Below, piece by piece: positions 1 through 64,000 of a DNA stretch of 64,000 nucleotides. The stretch is taken from assembly GCA_032622095.1 (NCBI GenBank), contig CP136061.1, positions 1,612,001 to 1,676,000 of the forward strand, in the 5' to 3' direction. The position numbers were made by a program, and so were the translations under genes. The DNA is from Siphonodentalium dalli (lineage: Eukaryota; Mollusca; Scaphopoda; Gadilida; Siphonodentaliidae). Below the pieces are notes generated by a model. That model saw only the letters and a list, made by a program, of their open reading frames with translations. It had not been told where the DNA came from and did not search any database. The stretch's first letter is position 1. The number at the start of each line of letters is the position of its first letter.

Positions 1-2494
1 ATTAACATTGTTGTGTCCGGAAATCTGCACAATCTGTGTTGGTGGAATTCCTTCATCATTCAGGGTCTGTACTAAGTGTTTCCTGACGCTGTATGGAGTT
101 GGTCGCTTGTCACTTACAATATCTGCATCTGCCAACATATTCTTCATGATCCCGTATAAAGAGTTAATACCAAGGGCGTTCCTTTTGTACCAATCACCCC
201 GCATCCATTCTTGGTGATTCACAGCGAGGAAGAAGGGGCTGTCAGCTTGGCACATGTCGATCGGTCGTTTAGCCGCATATAGTTCGTAGAGAGAAACAGG
301 ATCACGGGTTGAATCATCCAGGGAATAGGCTCGTTGTATGGTTTGGCTAATGTCTCGTGGATTACTGACAGTCCTCGTTTTTGTGTTACGCTCTTGGCTG
401 TAAACAAGGTATTTATGACCAGTCTCGTCAACTTTTAGCTCAATATCTCCCCATCGTAATGCATGAGTCTCGGTTCCTGTTCTCATTCCGAAATATAAGG
501 CGCACACCACTGGGGAGGATCTATTCCTCGAAATGTGGTGCTCTCCCGAGCAATATTTACGTGCTTAGCGAGCTAATATTCCGGTGTTCTGTCACATTTT
601 GCTCATTGTGCGACAGAGATGACATGCGTGGGTAATAAACACGCATTTTAGTAATGTTTTAAACGCAAATATTGGACGAATGTATACGGGATGGACGTGG
701 CAAAGAAGGTGAGTAATATATGTTGTAATATTATGCTACTATATTAGCATTCTGCCCAGTAATATAAATAAATTACTCGATATTTTGCGTTTTTTTGGAA
801 ATTCGTCACTTCAACGGCGTATTACCGACTTAATACTGAATACTGTGTATTGTAACTTTGAATGCCTGTTCCTCAATACATTCCTGAAGTCAATGCAACA
901 TGAAAATATCATTAATAACATACCAAATCGAAGAAAACGACCATAAAATAGGTCTACATGTGTATTCCGGTGGTTTACTGAGTCTTTGTGTGTTGAATAA
1001 TCGTTATTCCGGTGCTGAAATCCTACTAAAACGACCTCGTATAAAGCCACATTGGTGATTATTTGTTCAGAAATGATAATACAAGCCATGCCGGGATACA
1101 AATGAAGTAGCTCACCCGTTCTGTAGTTAATATAAAGTCAATTATTTTGACAATGCGCTTATGCTCACAAAATAGTCAACTTAATAAACTATATATAATA
1201 TATTACATACTATTTGTGAACACTTGTGCAACAGTTTCTGTTGGGGATATAACAAGGATAATGACCTATTAATTGCCATAAACCAACCAACTATGTCACA
1301 TTCCGATTGGCCACAATTACAGTTACACAATAAAAATACGTTCGACAATCATTTACTGAACAAGAATTGAGCGTTTGTTATCAGTTATATCCAATAGAAC
1401 ACATGGAAATAATTATAGATTACATAGTTCATTCATATACTCGCCATTGCGTTTGCTACCCCTGAAATACGTGATTAAACGAACAAAGTATGCCTTTATG
1501 GACGTATATGCAACGCAAAATAACATATTAAGTTTATTACCTCCTAACCAACGCAAACTATTTAGTATTTATTCGCTTTTTTGCTTGTTATAGCACAATA
1601 CATGATCCTGAGGAGAGCACTTGACTATTGGGAGAGCACTGAGCACTCTGTAAAGTATCGGAATATAATTATAAAATGTCGATTTACGGGCATTCCTATG
1701 GGATTTCTTACATTTTCTCGCATATCAATGTGAACATCAATATAAATAATCCATTGGTTAAAAGAAACCTGCGATATACTTACATAATCTGTAATTTTTC
1801 TTCACTTTTGTGCGGCGAAAATAAAAAATCCCCAGTAAAGCACCGGAATGTCACGATAAAAATTGCTCAAAAAATTGGTAGAGCACCACATTTCAAGGAA
1901 TAGATCCTCCCCAGTGGCGCACACCAGCCACATAGAATTATGAAGTGACTTTGGATATGTAGGTTCCAGAACTCCTTTCTCGTACATGATGTCCATATCC
2001 ATGTTAGAAATTGGATCCGCCGCCATTGGCTTGTTGTCTTTACCTTGTGATTTTAAGTGTTTTTGTTTGTTCTTTGATGTTAGTTTTAGCTTCGAAATAG
2101 ATATATATCAAATGAGGATAGAAATGCTCGTAAACTCACAGGTTCATATTCTGATCCATCCTGTTTTCTGACGGAATGACAAAATTGCACCAGTATTCAC
2201 ACAGCTCCTACGGCGGGATAAATTCCAGTTTCCTTGTTTCGCCGCTACTTTTGAGAAATTCACATCATAGGCCGTTTAACGAGCAGTATTGACATTTTGT
2301 TGTGTCTCGATGAACGCCTGGACATAACCGGGCAAATCCTCGACGAATCGGGAAACGACGGCTGACACGATCGAAGTAGCGGGTTCCGTGGGTGCTTCAT
2401 GTGTTGTGTTGCCAGCAGTATGACCAAGGGAAATGTGTTCCAGTTCATCGTCTGACAAAGTATCCATCCATAAATCTTGCATTGCCATTTTCAT
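1..2494 (-). pseudogene. Crypton-type tyrosine recombinase (KIAA1958/DUF3504-like), broken, continues past left edge
   Basis: The minus strand reads as a KIAA1958/DUF3504 protein, a group derived from Crypton DNA-cutting recombinases. ATG at 2494 opens a 72-aa N-terminus (SRFVEDLPGYVQAFIE, then QQNVNTAR) that meets TAA near 2276. The core-binding domain then continues without an intron in shifting frames: LEFIPP-stop-ELCEYWCNF, then VRKQDGSEYEPVSLRAFL, then LKSQGKDNKPMAADPIS. The catalytic domain shows the first Arg in FGMRTGTETHALRWGD (about 427-489), the second Arg in TPYSVRKH (about 79-102) where the usual His of HxxR is Tyr, and the GHNNVN box at 1-18. The nucleophilic Tyr would lie beyond the window edge. 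At least three frameshifts and two stops, plus an hAT insertion at 508-1916, make it dead. Whether it was a mobile Crypton or a domesticated gene copy cannot be told here. Confidence 0.88.
508..1916. mobile_element. Non-autonomous hAT-type transposon inside the recombinase gene
   Basis: Terminal inverted repeats of about 37 bp begin CACTGGGGAGGATCTATTCC at 508 and at 1916 on the other strand, with one mismatch in the shared part. The 8-bp duplication GCGCACAC lies at 500-507 and 1917-1924. An 8-bp duplication with CA...TG ends is the hAT pattern. Removing the element and one duplication joins SLHNSMWLVCA to LYFGMRTGTE in one frame, so the empty site is exact. No transposase-like ORF is visible in the 1409 bp; the 96-aa minus ORF at 811-1101 is not recognisable. 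It was mobilised in trans. Confidence 0.93.
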
Positions 2495-3089
2495 TCCGGC
2501 ACACTACCAAAAACAAACGGAAGTAAACCTTGGCATCGACCTTGGCATTCCCAGATGGGCAACAACTCTAAACGCGAAGTGAGAGTAAATTCCGATTATT
2601 TCGGCTTTGTAGTCCGGTTCATTCAGGCGCAATAATACCAGTGAGATATCGATATCTCACTAGTTGGATATCACTTATATCTCACTGCTAACACCTTATA
2701 AATCATGGGCAAGTATATAATAAATAGATAAATAGTCATATCCGTGATAAATGTGTGGTTTAAAGATACTCGACTGGCATCGTCAATGTTACATATATAC
2801 CCGGGCTACACTGGGCAACCCTGCTATTGTGTTATATATATTACCATCTGTTCCTTTCGGCAAGCATGTCGTACCACCCGTTTTTGTCCCGCTTCTGGCA
2901 AAGATGGCACCTCTATCGCACTTGTTCTGGCTTCTTAGATCTTCATCCTAATAAAAACACGACGTACATGTACATGTGTATATACCATAATTGCATATGG
3001 GTTTTATTTTGCGTGTATAACACCTATTTTGTAAAATTCTGCTTTACACTCTATACTGCGGGTATAGAACTGGGGGAAAACTATTAAGT
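2495..3089. other. Short palindrome, otherwise no recognisable content
   Basis: A perfect 20-bp palindrome, GTGAGATATCGATATCTCAC, occupies 2641-2660 and is followed by a weaker copy of its arm (ATATCTCAC) at about 2677-2685. ORFs on the plus strand at 2744-3087 overlap in two frames and look like chance. No splice-flanked exon or repeat family was recognised. Confidence 0.5.
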
Positions 3090-3430
3090 TCGGGGTATAT
3101 ATTTCGACTGCATGTCGAAACACTTCTGTAGGGTAATCAGATAGAACTTGAGAATAATCTTGCTCAAAGTAGTTATTTGTTACGAATATTAATTAAATTA
3201 AATGACTCCAGATGACGAAATAATTTGTGTTAGATTGCCGCCGATAGTTGCGTACCGAAACGAGATGTAAATATTTACAATTTGGCGTAGTTCAGGCGAT
3301 ATTTTCTATGGAGTGGTATGGTCGATTTCTACATTCCCCAGGTTGGCATAGCGCCTGAGTACAAACTTATCGATTTCACGCACCCGAACAAGTCCATAAT
3401 ATGTCTTTAATCGGTAATATTTTATCGAAT
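3090..3430 (-). repeat. Dispersed repeat, inverted relative to the copy at 51.6 kb
   Basis: The reverse complement of this stretch aligns along most of its length with 51560-51960. Shared blocks include ACTCAGGCGCTA, GAAATCGACCATAC, AACTCCATAGAAAA, CTGAACTACGC, AAATATTTAC and CTACTTTGAGCAAGATTATT. Small gaps and many substitutions show an old copy. No coding or terminal inverted repeat is apparent, so the class is unknown. Confidence 0.75.
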
Positions 3431-5927
3431 GAGTTGCAGAAGTTGTGTTCTGTATTTATTCTACACCATCGTGTACGATATGTTCAATCCATGACTGCCA
3501 CCTTCATTGATACTATAGCTGCCTGTATTGTGCGTTAAGTGCGTGAAGAATAACAAGAAATGATCGGGGCATAGCCCGAAGCGGACCGTTGCTACGTCAT
3601 CTTACTTGGCGACAACGTCAACAATATAAGAGTAATGCAGCTATGCAATTTTGATGTGGCAGTGAACACATTATTTTTGTAATTGTTGTGATTATTAAAC
3701 AGAGATAGAAAACTTCGTTTATGTATGGGTTTGTTATAGAAGTTTGAAGATGGTTATTATATAGGGCAGATTTTGATTGGTTCAAACCACGTGAGTGTAG
3801 CAGGTAGCAGGGTCAAGAAAGTTCCAGGAAAGCTAGTATGGTACGTGGGTAAACGGAGGGGTGGCAACGCCGACGTTATACTTTATCAGAACTGGAGTTG
3901 CTTCTCTATTAAACTCAATAATGTAGATGTCACAACATAGTTATGTTCAAGGGCGAACAGAGGGTTGGTGAATGACAACAGAGAACAACCATCATGATGT
4001 TTGAACAAAGTAATCCGATATTAACAAATGTAGAACAATTTTACTTGTTATTGTGAGTTGCGACAGCTAAGTGTGCATCCGTGGTCCTTGTAAATGTGTT
4101 CGAGCCACACTCGAAAACACCCATCGATCTCTTAATGCACTAATTGTTTACGATTGCCACTTGAGTAAATTGCAACGCATTCTTCCTAACATAATAATGG
4201 TATGATAATTGGTATTTCACAATACAAAATTACTAAATGCATAACACTAAGAGCATTGTTAAATATCGATGACCCCCGGATCACCGTTAACACAAAATCG
4301 CGATGAATCATAATGATCCGCACCATCAAGAGTTGGGGAGCCCCGACCGAGCTTAAGTCAACCGGCCGGCATTGCACCCTCTTCCGAGCGTTGAGTCCGT
4401 AGTATAAGCCCTGGATACAACAGACTAAGGCAACGGAGTACATACAAGCACTAACTATGACACTAGTTTACAAGAAGTCACTACATAAAACGTTATCAAC
4501 AAAGTTAAATACGCACAACTCCAATTGTAAACAAGGTAAGTCTTCACAGCCGGTCCTGTTTTGGAATGGGGGGGGGGGCTTTGCTCCTTGCTACGGTTGC
4601 ATGCACCCCTTACACAACATGCAAACATCTACTTACTATAAAACACTCACAACCCAAACCCAATAAACGCTCTTCGGCGGCATTATAGCATACAAACGTG
4701 GGTTGTAGGAAAGGGCTTTACAGCTCTTTCAAATCTTCCCTGGGGATCATCCCAAACTCCAAACTCCTAATGATCCAAAGTGGGCCTTTTTTTGTAATCT
4801 GATACAGCCTTCAATAAGTTCTGTTTTCCAGAACAGAATATATGTGAACTCTGGGCTGTAAACGTTAGTTTCAATATAATTTGGATATTTCTGGAATTTT
4901 AAACCTGTCTTTAATTTTTTTGCACCTCTCTTTCTTTCTGACATAACGTTGCACAAATGTATTCAAATGTTTTATAGAAATACTGACGTTGATGAAGCAA
5001 TTACTTCCGGGAAGAGATAAATCACCTTTTTACTTAGTTATTTTTACATTTGCATATAAACTTGTTAATCGTTATATTTTGTGTTACGTGTCGGAGCAGG
5101 GCAAGCCTAGGTGGCCAGCACTTGTGCCCTAATCCATATTGTCTTATATTGGCGATAAAAATATACTTAACTAAACATTAGTAGGGTCACCCGGTGTTCA
5201 GTGTTTTATTTATCGCACATTATTTACATACTGATATTGTATACAAGGTATTGCATATATTTTATGCATGTTACACAATAAGGGTACGTTCATACGCTGG
5301 TAAAATTGCATTGCAAACTGCAAAAATGCCATGCCCGATGGTCATTTTGTTAGCTGGCATTTATGCAGGCTGCCGACTAGCTCGTGCTCCTTCGTGGCTG
5401 GCTGACAACAATCAACGACGATTTATGATAGCGGCGTCTACCCCTTTGCCGGTGCCCACAAAACGAGGCCACTGAAAATAATCACAAGTATCCGTGTTGT
5501 CCTTTATTAGAATTGTGTATCGAGGAGAGGCATTGGTAGAACAGTTTGTTCTCAGCTATTCATATACATGTATTCACAAGGAATCTCATGACGCGGTATA
5601 AAGAGTTCCGAAAGTGGTACTTTTCAGAAATGTTGGAGACAGAGGAAGGGGGCTGGCAAAATTGACACAAACAGTGTCGCCAACTTCACCATATATGATT
5701 TATGGAGGCACGGACTCAGTATGGGTATTCGTTGTTTCAAATGTGCTTAATTCAATGAACTTGAAAAATTTCTCATTTATTGTCGACATTGCCACGTATC
5801 GGTCGGAATGGCACATTGAGATGTCCAGATAGCACAATCAGTTAATATATATATATGAACATTTTGAAGTATTTTCATAAACCTATTTCAATCAAGGCAA
5901 TATTTACCACCAGGGACGTGTGTCAGG
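3431..5927. other. No supported gene; poly-G tract
   Basis: This stretch is AT-rich with only short ORFs. A run of ten G lies near 4570. The longest ORF (plus, 5194-5475, 93 aa) contains a hydrophobic MPCPMVILLAGIYAG segment but has no splice or promoter support. Nothing here was assigned a function. Confidence 0.4.
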
Positions 5928-6180
5928 GGTGGTTCCCCAAAGTACAACAGTTGGACATTTCATGCATGGCACAACATTAGTTGGAAATTTCCGAGTAAAT
6001 GATGTGAATTTTATGCTGCATGATAATTTGATATATACCAGACAGTATTAAGTGTTATATTTGTTGTTTTTATACCAAATTTGTTTACTGAAATGTAGCT
6101 ATCAGCTGAGAGTTATCAACCATATAGGTGGTGTTACGATGGAAATTTCCAATAGTTGGAAACTTTGATAATACAGATTC
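5928..6180 (+). repeat. GTTGGAAATTTC repeat family, copy 1
   Basis: This begins with CAGGGACGTG, and the words CAACAGTTGGACATTTCATG and ACATTAGTTGGAAATTTC recur in the same order at 28140-28190. The family has copies near 21.8, 28.1 and 29.2 kb. Some copies end in CCACGTCCCT, the reverse complement of this start, which suggests a transposon with CAGGGACGTGG ends. Class and target duplication were not resolved. Confidence 0.6.
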
Positions 6181-6966
6181 AGATTAAATATTGTATGTAT
6201 GTTACAAGGGTGACTTTACATGCATCCAGTGGTAATTTTTTTGGAGTAAATTGCCAATCAAGGATGTTAGGTTAGGACTTTCCACCGACAGTTTGACAGC
6301 TTGTCGTGCCAGTTATAAAACACCAATACAAGGCGGGTACCAATGGGATTTCTCGAAAGTCGTCGGGTTTCTTCGTTGAGCTAAGTGTGCGGGCGCGGTC
6401 ATTATAAAACACATTCCAACAAACCAATGGTTGCTACGGTGCTGCTGATATTATCAACACAATCATGCTGAAAGGTGTACAAATCAATAACTCTGCCGTC
6501 ATCGCAAGTTGTGGAAATTCTTGATATGTAATATCTTATCAACATTTTTAACATGGACCTGGCTATAGAGGACTCTGTGGGTGATGTCCTTTACCACATT
6601 ATGTATTTCCAACTGCACCCAGACCCAAATGTCCTAGTTCGGGAAATTCAATTTACAGACGGCAAATATTCAAACTTGTTACCTTCTGTGGTTGGAAATA
6701 TTCATTTCAGTTCACAAAATTGGCCGAAAGTAGGAAAATATTCAACTTTTGGTATAAAGACAACAATGAAATGTTCACACTAAACAATGGTTGGGAAAAC
6801 AAACTATCACAGAAATTTCATTTTTTTTATCTTTAAATATTTATCCAACGTTATTGACCAACAGTGTGTGACACATACCCCCTATTCGGCCTCCACCCAT
6901 CACCCCACCCAGCAGACACGACCTTCATTTTAAAACTGTTGTGCGCCTGGGATCGAAAAATTATAT
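6181..6966. other. No recognisable feature
   Basis: One 76-aa plus ORF (6553-6783) consists largely of sequence resembling the GTTGGAAATATTC repeat words and is not considered a gene. No exon-like segment or element end was found. Confidence 0.4.
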
Positions 6967-7755
6967 GAATACTGAAACCAATGCTGCATCTACTATTTAT
7001 AGATCAGCTGCTGAAGCGACGAGGAAGTGCATTGCGCTGTTCTAATAATGGTAGATCAGTTCTGTGTCAATATTCGAACCAACGTTCAGACTGATAAGCA
7101 GCGCAACTCTCGGTGAAAGGATTCCTTTCTGTATGAACCATACCACGTGCTCTTTAAAAACAGGTCATTCTTATAGGATTACATAGAGAATAAATACTTA
7201 ATCTGGTGATTATATATTGTATAATATCTAATCCCAACCACAGGAGACACACGTGCGGGATCACTACATTAAATCAAGATTGGTCTTGATATTATCGATG
7301 ACTAATATTGACTAAATAATGGAGAAATTTTGAGAAGTGTTTTTAAAGATTTTAAATAAGAGAGATAATGCTACGAATACAGATACCAATGTTTCATCTA
7401 TAGATCCGCTGCTGAAGCGACGAGGAAGTACATTGTGCTGTTTTGTGTCAATATTCGAACCCACGTTGTGACTGACACGCAGCGCAACTCTCGGTGATAT
7501 GGCTTCCTTTTTATATGAACCATACCACTTGCTCTTTAAAAACCAGGCCCTTCTTGTAGGATTACATAGAGAATAAATACTTAATCTGCTTATTAGATAT
7601 TGTTTAATATCTAATCCCAACCACAGGGGACACACGTGCATGATCACTACATTAAATCAAGATTGATATTAGGGTTAATCAATGACTAATATTTACTAAA
7701 TAACAGAAATTTTGAGAAGTGTTTTTAAAGATTTTAAATAAGTGAGATAATTGAA
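6967..7755. repeat. Tandem duplication of a ~0.4-kb unit
   Basis: Unit 1 (about 6967-7374) and unit 2 (about 7375-7755) share GCTGCTGAAGCGACGAGGAA, CAGCGCAACTCTCGGTGA, ACATAGAGAATAAATACTTA and AGTGTTTTTAAAGATTTTAA in the same order. They differ by substitutions and small indels, so the duplication is not recent. A 111-aa minus ORF (7312-7647) spans unit 2 but is not maintained in unit 1 and is probably chance. Confidence 0.85.
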
Positions 7756-8044
7756 GAATTGTTTTTAAATGACATGATTCCTGATTACATACCCTTCACC
7801 TGTATAGCTTTGAGTATCTTCCGAATGGTAGCCTAAGAAAAATTAACACATCTCACCCATTCCATAGACATAAAGCTATCCAATCCATTAACTTAAATAT
7901 TTTCAATTCGATCATTCTCATATCTCACCTCTAGGTTTATCAAGGCCAACTCTTCGCCTGCATGGATTTGGTATTGATTGATTGGTTTTGAAACAATGAC
8001 TCATCCATATTTTCCTACATAAGGAACGCTCTTTATTGGTCATA

Positions 8045-8310
8045 TTTGCCCCTTTAAGACGTCTGATGTCAACCCCATCTATATTGTTACACTCTACAGG
8101 TCAATTTATCTCCGTGTTTCAATTTCCACCGACCATATTGTAACCATTTTGGGTATGTACTTAATTATTTAATTAAATCAAGTATTAGTGCCCGTTTAAG
8201 GCATCTGATGTCAACGGGACCTATTTAATAAGATTAAGCGGGTCAAATTACCCATATGTAAACATTTTTCATCTCCGATGGTCCAGCCGTTTCTGTATAA
8301 ACAATTAATT
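8045..8310. repeat. Two diverged direct repeats (~145 bp)
   Basis: The phrase TTTAAGACGTCTGATGTCAA near 8053 recurs as TTTAAGGCATCTGATGTCAA near 8194, followed in both by a GGTCAA/TTA stretch, a TGTAA-CATTTT block and a CTCCG or CACCG motif. It looks like part of a dispersed low-copy repeat; no function is apparent. Confidence 0.5.
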
Positions 8311-8550
8311 ATTTATTACCGCCGGTAAAAGCTAATTGCAACACCCCTTCAAGTGCGACACTGGTATTCCATTATATGACGTCGCATTAAGGAAGATTAA
8401 ACGATTCAGACTGCATAATCGATGATGGAATAACCAATCGTATGAATCGGCATCACACCGGTGATCTCCTTTAACGAATTGAGGGTTTCGTGGAGATCTG
8501 ATGATAATTTGATTCAATTCAATTCAGTTTATTCTGGTCGTCATGATTAT

Positions 8551-9177
8551 ACATTAGCTATCGTTGCACTATTATCAAGGCTGTTTAACATATTATCAAG
8601 GCTGTTTAACATAACACTATTATCAAGGCTGTTTAACATAACCTTAGATTATCGTCGCACTATTATCAAGGCTGTTTAACATAACCTTAGATTTGTTCAT
8701 GTATTTGATATTGATCAGCCATGGTTTGGGCTTCAACCATATCATAACTTCAGGAGGACTATTAGACATTAGCTATCGTTGCACTATTATCAAGGCTGTT
8801 TAACATAACCTTAGATTTGTTCATGTATTTGATATTGATCAGCCATGGTTTGGGCTTCAACCATATCATAACTTCAGGAGGACTATTAGACATTAGCTAT
8901 CGTTGCACTATTATCAAGGCTGTTTAACATAACCTTAGATTATCGTCGCACTATTATCAAGGCTGTTTAACATAACCTTAGATTTGTTCATGTATTTGAT
9001 ATTGATCAGCCATGGTTTGGGCTTCAACCATATCATAACTTCAGGAGGACTATTAGACATTAGCTATCGTTGCACTATTATCAAGGCTATTTAACATAAC
9101 CTTAGATTTGTTCATGTATTTGATATTGATCAGCCATGGTTTGGGCTTCAACCATATCATAACTTCAGGACAATTAG
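8551..9177. repeat. Nested tandem repeat (about 124-bp unit with 41-bp sub-repeat)
   Basis: Four higher-order units start with ACATTAGCTATCGTTGCACT at 8551, 8766, 8890 and 9057 and are 215, 124, 167 and 121 bp long. The length differences come from zero to several extra copies of a sub-unit carrying CACTATTATCAAGGCTGTTT. Each unit carries TTGATATTGATCAGCCATGG and a TTCAGGAGGACTATTAG tail. Sequence identity between units is very high, implying recent amplification by unequal exchange or slippage at two scales. Confidence 0.92.
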
Positions 9178-9968
9178 ACATATGCCTACCTTCAAACTGA
9201 TTTATGACCTTTTTAGTTCTTAAAAAACAATTTTGGCATGTGATGCAACAATATAAAAACATATGGTAACCTGAAAATGTTTTTAGTTAACTTCGATTTA
9301 GAAAAATGACTGTTTTAACCCTTATTTGAGCTGATACGAGTTCGTATGTTTCATTGGAAATTCAGACAAGAAGCAGCATTACAAATAGGTTCAAAAAGTA
9401 TAGAGGTAGTCAGTTAACTTTTCTCACAAAATCATCAATTGCATGACAATTCTGGATTCATAGAAAGACAAGGACGTAATTTCGGCTGATTTGGACATCG
9501 AAGCACCATAGATCTGGCTTCATTTACAGAGGCCAATTCATCAAAATAACAAAAATCAGTATGTAAGCTTACATGGAATTAAATCACTAGCCATAATAAG
9601 CATGTTACAGATCCTGGTGTAATAAACATGATTAAATACTCATTTCTGTCAAAAATAATGTCTAAATATAGCATTTTTCGTGTATGGCCGATGGCCCCTA
9701 GGCGCGACTAAATAGTGTATCGAAATGCACCTCAAATGGCGCCTTCTATACTAAACTCGCATGCAAAAAGCAAAGGTCAAATATATACATAAATGTGTCC
9801 CCCAATTTGCTAAGGCTTGTTCAATGAAATTAAAAGATTACTGTGAACCTTTTTATTTCAAGTTAACGACGTTGACTTGCAAATTGGCAATATTCAGTTG
9901 AATTCACATTGGGTACAGGGTTGGGGGTTTCTTGCATTCAAAACAAAACATAATACTGCGCGTTTCGA
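9178..9968. other. No recognisable feature
   Basis: AT-rich sequence with short ORFs only. No repeat unit shared with the rest of the window was noticed. Confidence 0.4.
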
Positions 9969-9974
9969 TTTATT
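9969..9974 (-). promoter_or_regulatory. Candidate poly(A) signal AATAAA for the PAN-like gene
   Basis: AATAAA on the minus strand lies about 80 nt downstream of the TAG that closes the second exon candidate (stop at about 10051). Position and orientation fit a 3' end, but the hexamer is common in AT-rich DNA. Confidence 0.3.
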
Positions 9975-10050
9975 GTGATTACAGAGTGTGCTAATTTCAG
10001 GATCCGTATTGTCACCGTGTTTTATAGCGAGTTTGAGAGGTGATTGCTTA

Positions 10051-10691
10051 CTATAACCTTAAAACTGTTTGGCCAAATGAAATTTTCTTTGAACTTTTTC
10101 GAAAAAAAACAGACAATTTGGACACCGACAGCGTGATTTTTATATAATTATCGCATCTGCCATTTTCCTTCTGCCAAGGTTTGTATATATATAGAGGACG
10201 TTCGTTAAACCCACGCCCTCTTAGTTCATGGATGTATCGATCCTTCCAAAATACGCACAAACAAGTTGGAGGTTCATATGAGCCATTTCCGCGCACAGTC
10301 ACAGTTAGTTGTGTCCATGAAATCGGTGTGAGTATAATATACAAACACTGCCAAAATGTTGAGTTTCATAAACATTTATACTTACTTCCGAATGGAATTT
10401 TATCATATAAGTCCCCTTAAACTGTCCAATCGGAGACCCCAATACAAGTGTACATAACCTGTCTCCGTACAAATGGCAAAATCTGGTTTGTACGTCGAAT
10501 GTGTTCCCGGTACAGTTGCTATAGTAGAGACAGAGTTTATAACACCTCAGAATATTGGCCACCAATAAACTCAGAAAAGGTGTACCAACAGGCGTGCTGT
10601 CCTTAACAATTTCCGGAAATAAGTTGCTGCATATGTTTTGACCCACAAGCATAAGATAGATAAGAGTCAACAGTAGCCCCGTGTGATCCAT
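10051..10691 (-). CDS. Secreted PAN/apple-domain-like protein, two-exon model
   Basis: Exon 1 (10386-10691, 102 codons) starts MDHTGLLLTLIYLMLVG, a clear signal peptide probably cleaved before Cys21. It is followed by a PAN-like core: Cys50-x3-Cys54-x5-Cys60-x11-Cys72, within RCYKLCLYYSNCTGNTFD, then Cys80. A consensus donor (GAA|GTAAGT) ends the exon at 10386. The next acceptor, TTTGGCAG, leads in phase 0 into an exon of about 98 codons (to TAG at 10051) starting CLYIILTPISW. That exon has no domain I recognise and could be wrong. PAN domains bind proteins or sugars outside the cell; the ligand is unknown. A paralogous exon lies 2.5 kb upstream on the same strand, suggesting a small tandem family. 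Exon 1 is much better supported than exon 2. Confidence 0.62.
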
Positions 10692-12420
10692 ATTCAGTCC
10701 GCTTGCTCTTCAATGCGATATGGTCTTACAAACTGCCGTAAATAAACTCAGTAGCTGTCAGAAAAACAGGCCTGCCTCTGCACTGTTTCGTTGAATATGT
10801 GTCGCTTATGTTAAATCCTGCCCGGGGCATTATCCGATATATAACGCGCTTCGGATACGATGGTGTGAATAATATATGCGAGCAGCGTCCCCCAATGGAT
10901 GCGTAGTAGACTATTTAAAATACTCTTGGTTGGCTACAATTTGTTGAACGATTTGGCATGATGTGCTTCAAAATCCAGATAATTATTCACCATGCACACA
11001 CTCCAATCGCGCAGTTGCCCATTCAATAAAAATGAAATATGTAGTGACTTGTTATCATTTCTAAGTGTTTCTTAGTTCAAACTTGGGTTTCTATAGTAAT
11101 ATTCTTGATAGGAAAGCACCGTGTGATTTTCATGTACCTGCACTCGTGAATCAGTACACAATTCCAATCAATATATCAAAAATCCTCTTCGAGATCTGTG
11201 CTCGATGTTTCATAATCGAGCATATTCTGGGGGTACCCGATATCAGCAAATTCAGCAATTATCGTTTTTGTGTATGGTTAGGTATCGGCATATTTCTTGC
11301 CAATTTGGAACAAAAACTTTCTGCAAATGATTACTCTTGCCACATGGATCACCAGTCGTCATATATCATTGCGCACAAAATCAAAATGGCGTCCAAAATT
11401 AATAAAATCGAATAACATTTAAATGTTGGGCAAAAGTGAATATATATTCCTATAATAGTGAACATATGCTATCATTATGCGAGGAAGAATGCACGCAGAG
11501 TGTAAGAGAAACTTTTTATCATACATATAGATGTGTTAATTCTCTCTAATGTATCTCACGAGAGAGCAAGCGAATGCAGGTCCTCATATAACGATTAAAT
11601 CTGGACTTTTGGGCGCCCAGAAACGGAAAACTAACGCAGTTTTATTTATATATAGATATATGTATAATTAAATAGTTGTGATTTAATTGAGATGTATTTT
11701 ATTATGTGACGTTTTCTTGAAGAAGAAATATATGTGCTCAGAGCAGTATCACAAAATTTTACCGATCATCATTTATTTTGATATAAAACCTTTAAAAATC
11801 CACTGTTTTAGAACAGTATGAGATATAGTCACATATACTACTGGGTAAAATGTGTAGATACTGTTACACATGTCTCAACATAGTAGTCATAGTTGCCTCC
11901 GATCAAGTGATGAAACAGGCATATTTCGCTTTTATCACCAGAGTGCATGGGGGTTTACTATGAACGCAATTTATCAAAACACAAATGAGTACCATATATT
12001 ACCGTCAATAAATACTAAACTTGACCAAAATTGCCTATACTCTGTGGCAGAGACTGTGTTTATAGCTGGAAATAATATGTGGTTATGTTCACCAAGGCCA
12101 CAGATACCCGAAATGTACTACGATTTCTGCAACAGCGTAACCGCGTTTACACTTTCTCCCGAATGTAACACATATATGCGGCATACTTTATATCCTCGTC
12201 TATATGAGATAACATTGGCCTAACAATATACCTGAGCTTGATGTTAGCCAGTCTGGGTGAACGTCGACTCTATATTTGAAATATAGAGTCTGGAGCTAAT
12301 GTCGCCAAAACCATTTCTATTCAGCGAAGAGCTTCCCCAAAATGACGTCACGGATTTTTAAAAATACATCGATGATTGACAGGTGTCCCCACGTGTTATT
12401 TGTTGTGCTTCGCAATAACA
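10692..12420. other. Intergenic; two unassigned ORFs
   Basis: Between the PAN-like exon and the next candidate there are plus-strand ORFs at 11065-11415 (116 aa) and 11870-12223 (117 aa). Neither has a motif, signal peptide or splice context I recognise. A 14-bp inverted repeat, GACTCTATATTTGA...ATATAGAGTC, lies near 12268-12292. Confidence 0.35.
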
Positions 12421-12609
12421 ATGGCCGACTCATCAACCCATAGAAGGTCTGTGTCGCGACATAAACTTACAGAAGATAATATTTGTCGTGTGTGCGACTA
12501 TACTTTTTCGGGAGATGAACTCGCTGCATCAACGAGAAAGCTGCATCCGAGAGCAAAAACTAAGGTCGTCATCAAAAATGATGCTTTAGTCGCCTTTAGA
12601 ACTATTTAA
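12421..12609 (+). CDS. Candidate first exon or small protein with a Cys-x2-Cys motif
   Basis: ATG in good context (AACAATGGC) opens MADSSTHRRSVSRHKLTED, followed by NICRVCDYTFSGDELAAS and a basic stretch (RKLHPRAKTK), 62 codons to TAA. One Cys-x2-Cys pair suggests half of a zinc site, which would need partners from another exon. I do not recognise the family. No clear donor was found near the stop, so it may be chance or an eroded gene. Confidence 0.3.
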   Translation: MADSSTHRRSVSRHKLTEDNICRVCDYTFSGDELAASTRKLHPRAKTKVVIKNDALVAFRTI

Positions 12610-13051
12610 AAGCATAAAATTCAGTCATTTCCTCGGTGTTTAACTTTCAGATGACTTTTTTACGACAAATAATTTGATTTGCAAACCACGTTACAATAAA
12701 GTAAATCAAATACACGGACATGAGTGAGTTCTATTTATATTTATGGGAAGCCAGGTTGGTACCATACGCAGGCCTATCTATCAGGTCCAGCACATCCTTC
12801 AAATTAATCGGAATCGTACCGACGAAATTCCGCTCTGTTACTATATTTAGAGGTGACATTATGGGAGTCTCCGCCCACTAACACTTGTTTATTAACCCAT
12901 ATGGTTTCATTGGACGGAAAATAATTTACGCAATCAATCAGATTACGGAATCCCGAGGACTTGGAAATGAGATAGCGATGTTATCCGTCAGACCTAATAT
13001 TCAATGTTGTAATGAATATTTAGGTATGAGTTTACTCAGACTGGATGTTAG

Positions 13052-13104
13052 CCAGTGCATTCTCGTATATATGAGAGACTCGCAAATATAAGAGAATGTA
13101 CTGG
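13052..13104. repeat. Short foldback related to an inverted-repeat element end
   Basis: CCAGTGCATTCTCGTATAT faces its near reverse complement ATATAAGAGAATGTACTGG across a loop of about 15 nt. The arm closely matches the inverted ends of the element at 45449-46147 (TATAAGAGAATGCATTGGC). It is probably two fused ends of the same element family, or a deletion derivative. Confidence 0.6.
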
Positions 13105-13187
13105 AACATTGTCTTTAATGCTGCACCAACATGGAAGGGTTAATTGGAGGAAATTTAACACCATGAATCACTGTTACATGTACCTAC

Positions 13188-13448
13188 ATTTAATTTTATC
13201 ATATACGTTCCTTTGGCGGTTCCACCAGAAGTCCCCAGTTCGAGAGCATGTAGCGTGGTTCCGTACACGTAACAGACCCTAGTCTTTACATTGAACGTAC
13301 TTCCAGTGCAATTACTATGATATAGACAAAGTTTGTAGCACCACAGGATGTTCGGCGCCGATATATTCAGAAAAGGTGTACCAACAGGTGTGATATCCTT
13401 GACAATTTCAGGGTATTTGCTTCCACATAGGTTTCCACGGACACACAT
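13188..13448 (-). pseudogene. PAN/apple-like exon, paralogue of the 10.4-kb gene, start codon lost
   Basis: The translation shares KYPEIVKD-TPVGTPFL, NIL-CYKLCLYHSNCTGSTF and GTYMIK with the exon at 10386-10691. The PAN cysteine spacing C-x3-C-x5-C-x11-C is kept, but the later Cys80 is replaced. Upstream, a signal-peptide-like DCARVLLLTIFVM is in frame, yet the codon matching the other gene's ATG is ATT and a TAG stands in frame nearby, so initiation could only use the internal ATG at 13448 and would shorten the signal. A donor-like GTAGGT follows AAATTAAAT at 13188. No second exon was found. It is best read as a decaying tandem paralogue, though an upstream exon could still supply a start. 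Confidence 0.6.
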
Positions 13449-14396
13449 AACAAAGATTGTGAGTAGCAGTACCCGTGCGCAATCAATCTTCCTTGTGTGT
13501 TCAATCGACTATAAGATGCGCTATGCTATGTTGTTCGTGACTGTTGATTTTTTATTGTGCATATCATATATACCTGATATATGGCATTGTGTTCTCATGG
13601 GAGGCCCGCGGATACAGTGTTGTCGCATACTTATCGTAGTTCATAGATGTGTGAAGTCACGTCGGCATTGGGGATTCATGGACGCTTTCTCATGTGTTTC
13701 TGTTAAATGAATATTTCAGACAACTATATCTATTATATATTTTGAAAGATCTGTGTGTGTATGTGTTTGTTTGTGTGTGTGTTTGTTTGTGTGTGTGTTT
13801 GAAATCGATGGACTCCAAAACGACTAAGCAAATTTCGATGAAATTTGGTATTTTAGGGTATTTTCGGCCGGAGACGAACATAGGCATATTTATTTGTCCG
13901 TGCGAGGTCAACTTTTCACGTGCGGAGGTCAAATCTATTTTTACGCCGTTTTTGCGCTAATATATTTCAGTTCGGTGCTCACAAATCGATTCGATATAGC
14001 GCGAATAATAAATTGCCAGTCATATCATTTGCACGGTTAGAATCTGTGTGGCTTCATCTTTCCAACGATATATAATATGTATGTATCCGTTTTAGTTATC
14101 TGCCTCAATTATTAGGTACAAGTGGTACGATGCTTTTATCAGGATAAAATCAATGCGTAAATTCTATGACGTCGTCAGAGGTCATAAAGTTAGATTACGT
14201 TAACTCTCACCCTGCCGATGCATTTGACTGTGTCGCGTTAACTCATCACCGGCCGAGGTATCCGCAAATGACATTGGGCTATATATCTCGGAAACGGGTG
14301 TAGCTATCGACTTGAAATTTGGTATGTGAATGTATCTTGCCCCGGATACGAATTTTATCGGGTCGCCGAGCACGTGCGACGCCAGCTTCGCGCATG

Positions 14397-17300
14397 CGCA
14401 GACGAGATCTCGGAAACGGGTTGAGATATTGACTTTAAATTTGGTATGTGAATGTATCTTGCCCCGGATACGAATTTTATCGGGTCGCCGAGCACGTGCG
14501 ACACCAGCTTCGCGCATGCGCAGACCAGATCTAGGAAACGGGTGGAGCAATCGACTTGAAATTTGGTTTTTTAATAGCCCGGACGAAGTCGGGTCACCTT
14601 CTAGTCTATTATATATTTTGGAAGATCTGTTTGTGTGTTTGTGTGTGTGTTTGTGTGTAATCGATGGACTCGAAAATGGCCCAGCCGATTTCGATGAAAC
14701 TTGGTATGTGGGGGTATTTTCGGGCCAGGAGCAACATAGACCTATTAATTTGTCCGTGCGACGTCAACTTTTCACGTGCCGAGGTCAAATCTGTTTTTAC
14801 GCCGTTTTGCGCTAATATATTTCAGTTCGGTGCTTACAAATCGATTCGAAACAGCGCGAATAATAACATGCCAGTCATAATAATGACACTATGAGAATCT
14901 TTCGTGTTTCCTCTTTCCAACGATATATAATATGTATGTATCCGTTTTAGTTATCTGCCTCAATTATTAAGAAGAAGTGGTACGATCTTCTATCAGGGTA
15001 AAAACAATGCGTAACTTCTATGACGTCGTTAGAGGTCATAAAGTTAGATCACGTTAACTCTTCTCCGGCCGATGCATTTGACTGTTTCAGACGTCTTGGC
15101 GATATCTCGGGCACCGATGGTAATTTATCTTTACGTTGAAACTTGATAATTAATGAGCGTGTGTATATGAGGCGCGTTTATATACTTCAGTGGAAATCAA
15201 ATCGGGTTAAACTGGCGGATTTTTTCGGACGAAATTTGATGCATAGGGTATCTCGGTATCCGCTGGGCCGATTTCCCGGTATCCGCTGGGCCGATTTCCA
15301 CCATTTTTGGGGTGTTGGTCCACCTGACCTTGACCTTCAAAATGGTCAATTCAAGGTCAAATCGGGTAAAACCGGATGGATTTCGACGGGTACTTTTGTC
15401 GGGTACTTTTGTTCGGGCACTGTGTTTTGGACGGGTCAAATCGTGACCCCACTTGACCTTGGCCTTCAAAATAGACAATTCAAGGTCAAAGCCCGGACGA
15501 AGTCGGGTCACCTTCTAGTAGTATATATATCGTCAGAAAATGTGCATTGCATATCTCATATATATTTTGAAGACCTCTGTTTGTTTGTTTGTCTGTCTGT
15601 CTGTCTGTATGTTTGTCTGTCATTAATACAAATCTACGATTCTCGACCGATCGGGACGAAACTTGGTACGTGAGTGTAGTTTGACCAGGCGGTCGTCGTT
15701 GTCATATTGGCGAGCCCGTGTGGAGCCCGCTTCGCGCATGCGCAGACGAGATATCGGAAACGGGTGGAGCTATCGACTTGAAATTTGCTATGTGAATGTA
15801 TCTTGCCCCGGATGCGAATTTTATCGGGTCGCCGAGCCCGTGCGGCGCCCACTTCGCGCATGCGCAGACGAGATCTCGGAAACGGGTGTAGCTATCGACT
15901 TGAAATTTGGTTTTTGAATAGCTATCGACTTCAAATTTGATTTTTTGAATAGCCCGGACAACGTCGGGCTCATCGGCTAGTCTATTATATATTTTGGAAG
16001 ATCTGTTTGTGTGTTTGTGTGTGTGTTTGTGTGTAATCGATGGACTCGAAAATGGCCCAGCCGATTTTCGATGAAACTTGGTATGTGGGGGTATTTTCGG
16101 GCCAGGAGCAACATAGACCTATTAATTTGTCCGTGCGACGTCAACTTTTCACGTGCCGAGGTCAAATCTGTTTTTACGCCGTTTTGCGCTAATATATTTC
16201 AGTTCGGTGCTTACAAATCGATTCGAAACAGCGCGAATAATAACATGCCAGTCATAATAATGACACTATGAGAATCTTTCGTGTTTCCTCTTTCCAACGA
16301 TATATAATATGTATGTATCCGTTTTAGTTATCTGCCTCAATTATTAAGAAGAAGTGGTACGATCTTCTATCAGGGTAAAAACAATGCGTAACTTCTATGA
16401 CGTCGTTAGAGGTCATAAAGTTAGATCACGTTAACTCTTCTCCGGCCGATGCATTTGACTGTTTCAGACGTCTTGGCGATATCTCGGGCACCGATGGTAA
16501 TTTATCTTTACGTTGAAACTTGATAATTAATGAGCGTGTGTATATGAGGCGCGTTTATATACTTCAGTGGAAATCAAATCGGGTTAAACTGGCGGATTTT
16601 TTCGGACGAAATTTGATGCATAGGGTATCTCGGTATCCGCTGGGCCGATTTCCCGGTATCCGCTGGGCCGATTTCCACCATTTTTGGGGTGTTGGTCCAC
16701 CTGACCTTGACCTTCAAAATGGTCAATTCAAGGTCAAATCGGGTAAAACCGGATGGATTTCGACGGGTACTTTTGTCGGGTACTTTTGTTCGGGCACTGT
16801 GCGCAGACGAGATCTCGGAAACGGGTTGAGATATTGACTTTAAATTTGGTATGTGAATGTATCTTGCCCCGGATACGAATTTTATCGGGTCGCCGAGCAC
16901 GTGCGACACCAGCTTCGCGCATGCGCAGACCAGATCTAGGAAACGGGTGGAGCAATCGACTTGAAATTTGGTTTTTTAATAGCCCGGACGAAGTCGGGTC
17001 ACCTTCTAGTCTATTATATATTTTGGAAGATCTGTTTGTGTGTTTGTGTGTGTGTTTGTGTGTAATCGATGGACTCGAAAATGGCCCAGCCGATTTCGAT
17101 GAAACTTGGTATGTGGGGGTATTTTCGGGCCAGGAGCAACATAGACCTATTAATTTGTCCGTGCGACGTCAACTTTTCACGTGCCGAGGTCAAATCTGTT
17201 TTTACGCCGTTTTGCGCTAATATATTTCAGTTCGGTGCTTACAAATCGATTCGAAACAGCGCGAATAATAACATGCCAGTCATAATAATGACACTATGAG

Positions 17301-19206
17301 AATCTTTCGTGTTTCCTCTTTCCAACGATATATAATATGTATGTATCCGTTTTAGTTATCTGCCTCAATTATTAAGAAGAAGTGGTACGATCTTCTATCA
17401 GGGTAAAAACAATGCGTAACTTCTATGACGTCGTTAGAGGTCATAAAGTTAGATCACGTTAACTCTTCTCCGGCCGATGCATTTGACTGTTTCAGACGTC
17501 TTGGCGATATCTCGGGCACCGATGGTAATTTATCTTTACGTTGAAACTTGATAATTAATGAGCGTGTGTATATGAGGCGCGTTTATATACTTCAGTGGAA
17601 ATCAAATCGGGTTAAACTGGCGGATTTTTTCGGACGAAATTTGATGCATAGGGTATCTCGGTATCCGCTGGGCCGATTTCCCGGTATCCGCTGGGCCGAT
17701 TTCCACCATTTTTGGGGTGTTGGTCCACCTGACCTTGACCTTCAAAATGGTCAATTCAAGGTAAAATCGGGTAAAACCGGATGGATTTCGACGGGTACTT
17801 TTGTCGGGTACTTTTGTTCGGGCACTGTGTTTTGGACGGGTCAAATCGTGACCCCACTTGACCTTGGCCTTCAAAATAGACAATTCAAGGTCAAAGCCCG
17901 GACGAAGTCGGGTCACCTTCTAGTAGTATATATATCGTCAGAAAATGTGCATTGCATATCTCATATATATTTTGAAGACCTCTGTTTGTTTGTTTGTCTG
18001 TCTGTCTGTCTGTATGTTTGTCTGTCATTAATACAAATCTACGATTCTCGACCGATCGGGACGAAACTTGGTACGTGAGTGTAGTTTGACCAGGCGGTCG
18101 TCGTTGTCATATTGGCGAGCCCGTGTGGAGCCCGCTTCGCGCATGCGCAGACGAGATATCGGAAACGGGTGGAGCTATCGACTTGAAATTTGCTATGTGA
18201 ATGTATCTTGCCCCGGATGCGAATTTTATCGGGTCGCCGAGCCCGTGCGGCGCCCACTTCGCGCATGCGCAGACGAGATCTCGGAAACGGGTGTAGCTAT
18301 CGACTTGAAATTTGGTTTTTGAATAGCTATCGACTTCAAATTTGATTTTTTGAATAGCCCGGACAACGTCGGGCTCATCGGCTAGTCTATTATATATTTT
18401 GGAAGATCTGTTTGTGTGTTTGTGTGTGTGTTTGTGTGTAATCGATGGACTCGAAAATGGCCCAGCCGATTTTCGATGAAACTTGGTATGTGGGGGTATT
18501 TTCGGGCCAGGAGCAACATAGACCTATTAATTTGTCCGTGCGACGTCAACTTTTCACGTGCCGAGGTCAAATCTGTTTTTACGCCGTTTTGCGCTAATAT
18601 ATTTCAGTTCGGTGCTTACAAATCGATTCGAAACAGCGCGAATAATAACATGCCAGTCATAATAATGACACTATGAGAATCTTTCGTGTTTCCTCTTTCC
18701 AACGATATATAATATGTATGTATCCGTTTTAGTTATCTGCCTCAATTATTAAGAAGAAGTGGTACGATCTTCTATCAGGGTAAAAACAATGCGTAACTTC
18801 TATGACGTCGTTAGAGGTCATAAAGTTAGATCACGTTAACTCTTCTCCGGCCGATGCATTTGACTGTTTCAGACGTCTTGGCGATATCTCGGGCACCGAT
18901 GGTAATTTATCTTTACGTTGAAACTTGATAATTAATGAGCGTGTGTATATGAGGCGCGTTTATATACTTCAGTGGAAATCAAATCGGGTTAAACTGGCGG
19001 ATTTTTTCGGACGAAATTTGATGCATAGGGTATCTCGGTATCCGCTGGGCCGATTTCCCGGTATCCGCTGGGCCGATTTCCACCATTTTTGGGGTGTTGG
19101 TCCACCTGACCTTGACCTTCAAAATGGTCAATTCAAGGTCAAATCGGGTAAAACCGGATGGATTTCGACGGGTACTTTTGTCGGGTACTTTTGTTCGGGC
19201 ACTGTG
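14397..19206. repeat. Near-identical 2405-bp tandem duplication within the Helitron array
   Basis: Copy 1 is 14397-16801 and copy 2 is 16802-19206. Reading-frame comparison shows a single obvious substitution (C at 15358, A at 17763). At the novel junction the element interior (...GGGCACTG) is joined to CGCAGACGAGATCTCGG of an older unit, with only TG shared at the breakpoint. This argues for microhomology-mediated or replication-slippage duplication rather than homologous exchange between units. The near identity means either a very recent event or an assembly duplication. Confidence 0.9.
15554..15980 (+). mobile_element. Short Helitron-like unit with GTCT microsatellite (type B)
   Basis: This 427-bp unit starts TCTCATATATATTTTGAAGA after host A, carries (TTTG/TCTG)n at about 15579-15620 and ends with the GCCCGGACAACGTCGGGC hairpin and CTAG. 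It is separated from the unit before by 35 bp that belong to neither. A copy lies at 17959-18385. It shares its 3' portion (TATCGACTTGAAATTTG, NRF-1-like boxes) with the 3' end of the 13729-14604 unit but lacks the middle. Confidence 0.75.
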
Positions 19207-19299
19207 TTTTGGACGGGTCAAATCGTGACCCCACTTGACCTTGGCCTTCAAAATAGACAATTCAAGGTCAAAGCCCGGACGAAGTCGGGTCACCTTCTA

Positions 19300-19301
<2 letters not shown>

Positions 19302-19389
<88 letters not shown>
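19302..19389. repeat. (TA)n microsatellite
   Basis: About 88 bp of TA dinucleotides interrupted once by TAGCTA, directly after the 3' end of the Helitron-like array. Helitron targets are AT, and the array appears to have landed in, or next to, this tract. Confidence 0.95.
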
Positions 19390-19392
<3 letters not shown>

Positions 19393-21769
19393 GTTAGTAG
19401 GGCTGTGGTCAATTGATCATTCAATAATGCATCAACATTACATCTTTGTTTTCATTACTTGTTATATATATAAACACATGCATTAAATTGGTCTCTTGTG
19501 AGTTTTTGGATTTTGATTGATATTGCTCTCTGATTGACTGCTATAATGCGTGCCTCATCATTTATAATTTGTGTGTAGGTCTACTGACTACTGTGACATA
19601 TGTCAATGGCTATACTGCATGTTTGCCTCAGACGAAATAACATATGTGAAGAATGAATGAATCAAGCAGAATTCAACAAAGATCAAATACCTAGAATTCT
19701 CAACCTGAATAATTGTCATGCCGGTACATGTATTTTAGTGAACGTTTTAACTCTGTGTAACCTCAATTTGACCAATGATCAATTGCATGTGTAGTCGTGT
19801 GCATACAATTTGATTGTCTATCAATTGGGAATTCGAGCAAGCCTTGTTTCATATAAAACAATGGAACCTTATTCGTAAAATTATGATACTGAATCTCCCT
19901 CCGCCGAGCATTGGTCCTTAAAACCACATAACGGTGATCGGTAATGAACAGCGAAAAAACAAAACAATGGTCTGACCTTTATTAGTTATATACGGTATCG
20001 GTGTTAATTAAAGGGTGTTGAATGGTAACAACAAACCACGGTCTGATAGTTTCTGGTTACAGTCTGTCAGTTACCCAAACGGTTTTGTACCAATGAATAA
20101 TTATGCTACAGCCTAACCGTCAACAGTTGGCTGTCATGCACGTTTCGCGGTCTGACACCGTTAAACTGACGGGTATATTTTAACAGTATGTGGTGGGTCT
20201 ATACTACTTATGAATCTCTTTATGTTGGTATCGTATAGTAGGGAATATGACCATAATTCATGTTGTTAGCCAAACTGCATGGTCCCTCTTCGGGATTCAT
20301 TGTCAGTGGTTTGTCAAATAGGGTGGTGCTGTATATTGCTTTTTCAGCTGATATAATTTATCGTGATAGTAAGAGACATATGTTTTGTTCTGATGTGTGC
20401 CAAATACATATTACTACCACGATCAATACTGTATAAATATATGATGTATTTGACTGTAATCCCACATTTATACCGTATCCACATTGGGTCAACTTAGCTT
20501 TTATTCACCACTATTATATATATCTTTAATACCGCCTCTGTTGAGATTATATACACTATACATTTATAAGGAAAACAATATATATATATACTCAAATATG
20601 GCGAAAAATGGCAAGAGAATCACATGCCAGGGGCACATTGCGTTAGACACGAGTGCCCTACATTGGGTTGCACTCGTGTATAGAAAAAAACACAGCGGGA
20701 TCAACGACCAGTCCCCGTAGTTAGTGTCCGATAGTACATAAGATAGTATGGTAGATATAGTTTGATGTGTTCCCGGATCTGGGATAATCTTCCATTCCCC
20801 GTTGTCTGTATTAATAGGGTTAATATAATGATAAGCACAATGTGCAGGAGATATACAAATAATACGATGAATATGAGCGTACACACATAAATAACAAGAT
20901 CATACCCTAATTGCTGATGACTGGTTGCACTCACTGTACAACACAGGTATGAGTAAAAGAATAGAACAATCCAGTAACAGCAGTGTGATATACGCTATAG
21001 TGAACGTATATATCACGTGGATATAATGACACATCATACCGTATATGGACACATGATACCACCAACACTAGAAAATAACTACCCGTTCTCGGGAGCGAGG
21101 ACTTCACTTCTCCTGGAACCTTGCTACCCTCAACATCTCTATATAACCTGTATACATAGTGCTTACCGGCAGAGACTTATACAAATATAAAGTTATCAAA
21201 TCTTCTGGACGTTTCATTTGTTTCCGTACGCGTCCAGTCTACCTTCACCACTAGACACTATGGGACATTAGAACAATCCCCTATATATGCATTCACAATA
21301 GGCCGTACTTTCTAGAAGTAGCGCCCTGAAATTCTCTTGTGAGAGGGATTGCAGACGATCGAAAGCCCGGATCCTGAATATGTCAATGATTCTCTCCCAG
21401 AAGATATCGCATAATACGCATATAGATGTATTGTAAATCCAGCATTGCAGGATAATACCACGTGAGTAGTCTAATTGTGCTAGAATGAGCCACATTGACC
21501 ACGACACGATCTATTTGGATAAGTGGTTTTATTCAGCAGAATATTGAATATTATAAGATGGAATGTGATAATACCGATAGAACCATCGTTGTACGGTAAT
21601 CACAAGGACATATACCCGCGCCATTTGCGGCGACAATCAGGACCCAAAACTGAATGATAGAAGATAGTTTCGTATATCACGAAAAACAGGCTTGTTGGGC
21701 GATATTGATGGATTAAAATGTCAGATTTCTGCAATGTCACCGACACACCGTGTTTGGGGGAGGTGGAGA
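19390..21769. other. No supported gene
   Basis: AT-rich unique-looking sequence. The word GGTCTGA recurs several times at 19970-20155 without a fixed period. A 10-bp stem (ACACGAGTGC/GCACTCGTGT) with a 13-nt loop lies at about 20647-20679. Overlapping ORFs on both strands at 20484-20934 show no domain and are treated as chance. Confidence 0.4.
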
Positions 21770-22065
21770 CAGTTGGCTTGTGTGTGTCCCACTCCTCGCC
21801 AACTTTAGCCAAAAGTTGGAATTTCCGACAGAATATAGGTTAAAATTGACCAATACTTTGAGTTTCCAACCAATATTGTGAACATTTATGTTTTTAAACC
21901 ACAGCTCGAGTATTGACTTACTTCATGTGAATATTGTTGGACTAAAATGTCAATCAGTTTGAAATTATCCAACAATATGGGGGTGTTGGGTTGGAACTCT
22001 TCAACAGTTGGGAAGCTTGAGACACAGGCAACAGAGAACCACAAGCCACGTCCCTAATCGTGCGA
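21770..22065 (+). repeat. GTTGGAAATTTC repeat family, copy 2
   Basis: Shares with 28100-28380 the order CCAACTTT-G-CAAAA, GTTGGAATTTCC, GGTTAAAATTG, TTGGACTAAAATGTCATCAG-like and GGGAAGCTTGAG blocks. It ends GCCACGTCCCTAAT near 22058, the reverse complement of the family's CAGGGACGTG start. Confidence 0.6.
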
Positions 22066-24127
22066 GTTGTCGTCAACATGTTCGCTGTGTGTAAATATAG
22101 TTCGGTGCTCCCCCCAATGGATGCGGTGAGGAAACTCTCGGATAGAACTGTGCTCTGATTTATCAATAGCATATAGTCAAGAGGGTGGTAGAAAAATGGT
22201 CCAGATATTTAGGCGCTGGTGGGATGGTCAACATCAGCTCAAACATCGTTTTTTTCTGCAAGCTGAATTATTTTCCCCTCATGCCTATTTTATTTTTTTA
22301 AAATTATCATAAATTTTGACCCAGAAATGGCAATAAGCATTGTATACTGAAGTATATACTACATATAATGCCACATACCAACATAGTGTTTTGTATAGGA
22401 GTGAGGTATCACTTCGGAACCCACACCTAACCCCTCTGCTGGATGCAGATAATTCACCACTGTACAAATTGTGACCCGAACAAACATTGTCACTACCTGC
22501 TGCGTATCATAAAAAAAATATATATATATAAAACTAGGTACATCATATTCACATCGTGCTAATCGAAATTAAAACTGGAAACTGACATATGAATAACATA
22601 CTCATGTATTCAATTCAATCAACTTGTATGATGTTCTATACCGCACTTCATTTATGATGTTCCGCACCATGCAGAGAAGGAAGTCACACAAGGGTACTCA
22701 AGTTCACATCAAAGGTTCACGTCCATGTGTAAATGTATATTAGCCAAGAGTTAAATTTCATTCTATTGTACTCAAAGTATGTCTTTTGTGTGACCTGACT
22801 ACATGTGCTACATAGGCACAATAAAGAGGCACATCGACCTCCAGATGGGAAAGCACACACGTGTGCCACACATAATACATTCTGATCATATTTCTACGGA
22901 TGTTTAGGGTTAACATAGGATCGTTACAATATTATCTGATGACTCTTAAAAGGGCCATAATTGCATAATTTGTAGCGATATATGTATATTCGATAAGATG
23001 ATTCGGTTTTATTGTTGCGTAACGGTCTACTCGAGTGGGAACGAGTCATAAAGTCTGTAAAATAAACATGATGTTAACAAATCGTTGATACGCCGTAGCA
23101 TGTCGTCCTGCGTGTGTGGTCTATATACAAACCCCAAGCATGTTAATACTAAACGAATATCCGTTATCTGCATGCATACGAACGACATCGCTCGCGTGCG
23201 TGTGATCGAGACATCGCGTTATCATTCATTCACCTTTTTGAGATCGCAGATCTGAATTCTGAGATGGATGTTCAATTAATTTCAATTGAAATACATTCAT
23301 AATAGATATGTACACAATATTTAGAATATGTTATGGATTCATATTTCAGATGACATTCGCAGTCCAATTGATCAGTCTCAGATACACATAAAAACACCCG
23401 AAAACGCATCAAAACTCCTTAAGTGATATGCATATTTACTGCACAGATGCTCGGCGTTTCGTAACATCTTCATCTGTGGCGTTAACATCTTTCTGGGCCG
23501 ACAGTGGTCCATCCATATCGCGCGTATATTGAGAACGACACTAAGTTTTAAAATACTGTTCAACCCTATGCTTCATTGACAGATTCAACTATATACCGGC
23601 ATTTGTGTTGGCAGCGTGGACGTCCAGGAACTATACTAGTGGGTGGTTGTTCTCGAAAATTTGAGTGAGAAAAAGTAAAAACACTATTGAAAAAATTCGC
23701 CAAAAAATATTAAATGGTTGATCTGGGAAAACTGATTGACATCGCGTGGATAAATACTCCTGCTTCATGTGGACATACACATGCGTTGTTCGTTGTCTGT
23801 TTTACGATGAGAAACAAACATATCCCCATATCATATACGTGAAAATGACTTTCACATATTCTCGGTTTTGGCGATACCCTCGGTTTTGGCGATACCACGT
23901 ACACGGGGGTGTTGATGATTTGGTAAGAGAATTGAGGACATTAAGAACATTTTAAAATGTGCAACGACTGTGACCTCAGTACATTTCTGGAGTTTCAATG
24001 TTTATAAATGTAGGTTCGCAGTCAGGACCAGTAAGAAAAGTAAGGTGTGACTTTAAGGTATCGAACAAGTTGATAAACACATAAAACATAAACAATATGC
24101 ATTTAAAAATAAAAAACACTTCGCTGT
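22066..24127. other. No supported gene; small duplications
   Basis: A 19-bp direct duplication, CTCGGTTTTGGCGATACC, sits at about 23861-23897. Short ORFs only. No element ends recognised. Confidence 0.4.
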
Positions 24128-24577
24128 TATGGCAAGCCAAACCGCTATTTAATATTAATTTTACTTAAGTAAAATTAAATGACTCTTTATTTTACTTAAG
24201 TGAAATAAAATCATATTTTATTTTACTTAAGTAAAATAACGGTCATTTTTGATTTCACTTAAGTAAAAACAATTTTACTTAAGTAAAGATATCAATCTTT
24301 TAACTTAAGTACAATTCTTTTTTACTTAAGTAAAATAAAAACGGGCGTAATATAATGGTCATTTTATTTCACTTAGTAAAATTAGTGTGCTTTTTAATTT
24401 TACTTAAGTAAAATAAAACCATGTAGATGGCGCTTTATTTCACTTAAGTAAAATAAAATGACACTTTATTTCACTAAAGTCATATAAAATGTCATTTTAT
24501 TTCACTTAAGTGAAATAAAGTGCCATTTTATTTTACTTAAGTAAAATTAATATTAAATAGCGGTTTGGCTTGCCATA
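24128..24577. mobile_element. 450-bp inverted-repeat element packed with CTTAAG palindromes
   Basis: Perfect 48-bp terminal inverted repeats (24128-24175 and 24530-24577) start TATGGCAAGCCAAACCGCTA and run into ATTTTACTTAAGTAAAAT. The element is flanked by a 6-bp direct repeat CGCTGT (24122-24127, 24578-24583), a likely target duplication. Inside, the 18-bp palindrome ATTTTACTTAAGTAAAAT occurs about 13 times, sometimes with G or C replacing A or T (TTTCACTTAAGTGAAA), separated by 10-25 bp. It encodes nothing. It is a miniature transposon whose superfamily I cannot name; 6-bp duplications are uncommon. Confidence 0.85.
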
Positions 24578-25701
24578 CGCTGTGTTTCTCAAGCTGTATA
24601 ACAAAGCATCGCACAGTATCATTAACGGAAACATATGTGATTCATTGTAAGGTTATGTTATCGAGTAGATATTTGTCACAAATCTTGGAAAAAAGGAGTG
24701 GAAACATATTTTGAAAACAAAATGGGGGTGGTGGGTGCCAAGATAGGTCAAACTGAAAAAATAGCATATGTGTTGGGAACTTTTTTCCACCACCCCCTGT
24801 ATATATAGTCTGTGTTTCCACATAAAAATACAACACACCCCTTCCCTATAAATTCTCTTAGATAAAATTGCCATCGGCACAACAGTTTGATGTACTTCAT
24901 TTTGTTATTCTTGATTGAACATACTTTTTTTTCATTTTTGTGCATAAAACGTTACCCCAAATGTTAATCTTTCAGACTTTAAGAAAATCCAGGAGCTTTT
25001 GAAAACAGTATACACTAAAACGTTTGCCCATTGTAACCTATTGATGTAGCTCAAGCACACTGCAGCTACAATCATGGCCGATCGTTGATTACCGAGTGTC
25101 AGCACCAATCTCCTTGTAATATCCTACAGAGACACAATAGACAACACGACAATAGACACAACAACAACAGACGATGTCAGCATTTATCTAGATCAATTTT
25201 AAGTGTAAACACATATGGAATGCAAATATTCCTTTCTCCAAACACACACGGTTGTCATGGACCATTGGCATTGTGTGACACTTGACGTGGGATCAATATA
25301 TCATGGTTAATGGACGAGCTACTCGAGATTATGAATTTAAATGGTCGAGCCCAAATTCCAATCGCGAGTCCATTAACCGACTTAAAAAACTGTTTTATAA
25401 TATACAAGGATAATTTACCTTTACAAATGGAAAATTCTGATAAATCCTGATGAATCAAGATAAATATGCTTTATGTATAAAATTAGACCTTGGCTGACAA
25501 CAAAGCCACGCCCCTTGCCCGGTTCTTGTTATTGGAGGTTGCATGAACTTTGCCAACACAATTATTGTAGGCATATATAGCGGTGCACGTCTGTTTGAAA
25601 CCAAACTTCGATGTACGCAAACATAATAAAATATTTATATTGCGCTGTGCATAGGGTAGTATATTTAATAAATAGAGCATGGCTATGGTGGCTTGGAGTT
25701 C
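24578..25701. other. No supported gene
   Basis: Short overlapping minus ORFs at 24642-24945 and AT-rich sequence. CAACACGACAATAGACACAA-type low complexity occurs at about 25130-25170. Confidence 0.4.
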
Positions 25702-25796
25702 ACTACGCGGGTATATAGCCCAGCGGGGTCGGTACAGCTCACGGTGCGATGCGGAGTGAACTATCCGCTCCCCACTGGGCACAAAACCCGCGTAGT
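25702..25796. other. Structured 95-bp nested inverted repeat, RNA-like fold
   Basis: An outer perfect 11-bp stem, ACTACGCGGGT (25702-25712) with ACCCGCGTAGT (25786-25796), encloses a second stem, GCCCAGCGGGG with CCCCACTGGGC (one mismatch), which encloses a small GCGGA/TCCGC hairpin. It is GC-rich in an AT-rich setting. It does not match a tRNA layout that I can see. It may be a foldback element remnant or a structured RNA; no promoter boxes were identified. Confidence 0.55.
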
Positions 25797-27750
25797 CAAC
25801 GACAAGACATGCTCTTTTTATTATATTTCACCGAACAATTCGAACTTGTAGCATGCATCTTACGAACACAAACTGCTGGACTGTTCAAATGCCCTTCATA
25901 AGACGTTAATAGAAATAAAGTACAACTCGTTTTTCTGAGAACAAATATGACTATCCACTAACCGATAAACAGTTTAAGAGAAAAATAATCGTCGCAAGAA
26001 TGAGTTGAAATCAAGTTCAATAAACCGAAACGCGCAGTATTTAGGTTTTGTTTTGAAACCCGAAGCTGTACCACAATGTGAATTCAACCGAATGTTTCCG
26101 CTTTGTAAGCCACAGTAATATTTTAATTTCAGTTGGACACGCCTCGGTAAATTGGTGGGCACATTTATGAATATATGTTCTCGAGATTGTTGCCTCTGTT
26201 CATTGCTTTTTTCATGTGAATTTGGTATAGTAGTGTGATAATTGTAGCATGATACAATACAAGTATAATAGTGTGCTAAATTTAACACAACACTACATAG
26301 GTCACAGCTTTCGACTAATCAAAAGCCTCCATTTCTGGGTGAGGTGAAATATATACGTAACTTATACTGCTGACGAAATTATCTGTATTTTGTACACATA
26401 TGCATAAAAGGATATTTGTCCAAGATCATTACTGTAATATCGCATGATATCGTGTCATGTTTCAGTTGCAGATACTCCCTGGTATGCAAATAAGCAGCAC
26501 ACATCTACCGACAAGGATAAGAATTAGGTGCACTATGCAAATCTTTTGTGTGTGTGTGGGTTTAGAAGCGAACTATATACCAGTGGGAGCTCATTGTTCA
26601 TACATTTGGAGAAATGAACGTTCAAAATTACGAATGTCGACCTGTGGTATAAATCATGGTGTAAAGTGTAGAAGGGTGAGGCACAACAAAGGCGCTAGGT
26701 TAAAAAAAATGGTGAATATTTGAGTTTGTTACAAAAAGTATGTAACCCATACATTTCGACGGTGCAATAGTATATCATGTACATGATTCTATTGAGATAA
26801 GAAGACTGAAAAAATAAATTGGACCAATCTTCAGTTCCGATATGCACTGTACATATTATTGACATACCTAGTTGAAAAGCATTCGGATAACCATGCATAA
26901 GGTTACCATCAGCATCGCAATATTTAAGCAAATCGTAAAACGAAAAGGGGCTTTTTCGAATATCCATCAATATTACGAAATTATGGATACACATGGATAT
27001 TTTCGTTCTTGTGTGAATAAACTTACAGCTGTTATACATCCTCCCACGTGAAGTATACTTAGTAAGTATGTTATAGTTCGTGATACAATTCACTCACATT
27101 TATCTTTCATATATATATAGTGACGGCCCCCTCCCATCGAGTCCGTACATTCACTTCCATCTTGCTTAACAACGATTCACTATAATCTTTAGGCAGTGTA
27201 GGTCAGCATAGAAGCAAAATACAGACATCAGGAATGATCGGACGCGATTAATAAATTTGCATGCAAAATTTCTAAGAAATCGGACCAGTGAATTATTTAT
27301 TATTATCCCGACACCAAAATAATTCGAAATGTCTAAGTCGAAAAAATGGATAACTCCGCCAGAAATTTACCAAAAAGTTACCTGTGTTGTCATATGAGTT
27401 ATCCATATGTCATTTGATACCAATCCGACACTACAACTATACTTTTATATCATCCACATATCAAAATAATCAGCAAATACTAATCGAAAAGTGGCACAGC
27501 ATTTGGTGTGCATTTTTATGTGAGTAATACACATAACAAATTTAAAGCATTTGGATAACTGCATGTATAAGTTGGGTTTTCAACCGGATACACATGTGCG
27601 AACTCAATCTCTTCCAGGTGTCAATCTCTGTTACATGACTGATTAAAAAGTATTGTCTCTGGTTGCCTGTTAAATTAATCAAAACTATCAATGAAATAAT
27701 GCGCGCAACATGCGGAACACAGTCATTTGGGGAATTTACCACTTACGGGC
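25797..27750. other. No supported gene; one exon-like segment
   Basis: On the minus strand a 132-aa ORF (26695-27093) contains DLLKYCDADGNLMHGYPNAF followed by CAACTAG|GTATGT, a good donor, near 26868. No convincing acceptor precedes it and the sequence is not recognised. The rest is AT-rich without visible repeats. Confidence 0.3.
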
Positions 27751-27818
27751 TGTTATATACATGATTCTGTTATATACATGATTCTGTTATATACATGATT
27801 CTGTTATATACATGATTC
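27751..27818. repeat. 17-bp tandem repeat, four copies
   Basis: TGTTATATACATGATTC is repeated four times without change, then degenerates to TGTTAGATTCTG. Confidence 0.95.
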
Positions 27819-28057
27819 TGTTAGATTCTGACGACCATGACCATTTAATTTGGTCAAAATTCTTATCATATAGCGCTTTCCTGAATTGATAAGAATCGTG
27901 TAAAACCTGGTGCTTTAACATTATTGGTAATCCAGGACAGCGACCCTGGTAGAGGCTGGACCAATCTGTGCCCGTGGGAGAACATAATTATGCCCGACAG
28001 AAGAAGTTTTGTAGGGCATATACATGACTTCCATACATCCGTGTGTCTATCCAGCCG

Positions 28058-28640
28058 TCACTCCATGCAGAGACGTGGCGACAGGGGGGGGGGGGGGGGG
28101 TTTGGGGGTGTCTCACCCCCAACTTTGGTCAAAATATTCAACAGTTGGAAATTTCATACCTGCCAAAACATTAGTTGGAAATTTCACACCAACAATAGGT
28201 TGAAAATGTTCTTTTAGTTTGATTTTCAAACAATTTATTGGGGGAATTAATTGTTTTTGGACCAATATTTGCATATTTTCCTATTTTTTGTCAAAATTTT
28301 GGACTGAAATGGTCATCAGTTGGAAATTTTCCAACCTCAGGGGGGTGACAGGTTGGAAATTTCCTACACTTAGAAAGCTTAATTGTGTCCTGGTCCCTCT
28401 CCCGTGGCCAGTGAAAAACTGCTAGTTAATTTAAAAAAAAACAATATTGTCATACATTTGGAAAACATTGGAATTGGAATTGTCATTTTCCAACCTAAGT
28501 GAATTTCAGGTTTGAAATTTCCAACTCTAGGAAGGCTTGAGGCTAGTCTAGATGACAGGATTTTGCGATTTTCTTGTTCAAATTTCAAAATTTTCCCACA
28601 CCGGGCCGAACCATGGTCGGCCCGGTGTGTCGTTGTGTAA
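28058..28640 (+). repeat. GTTGGAAATTTC repeat family, copies 3 and 4, with 33-bp palindrome
   Basis: Starts GAGACGTGGCGACAGGGG with an 18-G run, then GTTTGGGGGTGTCTCACCCC and repeated GTTGGAAATTTC/GGAAATTTCCAAC words. At 28597-28629 lies a hairpin with 13-bp perfect arms (CACACCGGGCCGA) and ACCATGG as loop. The same block recurs imperfectly at 29290-29327 and 29424-29450, so this is a nested or repeated structure of one element family. Confidence 0.65.
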
Positions 28641-29129
28641 TACTTCCAATGTTACCCGGCGTATATAAGGTTAATCTGGAAGTCAATACCCTACCATTAG
28701 GTCCATAAATTATGCGTGGGAAACTGACCCGAAATTGAATGGCCTGCGCTATTCCGTTGCGAGTAAGTGATTTCCTATAAAGATTGTATTAATCTTAACC
28801 TGTTTGGACAGGCCAGTACGTGTACGTATAAGATTGGTACACATGGTTGGGTGTGGCTTTCAGATTTCCATATATACTAATTCAGCCGGGGATTGAAAGA
28901 CTGGGCTCTCTCTTGTTTCTGAACGCACACTAGATACTAACGTGCAGCGTGAGAAGATGTTGTTGTATGATTCTCCGTGGCCGCCTGATGTGACTTTGTA
29001 AATATTTGTAATAATAAATCTCATCAACGTGTTCTAAGAATTGCCAACTTAATGCTAAGAACCTGGGACCAGCCCGAGAGTGGTACATTTGTCCCTCTCC
29101 CGTGCATGGCCAATACACAACTGATAATG

Positions 29130-29640
29130 TTTGTTAAACTTGTGGACTGAGATGGTCATCAGTTGGAGAAATTTCCAACCTGAGGGGGGAGTATGAAGTT
29201 TGGAATTTCCAACACCAGGAAAGCTTCAGTTGAGGCCAGTCCAGATGCTAGGGTTTGCAATGTTCTTGTATAATTTTCAAAATGTTCTCACACCGGGCCG
29301 AACAACCATGGTCAGCCCGGTGTGTCCTGCTCTCTTGCCCGTAGCCGTGTGCATTTATCTGGAGTTAGACCACTAGATGTTAGGATTTATGCAATTTTTC
29401 AGGTTAAAATATTTGAATGTTCTCATACCGGGAATATAGAACCATGGTTTATGAACATATAGCATATATTGGTCGTGAGCACTGAGGTCCAAGGGGGGGG
29501 GGGGGGTGCAAATGGAATTATGCAAAACTTGTGTTTTTGTCTGATTCAACGGGGAGCGCAATTGGAATTTCGCAAGGTGGACACCCCCCCCCAACGGAGA
29601 CCCTCTAGCCACGTCCCTGACTCCATGTGCAACATCCTTT
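29130..29640 (+). repeat. GTTGGAAATTTC repeat family, further copy or copies
   Basis: GGACTGAGATGGTCATCAGT at 29145 matches 28300-28320, followed by GGAAATTTCCAAC-like words, the CACACCGGGCCGAAC hairpin and a 13-G tract at about 29495. The stretch ends CTAGCCACGTCCCTGAC (about 29606-29622), the probable element terminus. Confidence 0.6.
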
Positions 29641-30423
29641 GAGCTCTCTATCCCAGTCAGCATGTTCCGGATTTGAATTATCAATGATGCGTGCCTGGAC
29701 CAGCATGGAGAAAGGAAGTCAACATGGAACGGGCTTCGTCAATTCGTTTTTTTTGCAGAGTTGTGACCGTAGTGGGGAGATGCTTCCTTGCCAAATGTGT
29801 GTCTCAAAATAAGCTTACTTTTGTTATATCTTGGTTCCTTTTAACGTATCTTGTGTTATTTATGGGATCGACTTTCGTGAGTAAGGTAGTTTATTAGCTT
29901 CAAGTGGCCATAGTTCATCTCGTCGCCCCATTTCTCAGAGACTATATTGTATAAATCGTCTAAGTATACAACTTTACATGATCAGATATTGGTTCAGTAT
30001 TTCGCTATCGTCCGTTCAGTGATTGCTATCTTCTGTTTCCGATTGCAATTTACCGTCCATGTCAATTATGCTAAAACAATCCCCTCATTTTCCCCATACA
30101 ACACCCCTTTTTAGCTTTATATATGTCACTATATACCAATCATATCGGACGATGACATGTCTGCAACACAGAATGCTTACTCGTGGACTAAACATTGATT
30201 TAAACGAGTTATGTTGTGAAAACTTTTGAGAGTCACGTGTTCTATGTAAATTTCTCCATTATAATAAATATACGATTCATATGCTGGTTATTACGCTGTC
30301 AGTTAACTGGACCAGAGGCCTAATACAATTAATAATCCTTCCATTGCAAGACGCAAAGAAATAGAGTTCTACCGAGAATCTTCAGATGTACCCACTAAAA
30401 AGTGCTTATCGCCGGATTGCAAC

Positions 30424-30474
30424 CATTTACCGCCCTGTAACTATTTACCGCCCTGTAACTATTTACCGCCCGAA
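30424..30474. repeat. 18-bp tandem repeat, about three copies
   Basis: The unit ATTTACCGCCCTGTAACT is repeated nearly three times and read through by a plus ORF as IYRPVT. Length 18 keeps the frame, but no gene is supported around it. Confidence 0.85.
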
Positions 30475-30601
30475 TAGTCAGCGTGTTTCTGGTACATTGC
30501 CGAACACGATATTCCTATTTTTTAAATTTCGATTAAACTTACTTTTTCTGTCCATGTCCCTATCATGTCGTTTAAGTTACTTTCTATCTTGTTTTCACCA
30601 G

Positions 30602-30704
30602 GATGATGATCTAAGTGACGTTGGTCATTGCGGCGATGATTCAATGCTTACCAGAAGCGGGACGAAGTCTGGAGGTTACACGTGCCCATCGAAAGGCAAC
30701 ACTG
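30602..30704 (+). CDS. Candidate internal exon (103 nt) of an unrecognised gene
   Basis: A pyrimidine-rich tract ending TTGTTTTCACCAG precedes 30602 and GTAATA follows 30704. The frame open across both sites reads DDDLSDVGHCGDDSMLTRSG then TKSGGYTCPSKGNTG, acidic then Ser/Gly-rich with two cysteines. GC content and amino-acid mix differ from flanking AT-rich DNA. No neighbour exon was identified and I do not recognise the family. Confidence 0.35.
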
Positions 30705-31071
30705 GTAATATAACTATACAGAGGATATCAATTGTTTTTGAATTGATACAGAAAATAATGCCATTAGTGAGTGAGATAAAGGTTTATTGTGTTTTCAATT
30801 GTCTCGTCCACGAATGACATAATTATCAGTATCCACTCATGAAATACTAGATATTCTAATTACTTGCTGGACGCAAGTAATGTTTTCGGTCCGGATCTTT
30901 GTCTGTCCTTCCGGGAATATGTTATGTCATACCGGAAGTACAAAATGTAAAGACTGCACATGCGCTAATATGAAATGGTTGCATCGATTGTAATTTAAAT
31001 CCACATATATATTTAATTTGCATTGTTATCTGGTTTTATTTTGGTAATAAATCGTTCATAAATGAACAATA

Positions 31072-31235
31072 TTGAAAAAGTTCAAAAAGTTCAAAAAGTT
31101 CAAAAATTTCCAAAATTTCCAAAATTTCAAAAATTTCAAAAACTTCAAAAAATTTCAAAAACTTCAAAAAATTCTAAAAATTCCAAATTTTTTAAAACTT
31201 CAAAAATTTCAAAAACTTCACAAATTTAAAAAAAA
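31072..31235. repeat. AAAATTTC/AAAAAGTTC simple repeat
   Basis: About 160 bp of 8- to 9-bp units of the type TTCAAAAAGTTCAAAAA and TTCCAAAATTTC. A plus ORF reads through it as lysine/phenylalanine-rich low complexity (KKFKNFQ type), which is not evidence of a gene. Confidence 0.9.
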
Positions 31236-31354
31236 CTTAGTAATTTTTATAGGCGCCAAATTACCATCCAAGACGTATACCCTTATAAACTGCGGGTCAG
31301 TCCTAGTAACGCGCACGTCAACGCGTTTGAAATTTTTGAAGTTTTCAATGCGAA

Positions 31355-31512
31355 TGTCACTTTAACATTATCCCACAGTGAGTGCCTAGTGTCACTTTAA
31401 CATTCATCCATAGTGAGTACCTTGTGTCACTTTAACAATCATCCCCCGTGAGAGCCTATTGTCCCTTTAATATTCAAATACTGAGTGCATTTTGTCCCTT
31501 TAATATTCAGGG
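31355..31512. repeat. Diverged tandem repeat of ~40 bp carrying GTCACTTTAACAT
   Basis: GTCACTTTAACATTCATCC and AGTGAGTGCCTAGTGTCACT blocks recur about four to five times with growing divergence (GTCCCTTTAATATTCA in the last two). Isolated copies occur near 31608 and, with different spacing, at 61270-61550. Confidence 0.75.
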
Positions 31513-32452
31513 CGGAAGCTGCCCATCGTTCCTCGAGGTCATCACGTGATATACATGTAGATAATACATCGTTCACATGGAGAGACTTCGTTCAGCGAGC
31601 GCAGTGTGTCACTTTAACATTCAAGACTGAAGCTATCCCCATCAAGGTCCTCGCGTAATATACATGTAGATAATACACCATGCATCGGTGTGGCCTAAAT
31701 CTGATAGTTGGTTAACAGGTAAAAAACACTACCAATATGTCTCACCTGTAATTAGATCGGATAGAGTTATCGTTCCTAATATGCAGCCAACTGGGGTCCA
31801 TGTCATCATAACAGGGATATTATGTCCGTACACACAACTATTTCAGCCATGGATGAACAGAGATTTGATATCTAGATTTTTGTTATCGATCTCTCAAACG
31901 AGGGGCCAGCACCCGTGGTTCAAACTGTTGTTAGCAAGACACCACACAACATGCCAAATGTGTGATGGGCGCAAGTATAGGCAGCTCCAGTGAGTGCATT
32001 CTAGTTATTAAATGTATTCGCGTTTCCAACGAAATTCGATATTTACGACTATAAATATTCTCACAATCACCCTCAATTGATATATAAAAGACACCAGCTG
32101 ATCGCTGCCTGTTCACTTCACCACTCGCAGAATAGGGAAATATAGTTTCCGCATTTATTCGTTTAATTCCCTCATAATTGTGTCGAAATTTCAGACTAAA
32201 ATAGATGTTTATTGCGACTATGATAATAATAAAGGATAACTCGGTAGCGCATTAGTGCACGCAACATTGAAAGTGTTTAAAAATAACGCGCTCATTAATT
32301 GGTGTGTGTAGAAGTATATAAAGTATTAAGGAAACGTCAGTTCTCCTTGCCATTTAGAAGACACACATATATATAGAGTCATAGCAGTATTGTGTGATCA
32401 TATGACCAGAGCCGATCTTTTTCGGCATCATCGCAATAATCTTTATGTTTTA

Positions 32453-33837
32453 GGGTCTATTCTCATTGCACACGCGCGTGCGATTAATCGCAGCGTTTTT
32501 TAAGGTGCGTGTTAACATAACACAGAGCGATTCGTGATCAATTACCTTCATCAAACAACCACGTCCTATTCATGACCAATCATCTTATGCAATCAACCTC
32601 GTCATCGAGATAGCCGTTACAGAGAATGGCATGGTTCACTCGGTCATATATACTATCCGAGTACAGTCATTCTCATAACTGATGGGCGATAAAATAATAA
32701 ATGAAGTACAGAAAGGAAATGGCTTGGAAAGAAGTTTCCAACGTATAGCTAGCATCAGTGGTGATTTTTGTAGAATTCAGTCGAATTATATTACCTGTCA
32801 GTCTCGCGCAACACTGTACCCAAGATTGTGAATATATAAATTGATAGTAATGTGCCGTTAGCATGTGCGATCACTGATGATAAGCCGCCAATGGCGATCA
32901 AATTGAAATCAATCGCTCATGCATGCGAACAGCGTCCTGGCGACAGAATTCGACCTGAAACAATGCGTGTGTGACTCTTAAGGTCGAATTCTGAGTCCCA
33001 TCACTTATTCTATTTGAATGGTGGTTCGTCAATTATAGTACCGCGTTGTCGCTGTTGCCAGCGGCTATACAAATGAGCACTCGATGATGGGGAGGGGGTC
33101 TGAAAAAAAAACGTTCATACACAGGGTTGAATATAAAAATCCCTCCCAACCATGGGTCTACCATCCTCCCTACATTCAAATCTATTTGTTTTTCTCCCAA
33201 CAAATTGGGGTCTCATCCCCTCTTACCCCATAATTTTTACCGGATATCATATGTTTGAGTACAAATGTTTTAAATGAGCTTTATTCAGAAAGACGATTTT
33301 TGTCAGACCTAGCTAACTATAAGGTAAAATGTTGAAAGATCTAATTCAACCACTTGAATCGTACACTTTTGATAATCTTGAGTGATAATAACAATTATAT
33401 ACATAAAACTCATGTAATCTGGGTTGTGATCGTACTATATAGTGTTATATACGTTTCAAGCTGGAATAAAATATGCATATTTATGCCCAACTACATGGAA
33501 TTGAACCCTCTATTTTTAATTATAATTAGCTAGATATAATTGTGTCCGCAAAACTCGTTATACTCAACTTATACCTGAGTAAATCTAACTGAGGAAAATT
33601 AAAGTTAATGTGTCAGCATATATAGGCCTGTATGTGGTCACCCCCAACCGAAAGTACTTTATCATCCTCCAACCAACCCTAGACCTGTGTATGAATGTGT
33701 TCGTCAGACCCCCCACCCCTATTGGGGGAACTTTTAGCAGTGGGAGGAAGGAATGCCATCGAACACACATATAGAGCCGCTCGACCTTAAAAAACGCTGC
33801 GATTAATCGCACGCGCGTGTGCAATGAGAATAGACCC
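32453..33837. mobile_element. Non-autonomous PIF/Harbinger-like element with 54-bp perfect inverted ends
   Basis: Perfect 54-bp terminal inverted repeats, 32453-32506 and 33784-33837, start GGGTCTATTCTCATTGCACA and contain the sub-palindromes ACACGCGCGTGC and TGCGATTAATCGCA. TTA flanks both sides (32450-32452, 33838-33840). TTA/TAA duplications with GGGTCT-like ends are typical of PIF/Harbinger. The 1385-bp body has only short ORFs and no visible DDE domain, so it depends on a transposase elsewhere. Identical ends suggest fairly recent insertion. Confidence 0.85.
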
Positions 33838-34229
33838 TTAAATTGGGTTTCATTGACTTTGAATGATCCTTCGATTTTGTTTAAATTTATGGCCTCAAGT
33901 ACAAAAGTGTTAAATACTTAATATAACCTATTTTTTTAAACAAAAAACCAAAGTTGACACGGAATAAAATGAGACCGAAAGTATAGAGAACATAATTTGT
34001 TGACGTTATACGCCGGACAGACACATATAATTTACGCTGGTCAGGAAACATAACATTTACGATTAACTGAAATTCGTCGGGTACCTTTCCCGTTTTACAA
34101 TTCTAAATGGAAAGAACAACTTATGTCATGAATCTCAACTCTGGTTATGCCCGTAACGATCATACTGTACCATGTAAGAAAGGACATATTAATTGATGTG
34201 GCTGTCAATGAAATGAGTGGCATCAATAT

Positions 34230-34355
34230 TAGTGATGCGGACCGGACCGCTTTGGACCGGTCCGGTCCGCGGTCCAAGGGTGGACCGTGGTCCGGTCCGG
34301 ACCGGGTGTCACTGGACCGGACCGAACCGCTGTTTGCCGCCGGTCCGGTCCACTA
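34230..34355. repeat. GGACCGG-rich foldback, copy 1
   Basis: Starts TAGTGATGCGGACCGGACCG and ends CCGGTCCGGTCCACTA, with GGACCGGTCC palindromes throughout, so the whole 126 bp can fold on itself. A second copy in the opposite orientation is at 35880-36010. The TAGTGATG start resembles hAT-type ends but I found no 8-bp duplication. Confidence 0.75.
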
Positions 34356-34990
34356 TTTTACTTCAGTTATAATAAACTTTCGCGAATATTATTGCGTATT
34401 TGCCGTCATATCAGTTAGCTTCGATGTATTGACGCATTCACGTGGTTAATATCTATTAAACGTTTGATGCCACGAAAACAATGTATAGATGTACTTTTAC
34501 CTGGCAATTTCCTTATAATGAAAGACAAGACAGTCACATTAATCCAATAGTAGTTGTACTTAGGTATATAATTGTAATTGTCAGGACTATACAATCAGCC
34601 ATCACAATCTCCAAGACTCCAACATTAATGTAGTAGTCATATTAGTACACATTTGTATAATTGTCATCACTATAGTTATTTCGTTTAAATTTCAATTTAA
34701 TGAAAATAAGTATGATACGAATCATGCATACGATCAGTTGAGTGCCATGTTAGATTGGTTATATCACATTCTGGCCCTAGCTATATATCTGTCCAATACA
34801 TTTAATTAGTGCATGTTCGCATTACTAGAAATACTATTATCGTGCATCGTTCCCAGTATATCCCACCAGAGACAGACAATGATGCATAGAACAATGTAAG
34901 TTTTAATATATATGGACTCATTGCAATGCACTGAACTCAGTAACCTTATAGTTTGTACTATTGTGAGGTAAAGAACACACATATATATAT

Positions 34991-35742
34991 ATAGGTACAA
35001 GTCTTTATTACGTCGTGAATAAGATACAAGCAGTGTATACAAAGGTGATAATCAAGTCACCGCGAAGTGAGGTCCCCGAGTGGGTGATGCCTGGTGTGGG
35101 TGATGCCTGGAGAGGTATACGAACCTCGAGATGAGATGAGTCTAGTGAAAGCATGAAGTGATGGGATGTGGTTGTTTCTTATATACTATTTGGGATGCAT
35201 ATTATATGAGGCGTTTGGCAATACACATCGGGATTGGTTCCGCCGTTATGTTCATTTCCCTTGACCATATTTGGGAGCCATCTTCATTGTGTGTATGTCT
35301 TCGCTGGGAGTAAGACGTGTGAGGTTTCGTTAAGAACCGAACACATTAATACTATGTGAAGTAATGAACACATAGATATATATATAGGTACAAGTCTTTA
35401 TTACGTCGTGAATAAGATACAAGCAGTGTATACAAAGGTGATAATCAAGTCGCCGCGAAGTGAGGTCCCCGAGTGGGTGATGCCTGGTGTGGGTGATGCC
35501 TGGAGAGGTATACGAACCTCGAGATGAGGTGAGTCTAGTGAAAGCATGAAGTGGTGGGATGTGGTTGTTTCTTATATACTATTTGGGATGCATATTATAT
35601 GAGGCGTTTGGCAATACACATCGGGATTGGTTCCGCCGTTATGGTCATTTCCCTTGACCATATTTGGGAGCCATCTTCATTGTGTGTATGTCTTCGCTGA
35701 GAGTAAGACGTGTGAGGTTTCGTTAAGAACCGAACACGAATA
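34991..35742 (-). repeat. 393-bp tandem duplication with LTR-like features
   Basis: Two copies start ATAGGTACAAGTCTTTATTA at 34991 and 35384; about 350 bp of each are almost identical. Read on the minus strand each begins TGTTCGGTTCTTAACGAAAC and ends with AATAAAGACTTGTACC, i.e. a TG start and a late poly(A) signal as in an LTR. Inside is a further duplication, GTGGGTGATGCCTGG twice. Only about 40 bp separate the copies and there is no internal retrotransposon region, so a two-LTR relic is possible but a plain tandem duplication is as likely. Confidence 0.7.
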
Positions 35743-35879
35743 TCTGAGTTTGGGGTTCTATATATTGGGACATTCGTATAGTTTGAATCAAGTTGTGAGA
35801 TTATAATGGGTCGTTATGTCACACTATACAGAGTAAAAACTTTGAGAAAACAGAGAATTCATTAACATATAGCCTATTA

Positions 35880-36010
35880 TAGGTGGACCGGACAGTTTTG
35901 GACCGGTCCATGCATGTGTACCGGACCGGAATGGCCTGGACCGGACCGAACTGGACCGCATTGGCAGTGGACCGGACAACACAATGTGGTCCGGTCCGGT
36001 CCGTATCACT
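35880..36010. repeat. GGACCGG-rich foldback, copy 2 (inverted)
   Basis: Reads TAGTGATACGGACCGGACCG from 36010 on the minus strand and ends GTCCGGTCCACC at the other side. It matches 34230-34355 in composition and ends but the interior differs, so the GGACCGG motif count evolves fast. Confidence 0.75.
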
Positions 36011-37240
36011 AATCAATATGAGAGATTGGAGTTTCCATGAGAGCAGCTTGTGGAAAGTCTTGACTGTCATCGATTACCATGCAACACAAACAACAATATC
36101 TCACAATTATTGACTAGACGCTCACACTCTCCACCATAAAGAAGATAGTACGATACCCTTAAAACAACTTACCTTCCTGGATAATAATAATATTCTTCTA
36201 AAACTCTATATAATTGGAATTTGGAATAAATGAGCACTTGCAATATTCTAACTGTACACATTTCACATTGAGAAGGAACAAGACCACAAATACACAATAC
36301 TGTCAGTTCCCATATAAACTACTACTCTCCGTCACAATGAAATTGGACTAGCATCGCTGTCGCATTAGATGCGATAATGCTGACACCTCACCTCAAATGC
36401 AAGAACCGATTGATGACTGACATCGACAAACAATAATACATGTAGATCAATTTACTGGTCAATGTACCGCGACCGCAATAACATGAATACTCTTCAACTA
36501 AGATCGTGTGAGAAGCAACATGGACCAATACGTTTTACACCATAGCATCCTTTGGGACTAGTGTTTGCACAGTAACTCATAATATGTCCACGATATATAC
36601 CAGATAATACATAGCCTCAAATTATCTGTCCTATATATAACAAGACAATTTGTGGTTATTAACGTCGATTTTCAATTGGGCGTAAGTATTATCTACACCA
36701 TTGATTAGTTCTGGCATGGCATGCCTGATATACTTGACGATTTTCCTGCCAGTCCAACCAAAGATACGTCTATGGTAATGTATTTCATCAAAAGTAAGTA
36801 CAATATAATTTGTCTGGATATCCCAAAATGAGATCAGGAGAAATGAGTATTTTCAATCCTGCATTAACCTTTGAACTTCATAGCCCAATATCATGACCTT
36901 ACGACACAAAGTTTAGATCAGCTGAAAGAAGTATCCATTTTGTGACATATAACTGGTAACATTGCGTTCATAATTTGCAAGGAAGTGTGAAAACGACCAA
37001 TGTGTTAACCCTACTACCAATATTAGACACTTCTTATTCTCGTAAGGGTAGTGGTACTTCCGCACACATTTGATGTATTAAGCTATAGAATCCAGCTTAC
37101 TATCATGCTATCAAGGCCAGAGATACCAAGCTTTCGAAAAACACAATAAATTTGCCCGCAAGTTCGGTACAAACGGGCTCATATTTTCCTAGTAGCCCAT
37201 AGACTACGTTCTTCTCCAATGAAACAAGGAATCAAATCGT
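36011..37240. other. No recognisable feature
   Basis: AT-rich sequence with no ORF above about 60 codons and no element ends seen. Confidence 0.4.
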
Positions 37241-38290
37241 GTGGGTTAAAGATGCCACATTTGGTGGCTATATTGGCGAATGTCTGTCAGTCTGTGTTCT
37301 ATATATATAGCTTCGGGGGGGGGGGGCATGAAGATGGCACCAAAGGGGTCTAACAAGGGTAAAATTTACGAGGAAGATAACGATGCAGGTTAAAATATTC
37401 TAACGAGACGCTGTTTATGTCAGGGGCAGAAAAGGGGAGGGGCAGCAAAAATGATGAAATATTTTTGTCGCCGATTTCCACCAGGTTTATACATAATTAT
37501 ATCCATGATATGGCGCTGTTCGAGTCAGGGGTGTACGGAGGGGAGGGGGGCATTAAAATTGACCAAAAACTATGTTTAGCGCCGATTTTCACCAAATTGA
37601 TACATATTCTTCTCCATTATATCGTGCGATTGCAAGAAGCCAAATTGGTGCCGTTTGTGTGAGAGATTGGGGGTGTAATAGCCAGCAATGACAGAATGAC
37701 GATAACTAAAACGATAACTAAAACACACAACTAACTGGTTAGATGGATTTATTCAAAAGTCACAATATTACAGACGAACTATATGTTCACGCATCATGAG
37801 AAGCAGATATAGCGTGGAGTAAACACAAGGATTGTACCGAGTGGATAATTCCTTCAATCGTAACTGACCTGAGATAGACAGGTTAAAGTCGATATACACG
37901 ACACAGTGCAATACAATATATAACATGAAATGTTATTGATATTGCAGGGGTACTAAATTTGATAAGAATTTTTTTTAGTTGCCGATTGCCACCAAACTTA
38001 TACATAAACATCTCCATTATATCATGCGTCTAATGCACGTGAATTAGTTATGTCAAAATTGAGGAGTGGCGGGGCTCCAAAGTTGATACAAATATGTTTA
38101 GCACTAATTTCCACCAAATTCATAAACGGTCTTCTCGAATGATACGAGAACTTAAATCATGTGGGTTAAAGACGCCACATTTGGTGCAGTTTGGATCAGG
38201 GATGGAGAGAGGAGAGGAACTAACATTGATAAGAATGTTTTAGTCGCCAATATCCAACAAAGTTATATATATAGTCATCTCCATACTTCG
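37241..38290 (+). repeat. Diverged tandem repeats with CGATTTCCACCAAATTTATAC motif
   Basis: The block GTCGCCGATTTCCACCAGG-TTATACAT...ATCTCCATTATATCATGCG recurs at about 37470, 37573, 37980, 38105 and 38250, with GTGGGTTAAAGATGCCACAT at 37240 and again at 38160. Spacing is irregular (roughly 100-400 bp). Between copies lies GGGGAGGGG-rich sequence and a 12-G tract at 37315. Unrecognised dispersed repeat family. Confidence 0.65.
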
Positions 38291-38699
38291 TTCTATGGGT
38301 ATTTTTGGCGTTCAAGTTTCAAAACCTCGACAAATAGTGACCGAATTAAGTCAATTAAACAATTGTATATTTATCATTCTATTTGAGAGATACATATATT
38401 CTTGCAACAGATGATGGCATGTTAGAATAGCTCATGTATTATAACACTTGAATCGGTCACATTCAAGATATTTTCCACAAAAGAAATACAATCTGTCAAG
38501 AGAGATGGACATGTATAGAAGGCCTGTTCAAAAATAGTGGTCACAGTGTGCAGTCAACTATAATTTCTTCTGAGATAAAAGAAAACAGTCAGTAGCACGT
38601 GACTTTTCAGGATCTTCCAATACTGACATCCGACAAGGTTATAATAAATCTGCCAGAAACAGAGGAATTCTTTCATTTTTTTAGAAGACTCACAGCATA

Positions 38700-39480
38700 A
38701 CATAAACAACATGAAATTTGTTATGGTCGTGTATTTCTGCCCTCTGACTAACATGGACTGACTGAGGTCTGATGCCCTAACGTCGCATTTTGACGTTCAT
38801 ATTCGCACGGCCATCACGGTTCTCAAAATATACCGGGCGTATCTCACTGAAAGTTGGTGTCGTCATGTATTTTGGGCCTCTGTGTAACAGGGACTGGGTC
38901 TAGACTCTGTCCGACATCGCCTTTATTTTCAGAACTAAGTACCGTAACAATAAACGCTCTTTAATATTCATGTGCAGCCGCTAGTACAACATCAATGTAT
39001 AGATGCAGATCGAACCATATATGAGACGATATACCAAAGTTCATAATTATATATAATTGCGTCATTCCACATCACCCTGTCTAATTTCAAGTCAATGGAA
39101 TGGAGCTGGTATTTGGGGTTTACAGAGGAACGGGAGTTCATGTTCTCAATGCATGGAATAACGACTCGATGAACTGCACGGGCCCAGGATGCAGTGACGT
39201 ATATAGGAGCAGGGTGGTTAACGATTGGCGGACTCCGGGTTCGATCAGCAAAGTAAGCAGTTATAAGCACACAGAGAACGGTAGGGTATATATTATAATA
39301 TATAAATGCGAATGTGTGTGTGTGTGCGCAGCTGTGTGTGTTTTTTAGCCCTCTCTATGTATGTTCATTGTAGCCGTCCACATTTCTGCACCGATTGAGA
39401 TGAAATTTGGCATGTATATGTATTTCGGCACTCCTTGTGACATGATCTGGGTCCCGTCTCTGTACGACGTCGCCTTGTGA
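38700..39480 (+). repeat. Repeat cluster with GATGAAATTTGGCATG and CCGTGTATTTCGG-like words
   Basis: 39385-39450 (CCGATTGAGATGAAATTTGG) is the reverse complement, with changes, of 50330-50410, and 38715-38790 matches 50235-50300 in direct order (GTATTTC-GCCCTCT, CCTAACGTCG). The two sites thus carry rearranged copies of one family. A (TG)n tract is at 39311-39340. A short tRNA-like B-box word (GGGTTCGATC) is at about 39237. Confidence 0.55.
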
Positions 39481-39845
39481 CGTTATGACAAAGCCGCATA
39501 ACCGAACATAAACGACACGATTAACGCTCTTTATCTTTACCTTATATGTACAAAGAACGGCTTGAACTCTCTTTATCCGTGCGCACTCACAAACCGAACA
39601 GAAACGAACAGAATTACGCTCTTTATAATAGCCTGTCATTTGTAAAAACAAAATGTGTTTCGTGAAAATGTTTGCGGATTATGTGGAACATATTTTTTCG
39701 TAAAGCTCATATACTGGAGAAACCAATGTTAACAAGCTTCTTATAGCTTAGTTGTCTACGATATGGTACTACCATAGCAAACGTGTGTGCTTTCTTATAT
39801 AGGATTATGAACAATTATCATATGAATGATATTTGTGACATTTTG

Positions 39846-40445
39846 GTACTCATCTCAAGGGGTCAAGGTCACTGAAAGATCATTATAAAAAGTGCTGTTT
39901 TTATATTACTTTACGTCAAATTATTAGTCTATGGTGAACCTGCCCCAATATGTTGCATCATATTACTATTTTGGGTACATTCTGCAGGTCAGCCTTTATG
40001 TTGAGCCATATATCATATGCATAGGATGACCATCACTTGTTTGAGAGATTTAACGAAACATGTGACCGGGCCTACACCCACGACCCATAAAATGACAAAG
40101 TACTCTTCCCGATGATAATAATGACCACACATTAGAGGGGCGGATAGAGGACATAAATCGTGAATTTCATAGTAAAAGCATCAAAGTTGACACATGTAAA
40201 TCACATGCTTATATAAGTCGTTTTGGATATGATCCGAAGCTTGAAAAAGTACACCGTTGGTATGGCAACCATTTTGGTGAAAATACCTGTTTTTTTTGCC
40301 AAAATCTCGCCATTATGCATTGCTAGTTCTTATATAGTAACCTCATGAGAAACTATGCATCTATTTTAATTGGATATGCATCAGACCATATACTTATTAG
40401 AACATATACCTATTGTAAATGGATAGATTCAAAATGACCGCCATT
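39846..40445 (+). repeat. Left arm of a 3.8-kb inverted repeat
   Basis: Pairs with 43090-43672. Matching blocks in reverse complement order include CTCAAGGG-AAGGTCACTG, GGATGAC-ATC-CTTG, GGGGCGGATAGAGGACA, TGGCAACCATTTTGGT, CATTATGCATTGCTA and ATCAGACCATATAC. The arms are roughly three-quarters identical with small gaps, so they diverged long ago or are two independent copies of a repeat. Confidence 0.8.
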
Positions 40446-43089
40446 TAAGCAAAAAACCCTTTATGTAAAAATGGGCTAGACTAAACAATACTCGGTGATC
40501 CTGATATATATGTTGCAACTTGACTATAGGCCAGGGAATGTTGGGATAGTGCCCATATAAATAGTTCAGTTAATAGCATCATTTTGTACAAATACTAATA
40601 TTAATATCCTGTTTAATGATAATAAATTAAGCAACATAATAAACACATTCATGTTCATGACACTGTTCGTGATACAAAATTGTTCGAATGTTGATTATCG
40701 GTCTTTCCCATACATGATATATTTTCCTGTTAGCAAGATTTTTTATATTGTGTCGAAGTTTCAGTTAGCTTAAAATTCCTTGACAACCGTTGTTATGGAT
40801 CCACCCGACTACTCAAGTGCAACAACATCTGTATTTTGTCAACGGGTGATTGACTGGCACTAAACAGGCTTACACAAGCAATAAGTACACATTATATTCA
40901 TTCTATTTCTTCAAAATATCAACTTATACACATGTAGGCATTGTTATAGGTCCGAGATTCTATGATGCCGATTCATTGATATTAGCAAAACGTGGAGGTT
41001 TAATGTATGTACATACTTCTCTTCGAACCTGTTCTGGAATGCGAGCCAGACGATCCTATCATCTGAATGTTTTGCGAAATCTTCACAGACAGGACTGAAG
41101 GATGAAACTGTGCAACTTTGCAAAATTACGGCGGGATTGGGAAGCAATAGTGGAGGAAATCTTACTAGAAGTGATGTATGAGGGAAAACTAGTTTCCGTG
41201 GAAACAACCTCAATTATTTGGTTTATAACTTTAAACAATACAATCAATGACGTTTTAGCTAAACTTAGTTTGAGGTATTGCCATGGCTTGTCGTCCGTCA
41301 ACAATTTATGTTAGCACACCATACAGGTCACATCTCTGATCTGATCGTCAACAATCTTCATATGGAACTTCAGGGTGACCTCTATAGACGATCGTATGTG
41401 TTGAACTTTATGTTGTAAATATCTCATTCGTGGCTGAGACAGGTGTTTATTTCGGCTCATGGCAACCCACTCGAGAAAGTAAACACCCGTCTCGGTCACT
41501 CATTGGATAATTTTTGGTACGTGTTCCACTCAAAAATATTAGATACTTTTACACTCTGTGTACTCTTATATCAGAACAATTGGTTTTAAATGTAGCCTGG
41601 GTTGAGGCGTATACTTTATAGAGCAAAATGATCTCGCACGAGAATATCAGTAATTGTTTTAGTCTGCCTGGACTTGTTATACTGGCAAACACTGGACTGT
41701 CGACAAAGGCAATGCCGATGATCTGTTGTTCAGTCTAAACTCTCACTCACGAGGATGCCTCACCAACAGCTCTACGTACAGTATGACATTATCACTTTTC
41801 GCGGCCTAAGCAGAAGCCGGTAACATGTCACTTGCCACCCTTAGGGGAAATACCCGTCCACACCATACTGAGGCACGACTAATACAAAGTCGAAGATTGG
41901 CCCCCCAATGTTTTTTTCTTGATGACACTATTGTCACGGTTATTTACGCTGTTAGCACATAATGCGTATAAGTTTGACCATTAATAAATGGACAATCCGT
42001 ACTTAATTTTTCATTAATTAATGCTCAATCTTGCAACACGTGGCACGAGAGCTTGGGATTGACCACTAAATCACGACATATATACATAATCCTGAATGTC
42101 AGCTTCATATTTAACCTGAAGGGTAATAACTCTATAAAGAATGTACCTTTCCTAAATAACGGCGTATGAGAAATTGCAACACCACAATAGGTCAACTCTG
42201 GTGAAATATAAGTCAAATTCGTCTATTGGGTGGGTAAAAACACTTCTTCAAATATTTCCGTTATTTCGTTAAAAACACTTCTTCAAATATCTCCGTTATT
42301 TCGTCAAAAACACTTCTTAAAATATCTCCGTTATTTAGGCAATACAAATTAAATTAAATGATTAGCGTTAATGGTTCTTTCTAAATGGACAATCGACAAT
42401 TGTAAATACTTTTCATATATTATAATGTATATCATTTGTATATCTATTATGTAAGTCATGTACATAAAATGTATTATATGTTGTCTTAATACCTATGTAT
42501 TATGGGTCAACAAGATTAAACGAATTGAATTGACCACGCGTGCCACGCGTGGTTGCGATTGACCATATATTAATGGCCGTTTTGGGTTCCGATTGTTCAT
42601 TTATAAATGGCCAATCCTTAAAGAATTGCCTGCTGTTGGTGTAGGATTGTTACACATGACAACTTCAGAAATTAGCAGTTTTTCGGGGACTTAGTATCGA
42701 ACGTGTTTTCTTTGTTTGAAAACAACGAAAACTGGTTCAGCCAGTTACAGAGGTGATGACGATTTAAATGAAGACGGGGAACCACAGTGCAGTTACATGT
42801 GTCGATAACTTCATGTTGATCTCCCCGAGACAAAATCCACACATGGGACTGACATGCGCACCATCCGATGATTTTCGATGATAAACCCACACACACGGAC
42901 TGAAATAATTGGATGGGTCATGCCATGACAAGATAGTAATTATTTGATACAATACAATGCACTGAGACATAGACGTATGTTTTGCTTAAATCGGAGCAGC
43001 AATACATTTTCACCGAAGGATTTTTTTCTTCTGGATCATGGGAGATCATCAACAATGAGTTTCACATATCATCATCACTGAATATGAAA
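40446..43089. other. 2.6-kb interior between the inverted arms
   Basis: Short ORFs on both strands only; the best (minus 40944-41213: SPVCEDFAKHSDDRIVWLA) is not recognisable and has no partner ORFs. A 36-bp repeat, ACACTTCTTCAAATATCTCC..., runs three times at 42239-42340. CCACGCGTGCCACGCGTGG, a nested palindrome, is at about 42534-42552. If the arms were transposon ends this would be the place for a transposase, but none is detectable. Confidence 0.5.
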
Positions 43090-43672
43090 TGAGAACATTT
43101 TCAATCTATCCATATATAAATGTATATGTTCTAACATGTATATGGTCTGATACATGTTCAATCAAAATATATGCACAGTGAACAGCTTTCCGTGAGGTTA
43201 ATGGGCGTTAGCAATGCATAATTGGTAGAGTTTGGCAAAACAAGGTGTTTTACCAAAATGGTTGCCTTGGCAACGGTGTACATTTTCAAGCTTCGGATAA
43301 TATAAAAAATTACTTATAATCATGTGATACACAATGATGCTTTTACCGTAACATTGACGATTTTGTCCTCTATCCGCCCCACTACTGGTGTGGTCGTTGA
43401 TTATTGGAAGAGCCATTTCTCGTTTTAGGGTGGGGATTGGCCCGGTTACATATTTCGTAAAATCTCTCACACAAGTAATAATCATCCTATGGATATGATA
43501 TATGGCTCAAAATAAAGGGTATGATCTCCACAATGTAACTAAATAGCAATACCATGCAACAAATTGAGTAATGTTTCTCATAAAGACAAATAATATGACA
43601 TGAAGTGATAAAAACAACAATTGTTGACAATGGCCTTTAAAGTTCACAGTGACCTTTACCCTTGAGATCAGT
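43090..43672 (-). repeat. Right arm of the 3.8-kb inverted repeat
   Basis: Reverse complement partner of 39846-40445. The outer boundary falls just before a (TA)n tract beginning at about 43692. No target duplication could be fixed outside either arm. Confidence 0.8.
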
Positions 43673-43690
43673 ACTGGCGTTTCGTCTTGG

Positions 43691-43691
<1 letters not shown>

Positions 43692-43740
<49 letters not shown>
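43692..43740. repeat. (TA)n microsatellite
   Basis: About 48 bp of uninterrupted TA. Confidence 0.95.
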
Positions 43741-43741
<1 letters not shown>

Positions 43742-45448
43742 ATATAAATATTGTTTTATAACTATATCCACCAATAACTCCACCCTTATCACTAAAATAC
43801 TTCATATATTATCATTTCCCAGAATTCTCAGAAATCACATTCTGTTGCTATGGTAACGCCATTTTTGAGGCAACTAACTGATATGGAGCTTGTCAACATT
43901 TGTTTCCAATATCTCCAGTATATGTTGCCCAAAATCCCCAAAACTGTTTACGAAACCCATTTTTTTTTTACAAATGACAGGCTACTATTGGCGGCACGAT
44001 GTGCATGTAATCTAGATATTCTGTCGAGATGCCGCCTAAGAAGACATGCTTATCCAAATATCAAAATGTAAGAGAGGTGCGAGCAAGTAGAGCCCGGGAA
44101 TTCAAGCGACGATGTATATCATCGATTGTGTAGACTTCTGGCTATCTTACCAACATGTACGGGGCATAACTCTGTCGAAGAGCAACAATGACTCAGCCGT
44201 TTGCGTTCCAGTTCAACTGACTTTCTTCGACGAGAATCAACGGACACATAATTCCCGACAAGCAAGACGAAGAGAGCGATGGCGAGAGCATTAAGTCAAG
44301 GGACGGACGAAGAACAGAATTCCCGACAACCAAAGCATTCAGTCAAGAGACGGTTGATCAACAGTATTCCCGAAGAGAGTGGTCGACAAGAGCATTAAGT
44401 CAAGAGATGGACGAAGAACAGCATTCCCGGCAAACAAGGCAGCAACACCCATTCGTGCTCAAGAAACTTCAAAAGACTTACTCAAAAAAGAGAACACTCA
44501 TCGATAGTCCGACAGAACGACCGGGCTAATACCGCCTTCAGTTATAATCCCGGCACTGACTGTGACAATATTCCGTTACTCTCAATTGGACCATTGGATC
44601 GTGAGTGTCAATATTGCAAAGCCCTCAAATTTACAGGAGAACCAGACGGTCTTTGTTGTTCCAGTGGCAAGTCAAATTGCCTCAAATTCAAAAACCACAA
44701 GAACAACTCAAATAACTCTTGGAACGAGACAAAGTTTTCACCGTCAACATCCGCAAATACAATTCCTGCTTCTAAATGATATCATGTTGGTGTTCGAGAG
44801 ATGCAAGTCGTTCGGGCTGGGCATCAACGTACAAGATACAAGGACGGGTCTATCATCGTATTGGATCACTCTGCCCTCTTGATAGCTCCGAACCGAATTC
44901 TTGGAAGATTTATTTCATGGGCAGCACAGATAGTGAGTGTGACCAGAGATGCAAAGTCATACCGGGTCTGAACACAGTAACAATTCAGCAATTGCAAGCG
45001 CTCATGCACGATATAAATACCCTGGTGAATTCTTTCAAACACGCCTCCAAAATAGTATTACCACAGAGTATGCACGGGCAGTGATTACGGCTGAAAAAAG
45101 ACCATCCAGTTAAAATGCCAGAAGTTTAATTCACATTCTGTAAACGAGATAGCTGTCCTATTAGCAAATCAGCGATGTGACAAGCGGGATATCGTCTTAA
45201 AAAGAACAGACGACACATTGACCAGAATATCGGAGACACATAGGTCATATGATGCCCTTCAGTATCCACTAATGTTATGCGAAGGCGAAGATGGATATCA
45301 CATCAGCATTGCTCGAACCGACCCAGAAACAGATCAATATATCATAGACATGTATGCAAAAGTTGAATCTGAGCGCCTACTCTACATACGCCTGAACCAG
45401 ATAAAGCTCCGTGTAGATAATTATGCACACATCAGAGACGCGGTGTTA

Positions 45449-46147
45449 ACCCTTTCATGACGGGAGCTGCAGTGTCGCAACATTAATGACCCTGCGAGGT
45501 CGCCTCGCATATATAAGAGAATGCATTGGCTTAACAATTGTTTATCATTTTTTATAAATTTATCTTACATTCTTTAGCAAGTTGTATCATTTTTGTTATC
45601 ATTTTTCTTACATTCGTTAACAATTTTTATCTTTTAGATACAATTTTTATAATTTGTTCTTATATTCTTTAACAATTTTATCATTATTTTATCATTTTTT
45701 CTTACATTCTTTATCAATTTTTATCATTTTCCCTTACATTCTTTGACATTTGTATCATTTACTTACATTCTTTAACAAATTGTATCATTTTTGTTATCAT
45801 TTGTCTTACATTCGTTCACAATTTTCATCATTTAAAAACAAACAAAATTCTTACACTCTATAACAATTTAAAAAAAATATTCTTATATTCTTTAAAAAAT
45901 TCATTTTTATAATTTTTTTCTTACATTTTGTAACAATTTTATCATTATTTTATCATTTTTTCTTACATTTTTTATCAATTTTTATAATTTTTTCTTTACA
46001 TTCTATGACATTTTTGTATTATTATTTCTTACATTCTTTATCATTTTTGTTTATAATATTTTTAATTTTTTCTTACATTTTTTAGCAATTGTAAAAAATA
46101 ATAGGCCAATGCATTCTCTTATTTATGTGAGGCGACCCATGGAACAG
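45449..46147. mobile_element. Inverted-repeat insertion with AT-rich minisatellite core, inside the Helitron
   Basis: TTA flanks both sides (45446-45448, 46148-46150); without the insert, HIRDAVL joins CDGNAVNIGEQV in frame. Inverted repeats of 33 bp, beginning GGTCGCCTCGCATATATAAG at 45498 and mirrored at 46105-46137, lie inside the boundaries; the outermost 10-49 bp do not pair. The core is 560 bp of degenerate TTATCATTTTTCTTACATTC-type units. The TTA duplication hints at a Harbinger-like relation; ends are imperfect, so the class is uncertain. Confidence 0.75.
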
Positions 46148-47266
46148 TTATGTGACGGGAATGCCGTGAATATCGGTGAACAGGTTATCCTTCCATCCAG
46201 CTACACTGGTGATCCTCGCGACATGCACGAACAGACCAAGGATGATATGGTATGTGTTCGAACATGCGGGCGACAAGAGTTATTCATTACGATGACAAGC
46301 AATCCTAAATGGGACGAAATATCTAAAGTACTGATTGAAGGTCAGAAAGCTCAACATCGACAATACATTGCGGCCAGAGTTGTTTTAAACAGTCGGCGGT
46401 TTTAAAGTTAAAACACCTTATGCATTCGGTCCAATCAGATGCTTTCTTTATACCATAGAATGACAGAAGCGATGCTTGGCTCACGCAAATATGTTAGTTT
46501 GATTACATGCTGACAGGATAGATCTTATTATATCCGCAGAATTGCCGGACCCGAAAAAAAAATGAGGAACTTTTCACTATCTTGAAGAGTCACATGATAC
46601 ACAGACCATCTGGTTTAATGAACATAAATTTCTCCTGCATGGAAAACGGCAAGTGCACAAAGAAATATCCCAGAAAGTTCGTACAAGATATACTCACAGG
46701 AGAACATGGATATCCACAATATAGACGGAGGAACACCAGATGATGGAAGTATCGATCACAATGAAAGTCGGAGGAACAGAACAAACTGTTGATAATAGAT
46801 GGGTCGTGCCTTACTCTTCAAAGCCCACTTCAACCTCTAATTTTATAACTCAATGAAGTCGAGCAAATATGTGCACAAGGGATCTGATATGGCAGTAAGG
46901 TGTTGGGACACAGTATAACCCAAATGATGAAATTACGTCCTACCAAATGGATATATATATAAGATACAACGAGGCAGTGGAGGTTGTTTAATTATCCCAT
47001 ACATGAGAGATATCCGACTGTAGTACAGCTTGATATTCATCTGGAGAACTCACAGAGTGTATTTCACTGAGGTAACCGCTGAATCTAGGGCTGTTGCACA
47101 AAACGAAACAAAACAGACTTTTTCAAACTTACCACAACAGATGATTTTGCACAAACACTACGTTGCCACGAGGTTCCTAAATACTACACTTGGAACAACG
47201 AATGGCGCCGCAGAAAACAAGGTATACCAGTTGATGGATCAACATATCCTCATATTGAACGTATTT

Positions 47267-48021
47267 CAAAACCCCAAATACGCCTATATTGGCGTTATTT
47301 GAATCTGAATTACGCTCTATATGAACGTAAATGGGGCACGAAAACTGTCGATTCTAAAATAAGTCCATAATGAACGTATACCCATGATCGATATAGACTT
47401 AAAACTGTTAACTGTTACATTTAGGTATTTTAACTAGGATAGCTTATTTTAACTTGTATAAATTAATATGATAACGTGTACGTGTTTGTGTTTGTATAAT
47501 ATAATTGCCTCCGATTGTTTATATAAAATTTATCTTATCTTATCTGTATATATCTTATCTTATCTTACAATATTACAATTCCTCATGCAAATAGATTCAT
47601 ATTGCACGTATGTCAAAAACCAAAATGCGCCCATATTGGCGTTATTTGAATCTGAATTCCGCTCCATAGGAATGTAAATGGGGCACGAAAACAGTCTGAA
47701 ATAAGTCCATAATGAGCGTTTACCCGTTATTCCGTTGAATGGCGCGGGCCGCAGTGAAACCACATTATATAAAGAGCGTGAATCTGGTAAATCGTTTCGA
47801 TGAAAAACTTTAGATTAAATAATGCCAACATGTGCGTATTTCGTTTGGGGGGGGGGGGTGGGGGGGGGGGGGTGCGTCAAACACCAAAATCGTAATATGA
47901 ATACGCTCATATACGACAGTTTTCGTGCCCCATTTACGTTCATATAGAGCGTAATTCAGATTCAAATAATTCCGATATGGGCGTATTTGTGTTTTTGAAA
48001 TAGGTTCAACTTATGATATTG
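47267..48021. mobile_element. Inverted-repeat insertion in the Helitron helicase region
   Basis: An ACGTATTT direct repeat (47259-47266, 48022-48029) is the probable 8-bp target duplication: without the insert, YPHIERI joins FKRTGWMDIGRV in frame. The left end and the reverse complement of 47905-48005 share CAAATACGCC, TTATTTGAATCTGAATTACG and GAACGTAAATGGGGCACGAA. A further direct copy of this block lies at 47610-47770 within the insert, and a (G)10-T-(G)12 tract at 47848-47871. An 8-bp duplication suggests hAT, but the terminal bases of the two ends do not match. Confidence 0.7.
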
Positions 48022-49439
48022 ACGTATTTTTAAGAGAACAGGCTGGATGGATATCGGTCGTGTCTATACTATACACCCAAACCAATATGAAAGTTTTTGT
48101 GTCCCGACCACTGCTTCACACTGTCAAGGGACCAACATCTTATGAAGATCTCAGAAATGTCGACGGAACACTTCGTGATTCCTATAGCGTTCTCGAAGAT
48201 GACTCTCTTTTGAGTGGAGCTATGGGGACGCAGCTCTAGCACAGTCGCCATTTCGGATTCGAAACCATTTCGCCATCATGGTTCACGTTTGCTCTATAAG
48301 TGATGCCATGGCATTATGGCTGGTACACAGAGAATCTATGAACGAAGATATTCTACAAGGGTCAACATTCAAATGCAACATTCAGTATTTAATGAGGCAT
48401 TAATCAGCAGAGAGAACACGGCTCTTGCATTAGGTGGACATTATGTTGGATACTAATGGACTACCAATAACTTTAAGAATGACCTATGACTCGAGATTAC
48501 ATTGCTGAAACGTCTTATGACAGAGAAGAGATTGCACAAATATGGTAAACGATAATACACCGCAGCGCTATCATGTGGAATAGCCTCAACCTTATTGGTC
48601 GGCAGGAGAACAGCTCACTCGGCATTTAAACTGAAGACTGAGTAAAGTAAACTCTAAGTGCAACATTTCCAAGGGAACCGGGGAGCATATCTGCTATACC
48701 AATGTAAGCTTCTTGTCTGGGATGAATGTACTATGTCGCACAAGACAGATTTGACAAGCTTCTCCATGATGTAAAGGACACATATAAGCTGATAGGGCAT
48801 AACTGTGCCCATTGCCTGTGATTTTACCGGTCGTTCCCGACGAACTAAATGCAAGCGTGAAATCGTCCTATCTTTGGCCAGAAGTTAGAACACTCCGATT
48901 AGTAACAAACATGATAGTCCATTTCCATCAAAACTTACAAATGCTGCACAGTTCGCCAGCAAGCTCCTGAATATTGTTAATGGCACCATTGCAAAGGACT
49001 CTGAAGGCTTCACAGCCCTGTCTCGTGGACAAAACAGCAACAGCCTCCAATCACTGCAACATCAAGTTGGTTGAGCCAGCGACCAATTCTTTCTCCAAAA
49101 AATGTTGATGTCGAACAAGGAAATGCAAACATACTTGAACTGATTCCCGGAGATGTCCACTTATAAACCGATATATGTCGACACCATGCCAGACATCACA
49201 TAGTTAGTGCATTATTCTGTGGAATGAGAAATGTATTGACTTATATTATATTTGATTTAGGTGCATAATGGGCATAGAGTCGCCTCAGTTTGTGCCCGTA
49301 GCGAACTGAAATTAAAAGTCAATTTAGTGCCATTGTGGTCACAAAATAGCACGAATAAACCAATTCACGATTTACCATATGAACGCTCTTTATAATGTGT
49401 TTTCACTGTGGCCCGCGCGAGCCAACGAAATAACGGGTA

Positions 49440-50129
49440 TATGTCCACTATGGGCTTATTTCAGAATCATATGTCATAGGTAACGAGTCGAAACATGATA
49501 TGACATGCGCTTATCATGGCATATAGTCAGCAAACTGCAACTGATGATGGTCTTATCAAAACATGTTGGCATCTTTTTAACTCATTGGGAGTAATTTTCA
49601 AAAACCTAGAAATTCTACCTTTGGCATTAAATGAATCTTGTTTTTGTGGGGTGCGTTCTAAAACTATTATCAAAATTCTAATAAACCGCTCCAGGGTCCA
49701 GGGTCCAGCTTCCACCTCAAAATTCATGTCATCAGAACGAGGAGCAATTTGTCTGCGAGAAATTGGGACCTTGCCATCATCACATTTAGCCTCGATTCGA
49801 GGCCCTCGAATCTTCTTTAATATGTCTACAGCAGACAAACTCCCCTTTCTTTTGACATCCATACATTTGTGCACTACCTTCATTATGTGGGGAAATTATA
49901 TGACGGATAGGTTGAAAGCCATTAATTCTTTCGCTATACTTATGTTGACAAACGGAAAGGCCGTAAGGTCCGTCAGCCAGTGCTCCATTCTGACGTTTTA
50001 TTGTCATTCCGGAGGGCTAGGTGTGATTTACGTTGACCCGGACAGATGTGTCACCTTGTCAGGCACCCACTTACCTGTATTGGTTAACCTATAAAACTAT
50101 GTCCACTATGGGCTTATTTCAGAATCATA
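49440..50129. repeat. 32-bp direct repeats flanking a 626-bp open segment
   Basis: TATGTCCACTATGGGCTTAT, continuing to a 32-bp identical block, occurs at 49440-49471 and 50098-50129. The preceding 49385-49439 is an inverted, diverged copy of 47700-47772, so the flanks belong to the dispersed family seen inside the Helitron. The segment between the repeats is different in character, GC-richer and open in several frames. Confidence 0.75.
49527..49883 (-). CDS. Unrecognised 118-codon ORF in the direct-repeat-flanked segment
   Basis: The minus frame (MKVVHKCMDVKRKGSLSAVD, ILKKIRGPRIEAKCDD, GPWTLERFIRILIIVLERTP) has a charged, soluble-protein composition and continues upstream across one stop as FVNISIAKELMAFNLSVI. 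The opposite strand is also open for 192 codons (49516-50094), the longest ORF in the window, but is Leu/Ser/Cys-rich and looks like the antisense of the minus frame. A consensus donor, CAG|GTAAG, on the minus strand at 50070-50077 lies upstream of this ORF, which does not fit a simple exon model. Family unknown. Confidence 0.35.
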   Translation of the reverse strand: MKVVHKCMDVKRKGSLSAVDILKKIRGPRIEAKCDDGKVPISRRQIAPRSDDMNFEVEAGPWTLERFIRILIIVLERTPQKQDSFNAKGRISRFLKITPNELKRCQHVLIRPSSVAVC

Positions 50130-50427
50130 GGTCCAATATGAACCTAATTTCACAAGCATAAGTAAGCAAACTGGTTTCTCGGGAACTACTGGCCACTCGT
50201 CAGAAAATACTGGGCCGATCTCACTGTGCACTGAAATTTGATATGGCCGTGTATTTCGGCCCTCTAGGTAACATCGACTGGTCCTGATTCCCTAACGTCG
50301 AGTTTTGACGTCATAACGGCACATGAGAGAGACGGGACCCAGACCAGGAGTGCTGAAATATATATTCATGCCAAATTTCATCGCAATCGGTGCAGAAATG
50401 TAGACGGCTAAAAGGAACATACATAGG

Positions 50428-50492
50428 CAAGAGAGAGAGAGAGAGGGCGAGAGAGAGAGATAGGGAGGGAGGAGGGAGGGAGAGAGATAGCT
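50428..50492. repeat. GA-rich microsatellite
   Basis: About 65 bp of GAGAGA with GGGAGGGAGGAGGGAGGG interruptions. The plus ORF at 50390-50818 reads through it as an Arg/Glu-rich stretch, not taken as a gene. Confidence 0.9.
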
Positions 50493-51225
50493 ATATGGGC
50501 GTGCAAGTATGGGGTGTGCTTGATTTGTTGTCAGTCGAGTCTATTTTTATACAGAAAGACATTCGTATGTTTCATTTATCGAGATTTATCGGAATTGTTT
50601 ATCCGTGTAAAAGTTATTCCTCGTTTCGGACTTTCATATTACATACTAGGTTCGAAGTCAGGTTTAATTCAATAGCTCTCCTCTATTCAGATGTTAAGGT
50701 CCGAAATGAATCCATTCATTGGAATTATTTTAGAGAAACCTTAATAAATTATCAGAATTTCAGATTCTATGGTAAAAACTCATTCATTGATATGAAATAT
50801 AGTTTTATATTGACATAGGTTTTCTCTAACCCCATGATTAGTTACTTCAAACCCAATGTTTGGTTAATTTAACCTAACGTTTGGTTACAAAGTTGGGTTA
50901 CCATAACCCAATGGTTGGTTACTTTTTTAACAGCTCTACCCCAACATTTATTCGGATTCAGTTGATTAAACTTTGGGTTACAGTTTGACTAAACTTTAGT
51001 TATATTGTTTTTATTGTATAGTAGTTCATTATGCGAAATGTGTTCACTATCGAGGTACCGTAAGCTTTTGCGAGAAATGGAGATTTTTAAGTTTTATTTA
51101 TGAAACCTCCTACAGATTCAAAACAAATATCAGTAATTGAAATTCCCAGGTCTGATATTTCGGAAACCATCGTATTCTAGCTAGTTATGCCCATGTTGTA
51201 CACAATTAATAATTCTGTATCGCAG

Positions 51226-51391
51226 GCAGCCATCGTACTGTACACTGGAGGCGATATTGTGGCATGGTTGTTGTTTGACACCGTTGGCGCCAATCGTATG
51301 TCATGGTTTACACCGGAGAGGCTGAATTCCACCAGCTGGTCAGACCTGCCCAGAGACCTAGGTTCCAAATTCAAATGGCTTTAAGCGGAAC
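51226..51391 (+). CDS. Candidate exon of an extracellular-type module
   Basis: Acceptor GTATCGCAG precedes 51226 and a consensus donor C|GTAAGT follows 51391. The frame reads AAIVLYTGGDIVAWLLFDTV, then NRMSWFTPERLNSTSWSDL. From memory, the SWF...SSWxDL pattern recurs in secreted invertebrate proteins that often also carry PAN/apple domains, but I cannot name the domain. A TAA at 51382 interrupts just before the donor; a one-base shift gives a Phe-Ser-Gly-Thr ending at the donor instead, so this copy may be frameshifted. No adjoining exon was identified. Confidence 0.4.
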
Positions 51392-51559
51392 GTAAGTCAC
51401 TAGTTACCGATACGAACATGTAGATCCAGGGAAATGACCAAAGCCGGGATCGTATGGGCGAATTACATGACGCCTTTTCTAACATCTCAGCGTTTAAGAA
51501 ATAATTTATCATCTAATTCGTCAACCATTTGCGATAATCTTACAGACATCCCACGCAAA

Positions 51560-51960
51560 TGACACACTATTACATTTAATTAAAAACATATTATGGACTT
51601 GTTCGATGTGTGGAACTGATAAATTAAAACTCAGGCGCTACGCTATGGGAATGTAGCATTCTACTAACATCGCCCAAAATCTCAAAGAAATCGACCATAC
51701 AACTCCATAGAAAACACCGTCTGAACTACGCTCAATTGCAAATATTTACTTCTCGATCGGGACGCAACTATCTGTGATAAACTAATGAAAACGATTTCGC
51801 CATCGAGAGTCACAGTATTTAATTAATACATAAGAATGACTGTGCTTGTTGTCAATTTGGATATAATATTTATAAAATTTACTACTTTGAGCAAGATTAT
51901 TCTCCATTTCTATTTGATCACTCTACCGGAGTGTTTCACATCACTTTAAACCTTTTTCGG
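51560..51960 (+). repeat. Dispersed repeat, partner of the copy at 3.1-3.4 kb
   Basis: Inverted homologue of 3090-3430; contains ACATATTATGGACTTGTTCG, ACTCAGGCGCTACG, GAAATCGACCATACAACTCC and TACTTTGAGCAAGATTATTC. One insert of about 20 bp relative to the other copy lies near 51662. Confidence 0.75.
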
Positions 51961-52440
51961 GGCCGCCTGGTGAACGTAAAAATATTTCCACTACTTTGCA
52001 TAACCTTCTTTCTTGCACCGATATCGCTTGGAAAACTAAGAAAATGTATTAGGAAAGAAACTCAACCACCAAAAGGATCACTTTACACACCGTTACTGTA
52101 ATCTGACACCAAGGGCAGATATTTGAAGAGAGAACTCCCGTGCAATTACGAACAATCCGAAGTACCAAAAAACCCCAGATCATCTGGAAGTGAGAAAAAG
52201 GAAGGAAAACCAGTAGCACGACTTCCTGGATAAGAAATATCACCCACAGGGTAACACATGACAGCGAAACGCCTGAACGAGCGGTATGGCTTTATGTGTG
52301 GCTCTATGTATGGATCAGGACCTTACCAAATGTAATTGCAAATACATCTGTCTCATCTCATACGACAAGTCCGCAGCCGACAGTGCAATATCCAAACTCG
52401 AAAAAATAGCGTGCACGACCAAGAGACACACCGGTAATAA
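51961..52440. other. Unassigned sequence leading into the minisatellite
   Basis: A 67-aa plus ORF (52286-52489, MDQDLTKCNCKYICLISYDK) runs into the first copies of the 35-bp repeat, whose first unit reads TTILDVPIYSIK. The repeat seems to have grown out of this frame, but 35 is not a multiple of three and the frame closes in the second unit. Origin of the ORF unknown. Confidence 0.4.
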
Positions 52441-53740
52441 AACCACAATATTAGACGTACCAATCTACTCTATCAAACCACAATATTAGACGTACCAATC
52501 TACTCTATCAAACCACAATATTAGACGTACCAATCTACTCTATCAAACCACAATATTAGACGTACCAATCTACTCTATCAAACCACAATATTAGACATAC
52601 CAATCTACTCTATCAAACCACAATATTAGACGTACCAATCTACTCTATCAAACCACAATATTAGACGTACCAATCTACTCTATCAAACCACAATATTAGA
52701 CGTACCAATCTACTCTATCAAACCACAATATTAGACGTACCAATCTACTCTATCAAACCACAATATTAGACGTACCAATCTACTCTATCAAACCACAATA
52801 TTAGACGTACCAATCTACTCTATCAAACCACAATATTAGACGTACCAATCTACTCTATCAAACCACAATATTAGACGTACCAATCTACTCTATCAAACCA
52901 CAATATTAGACGTACCAATCTACTCTATCAACTTATTAGACGTACCAATCTACTCTATCAAACCACAATATTAGACGTACCAATCTACTCTATCAAACCA
53001 CAATATTAGACGTACCAATCTACTCTATCAAACCACAATATTAGACGTACCAATCTACTCTATCAAACCACAATATTAGACGTACCAATCTACTCTATCA
53101 AACCACAATATTAGACGTACCAATCTACTCTATCAAACCACAATATTAGACGTACCAATCTACTCTATCAAACCACAATATTAGACGTACCAATCTACTC
53201 TATCAAACCACAATATTAGACGTACCAATCTACTCTATCAAACCACAATATTAGACGTACCAATCTACTCTATCAAACCACAATATTAGACGTACCAATC
53301 TACTCCATCAACTTATTAGACGTACCAATCTACTCTATCAAACCACAATATTAGACGTACCAATCTACTCTATCAAACCACAATATTAGACGTACCAATC
53401 TACTCTATCAACTTATTAGACGTACCAATCTACTCTATCAAACCACAATATTAGACGTACCAATCTACTCTATCAAACCACAATATTAGACGTACCAATC
53501 TACTCTATCAACTTATTAGACGTACCAATCTACTCTATCAAACCACAATATTAGACGTACCAATCTACTCTATCAAACCACAATATTAGACGTACCAATC
53601 TACTCTATCAACTTATTAGACGTACCAATCTACTCTATCAAACCACAATATTAGACGTACCAATCTACTCTATCAAACCACAATATTAGACGTACCAATC
53701 TACTCTATCAACTTATTAGACGTACCAATCTACTCTATCA
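52441..53740. repeat. 35-bp minisatellite, 38 units, with a 100-bp higher-order period at its 3' end
   Basis: The main unit (35 bp) begins AACCACAATATTAGACGTAC; a 30-bp variant begins ACTTATTAGACGTACCAATC. Order from the coordinates: 14 long, 1 short (52931), 10 long, then short units at 53311, 53411, 53511, 53611 and 53711 each separated by two long ones. The last 430 bp thus form a 35-35-30 higher-order repeat. Units are almost identical; only a few substitutions (CATACC at 52596, CTCCATC near 53303) are seen. Confidence 0.97.
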
Positions 53741-54151
53741 ACTTATTCAACAAGAGTAGGGGTCAAACATAAGAAATCAAAGACACTCCACAGATTTCAT
53801 CAGTGATCTAAAAAGACACTCAATTGTAACAAAAAGAACTCCCAACTGCAAAGGAGTTACCACAACTTCAATGTATATACCGACGGTATCGATCCCATTA
53901 ACACATTAGCAGAACACGGGTTGAAAGAAATCACCGAACAAATGAAGACTGACTGCCTGGGAGAACAATAGAAGAATTGCGTCAGGGACTGCATCATTGC
54001 ACAAGTCAGTGTGCGGGTTCTTCTGTGCTACCCTTGTTGCAATGTTTCAGTATGTGCAATATCTCACACTTCCCATCATCTTTGTAAACGCCATCTCAAA
54101 ATCAAAATCACGATACAGTTAGCAAGTGACATACAATAGATGTAGACCAGT
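53741..54151. other. Possible 5' flank of the LINE, no domain visible
   Basis: Sequence after the minisatellite has no long ORF or repeat. Its position just before the LINE first ORF makes an untranslated leader possible. Confidence 0.3.
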
Positions 54152-56090
54152 ATGGCACACACAGGTCGGAGACCAATCAGCCTCCCAACCAAATGTAGAA
54201 GACTGACAAAGATCATACTTCTCCTCTTGCTAATATCTGGAGATGTCCATCCCCGCCAGGACCATCCGCAAAACCACAAGATATCAACCCATGTGGATTA
54301 TGTGAGATCCCAGTCGCCGGAGCACCAGGGGCATATGCTGCGATGAGTGCAGCTTTTGGTACCACAAACCATGCTTAGAAATGTCATTGTCATGAATAAC
54401 CAAGCCAAACACCACATGGATACGCTGTCTACTATAAGTAACGGGACGCTTAGTGGTCGGATATGGTGTCATGTGAGGCGAAGCGAGGCCGCCTAATATT
54501 GATCTCGCTGAGCCTCACATGACACCATATATATCCGACCACTAAGCGTCCCGAAGCGTAATTATTATGTCAGTGGACAAACTCCAGCATATCCCTTAAT
54601 TAATCGTCGTTATAATTTATTTTAATTTGGTAAGTTAAATGTGTCGTCTAGGCCATTAACTTGACGTGTAACGTCACAGTGACGCGCCACAGGCGTTGAA
54701 CGTCAACGCATTGAGTCAGGGGCTAATTACCATTAGTAAGACAACTTGTTGAGTTTGATAGTTAATTTATGATTCTTTAGAATTCCTCAAATATATCGCA
54801 TGCAGGTTTTGGTACATGGTACTACGTCTTTAAATTCGCAGACAATGATTTCCGATAGATATCCACTTTCTTGGCGCCAAAATACACCCAAAATATCCTC
54901 GAGGCGACAGAGTTTTTGAAAAACAAGATGGTGGATAAGCACCTACTATTGATTTCATATGGGGTCACTAACCTAATATGGGTTCATATACCGTCACTAT
55001 GTATCGACGCTGATTGGCTAATTGCAAGAGCTGACATAATAAAGCATATGACACAGCAAGTATTTCATCATTTACATTCCATAGCTCAAATCACCATGAA
55101 CCATTATCAGAAGATCATATATCCGTAGGATCATCACTAAATAGTACATCATTCAGTTCGACAAAAGCCAGCGACCCAGATACAAGCCACTCTGCTAGCA
55201 GACTAAGAAGCAGAGAGGCATAAGATACCAGTACAACAACTTAATTGACTTTAACATCCAAGAAAAAGATCACAGATTGTGAACTAGAGTGGGTTAATAT
55301 GAAAATGCACAAACGGAAAGACATCCTGGTTGGAAATTTCGCACACAGAAACCTCAACGACATCAACCAACTAGTGGAGTTCCTGAATAAGATCGCCAAG
55401 AATAAGAACATCCGATTAATGGGTGATTTTAATTGCCCATCCATTAATTGGGAAACACTAAAGGTCAACAGAAGTGCCAATGACACCGAAGTACAACAAC
55501 TTCGTCGACATCACAAACACCAGAACAACATCTCTCTCAAATGCAAATGAAACCTACGGAGAGAACAGCAACCTTGTCATTGTCTAAAACCCATCATTAG
55601 TGATGACTGTCGACACAATATCTGGCACCTCGGATCACAACATCGTGGAGATCAGCTAACATATCCAGCATCTACTAGAAAGGAGACACACATAAGGCGG
55701 AAAACTATCGCCCATTATATCGCTGACCTCCATTCCATGCATGATCTTGGAACATATCATATAAAGTCATATAATTAACCATCTAAATGAGCACGAAACT
55801 CTAACATCACGCTAACCATGGCTTCCTATCAAAGTACTCTTGGGTGACTAAGCTAGCTGAGAAATGATCGCGAACGTATTGCCATATGATGTATTTGTTG
55901 AAAATCCGAAACTCCAATCGTAATAACAGATATGGAGAAACTACAACGAATAGAAAGAAGAAAACAGTGACGTAGTACCATATTCGTAATTCTTATATAT
56001 ATACGTAGACGAAATACTACAATCCTTCGACAATACAAGAAAGTCGATGTTACCATTTTAGACTTTTCCAAGGCATTCGACACCGTGACA
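54152..56090 (+). mobile_element. CR1-like LINE relic: ORF1 finger, endonuclease and RT fragments
   Basis: Fragments in the correct order: LLLLLISGDVHP (54205-54245), the common SGDVHPNPGP-type motif; a Cys/His finger in shifting frames (PCGLCEIPVAGAPG and RGICCDECSFWYHKPCLEM, 54290-54385); endonuclease DCELEWVNMKMHKRKDILVG and LMGDFNCPSINWETL (55270-55460), with catalytic SDHNIVEIS at about 55630-55660; reverse transcriptase ENYRPISLTSIPCMILEHII (55700-55755) and VDVTILDFSKAFDTVTHH (56042-56090). The N-terminal half of the endonuclease, the FADD-box and the 3' end are missing. Numerous frameshifts show it is dead. It is interrupted at about 54440-54870 by foldback sequence and cut off by the 55-bp satellite. 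Confidence 0.85.
54442..54553. repeat. 112-bp foldback within the LINE
   Basis: Arms GGGACGCTTAGTGGTCGGAT...GTGAGGC (to 54479) and GCCTCACATGACACCATATA...GCGTCCC (54512-54552) pair for about 37 bp with one 4-bp expansion of TATA in the right arm; the spacer contains a smaller CGAAGCGAGGC/CTCGCTGAG-like pairing. It is a cruciform-forming insert of unknown class that disrupts ORF1. Confidence 0.85.
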
Positions 56091-56091
56091 C

Positions 56092-59000
56092 ATCACACAT
56101 CAGGAATCACACGGCTACATTACTTGTTATTTCTACATAGCGCAGTCTAATATAATCATTACAGGGATCAGACGGCTACATTACCGCGTGATTTCTACTT
56201 AGTACACTCTAATATAATCATTGCAGGGATGTGTATATTATTACCGTGTGATTTCTACGTAGCACAGACTAGATTAATATAATCATGGCAGGGATCACAC
56301 GGCTACACTACCGTGTGATTTCCACAGATTAATATAATCATTACAGGGATCACACGGCTACACTGCCGTGTGATTTCTACAGACTAATATAATCATTACA
56401 GGGATCACACGGCTACACTGCCGTGTGATTTCTATGTAGCACAGACTAGATTAATATAATAATTACAGGGATCACACGGCTACACTACCGTGTGATTTCT
56501 ACAGACTAATATAATCATTACAGGGATCACACGGCTACACTACCGTGTGATTTCTACAGACTAATATAATCATTACAGGGATCACACGGCTACACTACCG
56601 TGTGATTTCTACAGACTAATATAATCATTGCAGCGAGCACACGGCTACACTACCGCGTGGTTTCTACAGACTAATATAATCATTACAGGGATCACACGGC
56701 TACACTACCGCGTAATTTCTACAGTCTAGTATAATCAGTGCAGGGATCACACGGCTACACTACCGTGTGATTTCTACAGACTAATATAATCATTACAGGG
56801 ATCACACGGCTACACTACCTCGTGATTTCCACATATTAATATATTCATTGCAGGGATCATACGGCTACACTACCGCGTGATTTCTACAGACTAATATAAT
56901 AATTACAGGGATCATACAGCTACACTGCCGTGTGATTTCTACAGACTAATATAATCATTACAGGGATCACACGGCTACACTGCCGCGTGATTTCTACAGA
57001 CTAATATAATCATTGCAGGGATCATACGGCTACACTACCGCGTGATTTCTACAGACTAATATAATCATTGCAGGAATAATATGGCTACTCTACCGCGTGA
57101 TTTCCACAGACTAATATAATCATTACAGGGATCACACGGCTACACTACCGTGTGATTTCCATAGACTAATATAATAATTGCAGGGATCATACGGCAACAC
57201 TAGCGCGTGGTTTTTACATATTAATATAATCATTGAGGTAGCATACGGCTACACCGCCGCGTGATTTCCACAGACTAATATAATAATTGCAGGGACTATA
57301 TGGCCACACTGCCGTGTTATTTATACATAGCATAGACTAATATAACCATTGCAGTGATCATACGGCTACTCTACCGCGTGATTTATACAGACTAATATAA
57401 TCATTACAGGGATCACACGGCTACACTACCTCGTGATGTCTACAGACTAATATAATCATTACAGGGATCACACGGATACACTACCGTGTGATTTCTACAG
57501 ACTAATATAATCATTACAGGGATCACACGGCTACACTACCGCGTGATTTCTACAGACTAATATAATCATTGCAGGAATCATATGGCTACACTCCCGCGTG
57601 ATTTCCACAGACTAATATAATCATTACAGGGATCACACGGCTACACTGCCGTGTGATTTCCACAGACTAATATAATCAATGCAGGAATCATACGGCTACA
57701 CTACCTCGTGATTTCTACAGACTAATATACTCATTGCAGGGATCACACGGCTACACTACCTCGTGATTTCTACATATTAATATAATAATTGCAGGGATCA
57801 CACGGCTACACTACCGCGTGATTTCTACAGACTAATATAATCATTGCAGGGATCATACGGCTACACTACCGCGTGATTTCTACAGACTAATATAATCATT
57901 GCAGGGATCATACGGCTACACTACCGCGTAATTTCTACAGTCTAATATAATCATTACAGGGATCATATGGCTACACTACCGCGTGATTTCTACAGACTAA
58001 TATAATCATTGCAGGGATCATACGGCTACACTACCGCGTGATTTCTACAGACTAATATAATCATTGCAGGGATCATACGGCTACACTACCGCGTAATTTC
58101 TACAGTCTAATATAATCATTACAGGGATCATATGGCTACTCTACCGCGTGATTTCTACAGACTAATATAATCATTACAGGGATCATACGGCTACACTACC
58201 GCGTGATTTCTACTGACTAATATAATCATTACAGTGATCATACGGCTACACTGCCGCGTGATTTCTACAGACTAATATAATCATTACAGTGATCATACGG
58301 CTACACTACCGCGTGATTTCTACAGACTAATATAATCATTGCAGGAATCATATGGCTACTCTACCGCGTGATTTCTACTGACTAATATAATCATTACAGT
58401 GATCATACGGCTACACTGCCGCGTGATTTCTACAGACTAATATAATCATTACAGTGATCATACGGCTACACTACCGCGTGATTTCTACAGACTAATATAA
58501 TCATTGCAGGAATCATATGGCTACTCTACCGCGTGATTTCTACAGACTAATATAATCATTGCAGGGATCATACGGCTACACTACCGCGTAATTTCTACAG
58601 TCTAGTATAATCAGTGCAGGGATCACACGGCTACACTGCCGTGTGATTTCTACAGACTAATATAATCATTACAGGGATCATACGGCTACACTACCGTGTG
58701 ATTTCCACATATTAATATAATCATTACAGGGATCACACGGCTACACTGCCGTGTGATTTATACAGACTAATATAATCATTACAGGGATCACACGGCTACA
58801 CTACCGTGTGATTTCTACAGATTAATATAATCATTGCAGGAATCATACGGCTACACTACCGCGTGATTTCTACAGACTAATATAATCATTACAGGGATCA
58901 TACGGCTACAGTACCGCGTGATTTCCATAGACTAATATAATAATTACAGGGATCATACGGCTACAGTACCGCGTGATTTCTACAGACTAATATAACCATT

Positions 59001-60480
59001 GCATGGATCATACGGCTACACTACCGTGTGATTTCCACAGACTAATATAATCATTGCAGGGATCATACGGCTACAGTACCGCGTGATTTCCATAGACTAA
59101 TATAATAATTACAGGGATCATACGGCTACAGTACCGCGTGATTTCTACAGACTAATATAATCATTGCATGGATCATACGGCTACACTACCGTGTGATTTA
59201 TACAGACTAATATATTCATTACAGGGATCAAACGGCTACACTGCCGCGTGATTTCCACAGACTAATATAATCATTGCAGGGATCACACGGCTACACTACC
59301 GCGTGATTTCTACAGACTAATATAATCATTACAGGGATCACACGGCTACACTACCGTGTGATTTCTACAGACTAATATAATCATTGCAGGGATCATTTGG
59401 CTACACTCCCGCGTGATTTATACAGACTAATATAATCATTACAGGGATCACACGGCTACACTACCTCGTGATTTCCACAGACTAATATAATCATTACAGG
59501 GATCACACGGCTACACTGCCGTGTGATTTCTACAGATTAATATAATCATTACAGGGATCACACGGCTACAGTACCGTGTGATTTCTACAGACTAATATAA
59601 TCATTGCATGGATCATACGGCTACACTACCGTGTGATTTCTACAGATTAATATAATCATTGCAGGAATCATACGGCTACACTACCTCGTGATTTCCACAG
59701 ACTAATATAATCATTGCAGGAATCATACGGCTACACTACCTCGTGATTTCCACAGACTAATATAATCATTGCAGGAATCATACGGCTACACTACCTCGTG
59801 ATTTCTACAGACTAATATAATCATTACAGGGATCACACGGCTACACTGCCGTGTGATTTTCACAGACTAATATAATTATTGCAGGAATCATACGGCTACA
59901 CTGCCTCGTGATTTCTACAGACTAATATAATCATTGCAGGGATCATATGGCTACACTCCCGCGTGATTTCCACAGACTAATATAATCATTACAGGGATCA
60001 CACGGCTACACTACCGCGTAATTTCTACAGACTAATATAATCATTGCAGCGAGCACACGGCTACACTACCGTGTGATTTCTACAGACTAATATAATCATT
60101 GCAGCGAGCACACGGCTACACTACCTCGTGATTTCTACAGACTAATATAATCATTACAGGGATCACACGGCTACACTACCGTGTGATTCTACAGATTAAT
60201 ATAATCATTGCAGGAATCATACGGCTACACTACCTCGTGATTTCCACAGACTAATATATTCATTGCAGGAATCATATGGCTACTCTACCGCGTGATTTCC
60301 ACATATTAATATAATCATTACAGGGATCACACGGCTACACTACCGTGTGATTTCTACAGACTAATATAATCATTACAGTGATCATACGGCTACACTGCCG
60401 CGTGATTTCTAGAGACTAATATAATCATTGCAGGGATCATATGTATGCAATACCGAGGGATTTCTACAGACTAATATGAT
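56092..60480. repeat. 55-bp satellite, about 80 copies, each with a hairpin
   Basis: The unit GGGATCACACGGCTACACTA-CCGTGTGATTTCTACAGACT-AATATAATCATTACA is repeated head to tail for 4.4 kb. ATCACACGG and CCGTGTGAT form a 9-bp stem with an 8-nt loop (CTACACTA). Variation concentrates at a few sites: CACACGG/CATACGG, CCGTGTG/CCGCGTG/CCTCGTG, TCTACAG/TCCACAG, ATTACAG/ATTGCAG. Near the 5' edge units vary in length (about 56-71 bp, with inserted TGTAGCACAG), while the interior is uniform, as expected for edge decay and central homogenisation. The array begins exactly where the LINE reverse transcriptase stops. Confidence 0.97.
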
Positions 60481-60553
60481 CGTACGTGACACGTAATGGA
60501 GCAACCACCAAGTTGATCATTAAGTTCAATGTTACAATAATTATATGATGTAC

Positions 60554-61082
60554 CATACAGGGTACTGCATGTGCTACACCACTCGGAGAAATGTCTGTGT
60601 CGTCACACAAATACCATGCTAGAACTTGGATTAATATATTCGTAATCGTATATAGTCACCAATAGCCGGGTTACTACCGTAGTAACGGACATTGCCCATC
60701 TAGTGAACTATTCAAACCCAGCATTGAAATCATGGTTATGATCAGTCCAAACGTATGAGTAAAGTTCGAACATAAGATAATAATAGCTGAGAACCTGGTG
60801 CGAATTTAACTGTGGTGGGGCCTCAAGCATGTCTACCCCTGCACGTCAGAAAAGAAAAGTAGCTTGAGGATGGAAGTGAACCATCATCCCACAGTGAAAT
60901 CAACCAGGCCTGTTGGGTTTGAATAGTTCACTAGATAGGCAATGTCAGGTACTACGGTAGTAACCCGGCTATTGGTGACTATATACGATTACGAATATAT
61001 CAATTCAAGTTCTAACATGGTATTTTAGTGTGATGACACAGACATTTCTCCGAGTGGTGTAGCACATGTAGTACCCTGTATG
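60554..61082. mobile_element. Foldback element with ~168-bp inverted arms
   Basis: The left arm (60554-60721) begins CATACAGGGTACTGCATGTG and the right arm (60912-61082) is its close reverse complement, ending CACATGTAGTACCCTGTATG. Shared blocks include CCACTCGGAGAAATGTCTGT, TAATCGTATATAGTCACC and AATAGCCGGGTTACTACCGT. The 190-bp spacer carries no ORF. No clear target duplication was found. The arms are over 90% identical by eye. Confidence 0.9.
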
Positions 61083-61139
61083 TATATATACATATATATA
61101 TATATCACAGCAGAAGTTTCCTTAGAATTAATGGATGGA

Positions 61140-61560
61140 AATGGAATGCCTCTAATATTTGTATTATTTGAGTCGGACATAGATTACCTTAGCTGCAGGC
61201 AATCAATGCAATACGTGTAAACTATGTAGAAAAAGAAATTGTTGAATAAAGTGTAGTGAATATGATGCGTCACTTTAATATTTGAGTCGGACATAGCTTA
61301 CCTTACCTGAAGGCAATCAATGCAATAAGTGATGTAGAAACAGAAATTATTGAATGAAGTGTAATGAATATGAAGCGTCAATTTAATGCAATATCGATTG
61401 GGAGGAAGAGAAATGTCACTTTAATAGTTAACAATGATATACATATATAATTATAGATTATCCCCATTGAAGACGATCAATGCAATGACCAGTGTAGAAA
61501 TAGAAAAAAAATGTTGCCTGAATGAATCGATGTGTGAACATAAAGTCTCACTTTAATGAA
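61140..61560. repeat. Diverged ~110-bp tandem repeats with GTCACTTTAAT
   Basis: Three units share TTTGAGTCGGACATAG, TACCTTA-CTG-AGGCAATCAA, TGTAGAAA-AGAAATT and GAATATGATGCGTCACTTTA (near 61168, 61277 and, more diverged, 61455). No coding potential. Confidence 0.7.
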
Positions 61561-61744
61561 ATGTTGAGATGATGGAATCAACGATGAATTTGCAATTTCT
61601 GTAATGATGAAATTGGTTCACATACCGGTATACATGTATATGCAGCTGAAAATGTGAATTGACTGAAATGACACTGTAGCTCAATGAGGAAAGGGAATAA
61701 TTTCATGTGTTACAGTTAATGGAGCGATTAAGAATGTGGAAAGT

Positions 61745-63500
61745 TGAAAGGCCTAGTTATGCAAAGATTAAAATCCAAGATGGCTGCGACAGCCATCGTT
61801 TTTTTGCCAAATGACACAAAAAAGACTCCTTCCTATTTACATGTCATTGTTAATATCCTTCACAAATTTCATGATGATCGGACAAAAGATACGACCTGTA
61901 ACCCGTGTCAAAGGATTTAGTCGTGTAAAGAGTAAAATACAAGATGGCTGCTGGCGACCAGGTTTCTTGGTTGAATTCAAAATGAACCTTTTCCCATCTA
62001 CATGTAATTGTTAACATCCATTACAAATCTCATGATGATTGGACCAAAGATTCGACTTGTAGCCCTTGACAAAGAATTTAGTCATGCAAAGAGTATAATC
62101 CAAGATGGCTGCTGGCGGCCATGTTTTTGGCCGAACAACCCCAAAATTACTCATTTCCCATCTACATGTCCATTTTAACATCCATGACAAATTTAATAAT
62201 GATCCGACAAAAGATACGACCTGTGGCCCGTGCTAATGGATTGAATTTTGAAATCCAAGATGACCGCTGCCGGCCATGTTTTCTGGCCAAATGACCCCAA
62301 AATGACTCACTCCCATCCACATGTCAACATCAACATTCATGACAAATTTCATAATGATCCAAAGTAAGGACCTGTAGCCTGTGCCAAAGGATTTAGTCAT
62401 GCAAAGAGTAAAATCCAAGATGGCTGCTGGTGGCCATGTTTTTTGGTCAAACTACATGTACCCCAAAATGACTCGTTCACATCTACATGTCAATGTCATC
62501 TACATGTCAATAGCGATGACAAATATCATAATGATATGACCAAATGTACAACCTAGAGCCTGTGCTGAAGGATTTAGTCAAGCAAAGAGTAAAATCCAAG
62601 ATGTATTTTGGCCGAATGACCACAAAACAGCTCGTTCCCATCTACATGTCATTGTTAACACCAATGACAAATTTCATGAAGATCTGACCAAAGCTACGAC
62701 ATGTAGCCCGCGCCAGAGGATTTAGTCATGCAAAGAGTAAAATCCAAGATGGCTGCTGGCGGCCATGTTTTTTGGCCGAACGACCCCAAAATGACTCGTT
62801 TCCCATCTGCCTGTCATTATTAACATCCATGACAAATTTCATAATAATCAGACGAACAGTATGACCTGTAGACCACGCGAATCGATTTAATTTTGAAATC
62901 CAAGATGGCTGCCAGCGGCCATGTTTTTTGGCCGAATGACCCCAAAATGACTCGTTCCCATCTACATGTCAATGTCAACATTCATGACAAATTTCATAAT
63001 GATCTGACCAAAGGTACGACCTGTAGCCTGTGCCAAAGGATTTAGTCATCCAAAGAGTGAAATCCAAGATGGCTGCTGGCGGCCATGATTTTTGGCTGAA
63101 TGACCCCAAAAGGATTCTTTCCAATCTACATGTCATTGTTAACATCCATGACAAATTTCATGAATATCCTACCAAAGCTACGACCTGTAGACCGCGCCAA
63201 AGGATTTAGTCATGCAAAGAGTAAAATCAAAGATGGCTGCTGGCGGCCATGTTTTTTGGTGGAACGACCCCAAAATGACTCGTTAATATTCATGACAAAT
63301 TTCATGATGATCAGATAAACAGTAAGACATGTAGACCGCGCCAATCGATTTAATTTTGAAATCCAAGATGGCTGTTGGCCGCCATGTTTTTTGGCCAATG
63401 ACCCCAAAATGACTTGTTCCCATCTACATGTCAGTGTCAACATTCATGACAAATGTTATAAAGATCAGACCAAAGGTACGACCTGTAGCCCGCACCAAAG
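61745..63500. repeat. ~160-bp tandem repeat, about 11 units, with AAGATGGC...GCCAT core
   Basis: Each unit runs GATTTAGTCATGCAAAGAGT, AAAATCCAAGATGGCTGCTG, GCGGCCATGTTTTTTGGCC, ACCCCAAAATGACTCGTT, CCCATCTACATGTCA, CATGACAAATTTCATGATGA, then a GAC-AAAG-TACGACCTGTAG tail. Units start near 61764, 61915, 62078, 62239, 62391, 62570, 62720, 62884, 63040, 63204 and 63346. A sub-family replaces the first block with CGATTTAATTTTGAAATCC (62239, 62884, 63346), about every third to fourth unit. Short plus ORFs (e.g. 61811-62014, 63100-63318) are products of the repeat. Confidence 0.9.
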
Positions 63501-64000
63501 AAAATTGTTGACGGTCACACACACGCACACATGGACGTCGTTGAGCTAATAATGAATATGTGATGTGTCGCTTTTAATGAATTGGCAATGACAGCAGTAT
63601 GGAAACTGTCACTGCGGTGGAGTTACGATACATGCCGTTAGGTTATGATACACGGTCTACAGCCCTACAGGTATTAGCGGGTTGTCACACCAGATGTTGA
63701 AGAAAATTATGATATATGTCCATGAGGATCTTTTTAAAGATTGGGTAAGTGTTGGCGCTGGGTATAGCTGTTAAAACAGTCACATCCGTTAAAACCGCCA
63801 TAAGCAGAATTAATATTATAAACAAACTTTGTTCTTATACCAATCATAAATACATGTATCACATTAATTTCAGCATGATGTTATGTTAGTACTTTGTGTT
63901 ACATGTATGTAAGCAAACGTCAACTTATGTAAACAAACAGTACATGTACATGTAAGTAAAGAGTATGCGATAAGCAAAACACTCAACACCGAGTAGACCC
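63501..64000. other. No recognisable feature to the right edge
   Basis: AT-rich with ACATGTACATGTA words (63930-63955), a word type common in molluscan DNA. No ORF of note. Confidence 0.4.

Follow-up and report, generated by a model that had tools for sequence, protein, structure and literature searches.

What kind of element consists of little but palindromes, and what might those palindromes be for? The question is raised by positions 24128-24577 of a 64,000-nucleotide stretch of the Siphonodentalium dalli genome (contig CP136061.1, positions 1,612,001 to 1,676,000), all of which is called the window below. A sequence-only reading of the window had described a miniature transposable element that has a 48-bp perfect terminal repeat, lies in a 6-bp duplication and is made of about 13 CTTAAG-centred palindromes, and each of these points was confirmed. 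The element is exactly 450 bp long, runs from TATGG to CCATA between two copies of CGCTGT, and holds 13 CTTAAG-centred units at up to four mismatches to TTTYACTTAAGTRAAA, nine of them mismatch-free (Table 1). This copy has no coding capacity.

Table 1. Parts of the 450-bp element and its flanking duplication (positions in the window)
Feature	Positions	Strand	Basis
Target site duplication, left copy, CGCTGT	24122..24127	.	sequence
Left terminal inverted repeat, 48 bp, perfect; starts TATGG, contains palindrome 1	24128..24175	+	
Palindrome 1, TTTTACTTAAGTAAAA	24159..24174	.	
Palindrome 2, one-sided change (T..G)	24190..24205	.	
Palindrome 3	24221..24236	.	
Palindrome 4, one-sided change (C..A)	24253..24268	.	
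Palindrome 5, 1 mismatch	24273..24288	.	
Palindrome 6, 2 mismatches	24299..24314	.	
Palindrome 7	24320..24335	.	
Approximate junction of left and right arrays; ~650-bp core of longer copies absent	24336..24366	.	inferred from palindrome spacing
Palindrome 8, decayed: 4 mismatches ungapped, interpretable as a 1-bp deletion in CTTAAG	24367..24382	.	
Palindrome 9	24398..24413	.	
Palindrome 10, one-sided change (C..A)	24438..24453	.	
Palindrome 11, decayed, 3 mismatches	24469..24484	.	
Palindrome 12, TTTCACTTAAGTGAAA, two-sided change	24500..24515	.	
Right terminal inverted repeat, 48 bp; finishes CCATA, contains palindrome 13	24530..24577	-	
Palindrome 13	24531..24546	.	
Target site duplication, right copy, CGCTGT	24578..24583	.	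sequence

ACTTAAGT occurs 11 times inside the element and nowhere in the remaining window, and 2000 dinucleotide shuffles contain it 0.04 times on average and at most twice. When the window was cut into 157 overlapping 1.2-kb tiles, only two, both overlapping the element, held at least five copies of one 10-bp palindrome. The same measure applied to the first 1.2 kb of 83 other loci picked out 18, of which 17 belong to the window family; the remaining one (L054) is an unrelated tandem repeat, whose GCGCATGCGC motif belongs to a ~120-bp tandem unit and was rejected as an example of the palindrome-array architecture. The element also folds far below its shuffles (z of -25.5 as RNA and -23.4 as DNA), which mostly restates its palindromes. 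Outside the element, an 18-bp unit, CTCGGTTTTGGCGATACC, occurs twice without mismatch at 23861-23896 of the window.

The element belongs to a large family whose ends read TATGGCAAGCC. Allowing up to three mismatches, the first 23 end bases match 605 times (301 + 304) in the 2.2-Gb genome, as against five matches (1 + 4) for the reversed control pattern; at least 340 distinct exact ends of the family were enumerated, those with an A two bases outside being covered only on C1 and C2 up to 118 Mb. Both ends could be paired for 40 members of L001-L080, a set that omits single-ended, duplicate and some other complete copies (e.g. L007:2211-3009). The expectation that other copies would also carry 6-bp duplications largely held: these are exact in 31 of the 40, carry one mismatch in four more, are shifted by one base in one and have two mismatches in another, while two copies have no duplication and one (L062) was mis-paired through nesting. 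Fourteen aligned copies of 1.2-1.5 kb fall into two subfamilies, with identities of 96-99% inside a subfamily and 80-85% from one to the other, and because of the former figure we take the family to have been recently active.

Neighbouring ends among the 340 form 89 pairs with lengths from 149 bp to 45 kb, some of which may be wrong because the list of ends is partial. The window copy falls in a group of 20 at 149-517 bp, and a further 22 measure 1.40-1.52 kb. Copies of 1.2-1.5 kb carry a palindrome array at each end with a unique ~650-bp core between them. Thus the array, which had been presented as a peculiarity of a miniature element, is indeed there, but it also forms both ends of longer copies. 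In the window copy, palindrome spacings run through a left-array series (31, 31, 32, 20, 26, 21) and then a right-array series (40, 31, 31, 31), and therefore this copy looks like an internal-deletion product in which both end arrays were fused and the core was lost. Arrays vary in length and spacing among copies, the spacings in 39 copies being mostly 21, 31-32, 26-27, 36, 40, 48 and 53 bp.

Tandem copies of the family occur at L004:1901-1980, where right and left ends share the bases TA; this junction was read in sequence, and the pair as a whole is flanked by one CAGTGC duplication. Two further TA-sharing pairs, at C2:90925048-90925057 and C3:96544276-96544285, were inferred from overlapping pattern matches. 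Such junctions may reflect a joined-end (circle) intermediate.

Several known groups differ from this family in their duplications or termini. Foldback makes duplications of 9 bp and Galileo and the P superfamily duplications of 7-8 bp, where the window family has 6 bp; the varied 6-bp sequences likewise depart from the TTAA duplication of piggyBac and Kolobok. Polinton / Maverick elements share the 6-bp duplication, but end in AG..CT rather than TATGG..CCATA. CACTA/En-Spm and Ac/Ds resemble the window element in bearing many short motifs beside each end, subterminal arrays that bind transposase, but these motifs are non-palindromic and the duplications measure 3 bp and 8 bp, respectively. Closer parallels are found in the IS3EU families, which, according to the excerpts drawn on here, have TA..TA termini and usually 6-bp duplications (PMC10045372), the fungal families having TAYGG..CCRTA termini and inverted repeats of more than 30 bp (PMC12730594). 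With its CGCTGT duplication, its TATGG..CCATA termini, which fit that consensus, and its 48-bp inverted ends, the window element resembles the IS3EU/GingerRoot kind in all of these respects, and families of similar architecture in this genome adjoin an IS3-like integrase-core gene. It differs in that the window copy codes nothing and in the palindrome arrays within the ends, which in this genome vary by family. We found no description of such arrays in IS3EU-like elements in the open-licence PubMed Central literature, the only literature covered and seen in extract.

Repetitive ends as such have precedents. Foldback and Galileo of Drosophila have long, internally repetitive inverted ends, the first copies found consisted of ends only, and the authors of the Galileo work proposed that tandem repeats in the inverted ends hold secondary transposase-binding sites, a convergent trait (PMC3573991, in the portion consulted). 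The window family shares with Foldback inverted ends composed of repeated sub-units, whereas the Foldback and Galileo units are direct tandem repeats of ~210 bp rather than short perfect palindromes, and Galileo has a P superfamily transposase (PMC3573991, same portion). The claim that the element is unlike standard miniature transposons was thus half right, since Foldback and Galileo also have repetitive inverted ends, and the end motif and duplication of the element fit IS3EU. The window element is best explained as a non-autonomous DNA transposon, of IS3EU/GingerRoot type, that has been reduced to two end arrays, an account that, taken whole and including the docking function discussed below, we consider probable.

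A genome search for full-length relatives encoding a transposase had been proposed, and it yielded longer copies but no transposase in the frames scanned. Frames were listed for the long copies L061-L069, L078, L079 and L080; ten of these, from L061, L063, L064, L065 and L069, were scanned against Pfam, and none gave a transposase match at E of 0.1 or below. The match from L069 was to a retroelement-type endonuclease, and we read the L080 frame as Gypsy-like, the L067 frame as recombinase-like and L061 as a copy of the 1.4-kb type with large inserts. Match lists for PF00665 and NF033516 were set aside as mostly Gypsy-like integrases with long frames, and L081, taken from them, reads as a Gypsy polyprotein. 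PF24764 (rva_4), which we take to be the likely Pfam model for IS3EU-type transposases and to correspond to Repbase IS3EU, has at least 126 matches in the genome, with 150 of 241 candidates scored. Comparison of 112 rva_4 places with the 340 enumerated exact ends, both partial lists, placed no rva_4 gene inside a bracketed window-family copy. Two rva_4 places lie within 30 kb of window-family ends, both outside nearby complete copies and 14-17 kb away, and four end-place pairs fall within that distance where about one is expected by chance. One pair of window-family ends, at C7:72036317-72081552, lies 45.2 kb apart and has no rva_4 match among those listed; it is a candidate that could be the family's own coding element.

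Arrays of other palindromes were found beside rva_4 genes. We sampled nine rva_4 loci (L082, L083 and L086-L092) in stretches of 81 bp to 4.3 kb; they count as nine families judged only from frame length and score. L082 and L083 were fetched to look for ends, and L086-L092 were chosen blind to their sequence as a test for arrays. Four of the nine (L083, L087, L089 and L091) have, upstream of rva_4, an array of a perfect palindrome that differs from locus to locus. L083 has a 346-residue rva_4 frame and 34 units of the CCTGATATATCAGG type, the array starting 93 bp upstream of the likely ATG; L087 has an array of TCGTGGCCACGA with 37 exact 10-bp cores in the part read, which runs off the stretch; L089 has 27 cores of GGCGTTTAAACGCC; and L091 has an array of TCGAGATCTCGA in the 81 bp read. 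In the last three, the nearest array base read lies ~0.4-0.65 kb upstream of the rva_4 match. At the other five loci no array was seen in the 1.2-4.3 kb covered at L082, L086 and L088 or in the 81-bp probes of L090 and L092, and on our reading the L082 and L086 stretches look to be still inside exons.

In L083, L087 and L089 the array comes close to a TAYGG terminus. Counted from that end, the first dyad follows base 47 in each of them, despite unrelated termini and unrelated palindromes; in the window family it follows base 39. Palindromes are spaced by 21-22 bp in L083, L084, L085 and L089 and by 20 and 22 bp, with one of 26, in L087. The L083 protein matches the rva_4 model at E 4e-26 and, weakly, the bacterial IS481 model (E 2.3e-5; 24 bits, cut-off 224) and a transposase helix-turn-helix model (E 0.007, sub-threshold). 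Its AlphaFold model is unreliable (mean pLDDT 42), and no solved structure related to it by sequence was found at E of 1 or below. Just beyond the TATGG end of L087, positions 1-313 of that stretch hold a 73-bp tandem repeat, four units with ACGTATACGT. On C5, related rva_4 matches, mostly in frames of ~200 residues, cluster within 2 Mb (C5:259106040-261142671).

Ends of these families also pair over long distances. Inverted L083-family ends stand ~28 kb apart, and one 28.2-kb pair (C4:26576442-26604659; L083:1-4001, L084:1-931) has TACGG..CCGTA ends, GTTTTA on both sides, end arrays of 34-37 units and the rva_4 transposase near one end. L085 was considered as a miniature copy of this family, but its array of 22 exact cores continues into the inner sequence found in L084; it is thus an end whose array is shorter. 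L089-family ends number 82 + 83 with none for the control, 100 of them listed, and pairs of 39.5 kb (C7:164195858-164235351; L089:1-1201) and 40.9 kb (C8:155464449-155505324) each bracket rva_4 near one end. L087-family ends number 95 + 98, again with none for the control; two rva_4 matches each have such an end 1.3-1.4 kb upstream of them. Of five neighbouring pairs with printed flanks, four have an exact 6-bp duplication and the fifth has one mismatch. The L083- and L089-family pairs link a transposon group that has received little study to elements 28-41 kb long.

Elements of this size invite another use for the arrays. The palindromic repeats of baculovirus hr regions and of Epstein-Barr oriP are models for replication or transcription-enhancer modules, and the arrays might likewise be bound by another element-encoded protein, with the miniature copies as passive carriers. 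The 28-41 kb spanned by the rva_4-bracketing pairs leaves room for other genes, and the L083 array stops close to the likely start of its transposase frame. However, short window-family copies retain their arrays while the remainder is gone, which makes the arrays look necessary in cis for movement, an argument drawn from the window family, in which complete short copies were read. We regard such a module function as unlikely.

We favour instead the explanation that the transposase of each family docks specifically on the arrays of that family, which we judge probable from the sequences compared, the window copy then being an element reduced to such docking sites. It draws on the size of the family, its duplications, end motif and array architecture, on palindromes that vary less than their spacers, and on a like architecture, with unrelated palindromes, that adjoins rva_4 genes elsewhere in the genome. 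Specifically, the transposase would bind each palindrome as a dimer through its helix-turn-helix part, and an array of a dozen or more would concentrate the protein beside the cut site, the first dyad lying 39-47 bp from the end. In coding elements the array upstream of the gene might also serve as an operator for transposase expression, and miniature copies would move by virtue of keeping the end and many docking sites and almost nothing else.

Variation among copies bears on whether the palindromes have a binding role at all. In the 14 aligned copies, palindrome positions except position 5 differ at 1.0% (493 of 49,285) and spacers at 2.3% (1,317 of 56,837), a contrast that may partly reflect misaligned spacers or homogenisation; position 5 itself differs at 3.2%, more than the spacers, and the outer 26 bases at 1.4%. 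For the cores the value is 17%, but it mixes non-homologous cores and is not comparable with the other regions. Across 775 units, bases 1-4 and 7-8 from the centre are ~98% constant and position 5 is mostly T or C, the constancy being inflated by the selection of units for motif likeness.

Paired changes such as TTTCAC..GTGAAA, said to keep the symmetry, are found across copies, but in the window copy only one of the 13 units has this two-sided form and three clean units (24190, 24253 and 24438) carry one-sided changes. In 781 units from the 40 copies, the T/C states of the two positions five bases from the centre are associated. With one vote per context cluster at 75% likeness (88 clusters, 13 with another base excluded), the counts are TT 45, TC 8, CT 10 and CC 12, giving an odds ratio of 6.8 (p 0.001) among clusters that still share ancestry; at 80% and 90% the ratios are 5.2 (p 0.001) and 3.7 (p 0.002). 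The proposed check for compensatory change thus finds the two halves associated, but one-sided clusters (18) outnumber two-sided ones (12).

The palindromes could instead lack a binding role, self-priming or fold-back slippage amplifying any palindrome near a transposon end. Array length and spacing do differ between copies, and the whole element folds on itself. The lower variation of palindrome positions other than position 5 relative to spacers, the association of position-5 changes across the dyad, and the equal distance of the first dyad from the end in three families with unrelated palindromes all argue against this account, and we hold it to be quite improbable.

A host DNA-binding protein might also recognise the palindrome. 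The half-site TTAAGTG/TAAGTA resembles NK-2/NKX3 homeodomain sites, and the dyad TTTnACTTAAGTnAAA is constant over the 775 units, themselves chosen by motif likeness. However, a single host factor would leave unexplained the unrelated palindromes of other families in like position, and we consider this very unlikely. The original suggestion of a transposase or host protein binding array thus survives in its first half: a binding array is the best explanation, and a transposase is favoured over a host protein as the probable ligand because unrelated palindromes occupy a similar place in other families of this genome.

Five different palindromes were seen in the genome. They may belong to a lock-and-key series of transposases, in which large IS3EU-like transposons carry private palindrome arrays in a near-fixed frame and miniature parasites consist of an end and a key, a generalisation over which we are evenly divided. 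If docking is what the palindromes are for, this single genome holds several related transposase families that differ in their recognition palindromes and have near-identical geometry. This would permit a direct test of how eukaryotic IS3-like transposases find their own ends and avoid those of relatives, and of how they are parasitised by miniature copies.

The arrays also receive insertions. An element of 570-630 bp that is specific for TTAA, with AGGGGTACTGTAC ends and Kolobok-like RR..YY termini, is inserted in the arrays of four window-family copies (L065, L061, L068 and L004). Of its nine left ends there, seven directly follow CTTAA, that is, palindrome centres; the palindrome arrays act as landing sites for this element.
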